Below, piece after piece: positions 1 to 64,000 of a DNA stretch of 64,000 bases. The notes under the pieces are model-generated. The model was given only the letters and a program-made list of their open reading frames with translations, did no database searches and was not told the DNA's origin. The position numbers and the translations under genes are program-made. Numbering within the stretch: the stretch's first letter is position 1; each line of letters begins with the position of its first letter. Source of the stretch: Rhodothermales bacterium (GTDB lineage Bacteria; Bacteroidota; Rhodothermia; Rhodothermales; JANQRZ01); the NCBI GenBank assembly GCA_039944855.1, contig JBDUXZ010000029.1:1-64000 (forward strand). The letters are read 5' to 3'.

Positions 1-336
1 GCAGCGCGGCGACGTCACGCAGGCGGCGGCGCTCCTGGAGGGGTTGGCTCCCCGTGCCGTCGTGGCGGACACGGCCTACGACGCCGGCCACCTCGTACGC
101 CGGATCGCGCTCTGCGGGGCGGAGGTGGTGATCCCGTCGAATCCGTCGCGGAGCCTCAAGCGGGGCTTCGACCGTACGCTCTACGCGGAGCGGAACCAGA
201 TCGAGCGGTACTTCGGCCGGCTCAAGCACTACCGGCGGATCGCGACGCGCTACGAGAAGACGGGGCGGAACTACCTCGCCTTCGTGCAGCTCGTCTCGAC
301 CCTCACCCTACTCCGTTGATTGTCCACACGACCTAG
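1..336. mobile_element. right end of an IS5-like insertion sequence
   Basis: The transposase stop at 319 is followed at once by ttgtccacacgacc (320-333), which has the position and look of a terminal inverted repeat. It is followed by tag, or ctag if the last c is counted, which fits the YTAR targets of the IS427 subgroup. The left end lies outside the window, so the repeat cannot be matched to its partner. The boundary is an inference. Confidence 0.45.
2..319 (+). CDS. IS5-family transposase, C-terminal part (5' end outside window)
   Basis: The reading frame is open from the window edge to a TGA at 317-319, so this is the C-terminal third of a protein that starts upstream. It carries the last part of a DDE transposase of the IS5 type: VVADTAYDAGHL holds the second catalytic Asp region, and ERNQIERYFGRLKHYRRIAT holds the final catalytic Glu in the usual Y-(2)-R-(3)-E-(6)-K-like spacing, followed by the ending TRYEKTGRNYLAF typical of the family. 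It would catalyse cut-and-paste movement of its own element. Whether the full gene is intact cannot be judged from this window. No accessory cargo is seen between it and the neighbouring genes. Confidence 0.85.
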   Translation, partial: QRGDVTQAAALLEGLAPRAVVADTAYDAGHLVRRIALCGAEVVIPSNPSRSLKRGFDRTLYAERNQIERYFGRLKHYRRIATRYEKTGRNYLAFVQLVSTLTLLR

Positions 337-439
337 CTACACGCCCAGTGTGGTACGAACTCGGGGCCCCTCCGCGGTCGCCTCGTCTGCGAGGGAGGGA
401 TAGCACACCGATTCTTAACCTCAGCACCGGTGGCGTGGG

Positions 440-820
440 TTGTGCCGCCCTCCGTGGGAGGCGATCTTCGGCGTCGTGGTCTTCCTCGTCCTCATAGCGC
501 TCGCCCTCCTCGCCCCCGCGCTCGACGCCGGCGATGGCTGCTGCACGATCGCCCCCGATGGGATCCACGCGGTCGACGGGGATGCTACCGTCTCCAGCCC
601 TTCGGATATGGAACCGGTACGCGAGGAGCCCTGCGATTCGCGCTGCCCACCAGGAGACGGCTGCTGCGCGGTGTGCGTCGGGTGTTGCAAGACGGCCCTT
701 CGCTCTGCACCTCCCTGCGACGCCACCCGGGCCAGCTCTCCAGATGCGGTGCCCCTCGTCACCTCTCCCCTCTCCGCCACCGATCCCGGCCGCTCCATCT
801 GGCATCCACCCCGTGGCTGA
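440..820 (+). CDS. small Cys-rich membrane-anchored or exported protein
   Basis: This 126-residue frame has a hydrophobic N-terminus (residues 8-28) followed by a tail with repeated cysteine pairs: GDGCC at 31-35, PCDSRC at 64-69, GDGCCAVCVGCC at 72-83 and C93. The only available start is a TTG at 440. Codons in the first half use G or C in third position, as in real genes here, while the overlapping frames do not. It lies 125 bases upstream of a TonB receptor and in the same orientation as a metal-exporting ATPase further on. Small Cys-rich exported proteins next to TonB receptors and metal transporters are common in Bacteroidota (DUF6660 or HYC_CC_PP-like proteins). The layout is similar but I cannot assign it to either. 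A periplasmic metal-binding role is inference; the overlapping frames make even its existence uncertain. Confidence 0.5.
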   Translation: MCRPPWEAIFGVVVFLVLIALALLAPALDAGDGCCTIAPDGIHAVDGDATVSSPSDMEPVREEPCDSRCPPGDGCCAVCVGCCKTALRSAPPCDATRASSPDAVPLVTSPLSATDPGRSIWHPPRG

Positions 821-945
821 CGATCGTCGCCTCGCCGACGTTCGCGCCCGCTGAGCGGGCTTCGCCCACGCCATTTCTGCCAGACCTATCCGCTATCGCG
901 TCGCCCTCCGGGTGCACGCCGGTACTGCGGACCAGCCACGGATCC

Positions 946-3204
946 ATGCCTCTTCGTTTCCCTCAGGCCCTCCTTCGGCCTGCCCTCCTCGCGCTCGCCC
1001 TCTGCGGACTGCTCGCCACGACGGCCCCCGCCGCTGCCCAGCACACCCTCCTCGTCCGCGTCACCGACGAGCACACCGGCAACCCGCTGCCCGGCGCGAG
1101 CGTCGTGCTCGACGGAACGGCGGCGGGCGCCGCCACGGGAGCCGACGGCCTCGCCACCGTGACGGGCATCCCGGACGGTGAGCAAGCCTTCACCGTCTCC
1201 TTCGTCGGCTTCGAGCCGGCGCAGTTCACGCTCTCGTTCCCCCGGCCCGAGCCCGAGGCCCTCGTCGAGGTCGCACTGGAGGAAGAGCACGACGACCTCG
1301 GCGAGGTCGTGGTCGGGGCGACGCGGACGAGTCGGACGATGGCGGAGATCCCCACGCGCGTAGAGACGATTGCCGGCGAGGAGATCGACGAGAAGATCTC
1401 GATGGACCCGTCGAACATCTCGATGCTGCTGAACGAGTCGCCCGGCATCGTCGTGCAGCAGACGTCGGCCGTCTCCGGCAACGCCTCGATCCGCATCCAG
1501 GGCCTCGATGGCCGCTACACGCAGCTCCTCAAAGACGGCTTCCCCCTCTACGGCGGGTTCTCCGGCGGGCTCTCCCTCCTCCAGGTCCCGCCGCTCGACC
1601 TCCGCCAGGTCGAGATCATCAAGGGCCCGGCCTCGACGCTCTACGGCGGCGACGCGATCGCCGGTCTCGTCAACCTCGTCTCGAAGACGCCGAGCGAGGA
1701 GGCGGAACGCTCCCTCCTCCTCAACGCGACGAGCGCGGGCGGCTTCGACGCGGGCGCCTTCCTTGCCGAACGCGTTGGGCGCTTCGGCTACACGCTCCTC
1801 GCCTCGGGCAACCTCCAGCAAGCCTACGATGGCGACGGCGACGCCTTCACCAACATCCCCCGCACGCGCCGCGCGACCGCCGCGCCGCGTCTCTACTACT
1901 ACCCCTCGGAGACGACGACGGTGTGGGTCGGCCTCGCGGGCACCGTGGAAGAGCGTGAGGGTGGCGACGTCGCCGTCATCGATGGGGACGACGTGGACGG
2001 AGCCACCTTCGTCGAGCGAAGCGAGAGCCGGCGGCTCACGTCGCAGGCCCGGCTCGACCACGCCCTCTCGGAACGGACGACGCTCACGCTGAAGCAGAGC
2101 ACGAGCCTGTTCGACCGCAGCGTGGAACTGCCGGGCTACCGGTTCGAGGGGACGCAGACGGCCACCTACGCCGAGGCCTCAGGCCTCTTCCGCCTCGGCG
2201 CTCACGACCTCGTCGCCGGACTCGACCTCCGCACCGACGCCTTCGACCAGGACCCCACGGACGAAGCAGGACCTGACGCGGAACTGGATTACGCGCACCT
2301 CACCGCCGGGGCCTTCGTGCAAGACACGTGGGACGTGGCGGACCGGCTCGCCGTCGAGCTCGGACTCCGGGGCGACGTTCACGACGAGTACGGCTTCTTC
2401 GCGCTCCCCCGCGCCTCGGCGCTCTACCGCATCACGGAGCGCGTCAGCGCCCGCCTCACCGGCGGGCTGGGCTATAAAGCGCCGACGGTGTTCCTCGAAC
2501 CGTCGGAGGAGCGGGCGTTCGCCGGCGTCCTCCCCCTCGGCGACGACGTAGACGCGGAGACCTCGTACGGCGGCACGTTCGACATAAACGTGGAGACGGT
2601 CCTCTTCGACCGCGTCTCGCTCTCGCTCAACCAGGCGCTCTACCTCACGCGGCTCGACGACGCGCTCGTACCGGTCGTCGAGATTGGCCGAGAGGGCCCG
2701 GCCGATGGCCTGCTCCGGTACCGGAACGCGGGCGGCCCCGTCCGCACGCAGGGGCTCGAAACGAACGCCCGGTTCGGCCTCGGCGACTTCAAGCTGTTCC
2801 TCGGCTACGTCTACCTCGACGCGACGACGACCGACCGCGGCGGCGTCCGCGACGCCGCCGGCGACGAGCGGACCCGGCTCGCCCTCACGCCCGAGCACAA
2901 GACATACACCGTGCTCGTGTGGGAGCAGCACGGGCGCGGCCGCGTCGGGTTGGAAGCGTACTACACCGGCCCGCAGCGGCTCTCCGACGGCGAGCGCGTG
3001 CCGGGCTACTGGATCACCGGCGTCATGGCCGAGTGGCGGGTGGGACCGGCCCGCCTCTTCCTCAACTTCGAGAACTTCCTCGACACGCAGCAGACGAACT
3101 ACGATCCCGTCGTGCTCGGCCCACGGGCCACGCCGACCTTCGCCGAGGTGTGGGCGCCGACGGACGGGTTCGTCGTCAACGGCGGCGTGAAATATGAGTT
3201 CTAA
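946..3204 (+). CDS. TonB-dependent receptor with carboxypeptidase-like N-terminal domain
   Basis: A 752-residue outer-membrane receptor for energised uptake of a scarce ligand, probably a metal chelate or metal-loaded molecule given its neighbours. The start is set at the ATG that begins a clear signal peptide (MPLRFPQALLRPALL, cleavage after APAAAQ near residue 29); the frame stays open further upstream but that stretch lacks coding character. Residues ~33-110 form a CarboxypepD_reg-like beta sandwich (VTDEHTGNPLPGASV), followed by the plug (ETIAGEEIDEKIS, IRIQGLDGRYTQLLKDG, IKGPASTLYGGDAIAGLVN) and a beta barrel that ends in aromatic NGGVKYEF, as expected for BAM substrates. Its length is typical. 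It resembles the smaller ferric- or metal-type receptors rather than the ~1000-residue SusC type, and no SusD follows. The substrate is not determined. Confidence 0.9.
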   Translation: MPLRFPQALLRPALLALALCGLLATTAPAAAQHTLLVRVTDEHTGNPLPGASVVLDGTAAGAATGADGLATVTGIPDGEQAFTVSFVGFEPAQFTLSFPRPEPEALVEVALEEEHDDLGEVVVGATRTSRTMAEIPTRVETIAGEEIDEKISMDPSNISMLLNESPGIVVQQTSAVSGNASIRIQGLDGRYTQLLKDGFPLYGGFSGGLSLLQVPPLDLRQVEIIKGPASTLYGGDAIAGLVNLVSKTPSEEAERSLLLNATSAGGFDAGAFLAERVGRFGYTLLASGNLQQAYDGDGDAFTNIPRTRRATAAPRLYYYPSETTTVWVGLAGTVEEREGGDVAVIDGDDVDGATFVERSESRRLTSQARLDHALSERTTLTLKQSTSLFDRSVELPGYRFEGTQTATYAEASGLFRLGAHDLVAGLDLRTDAFDQDPTDEAGPDAELDYAHLTAGAFVQDTWDVADRLAVELGLRGDVHDEYGFFALPRASALYRITERVSARLTGGLGYKAPTVFLEPSEERAFAGVLPLGDDVDAETSYGGTFDINVETVLFDRVSLSLNQALYLTRLDDALVPVVEIGREGPADGLLRYRNAGGPVRTQGLETNARFGLGDFKLFLGYVYLDATTTDRGGVRDAAGDERTRLALTPEHKTYTVLVWEQHGRGRVGLEAYYTGPQRLSDGERVPGYWITGVMAEWRVGPARLFLNFENFLDTQQTNYDPVVLGPRATPTFAEVWAPTDGFVVNGGVKYEF

Positions 3205-3883
3205 TGGCGCTGGACCTCGGGGCGCCAAGGGGTTCGAGGGCGGCTGCGACGAATTTCCGCATGGAAATTTCCGCATGGAAATGCGCTGGCACACTTACCT
3301 GAACCTCCGCCGTGACGATAACCCAGACTCCACCATCGCACCGAAATTCTTCTTTCCCGACATCATCACTGAAGACAAAGTCGTACGCCGACGTGGCTCC
3401 TTTGGAGCGGATGATTGGCAAGAGTGAGTTATGTGTGGAGGGTGGAACCGCCCCATCAAATCCGGTTATTATGCGCTCTGTCATTACGCTTATGATCGAG
3501 CGCACCACCACGCCTCTATGTGCCCCGAAAGCAATAGCCCAGCAGTAGATCGGCCCCAAGAAAGACAGCCTCTCACGTTCAGCATGTACGGCTTCGACCC
3601 GTATCCGTGGGAGCGTGACCGGATCCATCGGTACTCCGTCAACCGCCCGCTGTGGTGGCGGATGTGGCTCCGATTCCGGGAATTTGGTGCTCAGGTAGGG
3701 ATCTCGTAGGACGGACGCGGGGGCGAACATACCCGATGCGCCCCCTGTGGTTATCGAAGTCAGGATGCGGAGGCCCCCTTCCGACCGGCCGCGTTATGTT
3801 GAGGGCGTAGCTCTACCTCCCTCCCCTCCCGCCCGGGCGCGCCGACCGATGATCGGAGCGTCTGCTCGGAGCCGCACGCCGCC
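3205..3883. other. 679-base gap, mostly non-coding, lower G+C
   Basis: No recognised gene lies between the TonB receptor and the metal ATPase. Base composition is visibly lower in G+C over 3290-3560 than in the neighbours. One short frame with normal codon use, 3584-3709 on the + strand (41 residues, Trp/Arg-rich, starting MYGFDPYPWERDRIHRYS), could be a small gene or the tail of a decayed one; I do not recognise it. A tandem repeat at 3253-3280 is listed separately. The stretch may be the footprint of an old insertion. Confidence 0.4.
3253..3280. repeat. perfect 14-base tandem repeat, each unit an imperfect palindrome
   Basis: The unit atttccgcatggaa occurs twice back to back (3253-3266 and 3267-3280). 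Each unit contains TTCC-N4-GGAA, so the pair looks like two adjacent dimer-binding sites. It lies 49 bases after the TonB receptor stop and 600 bases before the ATPase start. It could be an operator or a chance tandem. Confidence 0.5.
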
Positions 3884-6382
3884 ATGTCGGAGACCTTCCG
3901 TCTCGATCTCCCCGTCCTCCTCCCGGACATCCCCGACGAGCGCGATGCCTGCGTGGCTCGCCTCACCGACGAGCTCGCGGCCACGGAAGGCGTCGAGCGC
4001 GCCCACGTCCTCCCGGCGGAGAACGGCGTGCCCGCTCGGGTCTGCATCCACTACGACCCCGGTGCCGTCGCCCTCCCCCGCATCCGCCGCATCGCCGAGC
4101 GGACCGGCGCCCGCATCACCGGGCGCTACGGCCACGTGCTGTGGGAGATTGACGGGCTCGCCCATCAGCGCCGCGCGCGCACGGTCGCCGAGCGACTGAA
4201 GCAGCAGCCGGGCGTCGTCGAGGCCGAGGCGAACGCGACCGGGCCGATCCGCATCGAGTTCGACCGCGAAGCCACCGATGAGGCCGCGCTCCGGCGCGCA
4301 CTCGACGGGCTCGGCGTCACGGTCGCCGCCGCTGTGCCTGCCGAGCAGGCGGCGCTCCCCGGTCACCGCGACCACGAGGGACACGACCACGCGCCGGGCG
4401 AGCATCACGAACACGCAGGGGGCAGTGGGGCGCACGGCCACGCCCACGGCGGCATCTTCGGCGAGCGGACCGAGCTGATTTTCGCTGTCCTCTCCGGCGT
4501 CTGCGTCGTAACGGGGTGGCTGCTGGGGGCGCTCACCGAGATCGTCGCGTGGGTGCCGCTCGCCCTCTTCATCGGGGCGTATTTCTTCGGCGGGTGGTTC
4601 ACCGTCCGCGAGGCCGTAGACTCGATTCGCGCCGGGCGGTTCGAGATCGACTTCCTCATGCTCGTCGCCGCGGCCGGGGCCGCCGCGCTCGGCGAGTGGT
4701 TCGAGGGCGCGCTGCTGCTCTTCCTCTTCTCGATCGGCCACGCGCTCGAAGGCTACGCGATGGGCCGCGCGCGGAAGGCCATCGAAGCCCTCGCCGACCT
4801 CGCCCCCGAAACGGCCTTCGTCCGCCGCGACGGCGCCGAGCGCGAGGTGCCCGTCGAGGAACTGCGCGTGGGCGACACGGTCGTCGTAAAGACGAACGAG
4901 CGGCTGCCCGCCGACGGGTTCGTCGTCAAGGGCGAGAGCGACGTGAACCAGGCGCCCGTCACCGGCGAGAGCGTGCCCGTGGACAAGCGGCCCGTGGACG
5001 ATGCCGAGGCCGCGCTCGAAAACCCGCAGGCGCTCGCCGCCGACCATCGCGTCTTCGCCGGCACCATCAACGGGAGCGGCGCGCTCGAGGTCGTCGTAAC
5101 GAAGACGGCGAGCGAGTCCACGCTCGCCCGCGTCGTCCAACTCGTGACGGAGGCCGAGACGGAGCGGTCGCCGACGCAGCGTTTCACCGACCGGTTCGAG
5201 CGGGTCTTCGTGCCCGCCGTGCTCGCCCTCGTCGTTCTGCTCCACTTCGCGTTCGTCGTCGTGGACGAGACCTTCGCCCAGTCATTCTACCGAGCGATGG
5301 CCGTGCTCGTCGCGGCCAGCCCGTGCGCGCTCGCGATCGCGACGCCAAGCGCCGTGCTTTCGGGCGTGGCGCGGGCCGGGCGCGGCGGCGTCCTCGTCAA
5401 AGGCGGCGGGCCGCTCGAAAACCTCGGCCAGCTCACGGCGATGGCCTTCGACAAAACCGGGACGCTTACGGAGGGCGCCCCGCGCGTGACGGACGTGGTG
5501 CCCGCCGAGGGCGCGACGGCCGAGGAGTTGCTTACGACTGCTGTCGCCGTCGAGCGGCTGAGCGACCACCCGCTCGCGAAAGCCGTCGTCCGGCACGGCG
5601 AGGCCGAGGGCGTCGCGTCCGCCGAAGCGCACGACCTCCAGAGCATCACCGGCCGCGGCATCCGCGCCGACCTCGGCGGCGACCCCGTGTTCATCGGGAA
5701 AGACGTCCTCTTCGCCGAAGTCCCCGGCCCGCCGCTCCCCGACGCCGTCCGGCAGACCGTCGAGCGGCTCGAAACCGAGGGTCGAACGACCTTCGTCGTC
5801 CGCCGGGGCGACCGCTACCTCGGCGTGGTGGGGCTGATGGATACGCCGCGCGAGGCGGCCGAAGAGACCATCGCCCGGCTCCGTGCTCTCGGCATCGAGC
5901 GCATGGTCATGATCTCCGGCGACAACCAGCGCGTGGCCGACGCCGTCGCGAGGGCCGTCGGGCTCGACGAGGCGCGCGGCGACCTCATGCCCGACGACAA
6001 AGTGGAGACGATCCGAGCCCTCGGCCGCGAGGCCAAGGTGGCGATGGTCGGCGACGGCGTCAACGACGCGCCCGCGATGGCGAACGCGACGGTCGGCATC
6101 GCGATGGGCGCGGCGGGCTCCGACGTCGCGCTCGAAACGGCCGACGTGGCGCTCATGTCCGACGACCTCCGGCACCTCCCGTTCGCCGTCGGGCTGAGCC
6201 GGAAGACGCGGGGCATCATCCGGCAGAACCTGTGGCTCAGCCTCGGGATGGTGGCGTTCCTCGTCCCGGCGACGATCTTCGGGCTCGGGATCGGCCCCGC
6301 GGTGGCGCTCCACGAGGGCAGCACGCTCATCGTCGTGTTCAACGCGCTCCGTCTCCTTGCGTACCGCGAGCCGCAGGGGTGA
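3884..6382 (+). CDS. heavy-metal P-type ATPase, P1B-4-like (Co/Fe/Zn exporter)
   Basis: An 832-residue metal-exporting ATPase of the inner membrane. Residues 1-150 form two divergent heavy-metal-associated-like folds without CxxC, followed by a His-rich segment at ~160-189 (HRDHEGHDHAP, GAHGHAHGG) likely to bind metal in the cytosol. The core has all P-type signatures: TGES, the phosphorylated Asp in DKTGTLTEG (~523), the HP motif in SDHPLAKAV and the hinge MVGDGVNDAPAMANA. The membrane metal site reads SPC (SPCALAIATP, ~478) rather than CPC, and HEGST occurs in the last helix (~809). In the family, SPC plus HEG(G/S)T marks the P1B-4 group (CoaT/CtpD), which exports Co2+, Fe2+ or Zn2+. It probably works with the upstream TonB receptor and Cys-rich protein in metal homeostasis. 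Exact metal is inference. Confidence 0.93.
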   Translation: MSETFRLDLPVLLPDIPDERDACVARLTDELAATEGVERAHVLPAENGVPARVCIHYDPGAVALPRIRRIAERTGARITGRYGHVLWEIDGLAHQRRARTVAERLKQQPGVVEAEANATGPIRIEFDREATDEAALRRALDGLGVTVAAAVPAEQAALPGHRDHEGHDHAPGEHHEHAGGSGAHGHAHGGIFGERTELIFAVLSGVCVVTGWLLGALTEIVAWVPLALFIGAYFFGGWFTVREAVDSIRAGRFEIDFLMLVAAAGAAALGEWFEGALLLFLFSIGHALEGYAMGRARKAIEALADLAPETAFVRRDGAEREVPVEELRVGDTVVVKTNERLPADGFVVKGESDVNQAPVTGESVPVDKRPVDDAEAALENPQALAADHRVFAGTINGSGALEVVVTKTASESTLARVVQLVTEAETERSPTQRFTDRFERVFVPAVLALVVLLHFAFVVVDETFAQSFYRAMAVLVAASPCALAIATPSAVLSGVARAGRGGVLVKGGGPLENLGQLTAMAFDKTGTLTEGAPRVTDVVPAEGATAEELLTTAVAVERLSDHPLAKAVVRHGEAEGVASAEAHDLQSITGRGIRADLGGDPVFIGKDVLFAEVPGPPLPDAVRQTVERLETEGRTTFVVRRGDRYLGVVGLMDTPREAAEETIARLRALGIERMVMISGDNQRVADAVARAVGLDEARGDLMPDDKVETIRALGREAKVAMVGDGVNDAPAMANATVGIAMGAAGSDVALETADVALMSDDLRHLPFAVGLSRKTRGIIRQNLWLSLGMVAFLVPATIFGLGIGPAVALHEGSTLIVVFNALRLLAYREPQG

Positions 6383-6421
6383 GCGTTGGCATCGGCCGGG
6401 CGGCGTCGTATGTTGGAGCCA

Positions 6422-8500
<2,079 letters not shown>

Positions 8501-8542
8501 CCGTGCCCCGTATCTTGCGGGACCGATAGACTCCCGCCCCCG

Positions 8543-9940
8543 ATGAAAGGATTCGTCCCAACCCCGCCCCCCGTAGTCGACGACATGGTGGCCCGGCTAT
8601 TCGCCGACGCCCCGCCGTCGCCCGAACACCTCCTTCTCGACCCGGGGTGCGGCGAGGGCGAGTTCGTCGAGGGCGTGCTGCGGTGGTGCCAGCAGCATGC
8701 CTCCCCGCCGCCTCGCCTGCTAGGGGTTGAGGTGCATCCGGGCCGAGCGGCCGAGGCACGCAGCCGTTTCGCTGGCGAGCCGAGCGTGGAGATTGTCGAG
8801 GCGGATTTCTTGGAGTGGGCGGGGCCTGCCGCCGACTACGTCGTCGGGAACCCTCCGTACGTTCCGATCACGCAACTCACCGAGCGTGAGAAAGCACGCT
8901 ACCGCGAACACTTCGCCACGGCTTCCGGCCGCTTCGATTTGTACGGGTTGTTCTTCGAGCAAGCGCTCCGCCTCCTCAGCGAGAACGGGCGCCTCGTGTT
9001 CATCACGCCGGAGAAGTACCTCTCCGTCGGTGCTGCAAAACCGCTGCGCAAGATGCTCGCACACCGCACTGTCAGCGAGGTGGTCTTGCTCAGCGAGGAC
9101 ACCTTTTCCGGTCTCGTAACATACCCCGCAGTAACGGTCGTCGATGCCGTCCCGTCGGCCGAACCCACGCGCGTGACCCTGCGAGACGGCTCCTCACGGT
9201 TCGTTACGTTCCCGAAGGATGGGTCTTCCGTCAACGCCTTGATCCACGGCGCGGACAAGACAGCATCCCGCCTCACGCTCGCTGACGTGACCCGCCGTAT
9301 CAGTTGCGGCGTTGCCACCGGAGCAGACCGCGTGTTCGTGCAGCCTCTCGATGCGCTCCCGCCACACCTGCAGCCGTATGCGTACCCAACGCTCGCCGGG
9401 CGCCAGCTCGAGCCCGAGGCTGAGCCCGTGCCTTCGGACGTGATGCTCGTACCCTACGATCGTCAAGGCGCGTTGCTTGCCCCCGACCATCTAGGGGACC
9501 TCGGCGCCTACCTCGCCGAGCCGAGCCGGAAGGAAACCCTCTTACGCCGCACGTGCGTCCGGCGCAAACCGTGGTATGCCTTCCACGAAACCCCACCGAT
9601 GGCCGACCTGCTGAGGCCGAAACTCCTCTGTAAAGACATCGCGCCCGAGCCTCACTTCTGGATTGACCGCGCGGGGACCATTGTCCCTCGTCACTCCACT
9701 TACTACATCGTGCCGCGAGATGCCAGCCACCTCGACCTGCTCGCCGAGGTACTCAACAGCGCGGCGACGTCAAAGTGGCTAATGGCGCACGCCCAACCGG
9801 CAGCGAACGGGTACCGGAGGCTGCAGAGTTCTGTCTTGAAACGGATTCCCTTCCCCGATGCGCTGATCTCTCGCTTGGTCGGCCCTCTCGAAGCAAGTCG
9901 CCAGGACGCCCGTCAATCGGCGCTCTCGCTCACGTCCTAG
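8543..9940 (+). CDS. N6-adenine DNA methyltransferase (type II RM, TaqI/Eco57I-like)
   Basis: A 465-residue class I SAM-dependent methyltransferase. The SAM-binding motif I reads LLLDPGCGEGEFVEG (residues ~30-45), and the catalytic motif IV is NPPY (103-106), which fits methylation of adenine N6. The order motif I before NPPY, then a C-terminal half with LLRPKLLCKDI and HSTYYIVPR, resembles the TaqI/Eco57I gamma class, where the C-terminal domain reads the target sequence. It would protect DNA from the nuclease encoded right behind it (12 bases between stop and next ATG). Codon third positions are less G/C-rich than in thiC or rtcB, and the pair sits between two copies of the thiC 3' end, both signs of transfer. 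Target sequence cannot be predicted. Confidence 0.88.
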   Translation: MKGFVPTPPPVVDDMVARLFADAPPSPEHLLLDPGCGEGEFVEGVLRWCQQHASPPPRLLGVEVHPGRAAEARSRFAGEPSVEIVEADFLEWAGPAADYVVGNPPYVPITQLTEREKARYREHFATASGRFDLYGLFFEQALRLLSENGRLVFITPEKYLSVGAAKPLRKMLAHRTVSEVVLLSEDTFSGLVTYPAVTVVDAVPSAEPTRVTLRDGSSRFVTFPKDGSSVNALIHGADKTASRLTLADVTRRISCGVATGADRVFVQPLDALPPHLQPYAYPTLAGRQLEPEAEPVPSDVMLVPYDRQGALLAPDHLGDLGAYLAEPSRKETLLRRTCVRRKPWYAFHETPPMADLLRPKLLCKDIAPEPHFWIDRAGTIVPRHSTYYIVPRDASHLDLLAEVLNSAATSKWLMAHAQPAANGYRRLQSSVLKRIPFPDALISRLVGPLEASRQDARQSALSLTS

Positions 9941-9952
9941 CCCGTGCCTCGA

Positions 9953-10675
9953 ATGGACTCCGTTGACACCCTTCTGAAGCACGCGCTCGATGCGCTCGCG
10001 TCAAAGGAGGGGTACGCCAAGCGTAAGCAAGCCTACTCCCAAGAAATGTCGGCTGCGATTGCCTCTGCCTTTTCCGAAGCGGTGCGACAACGTGGGATGC
10101 GCGAGGCGCTCCCTGCTCCCCCGGGATCGGACGGTCCCTCCGGCTCCGAGCGGCGCATGGCCGGCGGGATCGGCGCCAAGAAGGTGGATGTAACGTGGGC
10201 TACGGAGGAGTGCGGGCTCATCTTCTCGATCTCCGTCAAAACGATCAATTGGCGTGACGCCCGCTCCGGCAACTTCCAGAAAAACCTTACCAACAGGCGC
10301 GGCGACCTCCTCTTCGAAGCTGTCACGCTGCACCGACGGTTCCCGTACGCAGTCGTACTGGGATTTCTCTTTTTGGACGTAGGTGCACTGAGAGACGGCA
10401 CGGACCTCCGCAACTCGACGTTCCACAACGCGCACCAACGCTTGAAGCTGTTCACAGGACGCGACGATCCCGGAGACCGCGAAGAGCAATTCGAGCGACT
10501 CTACATCGTTCTCGTGGACGCCGACCCACAAGGGAGTCAAGCGACGTGCTACCACGTCGGCGATCCCGCAGAGCCCGTTTCATTCGAGCAAGCGTTTCAC
10601 GAAGCCATCGTGCGCGTCGCCGAGAGGAACCCCGACTTCTACGAAGTCGACGACGGACGCATTACGCGCCTCTGA
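9953..10675 (+). CDS. putative type II restriction endonuclease
   Basis: A 240-residue protein (243 if the GTG at 9944 is used) located directly behind a DNA adenine methyltransferase. The central strand-turn-strand GIGAKKVDVTWATEECG followed by IFSISVKT has the layout of a PD-(D/E)xK nuclease core, with Asp in KKVD and Lys in SVK. The acidic residue normally two before that Lys is Ser here, so the assignment rests partly on context. Later motifs NFQKNLTNRRGD, TLHRRFPYAVV and HQRLKLFTGRDDP look conserved-family-like. It would cut unmethylated DNA at the same site its partner modifies. Base composition is less G+C-rich than the neighbours. Alternatives: a nicking or methylation-dependent nuclease. 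Confidence 0.65.
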   Translation: MDSVDTLLKHALDALASKEGYAKRKQAYSQEMSAAIASAFSEAVRQRGMREALPAPPGSDGPSGSERRMAGGIGAKKVDVTWATEECGLIFSISVKTINWRDARSGNFQKNLTNRRGDLLFEAVTLHRRFPYAVVLGFLFLDVGALRDGTDLRNSTFHNAHQRLKLFTGRDDPGDREEQFERLYIVLVDADPQGSQATCYHVGDPAEPVSFEQAFHEAIVRVAERNPDFYEVDDGRITRL

Positions 10676-10702
10676 CGCTCGCGCATCCCCTCGGCAATCT
10701 TC

Positions 10703-10763
10703 GCTCGATGAAGATCACCCAGGACGTCCGCGACTACGCCGAGGAGCACGGCGTCGACGTCGA
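10703..10763 (+). repeat. 61-base direct repeat, copy 2 (thiC remnant)
   Basis: Identical to 8361-8421 inside thiC. Together the copies bracket a 2342-base unit with the methyltransferase and nuclease genes. Recombination between them would delete the unit and restore a single thiC. Confidence 0.95.
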
Positions 10764-10842
10764 AGCGGCGATTCCCGAGGGGATGCGCGAGCGCGCCGAG
10801 GCCTTCCGCGAGGGTGGCGGCGAGCTCTATCAAAAGGTGTAG
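10703..10842 (+). pseudogene. thiC: displaced thiC 3'-end remnant
   Basis: This 140-base stretch encodes the last 45 residues of a ThiC protein ([16 protein letters not shown] to GGELYQKV, stop at 10842) with no thiC body in front. The third cluster Cys codon tgc is cgc here (10702-10704). The first 61 bases equal 8361-8421; the rest differs at 19 of 79 positions, largely by substitutions that keep the protein similar. It is best read as the original end of thiC pushed away when the restriction-modification pair inserted. The direction of the event is inferred. Translation from its internal ATG is possible but unlikely to matter. Confidence 0.85.
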
Positions 10843-10851
10843 CCCAGCGCA

Positions 10852-10888
10852 CCCGCCGCGCCGGAAGAGGAGAATCCGGCGCGGCGGG
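10852..10888. terminator. strong hairpin between convergent genes
   Basis: A 13-base-pair G+C stem, cccgccgcgccgg (10852-10864) with ccggcgcggcggg (10876-10888) and an 11-base loop, lies between the thiC remnant and the convergent rtcB stop. There is no long T run, so termination would rely on the stem or on Rho. It may serve both directions. Confidence 0.6.
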
Positions 10889-10900
10889 CGCATGCTGGCC

Positions 10901-12346
10901 TTACCCCTCTGACTTCCCATCCGAGGCCATTAGCACGACCTCTGGGCGGAAGGCAGCGATGGGCTCGGCGAGATCGGCTTGTAGTGCGAGGACCTCGTCG
11001 ATGTCTTTGTACGCCTGCGGCGCTTCGTCGAGGCCGCCGGCGAGGAGTTCGACGCCGCGCTCTTTGAGCCACGCATCGCGGGCGGCGCGGGGGATCTCGC
11101 GGAGGGCGTGCTTGCGTCCCATGCGCCGTCCGGCCCCATGACTGGCGCTACCGAGCGACGCAGCGGCCCCTCGCCCGCGGACGACGTACGACGGGTGGCC
11201 CTGCGAGCCGGGCACGACGCCGAGCACGCCTTCGTGCGCCGGCGTCGCGCCCTTCCGGTGTACGATGACCTCGCGCGTCTCGCCGTCGATCTCGTGCGTC
11301 TCCTTCCACGCGAAGTTGTGGTGGTTCTCCACGGCAACGACGCGCTCCAGCCCGAGCGACGCGGCCAGCGCCTCGTGCATCGTGTGGTGGCACGCCGAGG
11401 CGAACCGGCCGGCGAGGTTCATGCTCGTCCAGTATTCCTGCCCGAGCTCGGTGTCGAGTCCGAGCCACGCGAGCGACTGCAAGTCTTTGGGGAGCGGCGT
11501 CGCCTCGCGCGCCCACTTCGAGTACCGATCGGCGATGATGGCGCCCACGCCTCGGCTGCCAGAGTGCGTGAGGAGCGCGAAGTATGTCCCCGGTGCAACA
11601 CCGAGCACCGAAGCGCCCGCCTCGTCCACCGCGAGCCGCCCCGCATCCACGAAGTGATTGCCCGTGCCGCTCGTGCCTAGCTGCGCATGCGCCTTGTCTT
11701 TCAGGCTCTGGAGCAGCGGCGTCGCCGCCCAATCGGGGTCGTCGAGGACGGCGTGCTGCCGCCGCTCCCCGGGCTGGAACCGCGCACCGATGCCGAACCG
11801 CGTCTCCCGACGGAGCGCGGCACGAAGCCGGTCACGCTGCGCTTCGTCGTCGAGGTAGCCAAGCGCGTCGGCGGGATAGACCGAGAGCATCATGCGGCAG
11901 GCGATGTCCACCCCGACCATGTACGGCGCGACGGCCCCGTCGAGAGCGACGACCCCGCCGATGGGGACGCCGTAGCCGATGTGCGCGTCGGGCATGAGCG
12001 CGCCGGCGACCGTCACGGGCAGCCGCATCGCGTCGCGAAGCTGCTCCACCGCTTGCGGGTCGATCAACTCGCGACCCCAGACCGGGGCGTCCAGCGGCTG
12101 GTCGCGCACGACCGGCGGCTCGGGCCGGTGGCGGTCGGCAAGCACGGCTTGCGCGAGGTCGAAGCCTTGCTCACGCGACGTGATGGAGGCGGGGTCCGAG
12201 TGGATACGGTCGAGGAGTGAGAGGGCGTCGGCGGCATCGAGGCCGGCGTCCGTCAGCTCCGCGTAGAGGGTGAGGGCGCGGCCAAGCAGCGGCCCCTCGA
12301 GCCATCCACGCGCCAGAAGCGCTGTTCCGTTCAGCGTGTCAGACAT
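10901..12346 (-). CDS. rtcB: RNA-splicing ligase RtcB
   Basis: A 481-residue GTP- and Mn-dependent RNA ligase that joins 2',3'-cyclic phosphate (or 3'-phosphate) ends to 5'-OH ends in tRNA repair or RNA healing. Signature motifs are clear: MPDAHIGYGVPIGGVVAL, the metal-binding Cys/His region VGVDIACRM, GTGNHFVD, LTHSGSRGVGA, ENHHNFAWKE, and the C-terminal SLGSASHGAGRRMGR, which holds the His that is guanylylated. The start is set at the ATG giving MSDTLNGTALL; a longer frame exists but adds residues unlike the family. It is somewhat longer than E. coli RtcB. It stands alone, convergent with the thiC remnant, with no archease or RtcA gene nearby. Confidence 0.95.
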   Translation of the reverse strand: MSDTLNGTALLARGWLEGPLLGRALTLYAELTDAGLDAADALSLLDRIHSDPASITSREQGFDLAQAVLADRHRPEPPVVRDQPLDAPVWGRELIDPQAVEQLRDAMRLPVTVAGALMPDAHIGYGVPIGGVVALDGAVAPYMVGVDIACRMMLSVYPADALGYLDDEAQRDRLRAALRRETRFGIGARFQPGERRQHAVLDDPDWAATPLLQSLKDKAHAQLGTSGTGNHFVDAGRLAVDEAGASVLGVAPGTYFALLTHSGSRGVGAIIADRYSKWAREATPLPKDLQSLAWLGLDTELGQEYWTSMNLAGRFASACHHTMHEALAASLGLERVVAVENHHNFAWKETHEIDGETREVIVHRKGATPAHEGVLGVVPGSQGHPSYVVRGRGAAASLGSASHGAGRRMGRKHALREIPRAARDAWLKERGVELLAGGLDEAPQAYKDIDEVLALQADLAEPIAAFRPEVVLMASDGKSEG

Positions 12347-12380
12347 AATCAAATTGGGTTGGGACGCGGCGGTGAGCACG

Positions 12381-12412
12381 AAAAAACCCACCCCCGCGTC
12401 TGCAGGGATGGG
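12381..12412 (-). terminator. intrinsic terminator, minus strand
   Basis: Read on the minus strand, cccatccc (12412-12405) pairs with ggggtggg and is followed by six T (12386-12381). It lies 28 bases after the small frame ending at 12440 and 35 bases before the rtcB start, so it ends whatever is transcribed leftwards from this gap or from the T9SS protein gene. Confidence 0.75.
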
Positions 12413-12439
12413 CTCGTTCGAGAAGCGTCCGTTCGACGC

Positions 12440-12547
12440 CTACGACCTTCGTCCTCCCCTACGCTTCCGCTCGCCCATAAACGGGCGGTACCAGCGGTCG
12501 CTGACGACGGCCGGGCGCTCGACGGATAGGAGAAGGCGTTTGCGCAT
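12440..12547 (-). CDS. candidate 35-residue Arg-rich small protein
   Basis: A short frame, ATG to TAG, encoding a very basic peptide (starts MRKRLLLSVERPAVVSD, ends PFMGERKRRGGRRS). It fits exactly between the T9SS protein gene and an intrinsic terminator 28 bases downstream, and its codons use G or C in third position like genes here. Arg-rich tiny proteins are often ribosome- or RNA-binding, but I do not recognise a family. It could also be the untranslated tail of the upstream transcript. Confidence 0.4.
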   Translation of the reverse strand: MRKRLLLSVERPAVVSDRWYRPFMGERKRRGGRRS

Positions 12548-12683
12548 GGGGGCGAAACTACGGGGGTGGAGCACGAAGGATACGAACGTTGCACACGTTA
12601 GACAACACTACGCCGGTCTCTCGACGAGCCGCTTCGCCAACAGCGAACCGCAAGGGCAGCGAGCTTTCCCGACCAATCTTCGG

Positions 12684-13991
12684 CTACCTCAGAAGCGTCA
12701 CGCGATGGGTGGCGATGCGGTCGCCCGCCGTCAGCCTGACGAGATAGACGCCGGACGCGAGCACGCGGCCGTCCTCGGCTCGCCCGTCCCACGTCGCCTC
12801 GTGAGGACCGGGCGGGCGGAAGCCCTGAGCAAGCGTTGCGACGCGGCGCCCGAGCACGTCGTGGACCTCGAGTGTCACATCGCCTGCCCGATCCGTCTCG
12901 TACTGGATCGTCGTCGCGGTAGCGAACGGGTTTGGGAAACTCGCTGTGATCGCCGCGACGGAGGCCGACGGTGTACCCTCGGCGTCGGTCGTCGTGGGCC
13001 GTGCCAGGGTGTAGATCCGATGCCCCATCGCGTAGCCGAGCGTGTCGCCGAAGAACTCGAAGCGGTTGATGCTGCCGTCGAGCGCGAGCGGCGACCACGT
13101 GGTACCGCCGTCCGTCGTCACCGACGTCATGCCGCGCCCGCTCGCCCAGCCGACGTTCTCGGTGATGAAGCCGAGGCCCTGCAGGTCATTGCTGCCGGGG
13201 ATCGTGCGCACGCTCCACGTCACGCCCGCATCCGTCGTTTTCAGAACCTTCGCGGGATCGCCGTTGCCCTCGATCGAGACGTAGCCCGTCGTCGGCGTTG
13301 GGAAAGTGATCTTCCAGCTCCACTCCCCGCTTTCTCTGATAGGGCTCGTGTAGCGGACGGACCACGTGTCGCCCCCGTCCTCGGTCAGGAGCACGACAGC
13401 GCGGCTGTTCGCCCCCGCGCCATCCGTCCCGCCGACGGCGATCCCTCGCTCCTCGTCCCAGAAATAAACGTCGACGAGCGAGCCGACGTACTCCGACATC
13501 GAACGCGACGTCCACGTCTGCCCGCCGTCCGTCGTCTTGACGAAGTGCGCGGGTCCGGCATACCAGCCAACGCCGTAGATCACGTCTTCATTGACGGCCC
13601 AGAGCCCGCAGATCCCCGACGGCACCGGCCCATCGATGCGATCCGTGATGTCGGTGAACGTCGCGCCGTCCGTGGTCTCGTAGAGCACGTTGCTCTGGTT
13701 GAGCGTGCCGACGAATCCGTGCTGCTCGTTGACGAAGACGGTAGCGCGGAGGTACGCCGGAACTTGGTCGAGGAAGGTCCAGCTCGTGCCGCCGTCCGTC
13801 GTTCCCCAGATCTCGCCGTCGGGGTTGACGATCCACCCGGTCTCAGGGTCGAGGAAGCTGCCGTCCTCGAAGCGGTAGCCGTGGAAGGGCGAGGCGTCGA
13901 GCAGCGACCACGTGCCAGCCCCCGCTTGGGCGACGGCAGGCGGGCCTACGGCGAGGGCGACGAGGAGAACGAGAGCGGAGTGGGTGCGCAT
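12684..13991 (-). CDS. exported YCF48/BNR-type propeller protein with T9SS sorting domain
   Basis: A 435-residue protein exported across both membranes. The start is the ATG giving a signal peptide (MRTHSALVLLVALAV, cleavage after AVAQA). Residues ~25-340 contain repeated TTDGG.TW blades (GTTDGGTSWTFL, KTTDGGQTWTS, TEDGGDTWS, TTDAGVTWS, VTTDGGTTWS), the pattern of YCF48-like/sortilin-type propellers. The last ~90 residues form the type A sorting domain of the type IX secretion system: SFPNPFATATTIQYE, VTLEVHDVLGRRVATL, GVYLVRL. The family role is usually adhesive or binding at the cell surface; the ligand is unknown. It is divergent from the metallophosphoesterase gene and is followed by a small frame and a terminator. 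Confidence 0.9.
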   Translation of the reverse strand: MRTHSALVLLVALAVGPPAVAQAGAGTWSLLDASPFHGYRFEDGSFLDPETGWIVNPDGEIWGTTDGGTSWTFLDQVPAYLRATVFVNEQHGFVGTLNQSNVLYETTDGATFTDITDRIDGPVPSGICGLWAVNEDVIYGVGWYAGPAHFVKTTDGGQTWTSRSMSEYVGSLVDVYFWDEERGIAVGGTDGAGANSRAVVLLTEDGGDTWSVRYTSPIRESGEWSWKITFPTPTTGYVSIEGNGDPAKVLKTTDAGVTWSVRTIPGSNDLQGLGFITENVGWASGRGMTSVTTDGGTTWSPLALDGSINRFEFFGDTLGYAMGHRIYTLARPTTTDAEGTPSASVAAITASFPNPFATATTIQYETDRAGDVTLEVHDVLGRRVATLAQGFRPPGPHEATWDGRAEDGRVLASGVYLVRLTAGDRIATHRVTLLR

Positions 13992-14139
13992 GGGAGGCAG
14001 GGTCAGGAAATAAACGGGGCAGGATACGGCCCGCCGCTCACGGATACAATCCAAACGGGATTCCCCAGATCGCCGGATCAGTGTAGCCACTTATCGTGTT
14101 GACCTTACATCCCTTCTCCCATCTCCCATCTTACGTCCC

Positions 14140-15081
14140 ATGTTCAAGTCGATCGGCGGCGGCCTCCTCGCGCTTCTCCTCCTCCACATCATCTGGAGCT
14201 TCGCGGTGGAGCCGCGCCTCCTCCTCGACACGCAGGAGCACGAGGCCGAGGTCCCGAACCTCCCGGCGTCGTGGGAGGGCCAGCGGGTCGCCCTCCTCGC
14301 CGACTTCCAGGTCGGGATGTGGTGGGACAACACGGGGATGATCGAGGAAGCCGTCGAAGAAACGATCGAAGCGCAGCCGGCCCTCGTCCTCATCGCGGGT
14401 GACTTCGTCTACAAACCCGACTCGGCGAAGGTGCGCGAAGCCGTCGCCCTCGTCCGCCCCCTCGCTGAGGCCGGCATTCCGACTTACGCCGTGCTCGGCA
14501 ACCACGACTACTCGATGATGAAGGAGTCGAGCGAGAAGCGGCCTGCGATGGCACGATTCCTCGCGTCGGAGCTCGAATCCGCCGGGATCGACGTGTTGGA
14601 GAACGAGGTCGTAGAGGCAGTGCGGGACGGTGGCGCGCTGCACGTCGTCGGTGTCGGATCGGCGTGGGCGGAGGAGGCGCGGCCGGCGGCAGCACTAGGG
14701 ACGGTGCCCGACGGCGCAGCCCGCGTGGTCTTCATGCACAACCCGGTCTCGTTCCGCGAGCTCCCTGCGCAACAGGCGCCGCTCGTGCTCACGGCGCACA
14801 CGCACGGCGGACAGCTCCGCCTCCCGTTCACCCCGGCCAACAGCTGGCTTGACATCGCCCGCGACCGCGAGGTGATCGCCGACGGGTGGGCGTCGACCTC
14901 CATCGGCGCGCCCGGCAATCGGGCGTACGTCAACCGCGGCATCGGCTTCAGCCTCGTCCCTGCCCGCCTCTTCTGCCGCCCCGAGCTGACCGTCTTCACG
15001 CTGCGCGCGAGCGAGGACACCCTGCCCCAGCGAGGACCGCAGGCCGGCGACGGCTCGGCCCCGGCCCGGCCGCTCGGATGA
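14140..15081 (+). CDS. membrane-anchored calcineurin-like metallophosphoesterase
   Basis: A 313-residue protein with one N-terminal membrane helix (residues ~3-22, GGGLLALLLLHIIWSF) and a periplasmic calcineurin-like phosphoesterase domain of the YkuE type: ALLADFQVG, IAGDFVY, GNHDYS, HNPVSF and TAHTHGGQ. In the family, two metal ions hydrolyse phosphate esters; YkuE-like members have been linked to envelope lipids, but the substrate here is unknown. One oddity: the first metal motif, normally DxH, reads DFQ, so one metal-ligand His is Gln. The other ligands (D in AGD, N and H in GNHD, H in HNP, HTH) are present. It ends head-to-head with the DUF3592 gene. Confidence 0.88.
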   Translation: MFKSIGGGLLALLLLHIIWSFAVEPRLLLDTQEHEAEVPNLPASWEGQRVALLADFQVGMWWDNTGMIEEAVEETIEAQPALVLIAGDFVYKPDSAKVREAVALVRPLAEAGIPTYAVLGNHDYSMMKESSEKRPAMARFLASELESAGIDVLENEVVEAVRDGGALHVVGVGSAWAEEARPAAALGTVPDGAARVVFMHNPVSFRELPAQQAPLVLTAHTHGGQLRLPFTPANSWLDIARDREVIADGWASTSIGAPGNRAYVNRGIGFSLVPARLFCRPELTVFTLRASEDTLPQRGPQAGDGSAPARPLG

Positions 15082-15106
15082 GAGCAAGCGCGAGTCCAGC
15101 GTATCG

Positions 15107-15589
15107 CTACGGTAGCGCCACGTTCGCCGGGTCGCCGTGCTGGCTGAGGAACCGGTTCCACCCCCGCACCATCACCGCGAGGCCGATGGCGCCGATCAGC
15201 GACATCGCCGCGAAGCTCAGCGAGAGGATCCACTGCGGCCGTTTGTAGGGCTCCAGCACGATCTGACCGTGGCCCGGCCGGGCGAGCACGGTGATCTGCT
15301 TCAGCTCCCGCGCCTCGATGCTCTTCAGGAACGTCAGCGGCATCTCGACGGTCCGCTCGACGGCGACGGTCTCGCCCGGCGGCACGTAGCGCAGGAGTAC
15401 CTGCCCGAGCGTGATCTCCGACCGCTCCGTAGTCTCGATGCCGAGGACGTCGGCCTGCACCGGCACGCCGTCCGTCGCAGCCCCGTGCTGTTCGAAGCCG
15501 GCCCAGAGCAGGTAGACGGCAATCGCGAGGAGCAAGGCCGGGAGCGCCCACAGCAACCGGGCGACGAGCGGGTTCGAGAGGAAGTTCAT
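15107..15589 (-). CDS. DUF3592 membrane protein
   Basis: A 160-residue protein with two membrane helices, ~10-28 (LLWALPALLLAIAVYLLW) and ~125-145 (LSLSFAAMSLIGAIGLAVM), flanking a small soluble beta domain of the DUF3592 type (VPVQADVLGIETTE, VLLRYVPPGETVAVERTV, VLARPGHGQIVLEP). Start chosen at the ATG giving MNFLSNPLVARLL; the frame is open upstream but codes for unlikely sequence. DUF3592 proteins have no known activity. It is convergent with the metallophosphoesterase and shares a strand with the HNH gene. Confidence 0.75.
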   Translation of the reverse strand: MNFLSNPLVARLLWALPALLLAIAVYLLWAGFEQHGAATDGVPVQADVLGIETTERSEITLGQVLLRYVPPGETVAVERTVEMPLTFLKSIEARELKQITVLARPGHGQIVLEPYKRPQWILSLSFAAMSLIGAIGLAVMVRGWNRFLSQHGDPANVALP

Positions 15590-15716
15590 GTGCGTGATCC
15601 GTGACGAGTGAGCGCAAAGGCGAAGCAGGTGCTCGGTTCCGTAGTCACGTAGCACGCATCACGAATCAACCCGTTCGCGTCTTCGATCGCCCTCGCCAAA
15701 TCCTCACGCCCCGCTA

Positions 15717-16226
15717 CTACGCCAGGAAGAGGTACGGCTTCCACTGCTCGTCGAGACGGCCGATGAAGTCACGGATGAACATGACGTGGCTCGGGCGGAA
15801 GGGCTTGCGGAGGAGCGGCATCGCCGCCTCCTCAGGCGTCCGGTTCCCCTTCCGGTTATTGCACGGCACACACGCCGCGACGAGGTTCTCCCACGTGTCC
15901 TTCCCCCCGCGTGACTTCGGGAGGACGTGGTCGATCGTGAGGCGGTCGTTGCTGCGGCAGTACTGGCAGCGGTGGCGGTCGCGGCGAAGGACGTTCTTCC
16001 GCGAGAGCATGATCCGCTTGTAGGGGACGTGGACGTAGACCTTGAGCCGGACGATGCTCGGCCACGGGTGCTGCGCCCGCGCCGAGTGCAGCACCTGATC
16101 CTCGCGGGCGTGGACGAGCTCCACTTTGTGCAGCCACAGCAGCACGACGGCCCGCTCCACGCTGCACACGCTGAGGGCGCGGTAGTCCTGGTTCAGGACG
16201 AGGACGTGTCCGCCGAGGGCGCTCAT
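15717..16226 (-). CDS. HNH endonuclease
   Basis: A 169-residue protein of a widespread bacterial HNH family. The N-terminal part (LVLNQDYRALSVCSVERAV) is typical of chromosomal HNH proteins in Bacteroidota and cyanobacteria. The nuclease core follows: CQYCRSNDRLTIDHVLPKSR with the first zinc Cys pair and catalytic His, ENLVAACVPCNNRKGN with the second Cys pair and the N/H-type ending. The start is the ATG giving MSALGGHVLVLNQDY; upstream codons are unlike the family. It would nick or cut DNA, biological role unknown. It is downstream of the DUF2147 gene, behind that gene's terminator, so it probably has its own promoter. Confidence 0.9.
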   Translation of the reverse strand: MSALGGHVLVLNQDYRALSVCSVERAVVLLWLHKVELVHAREDQVLHSARAQHPWPSIVRLKVYVHVPYKRIMLSRKNVLRRDRHRCQYCRSNDRLTIDHVLPKSRGGKDTWENLVAACVPCNNRKGNRTPEEAAMPLLRKPFRPSHVMFIRDFIGRLDEQWKPYLFLA

Positions 16227-16403
16227 GGCTCCCTCCCACCGGGCGAAGCCGGGCGCTGGCGGACGGCGCAGATGTCTGACGCTGGGGTTGGGAAGACGCT
16301 CTGGGGTCTGGCCGGGGACGCGGAACCGGTCGGGGGCAACCCCCGGCGGACTCCGGTCCGGGACGTGCGATGCGGGTTCGAGGCCTTGCGTGCGGGAGTA
16401 TAC

Positions 16404-16440
16404 AAAAAAGACGGCCTGCGCAACAGGCACGCAGGCCGCC
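16404..16440 (-). terminator. intrinsic terminator after the DUF2147 gene
   Basis: On the minus strand, ggcctgcg (16437-16430) and cgcaggcc (16420-16413) form a perfect 8-pair stem with a 9-base loop, and a run of T follows (16409-16404). It lies 36 bases after the DUF2147 stop. Confidence 0.88.
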
Positions 16441-16475
16441 CTAATGAGGCTACGGGATACCGCGAGCGGGCGCGG

Positions 16476-16928
16476 TTACGACGTCACGCGGTACCACGTC
16501 TGCGTCCGGCCGAGCGAGCTCCCCATCAGCGGGACCTTGATAAAGCCGCGCACTTCGAGCGTGTTCGCGTCCTTCAGCGACATCTTGGCGCTGTACGTCT
16601 TGCCGTTCTTCGGGTCGGTGATGGAACCGTCCTCCCACTCGTCGCCGTCGCGCTCCATGCCCTTGACGATCACGGCCCCGACGAGGTTCTTGTTCTCGTA
16701 CTCCCCTTCGCAGATGTCGCAGATCGGCGACCGGCCCTCGGGGAGGATCTTGACGATCTTGCCGAAGAGCTCGCCGTCCTGCTCGTAAATCTCAACGACC
16801 GACTTCGGCTCGCCGGTTTCGTCGTCGATCGTCCGCCACATCCCGATCGGGCTCTGGGCTTGGGCCGCGGCGGAAAAGAAGAAGAGGGCCATCAGGGCGA
16901 AGAGGCCCGGTTTCAGCAGCTTGGTCAT
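16476..16928 (-). CDS. DUF2147 exported protein
   Basis: A 150-residue protein with a signal peptide (MTKLLKPGLFALMALFFFSAAAQAQ) and a single DUF2147 domain: IGMWRTIDDETGEPKSVVEI, GKIVKILPEG, NLVGAVIVKGM, DGSITDPKNGKTYSAKM and VRGFIKVPLMGSSLGRTQTW. These small lipocalin-like beta-barrel proteins are periplasmic or surface-exposed, of unknown ligand. The central CDICEG adds two Cys that could form a disulfide. It is transcribed alone and ends at a good intrinsic terminator. Confidence 0.9.
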   Translation of the reverse strand: MTKLLKPGLFALMALFFFSAAAQAQSPIGMWRTIDDETGEPKSVVEIYEQDGELFGKIVKILPEGRSPICDICEGEYENKNLVGAVIVKGMERDGDEWEDGSITDPKNGKTYSAKMSLKDANTLEVRGFIKVPLMGSSLGRTQTWYRVTS

Positions 16929-17069
16929 GTCGGGAAGGGGTTGGGAGTGTAGCGGATGCTGGTCGGCCTGTAGACCGGAGACATCCACGGCGGGACAGGG
17001 AATGGGATGAACGGGCGGAACGCCGCTAAGATTACGTTACCGCCTCACTTATGCAAGCCCCGTACCAGC

Positions 17070-18533
17070 TTACGGCACTGGGACGGCGACCGAAGCCGCG
17101 CCCCACCCGCTCGCTACAGCGATCGCGAGGGCGACGAAGCCGAGCACGACGAAGATAAGCTGGAGCGGGAGGATCCACCGCGCCCACCGCTGCCACGGCA
17201 CATCAGCGAGCGCGAGGGCGCCCATCAGGATCGCGCTCGTGGGGATGATGAGGTTGGTGAACCCGTCGCCGAGTTGGTAGGCCAAGACCGCCGTCTGCCG
17301 CGAGACCCCGACGAGGTCGGCGAGCGGGGCCATGATCGGCATCGTGAGGGCGGCCTGCCCGCTGCCGGAGGGGACGAAGAAGTTAATCGCCGTCTGCACG
17401 AGGAACATGACCTGGGCCGCGACGATCGGCCCGGCCTCGCCGATGACGGAGGCGAGCGCGTTCAGGATCGGGTCGATGATCTGCGCGTCCTGCATGACGA
17501 CGAGGATGCCGCGCGCGAGCCCGATCACGAGCGCTGTCACGAGGAGGTCCTTCGCCCCCGTCATGAACGCCTGCGAGGTCTCCGACGGAGCGAGCCGGCC
17601 CGCGACGCCCATCGCGATCCCCATGCCGAGGAAGAGCGCCGCGATCTCGACGATGTACCACCCCTGCTGCGTCACGCCCCACACGAGGAGCGCGATCCCG
17701 GCGAAGAACACGCCGAGCACCCACAGCTGCCGACGGCTGATCTCGCCGAATCCCTCCTCCGTCGCGTGGACGCCCGCCGCGCGCTTCTTCCGGTCGATCT
17801 CGTAGACCGGGCTCCGCTCGGGGTCGCGCTTGACGCGGTGCGCGTGCCACATGACGTAGGCGATGGCGACGGCCGTGATCACGAGCCACAGCACGATGCG
17901 GAAGCCCTGCCCCGAGAACAACGGGACTTCTGCGATGCCCTGCGCCACGCCGACCGTGAACGGGTTGAGGAACGCCCCCGCGAAGCCCGCGCCCGCGCCG
18001 ACGAACGGGATCGCCACGCCGGTGATGGAGTCGTAGCCGAGCGAGAGCGCGAGCGGGACGAAGATGAGGATGAACGGGACCGTCTCCTCCGACATCCCGA
18101 ACGTCGCCCCGCCGAGCGAGAAGAGGACCATGAAGAGCGGGATCGTCAGCAGCTCGATGGAGCGCGAGCGACGGGCGCCGCGGACGAGCCGCTCCAGCCC
18201 GGCGTCGACGGCCCCCGTCCGCTGCAGCACGCCGAATGCCCCGCCGACGAGGAGGACGAACCCGATGATGTCGGCCGCGTCGATGATCCCGAGGATCGGC
18301 GCGGTGAGGATGGCGCCGATCGTGCCGACGATGCCGGCGACGAGCCCCACGTCCGGCCGCTCGACGAAGTGGAAGGAGCCCGGCACGACGGCGTTCTTCG
18401 TCCCCGCCGCCGTCTCCAGTTCGACCGTCTCGAACGCGCCCGGCGGGATGACCCACGCGAGGAGCGCGGCGAGGACGATGATCGAGAAGATGATGAGCGT
18501 CGTGTCCGGGGCTTTGAACCGGGTCAGCTTCAT
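17070..18533 (-). CDS. YfcC-family (DcuC-type) membrane transporter
   Basis: A 487-residue inner-membrane carrier with about 12 hydrophobic helices. Family motifs of YfcC/C4-dicarboxylate carriers are present: [12 protein letters not shown] near the N-terminus, [72 protein letters not shown] and [13 protein letters not shown]. Family members are thought to move basic amino acids or peptides or C4-dicarboxylates; substrate here is not determined. It stands alone between a DUF2147 gene and the divergent TPR gene. Confidence 0.88.
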
Positions 18534-18673
18534 GAGCGCGAGGGCGAGGGTGAACGCGGCGAGGTCGGTGCCGAACGGGCGCGACCTCCGCGCTCCCTCT
18601 CGACGTGCCTAAATTACCCCAGCCGAACTTTTGCCGCGCTACGCGTTAGACCTCGCCGGACGACCCCACCGCT

Positions 18674-20173
18674 ATGCTCCGACTCACTCTCCTCCTCGCT
18701 CTCGCCCCCCTCGTCGCGGCGCCGTCCGCGGCGCAGCGGAAAGCCGTCAGCGACACCACGCTCGCGATGCAGGCGGAGCAGGCGTTCGTCCGTGGCATGA
18801 CGCGGGCCTACCTCGGCGACTACGACGCAGCGATCGGGCAGTACGAGCGGGCGTTGCAGATCCTCCCCGGCCAGGCCGCCTTCCTCGCCGCCCTCGCCGA
18901 AGCCCACGAGGCTCAGGGCGACGTCACCACGGCGCTGTACTTCGCGACGCGCGCCGTCGAGGCCGCGCCCGACGAGCCCAGCACGTACCGCCACCTCGCC
19001 GGGCTTCAACTCGTCGCGGGCGAGTACGAAGCTGCGATCAGCACCTACGAAGACCTGCTCGCCGTCGCGCCCTACGACCTCCCGGCGCTCACCGCCCTCG
19101 CGCGGATCCAGCAACAGGGCGGGCGGCTCGACGACGCCCTTGCAACGTATGACCGCGTGCTCGATCAGGTCGGCGAGAGCGGCGCGGTGCGGACGCGGAT
19201 GCTCGCCATCTACCAGCGCAAGGGCGACACGGCGGGTGCCATCCGCATGCTCGAAGCCCTCGTCGATCTCGAACCCGATAATCGATCGCTCCGCCGTGAA
19301 CTGGCTGATCTCTACGCCGAAGCCGGCCGCGCCGACGCCGCCGTGACGACGCTCGAAGCGCTCCTCGCCGAGCGGCCCGACGACCCGGACGCGCTCGTAC
19401 GCCTCGCCGCCCTCTACCGCGAACGGGGCGACGACGACCGCGCCGACGCGCTCCTCGGCGCCTTCGGCGAGCCGGGCGTCGTCTCCGATGCCTCGCTCGC
19501 GCAGGCCGCTGCGCTCTACCTCCGCGCCAACGACGATCCTGCCGCTGCCGAGACCGCCCGCCGCCTGCTCGAAGCCGCCGATGCAACCGACGCGGCCGAC
19601 GGCTCCGCGCTCCTCATGCTCGGCGACCTCCGCTACCGGGACGAGGAATGGGCCGCCGCCGCCGACGCCCTCGGCCGCGCCCTTGCCGACGACCCACGCA
19701 ACCCGACGGCGTGGGCGCAGCTCGTCGCCGCCCACCTCCGCTCCGGCGATGCTGACGCCGCGCTCGACGCCGCCGAGGAGGCGACGCTCCTCTTCCCCGG
19801 CCAGTACGCCCTCGTCCGCATCGCCGCGATCGCCCACACCGAAGCCGGCGAGTACCGCGCCGCGCTCCGCCTCCTCGACGAAGCCCTCGTCATCTTGGCA
19901 GACGAGATGCCGGACGACGATCGGGAGCGCGGCGACCTCCTCAGCGACATCGGCTGGGCGCACTTCGCCGACGGCGCGTTCGACACGGCGGTCGAATGGT
20001 TGACGAAAGCGGCCGAAGCCGACGAGCCGACCGCGAGGCTGTACGAACGCCTCGGCGACGCGGAAGCCGCTCGCGGCCGCCGCGACGCCGCCCGCCGCCA
20101 CTGGCAGGCAGCCCTCGACCTCGAACCCGGCCGCGCCGGGCTTCGGCAAAAGCTCGACGCCAACACACCTTGA
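18674..20173 (+). CDS. exported TPR-repeat protein
   Basis: A 499-residue protein with a signal peptide (MLRLTLLLALAPLVAAPSAAQ) and tandem tetratricopeptide repeats through almost its whole length, for example AYLGDYDAAIGQYERALQI, GEYEAAISTYEDLL, GDTAGAIRMLEAL and EWAAAADALGRAL. TPR arrays bind other proteins; here most likely as a periplasmic or outer-membrane scaffold. It begins an operon with the DUF4292 lipoprotein and the EnvC-like protein, an order seen in many Bacteroidota genomes. No enzymatic domain is visible. Confidence 0.92.
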   Translation: MLRLTLLLALAPLVAAPSAAQRKAVSDTTLAMQAEQAFVRGMTRAYLGDYDAAIGQYERALQILPGQAAFLAALAEAHEAQGDVTTALYFATRAVEAAPDEPSTYRHLAGLQLVAGEYEAAISTYEDLLAVAPYDLPALTALARIQQQGGRLDDALATYDRVLDQVGESGAVRTRMLAIYQRKGDTAGAIRMLEALVDLEPDNRSLRRELADLYAEAGRADAAVTTLEALLAERPDDPDALVRLAALYRERGDDDRADALLGAFGEPGVVSDASLAQAAALYLRANDDPAAAETARRLLEAADATDAADGSALLMLGDLRYRDEEWAAAADALGRALADDPRNPTAWAQLVAAHLRSGDADAALDAAEEATLLFPGQYALVRIAAIAHTEAGEYRAALRLLDEALVILADEMPDDDRERGDLLSDIGWAHFADGAFDTAVEWLTKAAEADEPTARLYERLGDAEAARGRRDAARRHWQAALDLEPGRAGLRQKLDANTP

Positions 20174-20296
20174 TCCCACGGCGTGCCCGGCGACTCGGCC
20201 CCGTCTGAGGGAGGCATACTTCGGCTCCCCGTCGGCCCGTTGACTTGCCGTGCCGACCGCGCCCCGCCCGTTTCCCACCGCCAACCCCACGCCCCA

Positions 20297-21082
20297 TTGC
20301 GCCTGCTCTCGTTCTGCTGCGCCAGCATCCTGCTCATCGCCGGGTGCTCGTCCGGTCCGCTCGTCCGCGACGCACCCGACCTCACCGCACCGGCCGAGTT
20401 CCCGAACCACTCCACCGAGCAGGTGCTGGCTCGGATGGCTGCCGTCGCCGCCGCCGATTCGCTCGTGGCGTTTTCAAGTCAAGCGAAGGTCGAAGTCCGT
20501 TCGCCCTCCCGCGACGCCGACCTCTCGGCGACGATCCGGCAGCGGGCGGCCGATACGCTCTGGGCCTCCGCGCGCGGCCCGCTCAGCATTGAGGTCGCCC
20601 GCGCGCTCGTGACGGAGCGCGACTTCGCCCTCCACGACAAGATCAACGACCGGCTCTACCTCGGCCCGACGCGCGCCGTTGCAGCGTATTTCCCTGTCTC
20701 GTTCGAGGCCGACGCCTCCGCCGAGCTGTTCTCCACCTTCCTCGGCACGCTCCACCCGACCGGTGAGGGCTGGACGATCGGCACCGTCGACGGCTATTAT
20801 CGACTCACCGACGGTGGACCCAGCAGCCGGGTCTATACCATCGATCCCGCCTCGTGGCGGACGGTCCGCTACCAGCATTTCGTCGACGGCCAGCTCTTCG
20901 ACGAACGGGCGTTCTCCGCCTTCGACGTGATCGACGGGCGGATCTTGCCGCGCCGCGTCGAGGTCTGGAACCCGCAGTCCGAGACGCGGCTGACGATCGA
21001 GCACCGTAAGCTCACGCTGAACCCGACCACCCTAGACTTCCCCTTCTCCCCCGGTGATGCCGACGTTCGACGCCTCGACTGA
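20297..21082 (+). CDS. DUF4292 lipoprotein (LolB/LolA-like)
   Basis: A 261-residue lipoprotein. The start is set at the TTG that gives a compact lipoprotein signal, MRLLSFCCASILLIAGCSSG, with the acylated Cys at 17; the frame stays open upstream to 20183 but that part is proline-rich and unlike a signal. The mature part (QVLARMAAVAAADSLVAF, GPLSIEVARALVTERDFAL, YLGPTRAVAAYFPVSF, VDGRILPRRVEVW-like IDGRILPRRVEVW) is DUF4292, a fold related to lipoprotein carriers. It lies between the TPR protein and the EnvC-like protein, with its end overlapping the next start by 26 bases, which suggests a coupled envelope-assembly operon. Confidence 0.85.
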   Translation: MRLLSFCCASILLIAGCSSGPLVRDAPDLTAPAEFPNHSTEQVLARMAAVAAADSLVAFSSQAKVEVRSPSRDADLSATIRQRAADTLWASARGPLSIEVARALVTERDFALHDKINDRLYLGPTRAVAAYFPVSFEADASAELFSTFLGTLHPTGEGWTIGTVDGYYRLTDGGPSSRVYTIDPASWRTVRYQHFVDGQLFDERAFSAFDVIDGRILPRRVEVWNPQSETRLTIEHRKLTLNPTTLDFPFSPGDADVRRLD

Positions 21083-22322
21083 CGTGCTGCGCTCCCTCTT
21101 CCTAGCCCTCGTGCTCCTGTTCGTCGCGTCCCCGGTCGCCGCGCAGGAGGCCGAGCGGGCAGCGGCGGAGCAGCGCCTCCGCGAGCTTAAAGCACAGATC
21201 GAAGAGTACGAGCGCCAGCTCTCGACGACGCGACGCGAGGAGACCGACGCCGCCGCCGCGCTCAACGAGCTTGACCGCGAGATCAAAGTCCGCGAAGCCC
21301 TCATCGCCTCCTACCGCGAACGGCAGAACGTGCTCAGCGGCGAAGCCCTCGGCATCGAACGCTCGATGACGCAACTGGAGCTGGACCTCGGCGAGCTGAA
21401 GGAGGAGTACGCCCACCACGCGCGGAACGCGTACATGCGCGGGCGCACCGGCGACCTCGCGCTGATCCTCTCGGCGGGCTCGATCAACAAGATGATCGTC
21501 CGCACGCGCTACCTCCAGCGGTTCACCCAGCAGCGCCGCCGGAAGCTCGACGAGATCGCGGCCACGCAGCAGGAGATGACCGACCGGCAGGCCGCGCTCG
21601 ATTCCTCGGCGGCACGCATCCAGTCGCTCCTCGCCGAGAGCCGCACCGAGCAGGCCGCCCTCGCCCGGCGGAAGAGCGAGCGGGCGGCGCTCGTGACCAC
21701 GCTCCGCCAGAGACGCACCGGGCTTCAGTCCGAACTCGAACAGCGGCAGAGCGACATCAACCGGCTGGAATCGCGGATCCAAGAGATGATCGCGGCGGCC
21801 GAAGCCGCGCGCCGACGCGAGACCGAGCGCGCCCGCGCCACGGCTCGCGCCACGGGCAACGCCGAGGCCGTCCGCGCCGCCGAAGCCGCTGAGTCCGCCT
21901 TCGTCGAGCTGACCGGTTCGTTCCGGCAGAACCGAGGGAAGCTGCCGTGGCCGGCGGCGGGCGTCGTCACCGGCACGTTCGGGACGCGGACGCACCCCGT
22001 CTACGGCACGAAGACGCGCAGCATCGGGCTGGAAATCTCGACCCCACCGACGGCCTCCGTCCGCGCCGTCTTCGACGGGACCGTGATCCGCATCTTCGCG
22101 ATGCCCGCCTACGGCACGTCCGTCATGGTCTCCCATGGCGACTACGCGACGATCTACGGTAACCTCTCCTCCGTCGACGTGCGGCAGGGGCAGCAGATCC
22201 GCGCCGGGCAGGCCGTCGGCCGCGCCGGGACCGCCTCCGACCCCCTCGGCGCAGGCGTCTTCTTCGCCCTCTTCGCCGACGGCGACGCCGTGGACCCGGC
22301 GGGCTGGCTGCAGCGGCGGTAG
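21057..22322 (+). CDS. EnvC-like murein hydrolase activator (degenerate LytM)
   Basis: A 421-residue periplasmic protein: signal peptide (LFLALVLLFVASPVAAQ), long coiled coil (~30-265, RLRELKAQIEEYERQL onward) and a C-terminal LytM/M23 domain (~300-415). The zinc site is degraded: where active enzymes have H-x3-D this has TRSIGLEI, and the final HxH reads VFFALFA; only the His in MVSHGDYATIYGNL remains. That pattern fits EnvC-type activators, which lack their own activity and switch on amidases at division. ATG at 21057 is used (a GTG lies one codon earlier). It overlaps the DUF4292 gene and faces the sensor gene with only 15 bases between stops. Confidence 0.88.
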   Translation: MPTFDASTDVLRSLFLALVLLFVASPVAAQEAERAAAEQRLRELKAQIEEYERQLSTTRREETDAAAALNELDREIKVREALIASYRERQNVLSGEALGIERSMTQLELDLGELKEEYAHHARNAYMRGRTGDLALILSAGSINKMIVRTRYLQRFTQQRRRKLDEIAATQQEMTDRQAALDSSAARIQSLLAESRTEQAALARRKSERAALVTTLRQRRTGLQSELEQRQSDINRLESRIQEMIAAAEAARRRETERARATARATGNAEAVRAAEAAESAFVELTGSFRQNRGKLPWPAAGVVTGTFGTRTHPVYGTKTRSIGLEISTPPTASVRAVFDGTVIRIFAMPAYGTSVMVSHGDYATIYGNLSSVDVRQGQQIRAGQAVGRAGTASDPLGAGVFFALFADGDAVDPAGWLQRR

Positions 22323-22337
22323 CAGGTCGGCTGAGCC

Positions 22338-25300
22338 TCAGCCCTCGCGCTCCACCGACACCGCCTCCACGCTGTCGAGCCACGCGGCGACGTGGCTCGG
22401 TTCGAGCGAGAACGTTGCCACCGGACGTGCGATTCCGCGGAGTTGGCACGCTTCCGCGTGCTCGTACGGGAAGGCCTCCTTCGTCAGCGCATACACCGGG
22501 AACGAGACGAGGATCTGCCCCGGCGTGCAGACGCCCTCAAGCCGCGAGGCGAGGTTCACCCCCTGCCCGATGGCGGTGTATTCCATGAGGTCGTCGGACC
22601 CGAAGTTGCCGACGGTCACCTCGTCCTGGTGCACGCCGATGCGGAGTTCGAGGTCGTGGGCGACCCCGTCGCGCTTCCACTTCGCACGGAGCGCGCGCAG
22701 CCGGTCCTGCATCGCCACGGCCATCTCCACCGCGCGGCGAGCCTGCTCCTCGGGCGCCATCGCTTCGGCGGCCCCGAAGAGAGCCATGATGCCGTCGCCC
22801 ATGAACTTGTCGAGGGTGCCGCCGTGCGCCTCGATCAGGCCCAGCATCTCGCCGAGATACTCGTTGAGCAGCTCGGTGACGACCTCGGGGGGCGTCGTGT
22901 CGGAGAGGTGGGTGAAGCCCGTGAGGTCCGAAAAGAACACGGTCACGCGCTTGCGCTCGGCCGCGAGGCGCACGTCCTCGTCGGCGTGGAGGATCGCATC
23001 GACGAGCTTGCTCGGGAAGTACTTGCGGAGGCGAGAGCCGCGGACGATCTCGGCGAGCTGTTCGCGCACCTTCTCGTGGAGGTCCGCGTTGAGTTCGGCC
23101 AGCTCCCGCTCCTGCTTTTTGATCGTGAGGAGGTTGTGGACACGGGCGCGCAGTTCGCGGGCGTTGAAGGGCTTCGCGATGAAATCGTCGGCCCCGAGTT
23201 CGAGCCCCTCGACGCGGTGGTCGTCGTCGGCCTTGGCCGTGAGGAGGACGAGGGGGATGCTCTGGAGTTCGGGGTCGGCCTTCAGGGTGCGGCAAAGCGT
23301 GTAGCCATCCATCCGCGGCATCATCACGTCGGAGAGGATGAGGTCGGGACGGAGCTCGCGCGCCCGTTCGAGCCCGGCCAGCCCGTCCGGCGCCTCTTCG
23401 ATGTAGTAGCGATCCGAGAGGCAGTCGCGGATGTAGCCGCGGACATCGGGATTGTCCTCGACGATGAGGAGGCGCGGGGCTTCCGAGGGCACGGTCGACA
23501 CCGGCGCCTCGACCGCCGCCTCCCGCTTCATCGCGATCATTTCGGGGCCGCCGAGGACCGAAGGCCGCGCCGCCGCGTCCACATTGCCTACGAGATCGCC
23601 AGGCGAAAGGTGGGCCTCGCCCAGCGGCAACCGCACGGTGAACGCCGTCCCCACGCCTATTTCACTCTCGACCGAGACCTCGCCGCCGTGGAGCGTCACG
23701 AGTTCGCGGACGAGCGACAGCCCGATCCCGGTGCTGGACTGCAGCGCGGAGCCCGTTCCCGCCACTTGGGTGAACCGATCGAAGACCGTCGCCAGCGCCT
23801 CCGGTGGGATGCCCTGGCCGGTGTCGACCACGTGGACGGCGACGGCCCCCTCGGCGAACCCGTCGCTCGGCACCTCCTCCTCCACCGTCACGCAGATCGT
23901 GCCGTCCGCAGGGGTGTATTTGACCGCGTTCGAAAGGAGGTTGTAGAACACCTTCTCCAGCTTATCCGGATCGTAGCAAAGCGCGACGGGACGATCGGGC
24001 ACGTCGAGTGTAAGGCCGATGCCGTGCTCGGCGGCGAAGGTCTGGAACGAGCCCACGATCATGTCGAGCGGCGATCGGAGGTCGCCGCGCTGCGCTTCGA
24101 GCTCCATCCGGCCGGACTCCAGCTTGGCCACGTCGAGGAGTTGGTTGATGAGGCGGAGCAGGCGGCGGGCGTTACGCAGCATCACCTCGTGCTGCTTCCG
24201 TAGCGGTTCGGGCGTGGGCCCGTAGGCCCCGTCGAGCGCGTTTTCCAGCGGCCCGATCGTGAGCGTGAGGGGCGTGCGAAATTCGTGGCTGATGTTGTTA
24301 AAGAAGTGGGTCTTCGCCTCGTCCAACCGGATCAGCTCGCTCGCCTGCTGTTCGACCGTGGCTTTTTCCTGCGCCAGCTCGTGCGTTCGCACCTCCACGA
24401 CGTGCTCGAGGTGTTCGGCGCGGGCCCGAAGCTGCCGGACCCGCACGCGGTACACGCCGAAGCCGGCCGCCCCCATCAGCAGCACGCATAGCGCGGCGAA
24501 CCACGTCGTCTGCCAGACGTGCGGGGCGAGGGTGAGGGTCACGACGGCGCCCGTCTCGTTCCAGACGCCGTCGTTGTTCGCCGCCTGCACGCGGAAGCGG
24601 TAGGTGCCGGGGGCGAGGTCGGTGTAGTAGGCCGTGCGGCGCGTCCCCGCCTCGGTCCACTTCCTGTCGCGGCCTTCGAGCCGAAAGCGGTGACGGACCT
24701 GGCCCGGGGCGAAGAAGCTGAGGCCGGCGTACTCGAAGGCGAACTCGTCGCTGCCCGCCGGCAACGATAGCCCTTCAGCCATCGTACCGCCGAGCGATAC
24801 CGGCACGCCGTTGACGAGGACACGCTGCACGGCGACAGGCGGCGGCAGGCGGTTCGAGCGGAGGTGGGCGGGATCCACGGTCACGGCCCCCTGCGCGGTG
24901 GCGAACCAGAGCGCGCCGTCGTGGGTCCGCCACCCCGCCGGCTGCACGCCACCGTTGCACTCGGGGTGTTTCATCCCATCTGCGCGCCCGTAGCGGTCAG
25001 GCCGCACGGCCCGCTGTCTGCCGCGTGCGACGGCGTCGAACTCGGCGAGAGCGATGCGGAAGAGGCCTTTGTTCGAGCTCATCCAGAGGTAGCCCTCGTC
25101 GTCTTCGAGGATTTGGAACACGGCGTCGGTCGGAAGCCCCTCGCTCGTAGTGAACGCGACGAGGTCGTCGCCCACGATCCGTGCGATGCCTCCGCCGTCG
25201 GTCCCCGCCCAGAGGCTTCCGTCGGGGCGCGCATGCAGGGTGAGGACGACGTCGTGCAGCGCGTCGGCGAAAGGGGCAGCGAAGACGCCGTCGCGATATC

Positions 25301-26816
25301 GGAGCAGCCCGCTGCCGTACGTGCCGACCCAAAGCGCCCCGTCGGCGCTCTGTGCGAGGGCGATCACCGCGCCCTCGGGTGCACCATCAGTTACGAGCGT
25401 TTCGAACCGCCTCCCATCCCACCGGCTCAGTCCGCCATCGGTGCCGACCCAGAGCGTTCCCCCGCGGTCTTCGAACAGCGCGAGCACGTACTGATCTGGA
25501 AGCCCGTCGGCCGTGGTATACGTTGTGAACACGCCTTTGTGGTAGCGGCTAAGCCCCGCCCCGTCGGTGCCAATCCATAGCGCGCCGTCGCGTGTGCCGT
25601 AGACCGTCGATACATGGTCATCGGCGAGGCCGTCGGCAGCGGTCAGAGTTTGTTCGACGCGGCCGTTCCGAATCCGGCTGACCCCTCCCCCCTCCGTTCC
25701 CACCCACACGGCTCCGTCCGAGGTTTCGGTGACGGAGAAGACCACGTCGTGCCCGAGCCCTTCGCGCGTGGTAAACGGGGTGACTTTGGCGTCGCGGACG
25801 CGGGCAAGCCCTCGGCCGTCGGTGCCGATCCAGAGGCTTCCCTCACGGTCTTGGCGGAGCACACGGACGTTGTCGAGGACCCCGTCGTCGGAGGGAAGAG
25901 GGGTGACACGGCCGTCGTGCAGCCGGCTCACCCCGCTTCCTATCGTCCCCACCCACAGGCTCCCCTTGAAGTCAGCGTAGAGCGCAGACACCTCTGCTCC
26001 ATCGAATGCGTCAGCGCCGGGAGGTGTAGTGAGCCGGCCACCGACGAGGTATCCAATTCCATCCCACGCGCCCACCCACACGCCGCCGGCCGAGTCCTCG
26101 TGGAGCGCCGTGATCGCGCTCGCGGCCGCCCCACCGAGTTTAGCATACGGATGCGTCCGCCTTCCGTCGAAGTGGTACAACCCTTCCCGCGTACCGACCC
26201 ACACCCCGCCAGCGCGGCGCGGTGCGAGAGCCCGGATATAGGCCCCCGCGAGGGCGTCTGCCCCACGGTGACACGTGATGGGCGACGCCGAGTCAGGTGC
26301 CACATCGTGCCAGCACAGCCCCTCGCGCGTGCCGAGCCAGAGCCGCCCGGTCCCGTCCACGGCCAGCGCGCCAACGGTCTCACTCGCGAGCCCATCGCCC
26401 GGCCCGTAGGCCGTCGCCCGGTCGTCCGTGTCGAGGTGCACGAGGCCACCGTCCCGCGTACCTGCCCACAGCCCGCCCTCGGGATCCGCGGCGAGCGCGA
26501 GCATCGTGTTGTCGCGGATCGTCGGGTTCGTCCCGCTGTCGAACACCGTGAAGGCGACCCCATCGAAGCGAGCGAGCCCTTCGTCCGTCCCGAACCAGAC
26601 GTGGCCGTCGGCGGTCTGGATCATGTCGGCAACGACGCTCTGCGGGAGGCCGTCCTCCACGGTCCACCGATCGAAGACGTACTGGGTGGGCGCCTTCGCC
26701 GGGTCGAGTGTACGCGTGGTCCACTCCGGCGTCGGCTGAGCTGCCGTCCTCGGTACTCCCACCGCCCATACGATGGTGCCTAGCAGGAGCAGGTAACGGA
26801 CGGAGGGGCCGCGCAT
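22338..26816 (-). CDS. two-propeller hybrid sensor kinase with receiver and class III nucleotide cyclase
   Basis: A 1492-residue single-chain signalling protein. Signal peptide ~1-26; 14 GxLWxGTxxGL blades (~30-640), enough for two seven-bladed periplasmic propellers; Y_Y_Y domain (~690-760); membrane helix (~762-784); coiled linker; HisKA with the phosphorylated His in NNISHEFRTPLTL (~842); HATPase (FYNLLSNAVKYTP, VVDTGQGIPPE, GIGLSLVRELV); receiver with Asp in LILSDVMMPRMDG (~1160) and Lys in IAKPFN; then a class III cyclase (~1285-1450) with metal Asp in VFFSDLTGFT and DKFMGDGIMALFG and NLASRLE. The substrate-selecting Lys of DKFMGD is present, but its usual Asp partner in IGDxVN is Gln (AIGQGVN). 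Hybrid propeller sensors in this phylum normally end in AraC-type DNA binding; here the output is a cyclase. Start chosen at MRGPSVRYLLLL. Confidence 0.93.
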   Translation of the reverse strand: MRGPSVRYLLLLGTIVWAVGVPRTAAQPTPEWTTRTLDPAKAPTQYVFDRWTVEDGLPQSVVADMIQTADGHVWFGTDEGLARFDGVAFTVFDSGTNPTIRDNTMLALAADPEGGLWAGTRDGGLVHLDTDDRATAYGPGDGLASETVGALAVDGTGRLWLGTREGLCWHDVAPDSASPITCHRGADALAGAYIRALAPRRAGGVWVGTREGLYHFDGRRTHPYAKLGGAAASAITALHEDSAGGVWVGAWDGIGYLVGGRLTTPPGADAFDGAEVSALYADFKGSLWVGTIGSGVSRLHDGRVTPLPSDDGVLDNVRVLRQDREGSLWIGTDGRGLARVRDAKVTPFTTREGLGHDVVFSVTETSDGAVWVGTEGGGVSRIRNGRVEQTLTAADGLADDHVSTVYGTRDGALWIGTDGAGLSRYHKGVFTTYTTADGLPDQYVLALFEDRGGTLWVGTDGGLSRWDGRRFETLVTDGAPEGAVIALAQSADGALWVGTYGSGLLRYRDGVFAAPFADALHDVVLTLHARPDGSLWAGTDGGGIARIVGDDLVAFTTSEGLPTDAVFQILEDDEGYLWMSSNKGLFRIALAEFDAVARGRQRAVRPDRYGRADGMKHPECNGGVQPAGWRTHDGALWFATAQGAVTVDPAHLRSNRLPPPVAVQRVLVNGVPVSLGGTMAEGLSLPAGSDEFAFEYAGLSFFAPGQVRHRFRLEGRDRKWTEAGTRRTAYYTDLAPGTYRFRVQAANNDGVWNETGAVVTLTLAPHVWQTTWFAALCVLLMGAAGFGVYRVRVRQLRARAEHLEHVVEVRTHELAQEKATVEQQASELIRLDEAKTHFFNNISHEFRTPLTLTIGPLENALDGAYGPTPEPLRKQHEVMLRNARRLLRLINQLLDVAKLESGRMELEAQRGDLRSPLDMIVGSFQTFAAEHGIGLTLDVPDRPVALCYDPDKLEKVFYNLLSNAVKYTPADGTICVTVEEEVPSDGFAEGAVAVHVVDTGQGIPPEALATVFDRFTQVAGTGSALQSSTGIGLSLVRELVTLHGGEVSVESEIGVGTAFTVRLPLGEAHLSPGDLVGNVDAAARPSVLGGPEMIAMKREAAVEAPVSTVPSEAPRLLIVEDNPDVRGYIRDCLSDRYYIEEAPDGLAGLERARELRPDLILSDVMMPRMDGYTLCRTLKADPELQSIPLVLLTAKADDDHRVEGLELGADDFIAKPFNARELRARVHNLLTIKKQERELAELNADLHEKVREQLAEIVRGSRLRKYFPSKLVDAILHADEDVRLAAERKRVTVFFSDLTGFTHLSDTTPPEVVTELLNEYLGEMLGLIEAHGGTLDKFMGDGIMALFGAAEAMAPEEQARRAVEMAVAMQDRLRALRAKWKRDGVAHDLELRIGVHQDEVTVGNFGSDDLMEYTAIGQGVNLASRLEGVCTPGQILVSFPVYALTKEAFPYEHAEACQLRGIARPVATFSLEPSHVAAWLDSVEAVSVEREG

Positions 26817-27145
26817 AAGGTGAGAAACGGTAGTATAAAGCGGGACGCCACGCCGTGTCGCAAGGATGGTACCACCTCTGAGAAGGGCCAAACGAGCCTA
26901 TCTACGCTGCTTTCCTCGTACCAAACCACTCGACACGTTCCACATTTCCCATCTATTCCCTCCGACGCCGCGGCTGCGCGCCTTGCTCGTTCTGAGACAT
27001 TGCGCTCTTCACTCCTACTCTGAGGGAAACTTTTTAAGGGACGGCCCCCTGACGGTTAGACAAACGCGAGGCCCGAACGGCACGTGCCTCCTGAGCGCAT
27101 GGCGTTTGCTCTAACCGAAGCAAGTCACCCACCCCACCCCACACC
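26817..27145. other. 329-base divergent intergenic region
   Basis: Lies between the start of the sensor gene and the start of the subtilase. It should hold the promoters of both. Apart from the large hairpin at 27053-27117 I see no clear element; aaactttttaaggg (27027-27040) is the most A/T-rich part and may mark a promoter. Confidence 0.4.
27053..27117 (+). promoter_or_regulatory. long hairpin in the leader of the subtilase gene
   Basis: cggttagacaaacgc (27053-27067) pairs with gcgtttgctctaaccg (27102-27117) over 15 base pairs with one bulged C. An inner gaggc/gcctc stem (27068-27072 with 27086-27090) extends it. It ends 28 bases before the ATG at 27146. No T run follows, so a terminator is unlikely; a structured mRNA leader or a protein-binding site is more likely. 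Confidence 0.6.
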
Positions 27146-28546
27146 ATGCCCTATCACTCCATGCGCTACCTCACCCTCTTCGGTGCCGTATGTCTGCTCA
27201 CGCTCGCCGGGTGCGCCGACGAACTGACAGGCTTCGACGCCGACGCACCCGACGTAGTCGCCCCCGTACCCGAAACCCCTGACGCAGACCTCGCTGGCAT
27301 CATCGCCGACGTTCGGACTCAGATCGAGCATTCGCCGAAGGTCATGAATAAGGAGGCCCTATACGGCCGCCTTGATGCAATAGGGCAGTCCCAGGCTGCG
27401 TTGGGTGATACGGAAGCGGCGCGGGGCCTCCTCTCCCTCCTGGGTCTCGATCTCGACTTTGTGCTGGTGTACGTCCCGAGCGTAACCGACCCCGAGGAGG
27501 AGTCAGCCTCCACCTTCAGTGGGCACCGCGTCAAGAAACGCTCGTACTACCGCGATTCCATCTCCGGCGTTTCGTTCTCTATCTCGATCCGGGGCGTGCT
27601 TTCCCTGCTGAACTCGCTCCTCACCGATCCCTCCGTGCTGTTCATCCAGTTCGACGACGTGATGAGCCGCCCGCTCGACGTCAGCGCCTATCAGGCGATC
27701 GGTGAGCAGCAACTCCCGTGGGGCATCGTGAACGCCGAAGCTCCGCTGTCATCCGCAGCGGCAGGGGACGGCTCGGGAGCCGTCGAGGTGGACCTCTTCG
27801 TGATCGACAGCCGCGTCTCCCACAGCGACCTCCGCGTCGTCAGCGAGACCAGCTTCCTCAGCTACCGCGACCTCCCCGATACCGAGGGACACGGCACGCA
27901 CGTGGCCGGGACCGCGGCCGCGCTCGACAACGGCTTCGGGGTGGTGGGCACGGCGCCGGGCGCCCGCGTCCACGCCCTCGAAGTTCTCGACGCGCACGGC
28001 GCGGTCAAGCTCTCGACCCTGCTCAGCGCGGTGGACCACGTCGCGGCCTATCGCCGCGCCCATCCCGACACCCCGATCGTCGTCAACATGAGCATCGGGG
28101 GCTACACGGGGACGACGTCTTACAACGCCCTCGACCTCGCCGTCAAGGCGTCGATCGAACAGGGCATCGTCTACTGCGTCTCCGCCGGTAACGACGGCAG
28201 CAACGCCGCCCGGTACTCCCCGGCTCACGTGACGGAGGCCATTACGGTCGGTGCCTTCAACCCCGACGGCGGGTTCGCTTCCTACTCGAACTACGGCTCC
28301 GTGGTGGACGTGCTGGCCCCCGGCACCGACGTTCTCTCGACGCTCGTCGGTGGGCGGTACGGCCTCTTGAGTGGAACCTCGATGGCGACCCCGCACGTGG
28401 CCGGTGCCGCTGCGCTCTACCTCTCGATGCACCCCGGCGCCTCTCCCGAAGAGGTCCGCGACGCCATCGTGCAAAGCGCGCGCGCCGGGATCACACGCGT
28501 TCCCACTGGCACGACGCGGCGCGCGCTGCGCATGAGCGGCTTCTGA
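27146..28546 (+). CDS. S8 subtilisin-like serine protease, lipoprotein
   Basis: A 466-residue peptidase anchored by a lipoprotein signal (MRYLTLFGAVCLLTLAGC; the ATG at 27161 would also serve as start). After a propeptide-like region of ~190 residues comes the S8 domain with the complete triad: Asp in DLFVIDSRVSHSD (~220), His in GHGTHVAGTA (~252), the oxyanion Asn region in CVSAGNDGS and Ser in SGTSMATPHVAGA (~411). It would degrade or process proteins in the periplasm or at the outer surface. A strong hairpin precedes it and an intrinsic terminator follows, so it is a single-gene transcript. Confidence 0.93.
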   Translation: MPYHSMRYLTLFGAVCLLTLAGCADELTGFDADAPDVVAPVPETPDADLAGIIADVRTQIEHSPKVMNKEALYGRLDAIGQSQAALGDTEAARGLLSLLGLDLDFVLVYVPSVTDPEEESASTFSGHRVKKRSYYRDSISGVSFSISIRGVLSLLNSLLTDPSVLFIQFDDVMSRPLDVSAYQAIGEQQLPWGIVNAEAPLSSAAAGDGSGAVEVDLFVIDSRVSHSDLRVVSETSFLSYRDLPDTEGHGTHVAGTAAALDNGFGVVGTAPGARVHALEVLDAHGAVKLSTLLSAVDHVAAYRRAHPDTPIVVNMSIGGYTGTTSYNALDLAVKASIEQGIVYCVSAGNDGSNAARYSPAHVTEAITVGAFNPDGGFASYSNYGSVVDVLAPGTDVLSTLVGGRYGLLSGTSMATPHVAGAAALYLSMHPGASPEEVRDAIVQSARAGITRVPTGTTRRALRMSGF

Positions 28547-28570
28547 TTCGCGGCGACCTACTGCACCGTA

Positions 28571-28620
28571 CGGCGGGATGCGAGGGGGCACAGCGCTCTC
28601 TCGCATCCCGTCGTTTTATT
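28571..28620 (+). terminator. intrinsic terminator after the subtilase gene
   Basis: cggcgggatgcgag (28571-28584) pairs with ctcgcatcccgtcg (28600-28613) over 14 pairs (one G-T), followed by ttttatt. It sits 24 bases after the subtilase stop and before the convergent glutamate dehydrogenase gene. Confidence 0.88.
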
Positions 28621-28664
28621 CCTCCTCCCTTACGAAGCGGCGCGGCGGGGTGCCCACCGCTCCC

Positions 28665-29939
28665 TTAGAGTGTCCCGCGCAGCTTCTCAGCCTTCACCAC
28701 GCGCTCGACGGCGACGACGAAGGCCCCGTTGCGCAGCGTCACGTCGTAGTGCGCGGCGCGGTTACGCACGGCGCGGTAGGCCTTGAGCATGATCTCTTCG
28801 AGCCGCTCGTTGACGAGGTGCTCGCTCCACTGGAACTGCTGGAAGTTCTGCGACCACTCGAAGTACGACACCGTCACGCCGCCGGCGTTCGCGAGGATGT
28901 CCGGCACGACGAGCACGCCGCGCGCGTTGAGCCGTTCGTCGGCCTCGGGCGTGATGGGGAGGTTCGCGCCCTCCACGACGAGCCGCGCCTGCACGCTGTC
29001 CACGTTCTCCGCGTTGATGGCGGACTCGACGGCGGCCGGGATAAGCACGTTGCAGTCCACGCCCATGAAGTCGGCGTGGGCGACGTGCTCGATGCCGGAG
29101 CCGTCGTAGCCCTCGATCGTGCCGTGGCGCTGGCCGGACTTGTACTCGCAGATGTCCTTCACGTTGAGCCCGTCGCCGCAGAAGAGCCCGCCGGACACGT
29201 CCGAGACGGCGACGACCTTCGCCCCTTTCTCTTCGAGCAGGAGCGCCGCGTGCATCCCCACGTTCCCGAAGCCCTGCACGGCCACACGGAGATCGCTCAC
29301 CTCCATCCCGAGGTCGCTGGCCGCTTCGAGCGTGCAGATCATCACGCCGCGCCCCGTCGCCGCCTCGCGCCCCGGCGAGCCACCGAGTTCGATTGGCTTG
29401 CCCGTAACGACGGCGGGTGAGTGCCCGTGCTGCCGACCGTACTGGTCCACGATCCACGCCATCACCTGCGCGTTCGAGCCGAGGTCGGGCGCCGGCACGT
29501 CGCGGTTCGGGCCGAGGATGAGGTGGATGCGGGAGATGTAGCGCCGCGTAAGCTGCTCCAGCTCGCGCTTCGTCAGCTCGCGCGGGTCGACGTTGATGCC
29601 GCCCTTGCCCCCGCCGAAGGGGATATCGACGAGCGCCGTTTTGTACGTCATCATCTCGGCGAGGGCGCGAACCTCGTCAGCGTCGACGAGCGGGGAAAAC
29701 CGGATGCCGCCTTTGAACGGGCCGCGGGCTCCGTTGTGCTGGATGCGATACCCGGTGTAGGTCCGCAGCGAACCGTCCTCCATGTGGAGCGGGACCTCGA
29801 CTTTCATCTCGCGGAACGGGCGGCGGACGAGCTGGCGCCACTCGTCTTCGAGCCCGATCACGTCGGCCGCGCGGTCGAAGTTGGCCGTGGCGATTTCGTA
29901 GGCGGAGACTTTCGGGCGTTCCTGTACGATCGTGGACAT
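28665..29939 (-). CDS. glutamate dehydrogenase (Glu/Leu/Phe/Val family)
   Basis: A 424-residue enzyme for reversible oxidative deamination of glutamate to 2-oxoglutarate and ammonia. Substrate-binding Lys is in ARGPFKGGIRF, the second conserved Lys in VDIPFGGGKGGI with PAPDLGSNAQVMAW, and the nucleotide fold starts at VAVQGFGNVGMHAA with an Asp-rich second strand (VAVSDVSGG). The length of ~420 residues marks the hexameric GDH type found in Bacteroidota, Bacillota and archaea. The start is the ATG giving MSTIVQERPKVS. NAD or NADP use cannot be decided by eye. It is convergent with the subtilase gene and divergent from the RpiB-like pair. Confidence 0.95.
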   Translation of the reverse strand: MSTIVQERPKVSAYEIATANFDRAADVIGLEDEWRQLVRRPFREMKVEVPLHMEDGSLRTYTGYRIQHNGARGPFKGGIRFSPLVDADEVRALAEMMTYKTALVDIPFGGGKGGINVDPRELTKRELEQLTRRYISRIHLILGPNRDVPAPDLGSNAQVMAWIVDQYGRQHGHSPAVVTGKPIELGGSPGREAATGRGVMICTLEAASDLGMEVSDLRVAVQGFGNVGMHAALLLEEKGAKVVAVSDVSGGLFCGDGLNVKDICEYKSGQRHGTIEGYDGSGIEHVAHADFMGVDCNVLIPAAVESAINAENVDSVQARLVVEGANLPITPEADERLNARGVLVVPDILANAGGVTVSYFEWSQNFQQFQWSEHLVNERLEEIMLKAYRAVRNRAAHYDVTLRNGAFVVAVERVVKAEKLRGTL

Positions 29940-30076
29940 GCTGGAGTAGGGAGAGGTGAATGAAATGAGGAAGGGCGACCCCAAGTAACGGAAGCGCTCC
30001 CGAAAAGTGAAGGGCGCGCGCGAGAAACCGCGCCGAAGACGCTCGCCCTTCCCCGCCGCTGCCGTAGTTTTCGGCC

Positions 30077-30775
30077 ATGTCGAAACGCCCCCTCATCACC
30101 GAACGCGACGTCCGCCGCGCCCACGACGCCGGGCAGCGCGCGCTCGCGATCGCCCCGAACGCGCTCGTCACCGCCCTCGCCCGCGACTTCGCTCGCGACC
30201 ACGGCATCGCCCTCACTGAGCGCGCCGAGCCGGAAGCGAAGCCCGACGGTACGCCCGACTGCGGCTGCGCGCCCGCCGCCCCCTGCGGTTGCCACGATGC
30301 CCCTCCCAACACGCTCGCGCTCGGCTGCGACCACGCCGGCTTCGCCTACAAACAAGCCCTCGCCGACCACGCTCGCAGCCTCGGTTGGACCGTCACCGAC
30401 GTCGGCACCGACTCCGATGCTCGCTGCGACTACCCCGACTTCGCGTACGCCGTCGCCCGGCTCGTCGCGCTCGGCGAGGTCCAACTCGGGCTGATGATCG
30501 ACGGCGTCGGCGTCGGCTCAGCGATGGTGATGAACAAAGTCCCGACGGTCCGCGCGGCGTGCTGCGCGAGCGAGTTTGCCGCCTTCAACGCCCGCGCCCA
30601 CAACGACGCGAACGTGCTCACGCTCGGGAGCCGGACCGAGGGCATCGAGGTCTGCAAAGGAATCCTATATACGTTCCTCAAGACCGACTTCGAGGGCGGG
30701 CGCCACGCCGAACGCGTGCAGAAGATCGCCGACGTCGAGGTCCGCTTCCTCCCCGGCTCGCCGGACGCGCTGTGA
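30077..30775 (+). CDS. RpiB/LacAB-like protein with N-terminal module and Cys cluster
   Basis: A 232-residue protein in three parts. Residues ~6-46 (LITERDVRRAHDAGQ to DHGI) form a module that recurs at the C-terminus of the next gene product. Residues 61-72, DCGCAPAAPCGC, hold four Cys that could bind a metal or Fe-S cluster. Residues ~78-225 are an RpiB-type sugar-phosphate isomerase fold: LALGCDHAGFAYK, YPDFAYAVARLV, RAHNDANVLTLGSR, FEGGRHAERVQKI. The catalytic Cys of RpiB (ICGTGIG) is Asp142 here (MIDGVGVGS), so the chemistry may differ. RpiB variants occur in sugar-phosphate bacterial microcompartment loci, but no shell gene is visible here. Its stop overlaps the next start (GTGA), so the two are translated together. 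Confidence 0.85.
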   Translation: MSKRPLITERDVRRAHDAGQRALAIAPNALVTALARDFARDHGIALTERAEPEAKPDGTPDCGCAPAAPCGCHDAPPNTLALGCDHAGFAYKQALADHARSLGWTVTDVGTDSDARCDYPDFAYAVARLVALGEVQLGLMIDGVGVGSAMVMNKVPTVRAACCASEFAAFNARAHNDANVLTLGSRTEGIEVCKGILYTFLKTDFEGGRHAERVQKIADVEVRFLPGSPDAL

Positions 30776-31449
30776 TTCAGCCCGACGCAATCCCCGTCCG
30801 CATTGCCCGCTCTCGCATCGCCCTCGCTGCGCCCGACGTAGCGGCGCTTTTCGGGAAAGGCTATGCCCTGCGCGGCGCCGAGCGCGTGCTCGTATCGAGG
30901 ACCGGAACGCGCGAAGTCAGCGTGCCCGTCGCGGCTGCGAAGTCGACCGGCCTCGTGCTCGACGCGCTCGACCGTGACGCGCTCGGCGACGGCCCGCCGC
31001 TCCGGCTGCGCGGCCCGGCCGGTTCGGTCGCCGCCCCGACGGCCGAGCCGGTGCGCCGCGCGCTCGCGCTCCCCGCCGGGCTGATCCGCGCGTGGCGGCT
31101 CGACGCCGGCCGCGTCGTCACGGTGCAGGCGGGGGCCGTCGCTTTCGGCGATGTCATCGTTGAGGAGGGCGACGGACACGTCCGGCTCGACCGCGCCGAC
31201 GCGCTCGCGGCCGGGCTCGCCGACGGCGATACGGTGCGGTGGAACGCTCAACTCGTCCTCGCCTCTCCCCCCCTCGCCCCGACCGATGCCGCCGCCCCGA
31301 AGGTCCGCGCGACGGGCCGCCTCATCACGGAGAACGACGTGCGGCAGGCGCGGCTGAAGGGGCAAAAAATCGTCCTCGGGCCGGGCCACATCATCACGCC
31401 TGCCGCCCGCAGCCTGGGCCGCGAACTCGGCGTCCTCCTCGATGCCTGA
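30772..31449 (+). CDS. PduL-like protein with degenerate metal site
   Basis: A 225-residue protein starting at a GTG that overlaps the RpiB-like stop. Residues ~8-180 follow the two-barrel plan of PduL phosphate acyltransferases: IPVRIARSRIALAAPD then VAALFGKGYAL (compare SNRHIHLS then ALFGxGY), a middle GPAGSVAAPTAEP, and a second copy GHVRLDRADALAAGLADGD (compare RHIHMTPEDA then GxKDGD). The zinc His residues are mostly lost: the first HxH is RxA and the second HxH is HxR, so normal phosphotransacylase activity is doubtful. Residues 182-225 (GRLITENDVRQARLKGQ to LGVLLDA) match the N-terminal module of the upstream protein at 17 of 40 positions. Function unknown; a microcompartment-related origin is inference. 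Confidence 0.7.
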   Translation: MIQPDAIPVRIARSRIALAAPDVAALFGKGYALRGAERVLVSRTGTREVSVPVAAAKSTGLVLDALDRDALGDGPPLRLRGPAGSVAAPTAEPVRRALALPAGLIRAWRLDAGRVVTVQAGAVAFGDVIVEEGDGHVRLDRADALAAGLADGDTVRWNAQLVLASPPLAPTDAAAPKVRATGRLITENDVRQARLKGQKIVLGPGHIITPAARSLGRELGVLLDA

Positions 31450-31486
31450 CGGGCTATCTTCCGCGGCTCCACCCACGTCCTGCCCT

Positions 31487-33187
31487 ATGCCCCGGCTCCT
31501 CCCCGTCCTCGCCTTCCTTCTGCTCGCGCTGCCCGTGCGGGCGCAGAACGCCTCGCCCATCGACCCCGGCGTGCGGCCGGTCACGCGCACGTTCGCCATC
31601 ACGAACGCCCGCGTCATCCCCGAGCCGGGCCGCGTGCTCGACCGCGCCACCGTCGTCGTCCGCGACGGGCTGATCGAAGCGGTGGGGCCGAACGTGACGC
31701 CGCCGTTCGATGCCGAGATCATCGAGGGCGATTCGCTGACGGTCTACGCCGGGTTCATCGACGGGCTCGGCCACGCCGCGATTCCCGAGGTGAAGGATGA
31801 CGGCGACGATGAGAAAGTCCGCGACCCCGGCGATCCGCCCCGCGACCGCGCCGGCATCCAGCCCGACCGCTCCGCCCGCGCCCTGCTCGACCCCACCGAC
31901 GGCTCCGTCGAAGCGCTGCGGAAGCTCGGATTCACGGTTGCCCACGCTGTCCCGCGCGACGGGATGCTGGCAGGGCAAGGCGTCGTGATTCTGCTCGCGG
32001 GCGACGACGCCGATGCGCTCGTGCTGCGCGACGCCTCCTCCCTCTTCGCCCAGTTCGACAGCGCGTCCGGCGTGTATCCGGCCACGCCGATGGGCATCCT
32101 CGCCGTCCTCCGCCAGCTCGTCCGCGACGCCGAGCGGCGGCAGGAGGGCGCTCGCCTCTACGCCGAGAACCCGGCCGGCCTCGGCCGCCCGGACTACGAC
32201 CCCGCCCTCGCCGCGCTCGCCCCCACGATGTCCGGCGACCGGCCCGTGTTCTTCTCCGTGGACGACGTGCTCGAAGCCCACCGCGCGCTCGGCATCGCCG
32301 CCGAACTCGGCCTCCCGCTCGTGCTCGGCGGCCTCCGCGAGAGCTCGCACCTGACCGACAAGCTCGCCGCGGCCGACGTGCCCGTCTTCGCCGCCCTCGC
32401 TCTGCCGGAAGCCGAAAAAGATTCGACGGCGACGGACTCCGTAGCCGTCGCGCCCGCCCAAGTTTTCATCACCGAGCGCCGCACACGGTCCTACGCCGAC
32501 GTGGACGACGAAGTGAACGCGCTGAAGGCGAAGCGGCGCGAAGCCATCGCCCTGTACGAGCGAAACGCGGCCACGCTCCACGCCGCTGGCATCCCCTTCG
32601 GCTTCGCCACGCTCGACGCCAAGCCGGGTGACATCCGCGAGAACCTGCGCCGGATTGTCGCCGCCGGGCTCTCCGAGGACGACGCCCTCGCCGCGCTCAC
32701 CACGACGCCTGCCGCCCTCCTCGGGCTCGACCGCAGCCTCGGCACGGTCGAGCCCGGCAAGATGGCCAACCTCGTCGTCACGCAGGGCTCGTACTTCGCC
32801 GAGGATGCTCCCGTCCGCTTCGTGTTCGTCGACGGGCAGCGGTTCGAGATCGACGAAGACGCGGCGTTCGACCCCACGGCTGAGGTCGTTGCGGCGGGGA
32901 CGTGGGACTACCGCGTCGTCTTCGACGGCGGCGTGCAGACGGGGACGATGACGCTCACCGACGACGGCGGCACGCTCGGTGGGACCCTTACGGTCGAGGA
33001 CGGCTCCGCGCTCACGATGGAGGGCGTGACGCTCACCGGCAACCGGCTCGTGTTCCGCCTGCCCGAAACGCCGTTCGGCCCCCTCGACGTCTCCGGCCTC
33101 ATCGCGGGCGACACGTATACCGCCGAGGTCACGGGGCCAGGCGCGCCCGATCTCACGCTCAGCGCCACCCGCCGCCCCGAGAATTAA
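31487..33187 (+). CDS. exported amidohydrolase-fold protein, metal site incomplete
   Basis: A 566-residue exported protein (signal peptide MPRLLPVLAFLLLALPVRAQ). The composite beta-sandwich/TIM-barrel fold of imidazolonepropionase-like amidohydrolases is visible in TFAITNARVIPEPGRVLD, VVVRDGLIEAVGP, and at the C-terminal side AALTTTPAALLGLDRSLGTV and PGKMANLVV. The metal motif, usually IDaHsH, reads IDGLGH, so the first His is Leu. A further beta domain (~475-565, YRVVFDGGVQTGTMTLTDD) follows. It is the first of three consecutive amidohydrolase genes in one orientation, separated by 45 and 19 bases. It may be a non-catalytic partner of the second protein. Confidence 0.85.
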   Translation: MPRLLPVLAFLLLALPVRAQNASPIDPGVRPVTRTFAITNARVIPEPGRVLDRATVVVRDGLIEAVGPNVTPPFDAEIIEGDSLTVYAGFIDGLGHAAIPEVKDDGDDEKVRDPGDPPRDRAGIQPDRSARALLDPTDGSVEALRKLGFTVAHAVPRDGMLAGQGVVILLAGDDADALVLRDASSLFAQFDSASGVYPATPMGILAVLRQLVRDAERRQEGARLYAENPAGLGRPDYDPALAALAPTMSGDRPVFFSVDDVLEAHRALGIAAELGLPLVLGGLRESSHLTDKLAAADVPVFAALALPEAEKDSTATDSVAVAPAQVFITERRTRSYADVDDEVNALKAKRREAIALYERNAATLHAAGIPFGFATLDAKPGDIRENLRRIVAAGLSEDDALAALTTTPAALLGLDRSLGTVEPGKMANLVVTQGSYFAEDAPVRFVFVDGQRFEIDEDAAFDPTAEVVAAGTWDYRVVFDGGVQTGTMTLTDDGGTLGGTLTVEDGSALTMEGVTLTGNRLVFRLPETPFGPLDVSGLIAGDTYTAEVTGPGAPDLTLSATRRPEN

Positions 33188-33232
33188 CCCGTGGAGGCGC
33201 CGCCTGTCGCGCCTCTACCACCGTGCCGACCC

Positions 33233-34579
33233 ATGCGCCTGCTCTTCTTCCTCCTCCTGCTCGCCCCCGCCGCGCTCGCCCAAGAGACAGGCGACCTGCT
33301 GATCCGCGGCGCGACCGTGCTCACCGTCACGAACGGCACGCTCGCCGATACCGACGTGCTCGTGCGCGACGGCAAGATCGCCGAGATCGGCTCCGACCTC
33401 CGCGCCCCGCGCGGCGTGCGCACGATCGACGCGACCGGCCGCTTCCTCATGCCCGGCATCGTCGACGCCCACTCGCACATCGGGATCTCGTCGGTGAATG
33501 AGGCGACGAGCCCGGTCACGGCGCAGGTCTGGGTCGGCGACGTGCTCAACCCGCTCGACGTGCGGCTCTACCGCGCCCTCGCCGGCGGCGTCACGACGAG
33601 CCACGCCATGCACGGCTCGGCGAACGTGATCGGCGGGCAGAACGAGACGATCAAGCACCGTTGGGGCGTGACCGACCCCGAGGCGCTCCGCTTCGAGGGC
33701 GCGCCGCGCACGATCAAGTTCGCCCTCGGCGAGAACCCGACGCGGGTCCACGGGAAGGGTCGCGGCATCCGGCCCGCCACGCGGATGGGCGTCGAAACCG
33801 TGATCCGCGACGCCTTCACCGAGGCCCAGCGCTACCGCGAGCGGCAGGACGCCTACGCCGCGGCGCGACGCGACGACCGCCGCGCGATGCCGCCCGCCTA
33901 CGACCTCCAGCTCGAAACCCTCGCCGACATCCTCGACGGCGAGATCCTCGTCCACACCCATTCGTACCGCGCCGACGAAATCCTCATGCTGCTCCGCGTG
34001 CTCGACGACTTCGGCATCCGCCGCGTCACGTTCCAGCACGCGAACGAAGGCTTCAAAGTCGCGCCCGAGCTCGCCGCCTTCGGGGCCGGCGCGTCCGTGT
34101 TCTCCGACTGGTATGCGTACAAGTTCGAGGTCTACTACTCGACGGCGTTCAACGCCGCGATCCTCGCGCGCAACGGCGTCCGCACCAGCATCAACTCCGA
34201 CAGCGCCGAGCTCATCCGCCACCTCTACCACGAGGCCGCGAAGGCGCAGCACTACGGCGGGCTCAGCGACGACGAGGCCCTTGCTCTCATCACCCTCAAT
34301 CCCGCGTGGCAGCTCGGGGTGGACGACCGCGTCGGCTCGATCGAAATCGGCAAAGACGCCGACCTCGCGCTCTTCGAGAGCCACCCGCTCTCGAGCTACG
34401 CCGTCCCCGTGCTCACCGTCGTCGACGGCGTCGTCCGGTTCGACCGGGCCGAGGACCCCGACGACGTCCGCCTCTTCGTCGATCCCGAGGAGGAGGTCGA
34501 CGACGTGATGTTCGCCGAGGAGCACACCGACGCCTGCCTGCAAGGCGTCGCCGAACTCGGCGCGTGGTGGCTCCGCTAA
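33233..34579 (+). CDS. exported amidohydrolase, imidazolonepropionase-like
   Basis: A 448-residue hydrolase with signal peptide MRLLFFLLLLAPAALAQ. Unlike its neighbours it has the complete entry motif PGIVDAHSHIG with the HxH metal pair, then LAGGVTTSHAMHGSANVIGG, VHTHSYRADEIL and FQHANEGFK (metal His residues), and the catalytic Asp region GVRTSINSDSAELIRH. The C-terminal side returns to the beta sandwich (ITLNPAWQLGVDDRVGSIEI). These proteins hydrolyse amide or ester bonds in cyclic or peptide-like substrates; secreted members in this phylum are annotated as prolidase- or imidazolonepropionase-like. Periplasmic. Likely the catalytic member of the three-gene set. Confidence 0.92.
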   Translation: MRLLFFLLLLAPAALAQETGDLLIRGATVLTVTNGTLADTDVLVRDGKIAEIGSDLRAPRGVRTIDATGRFLMPGIVDAHSHIGISSVNEATSPVTAQVWVGDVLNPLDVRLYRALAGGVTTSHAMHGSANVIGGQNETIKHRWGVTDPEALRFEGAPRTIKFALGENPTRVHGKGRGIRPATRMGVETVIRDAFTEAQRYRERQDAYAAARRDDRRAMPPAYDLQLETLADILDGEILVHTHSYRADEILMLLRVLDDFGIRRVTFQHANEGFKVAPELAAFGAGASVFSDWYAYKFEVYYSTAFNAAILARNGVRTSINSDSAELIRHLYHEAAKAQHYGGLSDDEALALITLNPAWQLGVDDRVGSIEIGKDADLALFESHPLSSYAVPVLTVVDGVVRFDRAEDPDDVRLFVDPEEEVDDVMFAEEHTDACLQGVAELGAWWLR

Positions 34580-34598
34580 ACCGACTGACCCGACCCCG

Positions 34599-35903
34599 AT
34601 GACGCTGCTCCTGCTCGCCCTCGCTCTCGCCGTCCTCCCGCCCGCCGGCTTCCCTGCCGACCCGGACGAGGGGAGGCGCGGCACGTTCTACCTCACGAAC
34701 TGCCGCATCGAGACCGTCACGAACGGGGTGATCGAGAGCGGCTCACTCCTCGTTCGCGGCGGGCTGATCGAAGCCCTCGGCGAAGCCGTCCCGCAACCGC
34801 CCGACGCCGAGGTGATCGACTGCGCGGGTGAGACGATCTATCCCGGCATGATCGACGGCGGGACGCGGCTCGGGCTGCAAGAGATCGGCTCGCTCGACGA
34901 GACGCGGGACTACGCCGAGATCGGGAGCGTGACGCCGCACATGCAGGCCCTCACCGCCGTCAACCCGTCCTCGACGCTGATCCCGATTACGCGCGTCAGC
35001 GGCGTGACGACCGTACTCACGGCGCCGTCGAGCGGGCTCATGCCCGGCACCGCGGCGCTCATCTCGCTCCACGGTTACACGCCCGACCAGCTCGATGCAG
35101 GCTTCCGTGGCGTCGTGCTCAACTTCCCGTCGTCGGCGCGGCGCGGGCGGTGGGACCGGCGCACGGCGGAGGAGATCAAAAAGGACTCCGACGAGGCGTT
35201 CGAGAAGCTCGACGACACGTGGGAGCAGGCCCGGCTCTACGCACGGATCGACTCCGCCTACCGCGTCGCGCCCGAGCCGAAGCCGACGCCAGAGTACGTG
35301 CCCGAGATGCAGGCGCTCGCCGCCGTCGTGCGCGGCGAGGTCCCCTTCCTCATCGACGTCAACGCGGCCAAAGACATCACGCGAGCGATCGAGTGGGTGC
35401 AGGAGCGCGGCGTCCGCGCCGTCTTCACGGGCGTCAGCGAAGGCTGGCGCGTGGCCGACGAGATCGCTGCGGCCGGCATCCCCGTCATCGCCGGCCCTGT
35501 CCTCGCGCTCCCGACGCGCGACGCCGACCGCTACGACAGGGCCTACGCGAACCCCGGTCTGATGCGGGACGCCGGGGTGCAGGTGGCGCTGCAGACGGGC
35601 GAGATCGAGAACGTCCGCAACCTCCCCTACCATGCGGCCTTCGCCGCCGCCTACGGGATGGGCCGCGAGGCCGCGCTCGAAGCCGTCACGATCATCCCCG
35701 CCCGCATCTTCGGCGTCGCCGACCGGCTCGGCTCGCTCGAAGCGGGCAAGGTCGCCACGCTCTTCATCGCCGACGGCGATCCGTTCGAGACGAAGACGCA
35801 GGTCCGCCACCTCTTCATCGACGGATACCTCGTGCCCCTCGTGTCGCGGCAGACCGAACTCTACGAGGAGTATCTGGAGCGGGCGCCCGGCCTGTCGAAA
35901 TAA
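34599..35903 (+). CDS. exported amidohydrolase-fold protein without HxH
   Basis: A 434-residue protein with an N-terminal hydrophobic export signal (MTLLLLALALAVLPPAGF). The amidohydrolase fold is recognisable (TFYLTNCRIETVTNGVIE, LLVRGGLIEALGE, YPGMIDGGTRLGL, VSGVTTVLTAP, MGREAALEAVTIIPARIFGV, RLGSLEAGKVATLFI). Where active members have IDaHsH it has IDGGTRLG: both His are gone, and no HTH-type second site is apparent. It probably does not hydrolyse in the usual metal-dependent way. It starts 19 bases after the intact amidohydrolase and is likely co-transcribed with it, perhaps as a structural partner. Confidence 0.85.
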   Translation: MTLLLLALALAVLPPAGFPADPDEGRRGTFYLTNCRIETVTNGVIESGSLLVRGGLIEALGEAVPQPPDAEVIDCAGETIYPGMIDGGTRLGLQEIGSLDETRDYAEIGSVTPHMQALTAVNPSSTLIPITRVSGVTTVLTAPSSGLMPGTAALISLHGYTPDQLDAGFRGVVLNFPSSARRGRWDRRTAEEIKKDSDEAFEKLDDTWEQARLYARIDSAYRVAPEPKPTPEYVPEMQALAAVVRGEVPFLIDVNAAKDITRAIEWVQERGVRAVFTGVSEGWRVADEIAAAGIPVIAGPVLALPTRDADRYDRAYANPGLMRDAGVQVALQTGEIENVRNLPYHAAFAAAYGMGREAALEAVTIIPARIFGVADRLGSLEAGKVATLFIADGDPFETKTQVRHLFIDGYLVPLVSRQTELYEEYLERAPGLSK

Positions 35904-35934
35904 GCTGGCCGACGACGCGCCGCAGGTACTCCGC

Positions 35935-36237
35935 TCAGCCCGGGCTGCCCACTGAGCCGGGCGCTTCGACGAGCAGCTTCATTTTCTTCAGGTGCTCGAC
36001 GAAGTCGCTGACGTGCTTCCACGCACCCGCCTCGTCGATCTCGTACTCTGAGCGGATTGCGTCCGCCACTTCGCCCAAGCTCATCCCCTCGTTGACGCCG
36101 CGCCAGATAGCGAGCCCGGTCTCGTTGAGGGAGTAGTAGTACTGCGTCGTGAGGTGGAGCAGCACCGCCTCGTTGTCACCAAGTTGGGTGAAAAGCACCT
36201 CAGAATCGGCGGTAAAATGGTCGTGCGGATGAAGCAT
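35935..36237 (-). CDS. PqqD-family peptide-binding protein
   Basis: A 100-residue winged-helix protein of the PqqD family: DNEAVLLHLTTQYYYSLNETGLAIW, then EVADAIRSEYEIDEAGAWKHVSDFVEHL. In known systems PqqD domains hold the leader of a precursor peptide and present it to modifying enzymes (the RRE function). The start is the ATG giving MLHPHDHFTADSEV. It lies 32 bases downstream of an HPr-kinase-like gene on the same strand; that pairing is known from lasso-peptide and related RiPP loci and from exosortase-linked loci. No cyclase, protease or transporter gene accompanies it here. Confidence 0.9.
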   Translation of the reverse strand: MLHPHDHFTADSEVLFTQLGDNEAVLLHLTTQYYYSLNETGLAIWRGVNEGMSLGEVADAIRSEYEIDEAGAWKHVSDFVEHLKKMKLLVEAPGSVGSPG

Positions 36238-36269
36238 GATCGGGGCGGATCGTGAGCCGTGACGGGAGG

Positions 36270-37253
36270 TCAGAAGGTAGCGCTGAGAAGGGGCGCGAGC
36301 AACGCATCGGCGCGCGTCGGGTCGTCGAGGATATCGCGGCCGGCATAGAGCGTGTACGCATCCGTTTCCCGCACCAAGCGGCCGAGCACGTCGACGTGGG
36401 CAGCGGCGTGGTCCAGCTTGACGCGCGCCAGCGAACTCTGCGCCAGCAGCCCCCCAATCGCCTCCGCTTTCGAAACCGGCGCGATCCGGCTCTCCGGCGC
36501 GTCGACGATCGTGGGGAAGAGCAATACCTCGGGGCGGCACGCGTCGATGCGCTGCTTGGGATACAAGGCCTCGACGTTGACGGCCCACTTCTCCTCTTTC
36601 AAGAGCGATGCTTCGCGACCCCGCGACAGGCCTGGGAAAAGCTCCTCCGCTTCCGGGTCGAGGCTGAAGTGAGACCGCAATCCCAGCACCGTTACCCCGT
36701 CCGGCGACGGGCGGAGGAGGACCGTATCATCGGATAGGTAGTCCCACCCGCTCTGGACCAGGCGGAACGTGAGCGTGGACTTCCCGCTATCGGCCGCCGC
36801 GGCGACCACGAGCCCGCGTCCGTTTCGGGCAAGCGCAGCGGCGTGCATCGAAAACAGGTCGTGCCGGTGGAGCAGGATCGCAAGGCTCTCCAACACGACC
36901 GCACACGCCACCCAGCGAGAGGTCAGGTTCTGCGCGTCGAGCGCCATGCGTACCGTCCCCTGCCCGTTCTGCACATCGAGTTGTGCAACGCACCCGCCCC
37001 CCACTAGGAGCACAGCTTCCTCGCCCCGCCACAGCGTGAAGCCGTTGTCGAACGTGCCGAGTTGGCGAGCACCGGAGGGCGGCCCCAAGGGCAGGGCGGT
37101 CTTGACGAGATCAATCGAGAGGTCTGTCCTTTTGGCCGCCGGGCTCTCAGCCGCGTGGAGATACCGCGATACCCCTTCCAGGACGGGGCAGGTACGGTCG
37201 TCCTCCGCCCGCACGCGCACGGATACCCCGCCGATAGACAGGTACTCCGTCAT
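36270..37253 (-). CDS. HPr-kinase-like protein (peptide or protein Ser kinase)
   Basis: A 327-residue protein whose C-terminal half is an HprK-type P-loop kinase: FSMHAAALARNGRGLVV, Walker A in AAAADSGKSTL (Lys ~160), GWDYLSDDTVLL. The ~150 N-terminal residues are not HPr-kinase-like and resemble the N-part of HprK-related kinases from RiPP loci. In the lasso-peptide system of paeninodin a homologue phosphorylates a C-terminal Ser of the precursor. Together with the PqqD-like gene directly downstream and the short frame upstream this suggests peptide phosphorylation, but the substrate is not shown. The start is the ATG giving MTEYLSIGGVSV. The frame is less G+C-biased than neighbours, and the region may be acquired. 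Confidence 0.82.
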   Translation of the reverse strand: MTEYLSIGGVSVRVRAEDDRTCPVLEGVSRYLHAAESPAAKRTDLSIDLVKTALPLGPPSGARQLGTFDNGFTLWRGEEAVLLVGGGCVAQLDVQNGQGTVRMALDAQNLTSRWVACAVVLESLAILLHRHDLFSMHAAALARNGRGLVVAAAADSGKSTLTFRLVQSGWDYLSDDTVLLRPSPDGVTVLGLRSHFSLDPEAEELFPGLSRGREASLLKEEKWAVNVEALYPKQRIDACRPEVLLFPTIVDAPESRIAPVSKAEAIGGLLAQSSLARVKLDHAAAHVDVLGRLVRETDAYTLYAGRDILDDPTRADALLAPLLSATF

Positions 37254-37297
37254 CGCGAAACGAGCTGCCCCTACGCTTTCGAGACCGTCCCCACCAA

Positions 37298-37513
37298 TCA
37301 CGGCGTGTACGCGCAGAGGGTGGAGCTGATGCTGAGGGGGCTGCAGGGGTCCACGGGCATGCTAGCGGCGAAGGTGAGCGTGCTCAGCTTCTGGTGTCGC
37401 TGGATTCGCGGCACGACAAAAACCTTCCTCTCGGTCGCTACATCGGCAACCGCTTCGCTCTGTCGGTACGGGTTATGCTCGCGTGCTGGAAGGAAAGGCA
37501 TGGCAGCGTTCAC
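37298..37513 (-). CDS. candidate precursor peptide for the kinase/PqqD pair
   Basis: A 71-residue frame from GTG at 37513 (67 residues if the ATG at 37501 is used) ending 44 bases before the kinase start and on its strand. The middle contains KVFVVPRIQRH, an aromatic-x-x-Pro-x-hydrophobic motif like the YxxP element that lasso-type leaders use to bind PqqD, followed by Thr in STLTFAAS. The C-terminus MPVDPCSPLSISSTLCAYTP has two Cys and many Ser and Thr, suitable for kinase action. I do not recognise the sequence itself. Position and motif make a RiPP-type precursor plausible; chance is the alternative. Confidence 0.4.
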   Translation of the reverse strand: MNAAMPFLPAREHNPYRQSEAVADVATERKVFVVPRIQRHQKLSTLTFAASMPVDPCSPLSISSTLCAYTP

Positions 37514-37961
37514 GTTCTAGGAGGGCCCACGGGTGTCCTCTCCGAGGACATCGGGTTCCAGTCATCCACCCAGCGCATCTCGCTCGCGCCTGTGGAACCG
37601 GAGGTTTCGTACTCATTGCTTTACTCTTACCTATTCGGCTACCAACAAGTTGCTTGCAAACAATGCACCGGATGGAGTCCACCTCCATTACATCTGTCTA
37701 TCGCCCCGACCACGTGTCGAATGGGAGGAGTATGGCTTCTACCGCGTGAAGCCGCTTACCGATGACTGCTGAAGAACGGCTTACCGCTGGTGAGCGGGAC
37801 AGTCTTCCGATCCGATGTGTAGACAAAAAATGTCCCGCCCTGCGGTGTTAACAGGTAGCTTGTCCCCTGGAACCGATGTGTAATTACCCGTCGATTGCAA
37901 AGGTATACGTCAAGTATTTCACTTCCGCCATGCCACTCTATAGACTCCTGGGATATCACTC
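37514..37961. other. 448-base low-G+C gap
   Basis: No recognised gene. G+C is clearly lower than in flanking genes. A short minus-strand frame (37756-37959, 67 residues) is possible but has no family features. An inverted repeat, gcgggaca (37794-37801) with tgtcccgc (37831-37838), with an inner gtct/agac pair, lies ~120 bases before the STAS gene. Probably holds promoters for the flanking divergent genes. Confidence 0.4.
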
Positions 37962-38372
37962 ATGCCATTTTCTATCTACGTTGACGAGTCAACGAACTGG
38001 CTCGCCATCGACTACGCCCGCGTCGTTGACGGGAAAGACCTGGTGGCCTCCCGCGAGCAAGCTGCTGCGTTGAACGAGGACGGCCACATCCGCGATTTCA
38101 TCCTCGACTTCACCGCCGTTTCGGAGTTCGTCCTCGCGGCCGACGCCGTTGAGCACATCATGCGCGTCGACAAGGCTCGGGCTGCCAAGCTGCCCGCGGG
38201 CCGGTGCGCCATCGTCGCGCCTCGTGATCTCGTCGAGATCGGCACCACGTATCTCGCTGCGATAAGCGCCCTGCCCCTCGACTTTCGAACGTTCGACAAC
38301 CGGCAACGAGCCGAAGCTTGGCTGCGCGGTGATCTCCCCGGCGTGCCGCCGACCTTGCCGCGCCGGAGATAG
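37962..38372 (+). CDS. STAS/SpoIIAA-like small protein
   Basis: A 136-residue cytosolic protein with an alternating beta-alpha pattern of the SpoIIAA-like STAS superfamily: MPFSIYVDESTNWLAIDYAR, DFILDFTAVSEFVLAADAVEHIM, GRCAIVAPRDLVEIGTTYL, FRTFDNRQRAEAWL. The final EAWL segment is typical of this group. Members act in regulation or membrane/lipid contact; no activity can be named here. It is read away from the kinase/PqqD group and ends at a strong hairpin shared with the convergent LysM gene. Confidence 0.65.
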   Translation: MPFSIYVDESTNWLAIDYARVVDGKDLVASREQAAALNEDGHIRDFILDFTAVSEFVLAADAVEHIMRVDKARAAKLPAGRCAIVAPRDLVEIGTTYLAAISALPLDFRTFDNRQRAEAWLRGDLPGVPPTLPRRR

Positions 38373-38383
38373 CCCTGCGGTAC

Positions 38384-38434
38384 ACGAGCACGCGGCGCCC
38401 CGCTTGATAGCAGGACGCCGCGCTCGATGCTCGT
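38384..38434. terminator. hairpin between convergent STAS and LysM genes
   Basis: acgagc (38384-38389) pairs with gctcgt (38429-38434), and cgcggcg (38391-38397) with cgccgcg (38416-38422). It lies 11 bases after the STAS stop and 46 bases after the convergent LysM stop, so it can end both transcripts. There is no T run on either side. Confidence 0.6.
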
Positions 38435-38480
38435 AGCCGGTCCCCTCGGAGTCCGGGGCCACCGGCGTGTGTCGGGTTTA

Positions 38481-38951
38481 CTAGCTGCCCGAAGCGTTCG
38501 GAATGCGGATCTTCTGGCCGGGGTAGATCTTGTCCGGGTCCTGGATCACCTCGCGGTTCGCGTCGAAGAGGTCGTGGTACTTCTGCGGATCGCCGTAGAA
38601 GCGTTGCGCGATCTTGGAGAGGGAGTCGCCCTTCTCGATCGTGTAATACGTAGTGGACGGCGCCGCGACGGGTGCCGCCGCAGCGGCCTGTCCGGCCACC
38701 TTGATGCCGTCGTCGTCGACCGCGTTGACGCCTTTGACGTTGCCCGCGAGGAGCGCGGCCTTCTCCTTCGCCGCCTGCGACTTCGCGTTGCCGTGGAGTT
38801 CGACGCGGCCGTCTTTGTAGAGCACGCCGAGGTTGTCGACGTTGCTACCGAGCTCGTCCTCGATCTTCTTGCGGATGACGTCGGCTTCGTTGCCTTTCTT
38901 CCCGCCGAAGAGGTCTTCGCCGGCGTCCTTGAGGAAATCTAGGAGTCCCAT
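38481..38951 (-). CDS. BON-LysM protein (Kbp/YgaU-like)
   Basis: A 156-residue protein with an N-terminal MGLLDFLKDAGEDLFG, a BON domain (~20-85, VIRKKIEDELGSNVDNLGV, GVNAVDDDGIKV) and a C-terminal LysM repeat (~100-150, YYTIEKGDSLSKIAQRFYGD to YPGQKIRIP). The same order is found in E. coli Kbp, a cytosolic potassium-binding protein. No signal peptide is seen, which agrees with that. The start is fixed by the family N-terminus MGLLDFLKDAG. Confidence 0.9.
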   Translation of the reverse strand: MGLLDFLKDAGEDLFGGKKGNEADVIRKKIEDELGSNVDNLGVLYKDGRVELHGNAKSQAAKEKAALLAGNVKGVNAVDDDGIKVAGQAAAAAPVAAPSTTYYTIEKGDSLSKIAQRFYGDPQKYHDLFDANREVIQDPDKIYPGQKIRIPNASGS

Positions 38952-39119
38952 GGGCTTGTCTGAGATAGAGGTGTGATGACTGTGAAGGGTAGGTGCAGAG
39001 GGCAAACGAATGCGCCCTCCGCCCGTTCCTCTGGGGTGAAGGGAGCACGCCGCCCCGTCATGATACGCCCCCTGCCTTATACCGCTCCGACTTTCACTCG
39101 GGGCGGGTTCAGCCCCCCC

Positions 39120-40985
39120 TCACTCTCGCTTGAGCACGACCTGCTCTTCGTCCGCGCGCACCACGGCGGCGACGAACGCGCGGTAGGCGTCGTAGTCCTC
39201 CGGCGGCAGCCGCTGCGCACGCACGGCGACGGACCGCGTGTACGTCAGCGTTCCCTCCCCCACCGTCGTCGCCGATGCGTAGCGCGCGAATGGGGTCTCG
39301 ATCGTCACCGGATCGGGCACGGCCTCGACCTCGAAGCCTGTGGGCAAGGTGATCAGCACGGAGTCCGTGTCGGCGAAGGGATAGCCGAGGTCTACGGGCT
39401 GCGTGCGATGCTCGGTAGTCGGAGGGACGGCCGTCCACCGCTCCAGCACGTTGGGCCGGAAGAGGAACCGGCTCCCCGCCTTCACCGCGTAGCGCGGCGC
39501 TTCGAACGTGGCCGTGACCACCTCATCTCGGTCGAGCGACACCTGCAACCGGCTCACTGGGAGATCGAGCCCGCGCTCCCACCACACCCGTTGCTCCTCC
39601 GGCGAGCGCTGCGCGAGCGCGTCTCGCACGCTGTTCAGCTGGTGGCCTCGGTAGCGCGTCTCTGCCACGACATCGGCGGTGCCCCCGGCCCCGATGCGGA
39701 TCGCCGCCCGACGCACCTGCGTGTTATCCTCCGCCTCGCTCGTCGGGGTCCGCACGAGGCGGCCACTCCCGGGCTCTACCACGAGCGTCCACCTGTTCTC
39801 GCTACCCGCACCGAGGCTCCCGAACGGGATGGTCTGACTCGTAGCCTCCAGCCAGAGGTCGCCGTCGGCGAGTGGGACAAAGAGGACGACGTGGTTGAAG
39901 GCGTTGCGCGGGAAGTCCGGGTCGAGGTCGGGCCGGTCGTGGCCCACGAGAGCGGGGAACGCGGGGACGCCGGCCACGGCGAGGAGCGCGCCGAGGTAGT
40001 TGGTCAGCGCCTTGCAATCGCCGTAGCGCCGCTCGTAGACATACGACGCCGGGAACGGCTGCCACCCGCCGATGCCGAGTTGGACGCTGACGTAGCGCGT
40101 GCTCTGCTGGAGGTATTCGTAGACGAGCCGGGCGCGCTCGCGCGGCGACGCAACCCCAGCGACGAGCCGCTCGACGTCGGCGACGGCCTGGGGCGGGAGG
40201 TCGTCGCGGCCGGCAGCGAGGGTGTGGTACCACTGTCCGAGCCCGGCCCACGACGCCAGCGACCCGGCGTGCCCGGCGAGCTCGAAGCGATCGGTCGTGA
40301 GGTGGAGGGCGGGCACCTGATCGCGCCACGGCGGGCCGAGCGGCTCGAAGGGCTGGACGTGGTCGGTCACCGTCCACTCGTAGATGGCGCGCCCGCGCTC
40401 GGCGCGTTCCGCAGGCTCGGCCGCGAACCGCTCGCCGGCATAGCGCAGCGCCGTGCCCTCGGGCACGTCGACGGTGAGCGAGGCGCGAAGCACGGGGTCC
40501 TCCCCCCGCACGGGGAGCCACGTCGGCCAGTTCAGCAGGCCCTCGTGCTCGACCTCGTACTCCCAGACGACGCTGTACGGATAGGTGTCGTGGTAGAGCT
40601 GTCCCACGCGGACGCGGCTGTCGTCGTAGAGGGAATACGACGCCGTCGCCGGGTAGTCCTCGACGTCGTCGCGGCGGAGCGAGCGCACCGTTTTGCCCTG
40701 CGCGTCGCGGATCTCCCCTTCCAGCTTCCGCACGCGGCGGAACGCATCGTGGCCGAGCGCGATCACGCCGTGGCGCTCCCGACCCGCCGCGGACAGGACG
40801 ACGATCTCGCGGCGGACCGTCTCACGCACGCGCCCGCTCCGCTCCATCACGAGCGAGGTCTCGTCGCTCTCGACGACGGCCGCCGCCCCGAGCGCGCCCA
40901 CCCCCTGCGCCGAAGCGAGGCTACACGCCAACACGGCCACCGCGCAGACGCCTGCGGCACGTAAGAGGGCGAAGGTGCGCATCAT
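39120..40985 (-). CDS. exported DUF3857/transglutaminase-fold protein, Cys intact
   Basis: A 621-residue exported protein (signal MMRTFALLRAAGVCAVAVLA, cleavage after LASAQ; start could be either of two adjacent ATGs). N-terminal DUF3857 domain (~45-230, IYEWTVTDHVQPFE) is followed by a transglutaminase-like core with Cys in RRYGDCKALTNYLGALL (~324), His in FNHVVLFVPL and Asp/Glu in DLWLEAT, and then a DUF3858-type beta domain. The family is common in Bacteroidota; activity unproven, probably peptide-bond related. It is downstream of a second DUF3857 gene (38 bases) that lacks the Cys. Confidence 0.9.
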   Translation of the reverse strand: MMRTFALLRAAGVCAVAVLACSLASAQGVGALGAAAVVESDETSLVMERSGRVRETVRREIVVLSAAGRERHGVIALGHDAFRRVRKLEGEIRDAQGKTVRSLRRDDVEDYPATASYSLYDDSRVRVGQLYHDTYPYSVVWEYEVEHEGLLNWPTWLPVRGEDPVLRASLTVDVPEGTALRYAGERFAAEPAERAERGRAIYEWTVTDHVQPFEPLGPPWRDQVPALHLTTDRFELAGHAGSLASWAGLGQWYHTLAAGRDDLPPQAVADVERLVAGVASPRERARLVYEYLQQSTRYVSVQLGIGGWQPFPASYVYERRYGDCKALTNYLGALLAVAGVPAFPALVGHDRPDLDPDFPRNAFNHVVLFVPLADGDLWLEATSQTIPFGSLGAGSENRWTLVVEPGSGRLVRTPTSEAEDNTQVRRAAIRIGAGGTADVVAETRYRGHQLNSVRDALAQRSPEEQRVWWERGLDLPVSRLQVSLDRDEVVTATFEAPRYAVKAGSRFLFRPNVLERWTAVPPTTEHRTQPVDLGYPFADTDSVLITLPTGFEVEAVPDPVTIETPFARYASATTVGEGTLTYTRSVAVRAQRLPPEDYDAYRAFVAAVVRADEEQVVLKRE

Positions 40986-41023
40986 AGTTCCTCTGTCGCG
41001 AGTCCTCATGTCCATCGCCCCGC

Positions 41024-43027
41024 CTACCGATTCGAGCCTTCGTCGTCCGGCATCGGACTCGGAGCGGCGGCGGCCGGCGCGGCGGTGTCCGCCTCTGCCC
41101 GCGTGAGCACCACCGTCTCCGCGTCGGCGGCAACGGACTTGTCGTAGAACGACTTCAGCCCGTCGTAGAGGTTCGGCTCGAATACGGCGCGGTTGAATTG
41201 CGTCTCGGCCTCGACGTGGAGCACGCCGTCTTCCACCTTCACCGTGCGCTCATATCCGCCCGCGCGAACGGGCAGCAGCAGCAACGCGGCCGGCGGCACC
41301 TCGTCCACGACGTACCCCTCGGGCATCGTGATCTCGGCCTCGTACGTCGCCTTGAACGGGTAGCCGAAGTCGACGGGATAGCTCCGACTCGGGAGCTTGA
41401 ACGGGTTCTCGTCGGTCCGCATCAGCAGCAGCGGGTTGACCAGCATGAGGTCGCCGACGGCCTGCCCGTAGCCAGGCACGGTGAAGGCGAGTTCGGTGAC
41501 GAGCGGCTGCGTGTCGTCGTCCTGCCCGGACACCGTCACGCCGTGCGTCTCGACGCCGGCGATCTCGTCCACGAGGTGCTCAGCGGCGTACGCCTCCGCG
41601 CCGAGTTCCTGCACCTGTTGCCGAGCGCGGAGCGCGCTGTAGCCGTGCCGCTCGGACCGGAGCGTGCCGCTCAGCGTGCCGTCCGGGCTCAGCGCGGCTT
41701 CGACGTGGACCGCGTGCTCGCCGGTCTCCGACCGCGTCGTCACCCATTCGTTATCGCTCACGAGCCACGCCTCGCCGCCGAGCGCGTCGAACGGCAGCAT
41801 CTCCATCGGGCGCAGCGGGTCCGTCGCGTCGAGGAGGTGCCACCGCCCGCCCTGCTTGTACGCGGCGACGGTGCTGTTGAACTGCGTCAGCAGCGGGTAG
41901 ATGCGGATGACGCGCCCGTGGTCGCGCGTAGAGAGCAGCGCGGGCTGCGCCGGTAGCCCGGCCTCGCGCAGCATCGCCGTGAGGAGCAGGTTGATCTCGG
42001 AGGACGTCCCGCGCTTCGACGCCATCACGTCGGAGAGTTCGCGGTCGGGGAAGGCATTGCGCCGCCCGTCCCACACGACACTCGCGCGGACGAAGTCGTA
42101 GAGCGCCCGCGCCTTTTCCTCGTTCGACGTCAGCCCGACTGTCAGGGCGGCGGCCTGCTCCTTCACCCTGCTATCGACGCGGAGCTTGCGCCCGAAGTCG
42201 GTCGCGTCCTCCAAATCCTTCGCGAGTTGGGGCCACGTCTTGAGCACGTCGACGGCGCCGTGCCCGCTCCGGTAATACTGGACGAGCTGGGCATCGATCT
42301 TCTGGATGTGGTCCTCCAGCGTCGTCATGTAGCGCTCCTCGCGCAGCGCGGGGACGTTCGCGACGGCCCAGCGGCGGTGACTCGTCTTCCCGTCCGTCCG
42401 CACGCCCTGCTCTTCCGAGCGCTCGACGAAATCGGGATTCCCCTGCGTGATGAAGGTGTAGGCGAGGGTCCCGGGGCTCTCGACCTCGAAGGCGCTGTAG
42501 AGCGTCGGCTCCTCGTCCTGGAAGTACCAGCGGGGGATGTAGAACGGGGACTCGGCGTCGACCCGGTACTGGAACTCGACCACCGCGCCGGGGGCGAGCG
42601 CGGGGAGCGTGAACGTGACGCGCTTCCGCCCGCCGGGCAGGTCCTCGTGGAAGATCGAGCCCTTGTCGAGCTTCACGCGGCGCACGTCGCCGTTGGGCTC
42701 GCGGACGAACGTCTGCCCTTTGATGTTGCTGACGCGTTCGAGCCCGTCTTCGGCGAAGTAGGTGAGCGAGACCGTGCCGAGTTCGTAGCCCGCTTCAGAG
42801 AGGATCTTGACCCGCCGGTGCCGCTCGAACCGCACTTCCCACTGCGACGACACGGTGGCCTCCCCGATGTCCCCGACGATGACGGCCGCCGCGTCCAGGT
42901 CGGCCGGATACTCCGTCATGTCGAGGAGTTCGTCGGGGATGTCTCCCCATTTCATCTCGGGCTGGGCGTCGGCCCCCGCCGCGATGAGGACGACGAGGAG
43001 GGTGACGAATGCGACGCGCACGATCAT
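41024..43027 (-). CDS. exported DUF3857/transglutaminase-fold protein, Cys lost
   Basis: A 667-residue exported protein (signal MIVRVAFVTLLVVLIAAGADA). Same layout as the downstream neighbour: DUF3857 (YFAEDGLERVSNIKGQTFV), a transglutaminase fold and a C-terminal beta domain. At the catalytic position it has KRGTSSEINLLLTAMLREAG: Cys is replaced by Ser, and the His position reads QFNSTVAAY. That variant occurs widely in Bacteroidota and suggests a binding rather than catalytic role. The pair is probably one operon. Its upstream region is shared with a TonB receptor gene on the other strand and contains a palindrome. Confidence 0.9.
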   Translation of the reverse strand: MIVRVAFVTLLVVLIAAGADAQPEMKWGDIPDELLDMTEYPADLDAAAVIVGDIGEATVSSQWEVRFERHRRVKILSEAGYELGTVSLTYFAEDGLERVSNIKGQTFVREPNGDVRRVKLDKGSIFHEDLPGGRKRVTFTLPALAPGAVVEFQYRVDAESPFYIPRWYFQDEEPTLYSAFEVESPGTLAYTFITQGNPDFVERSEEQGVRTDGKTSHRRWAVANVPALREERYMTTLEDHIQKIDAQLVQYYRSGHGAVDVLKTWPQLAKDLEDATDFGRKLRVDSRVKEQAAALTVGLTSNEEKARALYDFVRASVVWDGRRNAFPDRELSDVMASKRGTSSEINLLLTAMLREAGLPAQPALLSTRDHGRVIRIYPLLTQFNSTVAAYKQGGRWHLLDATDPLRPMEMLPFDALGGEAWLVSDNEWVTTRSETGEHAVHVEAALSPDGTLSGTLRSERHGYSALRARQQVQELGAEAYAAEHLVDEIAGVETHGVTVSGQDDDTQPLVTELAFTVPGYGQAVGDLMLVNPLLLMRTDENPFKLPSRSYPVDFGYPFKATYEAEITMPEGYVVDEVPPAALLLLPVRAGGYERTVKVEDGVLHVEAETQFNRAVFEPNLYDGLKSFYDKSVAADAETVVLTRAEADTAAPAAAAPSPMPDDEGSNR

Positions 43028-43148
43028 AGAAATCCCCTTTGCTGTTTGAACCCGGAGCCCGCACGCAGCGCAATGGCTACGCCCCAAAACGACGTCCCCT
43101 CATGGTTAGCATGCAACCCGTGGAGACAGATTCTATCGGTTAGTTTAC

Positions 43149-43166
43149 GAACGATCATAATCGTTC
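43149..43166. promoter_or_regulatory. palindromic operator-like site
   Basis: gaacgatcataatcgttc is a perfect 7-base inverted repeat with a 4-base centre. It sits in the 392-base gap between the divergent DUF3857 gene (start 43027) and the TonB receptor (start 43420), in a lower-G+C patch. It looks like a dimeric regulator site. The rest of the gap (43028-43419) shows nothing else I can name. Confidence 0.5.
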
Positions 43167-43419
43167 ACAACGAAATGTAGCCCGACGCACCGCAAAAAGG
43201 ACCTCCCGCGCGATCAGTGGAGCCCCGGCCGGCCAAAGGGTGTACCTAGTGTGACTTAAGGTTGCGACGCCGCCCCGTGAGCCCGTGGCCCGACCGTCGT
43301 ACTTTCGCCCGCCGAATCGCTGGCGTTACTTCCGGCCGCATCGCGGCGACACAGGAGACGTCGGTCGCCGGCCTGCATTCCCGGCTCTCCCCACGCCCTC
43401 CTCCGTCCCCCGTGCGTCC

Positions 43420-45786
43420 GTGATCTCGCTCCGCCGTTTACCGCTGCTCGTGGCCGCCCTCTGCCTCGGGCTGCCGGCCCTCGCCCAATCGGTCCCGCTC
43501 AGCGGCACCGTGCGCGACGCGGCGAGCGGCGAGACCCTCGTCGGCGCGAACCTCTACGCGCCGCGCTTCGAGACGGGGACGGTCACGAACGCCTACGGCT
43601 TCTTCAGCCTCGCCCTTCCCGCCACGACGGCCGACAGCGTGGATGTCGTCGTCTCGTACGTCGGTTACGAGCCGCAGGCGCTGCGGCTCGCACTGGCGCA
43701 GACCGGCCGGCTCGAAATCGGGCTCGCGCCCGTCCAGACCGAGCTCGGCACCGTCGACGTCGTGGCCGACCGGACGGACCCGCTCGAGGACACGCAGATG
43801 AGCGCGGTCTCCGTCCCGATCGAGCGGATCAAGTCGCTGCCCGCTCTCCTCGGCGAGGTCGACGTGCTGAAGGCGCTCCAGCTCCTGCCCGGCGTGCAGT
43901 CGGGGACGGAGGGGACGAGCGGGCTCTACGTCCGCGGCGGCGGGCCGGACCAGAACCTCCTCCTGCTCGACGGCGCGCCGGTCTACAACGCGAGCCACCT
44001 CTTCGGCTTCTTCTCGACGTTCAACGCCGACGCGCTCAAGAGCGTCGACCTCGTCAAAGGCGGCTTCCCGGCGCGCTACGGCGGCCGGCTCTCGTCGGTC
44101 CTCGACCTGCGGATGAAGGAGGGGAATATGAAAGAGCTGGCGGGCGAGGGCGCCGTCGGGATCGTCGCCTCGCGGCTCACGCTCGAAGGGCCGATCCTGA
44201 AAGACCGCGCCTCGTTCCTCGTCTCCGGCCGCCGGACGTACATCGACCTCCTCGCCCAGCCGTTCCTGCCGCCCGACGAGAAGGCGGGGTACTACTTCTA
44301 CGACCTCAACGCGAAAGCGAACGCCATCCTCGGCCCGCGCGACCGCGTCTACGCCAGCGTCTACACCGGCGAGGACCGGTTCAGCTTCGACGTGCGCGAC
44401 GACTTCACGCGCAACGAGGGCGGCCTCGACTGGGGCAACCTCACGGCCACGCTCCGCTGGAACCACCAGCTCTCGGCGCGGCTCTTCGTCAACACCGCCC
44501 TCCTCTTCAGCCGCTACCGCTTCGACGTCGAGGCCATCGAGGACCGGGCTGGCGGCGCGTTCGACGGCGACGAGCCCGCGACCTTCGAGGCGCGCTACCG
44601 CTCCGGCATCCGCGACGTCGGCGCCCGCGTCGACTTCGACTTCGTCCCCAGCCCGCGCCACTTCGTCCGCTTCGGCGCCGAGGCCACGCGCCACCGCTAC
44701 AGCCCCGGCGCCGTGACCTCCCGCACCGAGGGCGACACGCCCATCGACCTCGACGGCACGATCACCGCCTCCCCCGCGATTGACGCGACCGAGGCGATGG
44801 TCTACGTCGAGGACGACGTCCGGCTCTCGCGGGCGCTCACGGTCAACGCCGGGCTCCACGGCTCGGGCTTCGCCGTGGGCGACGCGCGGTTCTTCTCGCT
44901 CCAGCCCCGCCTCGCGACGCGGCTCCGCGTGGGCGAGGCCACGGCCGTCCGCGCCTCGTACGCCGCGATGAAGCAGTACATCCACCTCCTCACGAACGCC
45001 GGCATCGGCCTCCCGACGGACCTCTGGCTCCCGGCCACGGCCGAGGTCCCGCCGCAGACGGCGCACCAGGTCGCCCTCGGCGTGACGCGGACGGTCGGGC
45101 CGCGCTACGAGGTCTCCGTTGAGGGCTACGTGAAGTGGATGGACAACCTCGTGGAGTACCGGGAGGGCGCGAGCTTCTTCAACACCGCCTTCGACGACTG
45201 GGAGCAGCAACTGACCTCGGGCTCCGGCCGTGCCTACGGCCTCGAAGTGTTCCTCCAGCGTAAGACCGGGCGGACGACGGGCTGGCTCGGCTACACCCTC
45301 GCCTGGAGCGACCGGCAGTTCGACGCCCTCAACGGCGGCGCCCGCTTCCCCTACCGCTACGACCGCCGCCATGACGTCTCCGTCGTCCTCAACCACCGGC
45401 TCTCCGACCGCGTCGAGCTTGCCGCGACGTGGGTCTACGGCACCGGCCCCGCCCTCACGCTCCCCGTCGGCCGCGTCCCCGCCTTCCCGGACGACCCCGC
45501 CTTCAACGACGGGTTCTTCTACAGCTATGAGGTGGACGACTTCGGCGAGCGCGGCAGCTTCCGCATGCCGGCCTACCACCGCCTCGACATCGGGCTCAAC
45601 TTCCACAAGCAGACACGGTGGGGCGAGCGGACGCTCACGCTCGGGGCGTACAACGCGTACAACCGGAAGAACCCGTTCTTCATCACGCTCAGCGAGGAGT
45701 ACGACGGGCAGACCGCGCGGCCGGTGTTCAAGCAGATCAGCCTCTTCCCCGTCATTCCCGCCATCTCGTACCGGTTCAAGTTTTGA
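43420..45786 (+). CDS. TonB-dependent receptor, carboxypeptidase-like domain
   Basis: A 788-residue outer-membrane receptor. The start is placed at a GTG giving signal MISLRRLPLLVAALCLGLPALAQ; the frame is open to 43285 but the added sequence is not signal-like. CarboxypepD_reg-like domain (~27-105, VRDAASGETLVGANLYAP), plug with GLYVRGGGPDQNLLLLDGAPVY and VDLVKGGFPARYGGRLSSVLDL, then a barrel ending in SYRFKF. The plug motif is that of the DUF4249-linked TonB family in Bacteroidota, and a DUF4249 lipoprotein gene follows 75 bases downstream, so the two are expected to work as a pair. The ligand is unknown. Confidence 0.92.
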   Translation: MISLRRLPLLVAALCLGLPALAQSVPLSGTVRDAASGETLVGANLYAPRFETGTVTNAYGFFSLALPATTADSVDVVVSYVGYEPQALRLALAQTGRLEIGLAPVQTELGTVDVVADRTDPLEDTQMSAVSVPIERIKSLPALLGEVDVLKALQLLPGVQSGTEGTSGLYVRGGGPDQNLLLLDGAPVYNASHLFGFFSTFNADALKSVDLVKGGFPARYGGRLSSVLDLRMKEGNMKELAGEGAVGIVASRLTLEGPILKDRASFLVSGRRTYIDLLAQPFLPPDEKAGYYFYDLNAKANAILGPRDRVYASVYTGEDRFSFDVRDDFTRNEGGLDWGNLTATLRWNHQLSARLFVNTALLFSRYRFDVEAIEDRAGGAFDGDEPATFEARYRSGIRDVGARVDFDFVPSPRHFVRFGAEATRHRYSPGAVTSRTEGDTPIDLDGTITASPAIDATEAMVYVEDDVRLSRALTVNAGLHGSGFAVGDARFFSLQPRLATRLRVGEATAVRASYAAMKQYIHLLTNAGIGLPTDLWLPATAEVPPQTAHQVALGVTRTVGPRYEVSVEGYVKWMDNLVEYREGASFFNTAFDDWEQQLTSGSGRAYGLEVFLQRKTGRTTGWLGYTLAWSDRQFDALNGGARFPYRYDRRHDVSVVLNHRLSDRVELAATWVYGTGPALTLPVGRVPAFPDDPAFNDGFFYSYEVDDFGERGSFRMPAYHRLDIGLNFHKQTRWGERTLTLGAYNAYNRKNPFFITLSEEYDGQTARPVFKQISLFPVIPAISYRFKF

Positions 45787-45825
45787 AGCGGTTAGCGGTT
45801 TGGAGTTCGAGGTTTCTGTGCTCAA

Positions 45826-45853
45826 CCCCAAACCCCCAACCCCAAACCGCCCC
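45826..45853 (-). other. potential G-quadruplex on the minus strand
   Basis: Four C tracts of at least four bases (45826-45829, 45833-45837, 45840-45843, 45850-45853) lie within 28 bases, 8 bases before the DUF4249 ATG. The minus (template) strand therefore carries four G tracts with loops of 2-6 bases. Formation in the cell is unproven. Confidence 0.5.
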
Positions 45854-45861
45854 ACGCCACG

Positions 45862-46827
45862 ATGCCTCGCCTCCTCCTCGCGCTCACCCTCGGCCTAACC
45901 CTCGCCGCCTGCGACTTCGAGCAGGTGATCGAGCTCGACGTGCCGCCCTACGAGCCCCGCCTCGTCCTCGGCGGCTTCCCGACGCCGGACAGCGTGTTCA
46001 CCGTCCGCGTCGGCCGCAGCGCCTCGGCCCTCACCCCGACGGACTTCGACCCCCTCGCCCTCGTCGTCGATGACGCCCGCCTCGCCCTCTTCGACGCGGA
46101 CGGCACGTTCCTCGACTCGCTCTACCAATCGAGCCCGTTCTACGATGACTTCCCCACGCCCGGCGTCTACCGCTCCCTGAGCGGGCTGCGTCCTGAGCCC
46201 GGCCGGAGCTACACCCTCCGCGTCGACGCACCCGGTCTGCCCTCCGTCCGAGCGACGACGCGGCTCCCCGAGCCGATCACGTTCGCCGTTCGCGTGGACG
46301 GCGTCGCGGAGGACGTGCCGGGCCGGGGGCGCATCGCCCGAGTCGTCGTCACGGTGCCGGACCCACCCGGACCTCAGGCCTACGCCCTCGGGATTCAGCA
46401 GACGGTCCGGTTCCAAGACGGCACCTCCTATGTCCAGCCCCTCCCGTTCTCCAGCGTCGATCAGGTGCTCCGCGAGAGCTTCGACCGGCTCGACGTGGCC
46501 GTTGATATCGACGTCGACATCGACCAGGGCCAGCGCACGTTCTACGGCCGCGCGCTCCTCCGCGACGCCACCTTCGCCGGCACAACCCGCCAGATCCCCC
46601 TCGACCTCGTGATCTTCGACACCGGCTCGGCGGAGCGGGACCCCGTCGTCGTCACCCTCGCCGTCCTCGACGACGACTACGTCCGCTACCAGCAGACGCT
46701 CGCGCTTCAGGACATCAACGGGGACAATCCCTTCGCCGAGCCCGTCCGCATCCACTCGAACGTCGAGGGCGGCCTCGGGGTGTTCGCAGGCTACGCCGGT
46801 TCGTCGGTGGTCGTCGATATCGAGTAG
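45862..46827 (+). CDS. DUF4249 lipoprotein
   Basis: A 321-residue lipoprotein with signal MPRLLLALTLGLTLAACDFE, acylated Cys at 17. The mature protein starts with the usual DUF4249 lead EQVIELDVPPYEPRLVLGG, followed by beta-rich sequence (FTVRVGRSASAL, VDDARLALFDADG, SGLRPEPGRSYTLRV) and ends with HSNVEGGLGVFAGYAGS, a family signature. DUF4249 proteins sit next to TonB receptors in Bacteroidota and are thought to act as their surface-exposed partners. Here the receptor gene is directly upstream. Confidence 0.93.
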   Translation: MPRLLLALTLGLTLAACDFEQVIELDVPPYEPRLVLGGFPTPDSVFTVRVGRSASALTPTDFDPLALVVDDARLALFDADGTFLDSLYQSSPFYDDFPTPGVYRSLSGLRPEPGRSYTLRVDAPGLPSVRATTRLPEPITFAVRVDGVAEDVPGRGRIARVVVTVPDPPGPQAYALGIQQTVRFQDGTSYVQPLPFSSVDQVLRESFDRLDVAVDIDVDIDQGQRTFYGRALLRDATFAGTTRQIPLDLVIFDTGSAERDPVVVTLAVLDDDYVRYQQTLALQDINGDNPFAEPVRIHSNVEGGLGVFAGYAGSSVVVDIE

Positions 46828-46884
46828 GTGGAGCACCGACCCGTCGGCCATCGCGTCGGTACCTTCGGCTTTTCGCCTCGCCCC

Positions 46885-48006
46885 ATGCGCCCCGACTCCG
46901 CTCCACCCGTTCCCGTGCCGCTCGGCGGCGGTCGCACGTACGCGATCCACCTCCGCCCCCTCGCTGACGCCCCGGCGCTGCTGCACGAAGCCGGGCTGCG
47001 CGTCGGGCCGTGCCTCGTCGTGACGGATGCGAACGTGGCCGCTCTCTATCTGCGCCCGCTGCGCGAGGCGGTGGAGGCCGCGGGCTGGACGGTGCACACG
47101 CAGATTCTGCCACCCGGCGAAGAGACCAAATCCGCCGCCCATCTCACCGCGCTCCACGATTGGGCGCTCGAACTCGGGCTCGACCGGAAGACGCCTCTCC
47201 TCGCGCTCGGCGGCGGCGTCGTCGGCGACCTCGCGGGGTTCGCGGCGGCTACGCTGCTGCGCGGGCTCCCGCTCGTCCACCTCCCGACGACGCTCGTAGC
47301 GCAGGCCGACAGCGCCATCGGCGGCAAGACGGGGATCAATCACGCGACGGGCAAGAACCTCATCGGCACGTTCTGGCAACCGCGCTTTGTACTCGCCGAT
47401 CCGGCCACGCTCCAGACCCTCCCCGAGCGCGAGTGGACGAGCGGGCTCGCCGAAGTCGTCAAAGCCGCCCTCATCGCCGACGCCGACTTCTTCGCGTGGC
47501 TCGACGCTCGGTGGGAGGACGTGATGGCGCGCGAGCCCGAGGCCGTCGCCGCGCTCGTTCGCCGCGCGGCGGGGATCAAAGCCGAGATCGTCGCCGAGGA
47601 CGAGCGGGAGGCGGGGCGGCGGGCGCTCCTCAACTTCGGGCACACGTTCGGCCACGCGATCGAGCGGGCGGCGGGCTACGGGACGTTTACGCACGGCGAG
47701 GCCGTGGCGGTCGGGATGCGGGCCGCGCTGCACCTCTCGCACGCGCTCCGGCCCGACGCATCGTTCGACCGCGCCGATGCGCTCGTTGCCCGGTTACCCG
47801 TCCCGTCCGGCCTCGCGACGATTCCCACGGCCGCACTCACCACTGCGATGCAGACGGACAAGAAGCGCGACGCGGGGCAGCTCCGGTTCGTCGTGCTCGA
47901 TGAAATCGGACGGGCGCGGCTCGCCGACGGCGTGACGCCGGAGGCCGTGGCGGCGGCGTGGGCGTACGCGAAGAACACGCGATATTCGGCGGACGGCGCG
48001 CGCTGA
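46885..48006 (+). CDS. aroB: 3-dehydroquinate synthase AroB
   Basis: A 373-residue NAD- and metal-dependent enzyme that cyclises DAHP to 3-dehydroquinate, second step of the shikimate pathway. Motifs: LGGGVVGDLAGFAAATLLRG, PTTLVAQADSAIGGKTGINH, KNLIGTFWQP, GLAEVVKAALI, LNFGHTFGHAIE with metal His, and QTDKKRDAGQLRFVVL. Start chosen at the ATG giving MRPDSAPPVPVPL. It stands between the DUF4249 gene and tamB with no other aro gene in the window. Cytosolic housekeeping function. Confidence 0.96.
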   Translation: MRPDSAPPVPVPLGGGRTYAIHLRPLADAPALLHEAGLRVGPCLVVTDANVAALYLRPLREAVEAAGWTVHTQILPPGEETKSAAHLTALHDWALELGLDRKTPLLALGGGVVGDLAGFAAATLLRGLPLVHLPTTLVAQADSAIGGKTGINHATGKNLIGTFWQPRFVLADPATLQTLPEREWTSGLAEVVKAALIADADFFAWLDARWEDVMAREPEAVAALVRRAAGIKAEIVAEDEREAGRRALLNFGHTFGHAIERAAGYGTFTHGEAVAVGMRAALHLSHALRPDASFDRADALVARLPVPSGLATIPTAALTTAMQTDKKRDAGQLRFVVLDEIGRARLADGVTPEAVAAAWAYAKNTRYSADGAR

Positions 48007-48076
48007 CCGTAGCGGCGGGCACTTCTTCCCCGTTCTTCGGTTCTCGCGTCGTGCGAGGGAAAACGCAGTCCTCCCC

Positions 48077-48110
48077 GTGCAGCCGCAGCGTGCAGCCGCA
48101 GCGTGCAGCT
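48077..48110. repeat. 13-base tandem repeat, about 2.6 copies
   Basis: The unit gtgcagccgcagc repeats at 48077-48089 and 48090-48102, with a partial third copy to 48110. It directly precedes the 20-base palindrome at 48112-48131 and the tamB start. Confidence 0.75.
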
Positions 48111-48111
48111 C

Positions 48112-48131
48112 AGACGCAGCATGCTGCGTCT
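48112..48131. promoter_or_regulatory. perfect 20-base palindrome upstream of tamB
   Basis: agacgcagcatgctgcgtct reads the same on both strands. It ends 14 bases before the tamB GTG start at 48146. It could bind a dimeric regulator or form a hairpin or cruciform that hides the start. Confidence 0.55.
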
Positions 48132-48145
48132 CTACCTCTACTCCC

Positions 48146-51100
48146 GTGCGATTCCTGATCCGACTTCCGGCCCGCGTGCTGACGGCGGTGGCGCTCCTCG
48201 CCTTCGCCGCCGTGCTGCTGTTCTTCGGGCTGACGCGGACGCAGGTCGGGCGCGACGGGCTGCGCGGACAGATCGAGCGGGCGTTCGCCGAGCAGTTCCG
48301 CGGCAGCATCGAAATCGGCCAGTTGACGGGCAACCTCGTCTACGACCTCTACGCCACCGACGTCCGGCTGCTCGACCCCGAGGGCCGCGTCGTGCTCGCC
48401 GCCGATTCCGTCGTCGTCGCGCCGACGTGGTGGGGGCTCGTCCGACGGAAGCTCGTGATCGACGACGCGACGGTCTTCCGGCCGCGCATCGACCTCGTCC
48501 GCAGCGACAGCGGGCGGTGGAACCTCGCCGACGTGTTCGCCTCGCGGAAGCCGCGCACGGGGCCGAGCAACCCGCTGGACTTTTCGGCCCCGTCGATCCG
48601 ACTCGTCGACGCCGTGCTCACGACGCAGCGCGAGGGCGAGGCACCCGCCATCGTGCAGCGCGGCACGCTCTTCGACTACACCACGGCGACGGTCACCGAC
48701 CTCGACCTCCGCGCCGACCTCCGGTGGAGCCGGGAGCAGCGGCTGATCCGCGTTCGGGAGCTGTCGGCCTCGTTCGTGGAGCCTAACGTCCAGATTCGGC
48801 GGTTCGAAGGCGCGCTCGACTTCTCGGACGGTGACGTGCGGCTGCGCGACATCGAACTCGCGCTGAGGGATAGTTGGCTCGCGGGCGATTTCTCGCTCGT
48901 GCGTTCCGACGATGACCGTCCGCGTGTTTTTGCCCTCTTGCTGGAGCCGAGCCGGATCGTCGGCGACGAGCTGCGGCGGATCGTGCCGGCGTCGCCGCTC
49001 GCCGACGCGGTGGAGATCGCGGCCGAGGCGCGTGGCCCGCTCGACGACCTCACCGTGGACTTCCTCACGCTCGAACGCGGCGCGACCGACCTCCGGCTCG
49101 AAGGCTCGCTCACCGGACTGCCCGATTCCGCCGCCTTCGCCGTGACGACACTGGGCTCGACGCTCCACCCGCGCGACGTCGAGGCGCTGCTGCCGACGCT
49201 CCGGCTGCCGGACCTTCGCGGGCTTGGCACCGTCGCGGTGCAGGGCGATGCGACCGGGGCCGTCGGCGGCGGGCGCGGGTTCCGCGTTGCCTCGGCGCTC
49301 GACGTGCGGACGGACGCGGGCCGGGCCGACGGGACGTTCCGTCTGCGGCAGCGTCCGGGCCGCGCCCTCGCCTATTCCGTCGACGCCGACGTGCGCAATC
49401 TCGATCCCGGCCGCATCCTCGCCGACCCCGCCCTCGCAGGCGATCTCACGGGCCGCGTCGCGCTCGACGGCTGGGGGACGAACGGGCAGGCGCTCGACGC
49501 GCAGCTCCGCCTCGCCCTCACCGAGTCGCGCTTCGCGAATCGCGACTTCGAAGCGCTCGATGCCGACGTGACGGCGGAGGGGCTCCGACTCTCGGGCGAC
49601 GTCGCGCTCACCGCTGGCGGCGCTCTCCGCGCGAGCGGCACGGCCGACCTCGCGAGTGCCACGCCCGCGTTCGACCTCGCCCTCGCCGCCGACGGGTTCG
49701 ACCTCCGCCGCCTGCTCGACGGCGCCCCCCCGACGCAGCTCACGGCCGACGCCACACTCGTCGGCTCGGGCCGCAGCCTCGACGATTTCAGCGGTGACCT
49801 CACCTTCCGCTTCGACCCGTCCACGCTCACGCTCGCCGACGAGCCCCGGCCGATCCCCGCGCATACGACGGCGCTCCGCCTCCGCCCCGCCGGCTCCGCC
49901 GAGCCCCGGATCGACCTCGACAGCGACCTCCTCGCCCTCCGCGTGCGCGGCGACCTCGACGCGAGCGCGTTCGTCGCGCTCACCGCGCAGTGGACCGACG
50001 CCGTCGCGCGGACCGTGCAGGCCGAGCAGGCGAAGTATTACCACCCGCCCGCTGACAGCCTGCGGCGCGTGCCGTCGCCTTCGCGCCCCGCTGTCGTCGC
50101 GGACCCGCAGGATCTCACGTTCGACGTGGAGATCCGCCGGCCGGCTGCGCTGCGCGCCCTCCTGCCTGGCTTCCCGGCCCTCGCCCCCGGCACCGCGCTC
50201 GACGCCCGGGCGACGTTCGCCCCCGACTCGCTCGTGCTCGACCTCGAAGCGCAGGGCGACTCGCTCCGCGTGCCCGGCTTCTTCAGCGGGCCGTTCGCGG
50301 GCACGCTCGCGCTCCGCAGCGGGTACGGGCCGAGCCTCCTCGGCCGCACCGCGCTCGACCTCGCCCTCCGCGCCGACACCCTCCGCATCCCGATCGGTCC
50401 GCTCGCCGACGCGACGGCCGGGCTCCGCCTGCGCGGCCGGCAGGCCGACCTCACCGTCCGCAGCGCGCAGATCGGCGACGCCGGCCGCTTCGATTTGGAG
50501 GCGGGCCTCGACCTCCGGCCCGACCTCACCCGGCTCGACCTTCGCGAGGTCGTCGCCGAGGTCGGCGGGCAGACGTGGGCCGCGACCGGGCCGCAGACCG
50601 TCGACCTCTACGCCGACGCGATCGTGCTCCGTTCGCTCGCCTTCGAGCGCCGGCAGACAGCCGATCCGCCGCCGCGTCTCGCCCTCCACGGCGTCCTCTC
50701 CCCGCTCGCCAGCGACAGCCTGTTCGTCGACGCTACGGCGCTCGACCTCGACGAGGTGTTCACGATCGTCGGCCTGCGACAGCTCTTCGGTGGCGAGCTC
50801 GACGCGCGCTTCGCCGTGGCGGGCGTGCTCGGGCAGCCGACCGTCGTCGGCGCGGCGACGGTCGAGGAGTTCGCGTTCGCGGGACGGCGGGCGGGGCGGA
50901 TCGGGCTCACGAGCAGCGTGCTCCCCGACGGCGGCGGCCTCGCCGTCGACCTCCATCTGATGCCCGACGGCGACTCGCTCTCCGTCGTCAACGACCTCCG
51001 CGCGGCGGGCACCGTCCGCCTCCCCGGCACCGAGCCCGACGGCACGCGCGACCCCGGCGCGCTCGACCTCGCCCTCGACATCGACCGGCTCGACCTCTTC

Positions 51101-52735
51101 ATCTTCGACTGGCTCTTCCCCTCGATCATCGCCGACGCCGGCGGCTACGCGACGGGCGACGGGCGGATCACCGGCGTCCCCCGCGTGCCGCTCTTCGACG
51201 CCGACCTCCGCATCCGCGACGGGCGATTCCGCGTGCCCGACTTCGGCCTCGCGCTCGAAGCCGAGGGCCGCGTCACGGTGGACCGCGAGGGCTTCCACGT
51301 CCGCAACGCGCAACTCGCCGACAAGTCCGGCGGGCAGGGCCTCGTCCGCGGCGACATCCTCTTCAACGACTACCGATTCTTCTCCTTCGACCTCGCCGCC
51401 GACCTCGCCGAGCTGGAGATCATCGACGTGCCGGACTCGCGCGACCTCCCGTTCTACGGCTACATCCGCGCCACCGGCAGCGCGACGCTCACCGGGCCGA
51501 TCGACAACGTATTCCTCCGCGCGACGGACGCGCAGACCACGCCCGACAGCGAGATGTTCATCCCCGTCACCGCGAGCGGCCCGGCCAGCGACGCCGGCTT
51601 CCTCGTCTTCGCCGACTCGCTCGGGAACGTACCCGAGGTGGCCGAGCGGCGGAGCCTCATCGCGCAGCGGCCGGAAAACGAGCGGGCCTTCCTCGACGGC
51701 CTCGAAATGAACCTCGGCGTCGTCGCCCCGCCGGGCTCGACGGTCCACCTCGTCTTCGACCCGTCGATTGGCGACGTCATCACGGCCGTCGGGCGCGCCC
51801 AGCTCCAGCTCGTCATCCGCGAGGGCGAGTTTCTCACCTTCGGCACCTTCGACGTCGCGCGCGGCGACTACCTCTTCACCGCCGGCGACGTGTTCACGCG
51901 GCGGTTCGAGCTCGAAGAGGGCGGCACGCTGCAGTGGGACGGCGACCCCATCGACGCCCGGATCCAGCTCCCGGCGACGTACCGCACGCGGGCCTCGCTC
52001 GCCGGGCTCGACATCGCGGGCGTAGACCCGCGCCAGCGCGTCCCCCTCATCATCACGCTCGACGTGACGGGCCGCGTCACGAGTCCGCTCGTCGACCTCT
52101 CGATCGCCCTCGACGAGTCGAACCGGACCGTCGCGGGGGGCGAGGCGCTCCGCCGCCAGCTCAACCAGTCCGACCGGCAGGCCGAGTACGCCACGAGCGT
52201 GCTCCTCACGAACTCGTTCCTCCTCGCCCCGTCCGAGAACCCGCAGGCGATCCGCGAGGCTGCCGACGAGCTCTTCTTCACCTCGCTCTCGCAGCTCGTC
52301 TCCTCCCGCCTCAACCTCTTCCTCAACGACGCGCTCGGCTCCGAAAACATCGACGTTCTCTTCGGCGTGCAGCAGGGCGCGACGAGCGAGGACTTCGACC
52401 TGACGTACGGCGTCGCGCTGCGCCTGCTCGACGAGCGGCTCGTGATTCGGGGCGAGGGGATCTACCAGCGCTTGCAGGACCGGCCCGTGAGCGAGGAGTT
52501 GCAGGGCGAGGTCGCCGTCGAGGTGCGCCTCACGCCGTCCGTTTCGCTCGAAGTGTTCTACCGGCGCGAGGGCGACGTGCTCCTCGGCAGCGGGCTGAGC
52601 GCGACGCCGTACGGGGCCTACGGCGCGGGCATCAACTACGAGACCGACTTCGCGAGTTGGAACGCCCTCCTCCGTCGGATCATCGGCGAGGCGGCCGACG
52701 AGCACAACGAAGCCGCCAGCGCCGCGCCATTCTAA
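48146..52735 (+). CDS. tamB: translocation and assembly module protein TamB-like
   Basis: A 1529-residue inner-membrane-anchored protein. One N-terminal helix (LPARVLTAVALLAFAAVLLFFGL, ~5-27) is followed by a very long repetitive beta structure (GQLTGNLVYDLYATDVRLLDPEG, many GTVAVQG- and DADV-type strands) and the C-terminal TamB/DUF490 domain (LRGDI-type GDILFNDYRF, VHLVFDPSIGDVITAVGRAQLQL, FTAGDVFTRRFELEEGGTLQWDGDPIDARI). TamB/AsmA-like proteins form a lipid-carrying or outer-membrane-assembly bridge across the periplasm. Start is a GTG because upstream codons (to 48077) consist of a tandem repeat. No TamA/BamA-like gene is adjacent. Confidence 0.93.
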   Translation: MRFLIRLPARVLTAVALLAFAAVLLFFGLTRTQVGRDGLRGQIERAFAEQFRGSIEIGQLTGNLVYDLYATDVRLLDPEGRVVLAADSVVVAPTWWGLVRRKLVIDDATVFRPRIDLVRSDSGRWNLADVFASRKPRTGPSNPLDFSAPSIRLVDAVLTTQREGEAPAIVQRGTLFDYTTATVTDLDLRADLRWSREQRLIRVRELSASFVEPNVQIRRFEGALDFSDGDVRLRDIELALRDSWLAGDFSLVRSDDDRPRVFALLLEPSRIVGDELRRIVPASPLADAVEIAAEARGPLDDLTVDFLTLERGATDLRLEGSLTGLPDSAAFAVTTLGSTLHPRDVEALLPTLRLPDLRGLGTVAVQGDATGAVGGGRGFRVASALDVRTDAGRADGTFRLRQRPGRALAYSVDADVRNLDPGRILADPALAGDLTGRVALDGWGTNGQALDAQLRLALTESRFANRDFEALDADVTAEGLRLSGDVALTAGGALRASGTADLASATPAFDLALAADGFDLRRLLDGAPPTQLTADATLVGSGRSLDDFSGDLTFRFDPSTLTLADEPRPIPAHTTALRLRPAGSAEPRIDLDSDLLALRVRGDLDASAFVALTAQWTDAVARTVQAEQAKYYHPPADSLRRVPSPSRPAVVADPQDLTFDVEIRRPAALRALLPGFPALAPGTALDARATFAPDSLVLDLEAQGDSLRVPGFFSGPFAGTLALRSGYGPSLLGRTALDLALRADTLRIPIGPLADATAGLRLRGRQADLTVRSAQIGDAGRFDLEAGLDLRPDLTRLDLREVVAEVGGQTWAATGPQTVDLYADAIVLRSLAFERRQTADPPPRLALHGVLSPLASDSLFVDATALDLDEVFTIVGLRQLFGGELDARFAVAGVLGQPTVVGAATVEEFAFAGRRAGRIGLTSSVLPDGGGLAVDLHLMPDGDSLSVVNDLRAAGTVRLPGTEPDGTRDPGALDLALDIDRLDLFIFDWLFPSIIADAGGYATGDGRITGVPRVPLFDADLRIRDGRFRVPDFGLALEAEGRVTVDREGFHVRNAQLADKSGGQGLVRGDILFNDYRFFSFDLAADLAELEIIDVPDSRDLPFYGYIRATGSATLTGPIDNVFLRATDAQTTPDSEMFIPVTASGPASDAGFLVFADSLGNVPEVAERRSLIAQRPENERAFLDGLEMNLGVVAPPGSTVHLVFDPSIGDVITAVGRAQLQLVIREGEFLTFGTFDVARGDYLFTAGDVFTRRFELEEGGTLQWDGDPIDARIQLPATYRTRASLAGLDIAGVDPRQRVPLIITLDVTGRVTSPLVDLSIALDESNRTVAGGEALRRQLNQSDRQAEYATSVLLTNSFLLAPSENPQAIREAADELFFTSLSQLVSSRLNLFLNDALGSENIDVLFGVQQGATSEDFDLTYGVALRLLDERLVIRGEGIYQRLQDRPVSEELQGEVAVEVRLTPSVSLEVFYRREGDVLLGSGLSATPYGAYGAGINYETDFASWNALLRRIIGEAADEHNEAASAAPF

Positions 52736-52906
52736 CTGCCGTGCGCGGTGCGCGTCGCTCCGGCCGGGCCTCGCCCCACTACGGACCGGCGCGACGCCTC
52801 CCGCTTCCGTCAGCCGCCGTGCGAACCCTCGGCGAAGGGCGAACATGAAGTACCTTCTGCACGTAGCTCATTTCTTATCACCCTCTCCGCCCGTCTCCGC
52901 TCGTCC

Positions 52907-55033
52907 ATGCCCGACACCCGCGCCCAACTCAAGCGCCAGATCCTCGACCACCTCCGCAACAACGGCAAGAAGGCGTTTCGTCCCAAAGAGCTCAGCAAGC
53001 AGCTCAGCATCAAGGACAACCAGCGCTTCAAGCTCTTCCGCAGCGTGCTCGGCGAGCTCGACGAAGCCGGCCTCGTGGAGAAGGTGAAGGGGGGCCGCTA
53101 CCAGCACCGCTCGAAGCAGGAGTTGCACGGCGCCGAAGGCGTGCTCCAGATGCACCCGCAGGGCTACGGCTTCGTCATCGTCCCCGGCCAGAACGACCTC
53201 TTCGTCCGCGGCACCCGCCTCAAAACCGCCCTCGACGGCGACCGCGTGCGGATCTCGCTCGCCGCCCCCGTCCGCGGCCAGCGCAGCGACCGCCACCGCG
53301 AGGCCGAGATCCTCGAGGTTCTCGAACGCGGGCGGACCCGGACCGTCGGCACGTTCGACAAGATGGGCCACTTCGCCTTCGTCAAGCCCGACGACCAGCG
53401 GATGACGAAGGACATCTACGTCGCCAAGGAGAACTTCAACGGGGCGACGGAGGGCGACAAGGTCATCGTCTCGATCGAGAAGTACGACGACCCCAAGGCC
53501 TCGCCCGAAGGCCGCGTGCTCGAAGTGCTCGGCCGCGCCGACGACCCCGGCGTCGCCGTCCTCGCGATCGCCCTCAGCCAGGGCATCAAGCACGACTTCC
53601 CGAAGCCCGTCGAGCAGGAGGCCGAGCGGATCTCGCTCGACATCTCGAAGGCCGAAATCGAGCGGCGCCTCGACCTCCGCGCGAAGAACATCTTCACGAT
53701 TGACCCCGATGACGCGAAGGACTTCGACGACGCCATCCACATCGAGCGGCTCGAAAACGGCAACATCGAGCTCGGCGTCCACATCGCCGACGTGAGCCAC
53801 TACGTCAAGCAGGGCACGCTCCTCGACGCCGAGGCGTACGAGCGCGGGACGAGCACGTACCTCGTCGACCGCGTCATCCCGATGCTGCCCGAGAAGCTCT
53901 CCAACGGTGTCTGCTCCCTCCGCCCGAACGAGGACAAATGTGCCTACTCGTGCATCATGGAGGTCTCCTCGCGAGGCGCGGTCAAGAGCTACGAGATCCG
54001 CGAGACCGTCATCCACTCCAAGTTCCGCTTCACGTATGACGGGGCGCAGAACATCATCGACGGCGGCACGCAGGAGCACCCGCTCAAAGACGACGTCCTC
54101 CTCGCCGCCAAGCTCGCCCGGACGCTCACGAAGAAGCGCAAGCGCCAGGGCTCGATCGACTTCGACACGGACGAGGTGAAGGTCGTGCTCGACGCGAAGG
54201 GCAAGCCCGTCGACATCGTGCGGAAGGAGCGGCAGGAAGCGAACCGGCTGATCGAGGAGATGATGCTGCTCGCGAACCAGACCGTCGCCGCGCACATCGG
54301 CCAGCCCAAAGACGCCAAAGCGTTCGTTTACCGCATCCACGACCGGCCCGACCAGGAGAAGATTCAGGCCCTCCGTGATTACGTCAAGGCGTTCGGCTAC
54401 CAGCTCCCCGTCGGCCCCGACGGCAGCGTGGACCGGAAGGACCTCAACGAGCTGATCGAGCACGTGAAGGGGATGCCCGAAGGGCCGGTGGTGAAAGTCG
54501 CCGCGCTGCGGGCGATGGCGAAGGCGGTCTACTCGCCCGACAACATCGGGCACTACGGGCTCGGCTTCAAGTATTACTCGCACTTCACCTCCCCCATCCG
54601 CCGCTACCCGGACCTGATTGCGCACCGCCTCCTCAAGCATTACGCGACCGGCGGCAAGAGCGTGGACGAGGGCGCGCTCGAACAGACCTGCGACCACTGC
54701 TCGGCGCAGGAGCGGCAGGCCGTCTCGGCCGAACGCGAGTCGATCAAGCTGAAGGTCGTCGAGTACGTCAGCGAGCACGTCGGCGACGTGTTCGAGGGCG
54801 TGGTGACGGGCGTGACGAAGTTCGGCGTGTTCGTCGAGATGACGAAGCTGCTCGCCGAGGGGCTCGTGCACGTCCGCGACATGGACGACGACCACTACGA
54901 GTACGACGAGCGGAACTACACCCTCGTCGGCGTCCACACGCGGCGGACGATCCGCCTCGGCGACCCGGTGAAGGTGCAGGTCGCCGCCGCGAACGTCGAG
55001 ACCCGGAAGATCGACCTCGCCTTCGTGAACTGA
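52907..55033 (+). CDS. rnr: ribonuclease R
   Basis: A 708-residue 3'-to-5' exoribonuclease that degrades structured RNA. Domains in order: N-terminal winged helix (~5-60, ILDHLRNNGKKAFRPKELS), cold-shock domains (~75-220, GYGFVIVPGQNDLFVR and GHFAFVKPDDQRMTKDIYV), RNB catalytic domain with the metal Asp cluster DPDDAKDFDDAIH (~265-278), GLGFKYYSHFTSPIRRYPDL, and a C-terminal S1 domain (~620-705, GDVFEGVVTGVTKFGVFVEM). Length and order match RNase R (rather than RNase II). The start is the ATG giving MPDTRAQLKRQ. It is followed by a hairpin-rich intergenic stretch. Confidence 0.97.
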   Translation: MPDTRAQLKRQILDHLRNNGKKAFRPKELSKQLSIKDNQRFKLFRSVLGELDEAGLVEKVKGGRYQHRSKQELHGAEGVLQMHPQGYGFVIVPGQNDLFVRGTRLKTALDGDRVRISLAAPVRGQRSDRHREAEILEVLERGRTRTVGTFDKMGHFAFVKPDDQRMTKDIYVAKENFNGATEGDKVIVSIEKYDDPKASPEGRVLEVLGRADDPGVAVLAIALSQGIKHDFPKPVEQEAERISLDISKAEIERRLDLRAKNIFTIDPDDAKDFDDAIHIERLENGNIELGVHIADVSHYVKQGTLLDAEAYERGTSTYLVDRVIPMLPEKLSNGVCSLRPNEDKCAYSCIMEVSSRGAVKSYEIRETVIHSKFRFTYDGAQNIIDGGTQEHPLKDDVLLAAKLARTLTKKRKRQGSIDFDTDEVKVVLDAKGKPVDIVRKERQEANRLIEEMMLLANQTVAAHIGQPKDAKAFVYRIHDRPDQEKIQALRDYVKAFGYQLPVGPDGSVDRKDLNELIEHVKGMPEGPVVKVAALRAMAKAVYSPDNIGHYGLGFKYYSHFTSPIRRYPDLIAHRLLKHYATGGKSVDEGALEQTCDHCSAQERQAVSAERESIKLKVVEYVSEHVGDVFEGVVTGVTKFGVFVEMTKLLAEGLVHVRDMDDDHYEYDERNYTLVGVHTRRTIRLGDPVKVQVAAANVETRKIDLAFVN

Positions 55034-55067
55034 AGTCCCGGCCACGGCTTAATACCGATGGAGGAGA

Positions 55068-55174
55068 GTCCCTCCCCCTCGGAGGGGGAGGACAGGTGCG
55101 GGTCCGCCGCGCTCGGCGTAAACGCATCGGGTTCCCCAAGCGTCGCAGACCCCCCGCTCACCCCGCAAGCGGGG
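55068..55174. repeat. hairpin-rich intergenic element after rnr
   Basis: A first hairpin, gtccctccccct with agggggaggac (55068-55093, one bulged C), is followed by ccccgcaagcgggg (55161-55174) and further ctcggcggaggg. The first can serve as the rnr terminator. The mix of two hairpins over ~110 bases looks like a dispersed REP- or MITE-like element; there is no second copy in the window to confirm it. Confidence 0.45.
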
Positions 55175-55241
55175 CTCGCTGCCCCCCTCGGCGGAGGGCG
55201 GGTACGTTTCCATTAATTCCAAGTACCGCTTTTTTCCTCCC

Positions 55242-56441
55242 ATGCTGCGACCGATTGCTGACCCGAGCGCCGCCTACACCGTCGGCGTGATGCGGATGGC
55301 GGTGGAGGAGGCCGGGAGCGCCCGGTTCGAAGGCATCGTCACGCGCGCCGTCGAGCGCTTCCGGAGCGAGCTCCACGACCTCTCGCTGCGCGTCGATCTC
55401 CTCGCCTTCGAGGGGCCGCACTTCTCCCCCACGTCTGGGACGTACGCCCCGCTCGACTTCCTCCACCTCGGCATCACCGAGAAGCTGGAACGCCGCGTCC
55501 CGTTCCTCCTCATCGTCACCGAAGTCGACCTCACGGCCTCGACGCTCTCCTACGTCGTCGCCCTCCCGAGCCAGCTCACGAACGTCGGCATCGTCTCGAC
55601 GAAGCGGCTCGACCCCGCGTTCTGGGGCGACACCGACGACGACGACGTGACCGTCGACCGTCTCGCCGCGCTCCTCCTCCACACGTTCGGCCACCTCGTC
55701 AACCTCGCGCACCACCCGAATCCGGGGAACGTGATGTTCGACTTCCAGCGCGTCGAGGACCTGGGGCGGATGCAGGCGCTGACGGCCGAGCAGCGCGAAC
55801 TCATGGAGCGGACGCTCCCGCACGAGTCGCACGAGGCCGTGAGCCCGGAGCGGCCGTCGGTGTGGACGAGGCTCCGGCTCTCGGTGCAGTGGACGCTCGG
55901 CAACCTTCCGAGCATCGGCGCGGCCGTGGCGCGGTCCCACCCGTTCCGCCTGCTCCTGCGCCTGCCGACCCTCCTCGCGACTGCACTCTCCGTCATCATT
56001 GTCCTCTTCTTCAGCGGCGAGGTGTGGGACGTGGCCTCGACGATCGGCTCGGTGCAGCTCACGTCGTTCTCGCTCGCCGCCGTCGGCGCGGCGACCGCCG
56101 TGCTCTACAAAGCGTTCTCGTTCGGGCGCGTGCTCAGCCGCGACCGCTTGCTCGCCGAGACGACCGTCGTGACCTCCGCGGCGACGGGCCTCGCCCTCTT
56201 CCTCACGATGGCCCTCGTCTACGCCGTGTTCTTCGGGCTGACGTACCTCGGCATCGTCACGGTCTTCCCCGAACGGCTGATGGCGACGTGGCCGACCGTC
56301 GACCCCGCGGTCCGCACGATCGACCACCTCCGGCTCAGCGCGTTCCTCGCCGCCATCGGCGTGCTCGCCGGCTCGCTCGGCGGCCGGGCCGACTCGCGCG
56401 ACCTCGTCCGCAACGTGCTCTTCCTCGACGAGGAGACGTAA
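55242..56441 (+). CDS. membrane protein with metzincin-like, Glu-less zinc motif
   Basis: A 399-residue protein of unknown function. Residues ~1-190 form a soluble domain that resembles archaemetzincin-type zinc peptidases: FLLIVTEVDLTASTLSYVV, then HTFGHLVNLAH (H147, H151, H157) and a Met-turn-like GNVMF (Met165). The catalytic Glu that follows the first His in HExxHxxGxxH is Thr148, and the second-site Gly is Asn. About four membrane helices follow (~235-255, ~270-290, ~305-335, ~365-380). The spacing of three His plus Met is unlikely to be chance. It may bind zinc without peptidase activity, or use a different base. It lies alone downstream of rnr. Confidence 0.75.
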   Translation: MLRPIADPSAAYTVGVMRMAVEEAGSARFEGIVTRAVERFRSELHDLSLRVDLLAFEGPHFSPTSGTYAPLDFLHLGITEKLERRVPFLLIVTEVDLTASTLSYVVALPSQLTNVGIVSTKRLDPAFWGDTDDDDVTVDRLAALLLHTFGHLVNLAHHPNPGNVMFDFQRVEDLGRMQALTAEQRELMERTLPHESHEAVSPERPSVWTRLRLSVQWTLGNLPSIGAAVARSHPFRLLLRLPTLLATALSVIIVLFFSGEVWDVASTIGSVQLTSFSLAAVGAATAVLYKAFSFGRVLSRDRLLAETTVVTSAATGLALFLTMALVYAVFFGLTYLGIVTVFPERLMATWPTVDPAVRTIDHLRLSAFLAAIGVLAGSLGGRADSRDLVRNVLFLDEET

Positions 56442-56451
56442 AGGTCAAGCA

Positions 56452-57633
56452 TCACCTGCGAAGCCGCTCGGCGACGCCACGCGCGAGAGTTTCAAGCTGG
56501 TCGAGCGTGCAGACCTCCGCGCCCGGCTCGTCGGGCAGCACCGTCGATTTCATCTCGACGAGGTCGACGCCCGATGCGACGGCCAGAACGCGGGTGCTGG
56601 TTCGCGCCGCCTCGGAGTCTTGGACGTAGCGCGTGGCAGCATCGCCGAGGCCGCTCACCGCGCGGAGATCGCGCGGGTTCTCGATGTCGGAGGCGACGCG
56701 CTGACCAGCGCGGGCGCGGGCCGCATCGCCGTACCGGGAGACGATGAAGTCGAACCCGCTCAGGTTGCCGGGGACGGCGTACTTCCGGTTGCAACTCGCC
56801 GCGCCCTCTTCGCTGAACGCCGACGGGTACACCCGGATGCCCGAGACGCGGCACACGCGCTCGACCTCGGCCACAGGCAGCACCTCATCACACGGCGGCA
56901 GAGGCGTAGCCACAGCGACGGGCTCAGGCGTGGGAGCCGCGGCGGGAGCCGTTTCCTGCCATTCCGCAACGGCGCTCGCTGCCCACGTGGGGACTTCCGT
57001 TGCACCTGCCTCGCCGTAGACGGGCGCTCCTGCCAGCCGGGCGAGGCCGCTGGCGTCGTAGAGCTCCCAGAGCGCATCCGGCTTCATGTCGGGACTCTCG
57101 GCACGGAAGGTGACGAAGAAGCGGTCCGCTAGGAGGACGTAGAGCTGCGGGAAACCGCCGCCCTCGGGCGCGTAGTCCCGACCGACCCCGCCGTCCAGCG
57201 TGCGCAGGTCGCCGACCTCCCCGGTCCCGTAGGTATCGATGTCTTGGCCTTCCTCGACCCGCGCCCGGTCCCGGCTATCCGGCTCATCCACGAGGTCAGA
57301 CACCTCGACCTGGACGACGGCCGAGGCTGGATCGCCGTAGTCCCGATACAGGACCCGCACCAGACTCATACCCACGTCGCCTGCCACATCGTGGAGGAAG
57401 TTGGACCGGACGGTGGGTTCCCGAGCGTCGAGCTCGGCAGGGAAGTAGGCGAGGAGCGCGGCGGGAGAGAGCCGCTGGCGAACGGTCGGGTCGTCAGCGA
57501 CGAGACGGACCTCAATGGGGCCACTCGCTCCGGATGCACTCGCCGCCGAGGCGGGTGCGCTGTCTGGGGGCGCGGCATCGCCGCCGCAGGCGCTGAAGAC
57601 CAGCAGGACGAAGGCACAGAAGGAGCGGAGCAT
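56452..57633 (-). CDS. lipoprotein of unknown function
   Basis: A 393-residue lipoprotein: signal MLRSFCAFVLLVFSACGGD with acylated Cys at 16, then an Ala/Ser/Pro-rich linker to ~40. Two regions follow. The first (~40-215) has SPAALLAYFPAELDAREPTV and LYVLLADRFFVTFRAES. After a Pro/Ala linker comes a smaller domain (~245-393) with PPCDEVLPVAEVERVC, ASCNRKYAVPGNLSGFDFIV, GDAATRYVQDSEAARTS and VCTLDQLETLARGVAERL; this layout resembles DUF3558-like lipoprotein domains with paired Cys. I cannot assign a function. Convergent with the metzincin-like gene, 10 bases apart. Confidence 0.75.
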   Translation of the reverse strand: MLRSFCAFVLLVFSACGGDAAPPDSAPASAASASGASGPIEVRLVADDPTVRQRLSPAALLAYFPAELDAREPTVRSNFLHDVAGDVGMSLVRVLYRDYGDPASAVVQVEVSDLVDEPDSRDRARVEEGQDIDTYGTGEVGDLRTLDGGVGRDYAPEGGGFPQLYVLLADRFFVTFRAESPDMKPDALWELYDASGLARLAGAPVYGEAGATEVPTWAASAVAEWQETAPAAAPTPEPVAVATPLPPCDEVLPVAEVERVCRVSGIRVYPSAFSEEGAASCNRKYAVPGNLSGFDFIVSRYGDAARARAGQRVASDIENPRDLRAVSGLGDAATRYVQDSEAARTSTRVLAVASGVDLVEMKSTVLPDEPGAEVCTLDQLETLARGVAERLRR

Positions 57634-57757
57634 CAGCCGTGGGGTTGAATCGATTCGGGAAGAGGACGAACGGCTCGTCGGGAGGAGGGCGTCAACATAA
57701 CCCTATGGGAAATAATACCCCACGGAAATGAAGACAGCAATACGTACCACGCGTCCG

Positions 57758-58708
57758 CTAGCGGCACGTCCCCGAACGCACGAAATCCAGCATCGCCGGG
57801 CCCGCCGTCCGGTCGTCGCGGCTGAGCGTCGGCACGATCCGCTCGTGGCTCTGGCCGGGCACGACAACGACTTCGTGCGCGACCGCTGATTCGGCGAGCG
57901 CCGCGGCGAGGAGCTGCGACTGCCGCTGCAACGCTTCGGTCTCGCCGCCGGCGTAGAGGACGAGGGTCGGCGGCGCGTCGGCGTCCACAAATCGGAGCGG
58001 CGAGGCCGCCGTCTGCCAATCGGGATCGGTGCCGTCGGGGTCGAAGCGGCGGGCGTAGTACGCCGGATCGTTGCTGAGGGCGTAGGTCTCCTCGTCTTCG
58101 AGGTCGTAGCCCGCCCCGCTGACGGCGATCAGCCCGCAGACGACGTCCGTCGAGAGCCCCTGCGCCGTGAGCGGCTCCCCGTCGAAGGCAACGCGGGCGG
58201 CGAGTTGGGCCCCGGCCGAGTGGCCCATGAGGACCAGCCCGTCGGGATCGCCGCCGTAGTCTCCGACATGCGCGTGCAGCCACGCGACGGCCGCCGCCAC
58301 GTCGTCGATCTGCGCGGGCCAGCGGACGTCGGGCAGCAGCCGGTAGCTCACCGTCGCCGCGCCGATGCCCCGGCTCGCGAAGAAGCGGCCGATGTTGTTG
58401 TACACGTCGGCCCCGCCGACTTCGAGGTCATTGTCGCCCTCGGTCCACCCGCCGCCGTGGACGAACACGACGGTCGGCCAGCCACCGGCAGCGCGGACGC
58501 TGTCGGGCGTTGGGAGGAACAGGTTGAGCCGGTGCTTGGCGAGGCCGTCGGCGGCGTAGGGCACGTCGCGGATCACCTGCTCTTCGGGGAGGTCGACGCG
58601 GTCGTAGACGAGCCCGACGCCGAGGCGGAGGAAGAGCCCACATCCGCTTGCGACGAGCGCGAACGTCAGCACAATTGCTGAGAGAACCGGCCGGCTGGAG
58701 AGGCGCAT
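57758..58708 (-). CDS. alpha/beta hydrolase lipoprotein (carboxylesterase-like)
   Basis: A 316-residue esterase with a lipoprotein signal (MRLSSRPVLSAIVLTFALVASGCG). The HSL/BD-FAE-type hydrolase fold follows: oxyanion loop VFVHGGGWTEGDND, nucleophile elbow MGHSAGAQLAA with Ser, an acidic candidate around LYAGGETEALQRQ and the catalytic His in PGQSHERIVP. It would cleave small esters in the periplasm. Its ATG overlaps the stop of the DUF3140 gene (TGATG), so the two are translationally coupled. Start at 58708 is supported by that overlap and the signal. Confidence 0.9.
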   Translation of the reverse strand: MRLSSRPVLSAIVLTFALVASGCGLFLRLGVGLVYDRVDLPEEQVIRDVPYAADGLAKHRLNLFLPTPDSVRAAGGWPTVVFVHGGGWTEGDNDLEVGGADVYNNIGRFFASRGIGAATVSYRLLPDVRWPAQIDDVAAAVAWLHAHVGDYGGDPDGLVLMGHSAGAQLAARVAFDGEPLTAQGLSTDVVCGLIAVSGAGYDLEDEETYALSNDPAYYARRFDPDGTDPDWQTAASPLRFVDADAPPTLVLYAGGETEALQRQSQLLAAALAESAVAHEVVVVPGQSHERIVPTLSRDDRTAGPAMLDFVRSGTCR

Positions 58709-59064
58709 CAGCAGTCCACGTCGCTGTCTTTGCACGGGTCGTGGCCCCAGTTCATGAGGGAGTAGCGCCAGTCGCTCTCCGCGATGTCGGAGCTCGGGAC
58801 CTGCGCCTTGTGCCGCTTGATATAGCCCACGACCTCGTTCATGTGATCGAGGTCGCTGTCGGTGAGGTCGTCCTTGTTCATCCGCTTGATCTCGACGATG
58901 CGGCGGCCGGAGCGGTGCCCGACCGACTCGCCCCCCCCGTCTTTCTGCCCGACGGACTTCGACTCGTCGGTGTCGAGCCAGTCTTCGAGCTCCTGCGGGG
59001 CCATGTTCACGAGGTCGCGGAATGCGTCGTAGGTCGCTTGCTGGTCGTCGGAGAAGTCAGCCAT
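58708..59064 (-). CDS. DUF3140 protein
   Basis: A 118-residue protein matching DUF3140 along its whole length: FRDLVNMAPQELEDWLDTDE, SVGQKDGGGESVGHRSGRRI, DLDHMNEVVGYIKRHKAQ and WRYSLMNWGHDPCK. Family members are small, soluble and thought to bind DNA (lysine-rich histone-like in some actinobacteria), with no firm role. The start is the ATG giving MADFSDDQQATYD. Its stop overlaps the start of the downstream esterase gene, and the DUF4174 gene lies 46 bases upstream. Confidence 0.92.
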   Translation of the reverse strand: MADFSDDQQATYDAFRDLVNMAPQELEDWLDTDESKSVGQKDGGGESVGHRSGRRIVEIKRMNKDDLTDSDLDHMNEVVGYIKRHKAQVPSSDIAESDWRYSLMNWGHDPCKDSDVDC

Positions 59065-59110
59065 CAGATATGAAGTAGTAGTCGAAGTGAGAAAGGCGTA
59101 GGGCTTACTG

Positions 59111-59572
59111 CTACTGCCGGTCGCGGTCGCGCATCTCACGTTGGCGCATCGGCATCCCATCGATCTGCTGGAAGAGCACTTCGATGGCGACGGGCGCATC
59201 GCTCCGCCGCTTCGCCGTCCCGTCTTTCCCGACGAGCACGACGGCGAACGCGCCGGGTTCGATCCCGTACGCCTCACGCAACGCCTGAGCCGAAGCGGCG
59301 TCGATTGCCCGGCCGTCCGCGCGGCTCTCGCCCCGATCGAGCACGGAGACGAACAGCAGATCACGGTCGCGGAAGCCGTCGACGAAACCCGTCGCGCTTT
59401 GCCGTTGGGCGACGAGGTCAGGGTGGTCGTCGGACGGGGCGAAGACGTAGAGCAGCCGGTGGGTCCACCGGTGGTCGGCGGGATCGAAGGGCATCGGGTC
59501 GGGCGTGGCGGGCTGGCCGAGCGCGGCCGTGCCCACGAGAAGGGAGAGGAGCAGGGGTGCGGCGACGTTCAC
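59111..59572 (-). CDS. DUF4174 exported protein
   Basis: A 153-residue exported protein (signal MNVAAPLLLSLLVGTAALGQ-like, GTG start). The DUF4174 core is a thioredoxin-like fold without the active Cys: RLLYVFAPSDDHPDLVAQRQS, LLFVSVLDRGES, GAFAVVLVGKDGTAKRRSDAP, and IDGMPMRQREM. Family function unknown, possibly binding or sensing. The start overlaps the upstream gene's TGA (GTGA), which fixes the GTG at 59572 as the start and implies co-translation. Confidence 0.88.
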   Translation of the reverse strand: MNVAAPLLLSLLVGTAALGQPATPDPMPFDPADHRWTHRLLYVFAPSDDHPDLVAQRQSATGFVDGFRDRDLLFVSVLDRGESRADGRAIDAASAQALREAYGIEPGAFAVVLVGKDGTAKRRSDAPVAIEVLFQQIDGMPMRQREMRDRDRQ

Positions 59573-60003
59573 GCGAACGCTGCCGCTGCGGGGCGCGCGG
59601 CCCCGGGCGTCGGACGGGACGCACCTCGCCGGCCGAGCTCTTCGCGCCACGCCCGGTTGAGGTAGGCGTAGTCGAGCGCCTCGATCTCTTCGCCGAGGTC
59701 GCGCCGGGCTTGGAAGCCGAGGTCTACGGGCGAGAGGCTGGCGAGGGGCGCGCTGGAGAGGTCGAGCACGCGGGCGCGGAGGAGGCCGTGGCGGAAGCCG
59801 CCATGGAGCTGGCCGAGGACGCACGACGCGCCGTCGGCGAGTTCGAGTGTCGCGGTGTTGAGCCGGGTGTGCCACCCGTCGTCGGCCCCATCGAGGTAGG
59901 CGGCGCCCCGCGCGGCGCGGACGCGGGCGGCGGCGAGCGTAACGCGGAGGGCGAGCCGGAGGCGGCGGCGTTCGCGGTAGGTAGCGAGGAAGCGTTGGAG
60001 CAT
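59569..60003 (-). CDS. hypothetical 144-residue protein
   Basis: A 144-residue frame from ATG (60003) to TGA (59569-59571) that overlaps the DUF4174 start by four bases. Composition is Arg- and Ala-rich with a central beta-like GHGGF-type segment (CVLGQLHGGFRHGLLRARVLDL) and LGEEIEALDYAYLNRAW. No signal peptide or membrane helix. I do not recognise a family. The overlap and good codon use suggest a real gene in the DUF4174-DUF3140-esterase operon. Confidence 0.6.
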   Translation of the reverse strand: MLQRFLATYRERRRLRLALRVTLAAARVRAARGAAYLDGADDGWHTRLNTATLELADGASCVLGQLHGGFRHGLLRARVLDLSSAPLASLSPVDLGFQARRDLGEEIEALDYAYLNRAWREELGRRGASRPTPGAARPAAAAFA

Positions 60004-60127
60004 CGGCGAAGGGGTCGATTTCTCTCAGTACCGTGGGCCTCCCGCAAGGTTCTGCCAAGCCCCGGCGTTGGTATACTCGGTGTCGTCACCGTTCACGGGT
60101 GCAGCACGCTACGCCTCTACGTTCCCG

Positions 60128-62476
60128 ATGCGCCTCCGTCCCTCCCTACTCGCGCTGGGCTTCGCCGCCGCGCTGCTCGTGTCGCTGGCGTGGCCGCTGC
60201 CGGACGCCGCGGCCCCGTCCGGCGCCGTCGTGAGCACAAGCGTGACGGACCGCGTCGGCGGGCTGCTGCGCGAGGTTCGGCCCGACGGACGCGGCCGACC
60301 CGTCCCGCTCGACGCCGTCGGCCCCGACGTCATCGCCGCGCTCGTGGCGACGGAAGATCGCCGGTTCTGGCGGCACCCCGGCATCGACCCGCTCGCGATC
60401 GGCCGCGCCGCGTGGCACCGGGCGACGGGCGGCCCGCGCAGCGGCGGCTCGACGCTCACGATGCAGGTCGCCCGCTCACTCCGGGGCCGGACCGACCGCG
60501 GGCTCGCCGACAAGTTCGCCGAGGCGCACCTCGCCGTTCGGCTCGAACTGCGGCTTACGAAGCGGGAGATTCTCGCGCTCTGGCTCAACCGCGTCCCCTT
60601 CGGCAACGGCGCGCACGGCATCGAATCGGCGGCGCGGCTCTACTTCGGCAAAGGGGCGCGCGACCTCACGACGGCCGAGGCGGCGTTCCTCGTAGGCCTC
60701 CCGCAGAGCCCGAGCCGATACGACCCGTTCCGCCACCCCGAGCGGGCCCACGCCCGGCAGCGCCGCGTGCTCGACGCGATGGAACGGGAGGACCGGATCA
60801 CCCCTGCCGAACGCGCACGCCTCGCCGCCCTCCCCCTCCCGCTCGCCGCGCCCGACCGCTCGTTCCGCGCCCCGCACTTCGTTGAATTCGTGCTCGCGGA
60901 TGCGGACGGCTCGCCCGCCGAGGTCCGCACGACGCTCGACGCGACGTTGCAATCCGAGGCCGAACACGTCGTCCGCGCCCACCTCGCCGTGCTCGACGCG
61001 AGCGTAACGGCGGCGGCGGCCGTCGTGCTCGATAACCGGACGGGCGACGTGCTGGCCTATGTCGGGAGCCCGGACTACTGGGATGCACGCGGCGGACAGA
61101 ACGACGGCGTGCGGATGCTCCGGCAACCCGGCAGCACCGTCAAACCCTTCACGTACGGTCTCGCCCTCGCCTCGGGCCGCTACTCGCCCGCCTCGATCCT
61201 GCCCGACCTCGACGTGCAGATTCTGGAGGCCGGCGGTGCGTTCTCGCCCGAGAACTACGACCGGCGCTTCCACGGGCCGGTCCCACTCCGGCAGGCGCTC
61301 GCGAGCTCGTACAACGTCCCCGCCGTCGTCGTCGCCCGCGAGATCGGGCCGGAGGCGCTGCTACGGGCGTATCGGCGGGCCGGACTCACGTCGCTGCACC
61401 GCCCCGCCGACCACTACGGCGTCGGGCTCACGCTCGGCAACGGCGAGGTGTCGCTGCTCGAACTGGCGCGGGCGTACGCCGGGCTAGGGCGCGGCGGCAC
61501 GCTCCCGCCCGTCCGCCCCGTCCGCTGGACGCGCTCCGTCCGGGGTGACACGCTCCGCGCGCCGGAGCCGAGGTTCGAGCCGAACGGCCTCCCTCCCGCC
61601 GTCGCGTACCTCCTCACCGACATCCTCTCCGACCCCGAGGCGCGCGCGCCGGGCTTCGGTCGCGGCGGACCGCTCGAACTCCCGTTCCCCTCCGCCGTGA
61701 AGACCGGCACGTCGAAGGACTACCGCGACAACTGGGCCGTGGGCACGACGCCGACGCACACCGTCGCCGTGTGGGCGGGCAACTTCGACGGGAGCCCGAT
61801 GCGGTGGGTGAGCGGGGTCAGCGGGGCCGGGCCGATCCTCCACGCCCTCCTCCGCACGCTCGGCTCCGGCGGCGACTTCGCCCGGCCGGCAGGCATCGCC
61901 GAGGCCGTCGTCTGTCCGCAGAGCGGGCTCCGCCCCGGCGCCCATTGCCCGAGCCGGGCGCGCGAGGTCTTCCTCGTCGGCACCGTCCCGACCGACACCT
62001 GCGACGTCCACCGCCGCGTCGCGCTCGACCGCCGCACCGGCCTGCTCGCCGACGCCGACACGCCCGCCGACGCCGTGGACGACCGGCTCTTCGCGGTCTA
62101 CGCGCCCGAGTATCACGATTGGATGCGCGCCCAGGGCCTCCCGCTCCCCCCGACCGTCAGCCGTGCCGAGACGGAAGCGAAGGGCACCGCGCTCGTCTAC
62201 TCCGACCGCCTCCGCGTGCAGTACCCCGCCTCCGGCACCGTCTTCCACCTCGACCCCGTGCTGCGGGCCGACTACCAGCGCCTCACCCTTCGCGGCGCCG
62301 CCGACGCCGACGTGCTCGACCTCGAGTGGTGGGTTGATGGCGAGCGGCTGCCGGGCGGGATCGACGCCGTATCGTGGGCGCTGCGACCCGGCCGTCACAG
62401 GATCGAGCTTCGGGGCATCGGGCCGGAAGGGCAACGCCTCCGCAGCCGCCCCGCCGATGTGCTCGTTCGCAGCTAA
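60128..62476 (+). CDS. pbpC: penicillin-binding protein 1C
   Basis: A 782-residue bifunctional peptidoglycan synthase of class A. N-terminal membrane anchor (SLLALGFAAALLVSLAW), glycosyltransferase domain with catalytic Glu in ATEDRRFWRHPGID (~75) and GGSTLTMQVARSL, then transpeptidase domain with Ser in RQPGSTVKPFTYG (~335), SYNVPAV (SxN) and KTGTSKDYRDNWAVG (~525), and the C-terminal BiPBP_C beta domain (VYSDRLRVQYPASGTVFHLD). The start is the ATG giving MRLRPSLLALGF. The gene behind it encodes an alpha-2-macroglobulin, the same neighbour as in E. coli (pbpC-yfhM). Confidence 0.97.
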   Translation: MRLRPSLLALGFAAALLVSLAWPLPDAAAPSGAVVSTSVTDRVGGLLREVRPDGRGRPVPLDAVGPDVIAALVATEDRRFWRHPGIDPLAIGRAAWHRATGGPRSGGSTLTMQVARSLRGRTDRGLADKFAEAHLAVRLELRLTKREILALWLNRVPFGNGAHGIESAARLYFGKGARDLTTAEAAFLVGLPQSPSRYDPFRHPERAHARQRRVLDAMEREDRITPAERARLAALPLPLAAPDRSFRAPHFVEFVLADADGSPAEVRTTLDATLQSEAEHVVRAHLAVLDASVTAAAAVVLDNRTGDVLAYVGSPDYWDARGGQNDGVRMLRQPGSTVKPFTYGLALASGRYSPASILPDLDVQILEAGGAFSPENYDRRFHGPVPLRQALASSYNVPAVVVAREIGPEALLRAYRRAGLTSLHRPADHYGVGLTLGNGEVSLLELARAYAGLGRGGTLPPVRPVRWTRSVRGDTLRAPEPRFEPNGLPPAVAYLLTDILSDPEARAPGFGRGGPLELPFPSAVKTGTSKDYRDNWAVGTTPTHTVAVWAGNFDGSPMRWVSGVSGAGPILHALLRTLGSGGDFARPAGIAEAVVCPQSGLRPGAHCPSRAREVFLVGTVPTDTCDVHRRVALDRRTGLLADADTPADAVDDRLFAVYAPEYHDWMRAQGLPLPPTVSRAETEAKGTALVYSDRLRVQYPASGTVFHLDPVLRADYQRLTLRGAADADVLDLEWWVDGERLPGGIDAVSWALRPGRHRIELRGIGPEGQRLRSRPADVLVRS

Positions 62477-62551
62477 AGCGATACCTTAAGTGATTCCTCG
62501 CACCGCCCATTCTCCCACGCACTCGCAGCGGACTCAATCCCGCACTTTCGT

Positions 62552-64000
62552 ATGAACCGACCTCTCCTCGCCGCGTGCGTGTTGACCCTCGTCTGCGTCG
62601 TCGCGTTCGCCGCGTGCAAAGCGTCCCGCGAGGCGGGAGACGGGGATTTCGGCGTCGAGGACGTCGCGCTCGATGTGGAGACGGACGGGCAGGCATTCGT
62701 TCCGACGCTCGACGGGCCGCTCCGCGTGATGAGCGCGACGCCCTACGGGCCGATGCAGGCGATGGGGCCGGATCATCCCGTCACCGTGACGTTCAGCCGA
62801 CCGATGGTGCCGCTCGGCGACGCGCCGGAGATCGAGCCGAACACGATCACACTCGACCCGGCCGTGGCGGGGACGCTCGCGTGGGAGGGCACGCAGACGC
62901 TCGTGTTCACGCCGAGCGCGCCCCTCCCGCCCGCCACCGCATTCCGCGCCCGACTCGCTTCGGTCGAGAGCCTCGACGGCGAGCGATCGGAGCCGTTCGA
63001 GTGGCGCTTCGAGACGCCGCGCCCTCACCTCGTAACCTCGACGCCGACGCGCGGCGAGCCCTACGCCGAGCCCTCGGCCCCGCTCCGGCTCGAATTCAAT
63101 CAACCCATCGCGGCCGACCGCGCGGCCCGGTTCGTGACGCTGACGCGGAAGGACAGCGACCCCGTCGAGGTCCGCGTCGCGGCGGACGGCGATAGCATGC
63201 TCGTCGTCCGGCCGGCGCGGGCGCTCGCGGGCGGGACGGCGTACACGCTCCGCCTCCTCCCCGGCCTCCCCTCCGCCGTCGGCCCGCTCGGCATGGCGGA
63301 CACGACGACGGTCGCGTTCACGACGTACGGCCCGCTCCGGCTGGTCTCCGTCGATCAGAACCGGTCGTATTACGACGATCGGCCCGGCTTCGACCCGCGC
63401 CGGGGCGTCCGGCTGACGTTCTCGACGCCGGTCCGATTTGGCGACCTCCGCCGCGCCGTCGCGCTCGACCCGAGCGCCGCGCTGCCGCCCGGCATCGAAG
63501 CACGCGACGCGGCTGTCAGAGCCGAGCACACGCTACCGTTCGAGCTCGCGCCGGAGACGCGCTACGCCCTCACCGTGCGCGGCCTCCGCGACGTATTCGG
63601 GCAGACGCTCGCCACCGCGCAGCAGACGTTCACGACGCGGGCCTACGAGCCCTCGCTGTCCGTGCCGGGCGGGATTCTCGTGCTCGAAGCGGACGGGACG
63701 CCGGGCCTGCCGCTCCACGTCACGAACGTCGAAACCGTGCGCGTCGGGCGGCAGCGGCTGCGGGCGGACGAGATCGTGCCCATCCTCCGCGCCTACGACC
63801 GGGAGCACTGGTACGGCGAGCTCGACGAGGGCGCGGCCGAGCCGGAGCCCGTCGCCGCGACCGAGGCGTTTCGGCCGGGGCTCGCGCGCAACACGCCCGG
63901 TGTCGTCGCCCTCCCCCTCGACTCGGTGCTGACGGGCGGAACGGGCGTCGTCGGCCTCCGCGTGCTCGGGCCGACGGTGCGGAACGAAGCGCAGGATCAT
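62552..64000 (+). CDS. alpha-2-macroglobulin family lipoprotein (3' end outside window)
   Basis: The first 483 codons of a large periplasmic lipoprotein (signal MNRPLLAACVLTLVCVVAFAAC, acylated Cys at 22). Successive macroglobulin-like beta domains are readable: VTVTFSRPMVPLGD, FEWRFETPRPHLVTSTP, LRLEFNQPIAADRAARFVTL, VAFTTYGPLRLVSVD and VRLTFSTPVRFGD. Bacterial alpha-2-macroglobulins trap foreign proteases and work with penicillin-binding protein 1C in cell-wall repair. The thioester and bait regions lie beyond the window, so the thioester type cannot be judged. It starts 75 bases after pbpC. Confidence 0.9.
   Translation, partial: MNRPLLAACVLTLVCVVAFAACKASREAGDGDFGVEDVALDVETDGQAFVPTLDGPLRVMSATPYGPMQAMGPDHPVTVTFSRPMVPLGDAPEIEPNTITLDPAVAGTLAWEGTQTLVFTPSAPLPPATAFRARLASVESLDGERSEPFEWRFETPRPHLVTSTPTRGEPYAEPSAPLRLEFNQPIAADRAARFVTLTRKDSDPVEVRVAADGDSMLVVRPARALAGGTAYTLRLLPGLPSAVGPLGMADTTTVAFTTYGPLRLVSVDQNRSYYDDRPGFDPRRGVRLTFSTPVRFGDLRRAVALDPSAALPPGIEARDAAVRAEHTLPFELAPETRYALTVRGLRDVFGQTLATAQQTFTTRAYEPSLSVPGGILVLEADGTPGLPLHVTNVETVRVGRQRLRADEIVPILRAYDREHWYGELDEGAAEPEPVAATEAFRPGLARNTPGVVALPLDSVLTGGTGVVGLRVLGPTVRNEAQDH

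Follow-up and report, generated by a model that had tools for sequence, protein, structure and literature searches.

What joins two proteins, encoded by overlapping genes, that carry the same short module at opposite ends? The question is raised by a gene pair in the window, a stretch of 64,000 nucleotides from a Rhodothermales bacterium. The original prediction read the module as a docking or encapsulation element, serving either a two-protein assembly or a reduced microcompartment (BMC) pathway with no shell protein gene present.

The gene pair and its shared module

The first gene (30077-30775, plus strand) encodes an RpiB-like protein of 232 residues, which consists of an N-terminal putative docking module, a linker and an RpiB catalytic domain. 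The second gene (30772-31449, plus strand, GTG start) encodes a PduL-like pseudo-enzyme of 225 residues that is recognized by a profile-profile match to PduL. As predicted, the two genes overlap by four bases (GTGA, 30772-30775, plus strand). The counts given originally for the common module, about 40 residues with 17 identities, also proved exact: in a BLASTP comparison of the pair, RpiB residues 6-46 align to residues 184-223 of the second protein with 17/41 identities (E 1e-6), and the Smith-Waterman score of 77 was reached in none of 2000 shuffles (maximum 71; Gumbel p ~7e-5).

The AlphaFold2 models place the same two helices in both copies, rather than the lack of structural similarity that the original prediction had named as evidence against itself. 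Copy 1 (30089-30220, plus strand; RpiB residues 5-48), delimited by TIGR02536 and EutQ matches, module profiles and AlphaFold2, has helices at residues 9-17 and 33-41 and a pLDDT of ~95. Copy 2 (31318-31443, plus strand; residues 183-224 of the PduL-like protein), delimited by BLASTP, module profiles and AlphaFold2, has helices at residues 187-195 and 210-219 and a pLDDT of ~69-87, in a model the rest of which failed. Both copies are thus predicted to have the two-helix structure of the EutQ-type H1/H2 module. A classical encapsulation peptide is an amphipathic helix of 15-20 residues, a single short helix with a linker, and the module, a two-helix domain of 44 residues, does not have this form. 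In the module of the PduL-like protein dN/dS is 0.08-0.28.

The RpiB-like protein belongs to the RpiB family by both score and fold. It matches PF02502 with 3.4e-48 and TIGR01120 (rpiB) with 141.3 bits against a cut-off of 138.65, and its AlphaFold2 model, built with 27 sequences, has a mean pLDDT of 91.4 and a TM(target) of 0.97 to E. coli RpiB (2vvr). In this model the module forms a separate two-helix domain, joined to the core (catalytic domain, residues 79-223; 30311-30745, plus strand) through a disordered linker (residues 49-78; 30221-30310, plus strand) with a pLDDT of ~52-54 at residues 51-70. Alignment to 3he8 and 3ph3 shows that ICGTG has become IDGVG, with Asp142 (codon 30500-30502, plus strand) at the position of the catalytic cysteine of ordinary RpiB. 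Asp142 is invariant across the 26 aligned module-bearing RpiBs; E. coli-type chemistry and substrate are therefore not to be assumed for this protein. The linker also holds a CGC...CGCH cysteine cluster (30257-30301, residues 61-75, CGCAPAAPCGCH). Similar CxC..H motifs are found in the linkers of other RpiBs (CGCDH in L075, CACEH in L074) and at the very C-terminus of others (CGCHE in L030, CDCHS in L032); the motif is possibly a metal or redox site.

The relationship of the second protein to PduL appears distant and is recognizable through profile comparison only. A search with PF06130 gave E 0.23 and 11.7 bits against a cut-off of 25, and the protein falls below the NCBIfam cut-offs too. Profile-profile comparison with six genuine PduLs, in contrast, gave E 1.6e-6 and a probability of 90 over residues 2-143, and the best PDB match of the PduL-like family profile is PduL itself (5cuo, E 7e-4). 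The genuine PduLs were taken from plasmid records because PF06130 matches were absent from all 60 genomes of the relatives set, our genome included. The zinc ligands of PduL (His48, His50, His157, His159 and His204) are absolutely conserved (PMC4784909). All five are missing from the PduL-like body (residues 1-160; 30772-31251, plus strand), as they are from all nine PduL-like homologues: SNRHxHLS has become ARSRIALA, RHIHM has become RRALAL, and no column of the alignment has a histidine in more than 2/9 homologues. With the zinc histidines lost and no histidine conserved, it is unlikely that the protein acts as a phosphotransacylase of the known type, and a reading as an active PduL is not supported. 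The protein is nevertheless maintained, as dN/dS in the body is ~0.24-0.35, a sign of purifying selection. In comparison with PduL (phosphate propanoyltransferase, PF06130), the pseudo-PduL has a C-terminal module in place of the N-terminal encapsulation peptide. Its AlphaFold2 model had only two sequences as input, and the body failed (mean pLDDT 39), which made a structure search with it uninformative.

In the relatives set the two genes lie side by side in 9/60 genomes, ours among them, which represent two families; both module copies are kept in the eight further genomes. The pair is also present in a second Bacteroidota lineage (MAG.504), where the body of the partner protein (L095, 10624-11322) has diverged almost beyond alignment and the C-terminal module is retained. 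This suggests that what counts in the protein is the module. The phylum-wide module search (395 genomes) gave more close double matches beside the one in MAG.504. Downstream in the window come three amidohydrolase-like genes; the first (31442-33187), whose product seems to have a signal peptide, begins where the PduL-like gene ends.

Relatives and carriers of the module

The module is homologous, as judged from profile matches, to residues 3-46 of EutQ, the region with helices H1 and H2. A module profile built without EutQ picks up these residues in E. coli EutQ (1.2e-8), together with the C-termini of two proteins from BMC loci that are annotated as flavoproteins (4e-7 and 8e-6). When 27 individual modules were compared with NCBIfam models, 24 matched TIGR02536, 13 EutQ, ten PduM and one EutT, all of them models of BMC proteins; in TIGR02536, EutT and PduM, too, the module matches an end of the family model. 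The module of the RpiB in the window matches the C-terminus of TIGR02536 (1e-6) and the N-terminus of EutQ (0.0014). The PduM matches fall on the C-terminus of the model (TIGR04493 / PF15953, 116-153; best 3e-4); the EutT match (0.0086) and a single-sequence PduM match (0.08) are both weak.

EutQ is the only module member in which H1/H2 has been dissected. In Salmonella, deletion and localization experiments showed that H1/H2 (residues 9-41) attaches EutQ to the Eut shell, a contact inferred mainly from localization (PMC12487888). In an earlier study, removal of residues 1-100 of EutQ abolished the pull-down of the shell protein EutM (PMC4827028). The module of the window and the N-terminal region of EutQ (residues 1-46, Salmonella and E. 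coli Eut) share the 44-residue two-helix form, the terminal position and the association with BMCs. However, the module is fused here to RpiB and the pseudo-PduL and in EutQ to a cupin, and the two proteins of the window are without H3/H4 (residues 63-99), the helices with which EutQ binds a cargo peptide (PMC12487888). The likeness to PduM, the linker of the Pdu microcompartment, is that of its C-terminus to the module; the main body of the protein differs. The EutQ study treats the N-terminus as part of EutQ (PMC12487888), and a full-text literature search, with many subscription papers outside it, returned no paper that makes such a link from the EutQ N-terminus to PduM or RpiB. Our comparison suggests that EutQ and PduM, linkers that were studied separately, share one docking domain, which is not reported in the literature examined.

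We also considered an origin of the module from a circularly permuted E3-binding domain (PF02817), an idea that arose from half-matches in reversed order and from one hand-made construct borrowing native linker residues. This origin was rejected as the permuted set (11/27 modules, best 9e-4) did no better than the reversed-half control (11/27, best 3.5e-4); native modules, run under a stricter E-value limit, gave 10/27 (best 4e-4). The matches to the E3-binding domain stem from helix 2 alone. The permuted module profile gave a mixed result against the PDB (1w4i at 0.008, versus 0.03 for the native profile and 0.12 for the control).

The distribution of the module follows that of shell genes. 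In the relatives set the module is present in 25/25 genomes with PF00936 shell genes and in 1/35 without them (Fisher p 5e-16, a value that overstates the evidence because the sampled genomes are related), the one exception being an assembly that is 72% complete. A sample of 395 genomes from the phylum contains 71 with the module and 80 with PF00936 shell genes, 69 genomes being common to the two groups. Eleven shell-positive genomes in this sample are without the module, and the two genomes with a module and no shell gene are one with a partial, weak match and one that is 81% complete. The association spans many families.

The module is portable. It is found at the N-terminus of RpiB in the 17 further relatives examined, and in the relatives and phylum searches it usually occurs on RpiB alone, the partner being absent. 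In two Chloroflexi BMC loci the RpiB begins with a classical encapsulation-like helix, followed by the module and then the enzyme, and the RpiB of a Wallbacteria BMC locus bears the module at its C-terminus. The search with the module alone that had been proposed originally also brought up other carriers, namely EutQ, the BMC-locus flavoproteins, a triosephosphate isomerase and a EutQ-N-like adaptor. The triosephosphate isomerase, with the module at its N-terminus (L189, 703-1647, minus strand), is encoded in the Wallbacteria genome with the module-tagged RpiB, on a different contig. Triosephosphate isomerase acts on glyceraldehyde-3-phosphate, the product of DeoC. The adaptor, a 102-residue protein from Calditrichota (L190, 1330-1638, minus strand), matches EutQ 1-100, that is, the module plus two more helices, and we read it as a putative stand-alone linker. 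Its gene lies between two BMC-H genes and adjoins a phosphate acetyltransferase-like gene and a gene for a ParA-like ATPase.

Shell genes and enzymes at six genomic places

The absence of shell protein genes is true of the window but not of the genome, as every shell match is on a contig other than contig 29, which carries the module-bearing pair. The whole-genome search suggested with the original prediction, which for BMC-T proteins covered PF00936, found a pair of neighboring BMC-H genes on contig 16 as well as three BMC-P genes, two on contig 33 and one on contig 37. A reduced pathway without a shell is thereby contradicted. Two candidate enzymes of the same organelle are encoded elsewhere: deoC on contig 5 (TIGR00126, 269 bits), with an N-terminal extension of 67 residues, and an acetylating acetaldehyde dehydrogenase (TIGR02518) on contig 41, with a C-terminal extension of ~100 residues. 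The shell and enzyme genes thus occupy six genomic places. On contig 37 a PF01791 gene lies 5 kb away from the BMC-P gene; it was considered as the DeoC of the pathway and dismissed, as its product is a class I fructose-bisphosphate aldolase and the true deoC is that of contig 5. A hydrophobic-moment test that included the extensions of DeoC and the aldehyde dehydrogenase did not discriminate between encapsulation peptides and other segments. In the BMC-H neighborhoods of six relatives (~10 kb where the contig allowed), no other query parts were found near the BMC-H pair. The second BMC-H (L006, 9945-10412) has a C-terminal extension (KELREMAREIDDFPLRGREISRATKDELVALLR) that resembles a helical domain of the SAP/Rho-N type, and this extended form recurs in relatives.

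Two described BMC types invite comparison, the sugar phosphate utilization (SPU) and the fragmented (FRAG) types (Sutter et al. 2021, PMC8217296). As in SPU BMCs, a DeoC-type aldolase (PF01791), RpiB, an acetylating aldehyde dehydrogenase and a shell are encoded in one genome. However, there is no main locus here, BMC-H and BMC-P genes are apart (contig 16 versus contigs 33 and 37), and the RpiB carries the module and has no obvious encapsulation peptide. FRAG types have dispersed shell genes, three BMC-P and no known signature enzyme (PMC8217296). Our genome resembles them in that its shell genes are dispersed over three places, with three BMC-P genes and the enzymes remote, but differs in that a cargo enzyme, RpiB, is suggested by the putative docking module.

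What the module may dock to

The reading that we consider probable is that the 40-residue module is a portable tag for docking to BMC shells, homologous to EutQ H1/H2, and that the RpiB and an inactive protein of the PduL fold bear it as cargo of a fragmented sugar-phosphate metabolosome. The docking or encapsulation element of the original prediction is largely borne out by the homology to EutQ 3-46 and the co-occurrence with shell genes. By analogy with EutQ H1/H2, each tag would bind a shell hexamer; the BMC-type RpiB would be tagged through its N-terminus and disordered linker, and the pseudo-PduL through its C-terminus. With a tag on every RpiB, we propose that the oligomeric enzyme would have several points of attachment to the shell. 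The role of the pseudo-PduL may be structural, that of a linker or scaffold, and not that of a phosphotransacylase; the gene overlap may match the amounts of the two proteins to each other. The organelle would be a metabolosome of DeoC, RpiB and acetaldehyde dehydrogenase, and a deoxyribose-phosphate pathway is what we infer from these enzymes.

An alternative explanation makes the module an element of self-association: the copies on RpiB and pseudo-PduL would pair in a private two-protein complex to whose contact the shell is irrelevant. The adjacent, overlapping genes with one copy each, kept in nine genomes of the relatives set, would fit such a complex, as would the second Bacteroidota lineage, in which the module outlasted an almost unrecognizable partner body. 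However, this explanation is unlikely, as the module tracks shell genes, EutQ H1/H2 contacts the shell (PMC12487888), and in most carriers RpiB bears the only copy, with no partner present; for the last reason the two-protein assembly of the original prediction has lost ground, as one of the two outcomes it had offered. The docking partner of the module might instead be an encapsulation peptide or the core of the cargo. PduM, which matches the module at its C-terminus, is a shell-cargo linker and was associated with cargo, not shell, when PduB residues 1-37 were missing (PMC9132943), so that in some proteins the module could have cargo as its binding partner; in addition, some RpiBs bear an encapsulation-peptide-like helix and the module together. 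In EutQ, however, the cargo peptide binds to H3/H4 and causes no shifts in H1/H2 (PMC12487888), and we regard docking to cargo, too, as improbable.

The remaining possibility concerns the second protein, which could be a functional phosphotransacylase whose active site has been rebuilt; the locus would then encode an ordinary enzyme pair with targeting tags. The fold suggested by profile comparison, the purifying selection and the absence of any other PduL (PF06130) from the genome could be read in this way; given that histidines absolutely conserved in PduL (PMC4784909) are all gone and no other is conserved, we consider it very unlikely.

If the module is a shell-docking tag, its reach may extend beyond this genome. 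On balance we lean towards the wider view that it is an unrecognized general docking domain of BMCs, present in EutQ, EutT, PduM and TIGR02536 and fused to RpiB, triosephosphate isomerase and pseudo-PduL, possibly far from the shell genes. Fragmented BMCs have been functionally cryptic because their enzymes are not encoded beside the shell genes (PMC8217296). A tag recognizable in the sequence would let BMC cargo be found genome-wide, and a module search would, if the wider view is true, reveal the cargo of fragmented BMCs. In engineered compartments, too, a compact tag that functions on either terminus of an enzyme would be of use, as a means of loading. For many of the fragmented BMCs of Bacteroidota the tag predicts a role in the handling of sugar phosphates.
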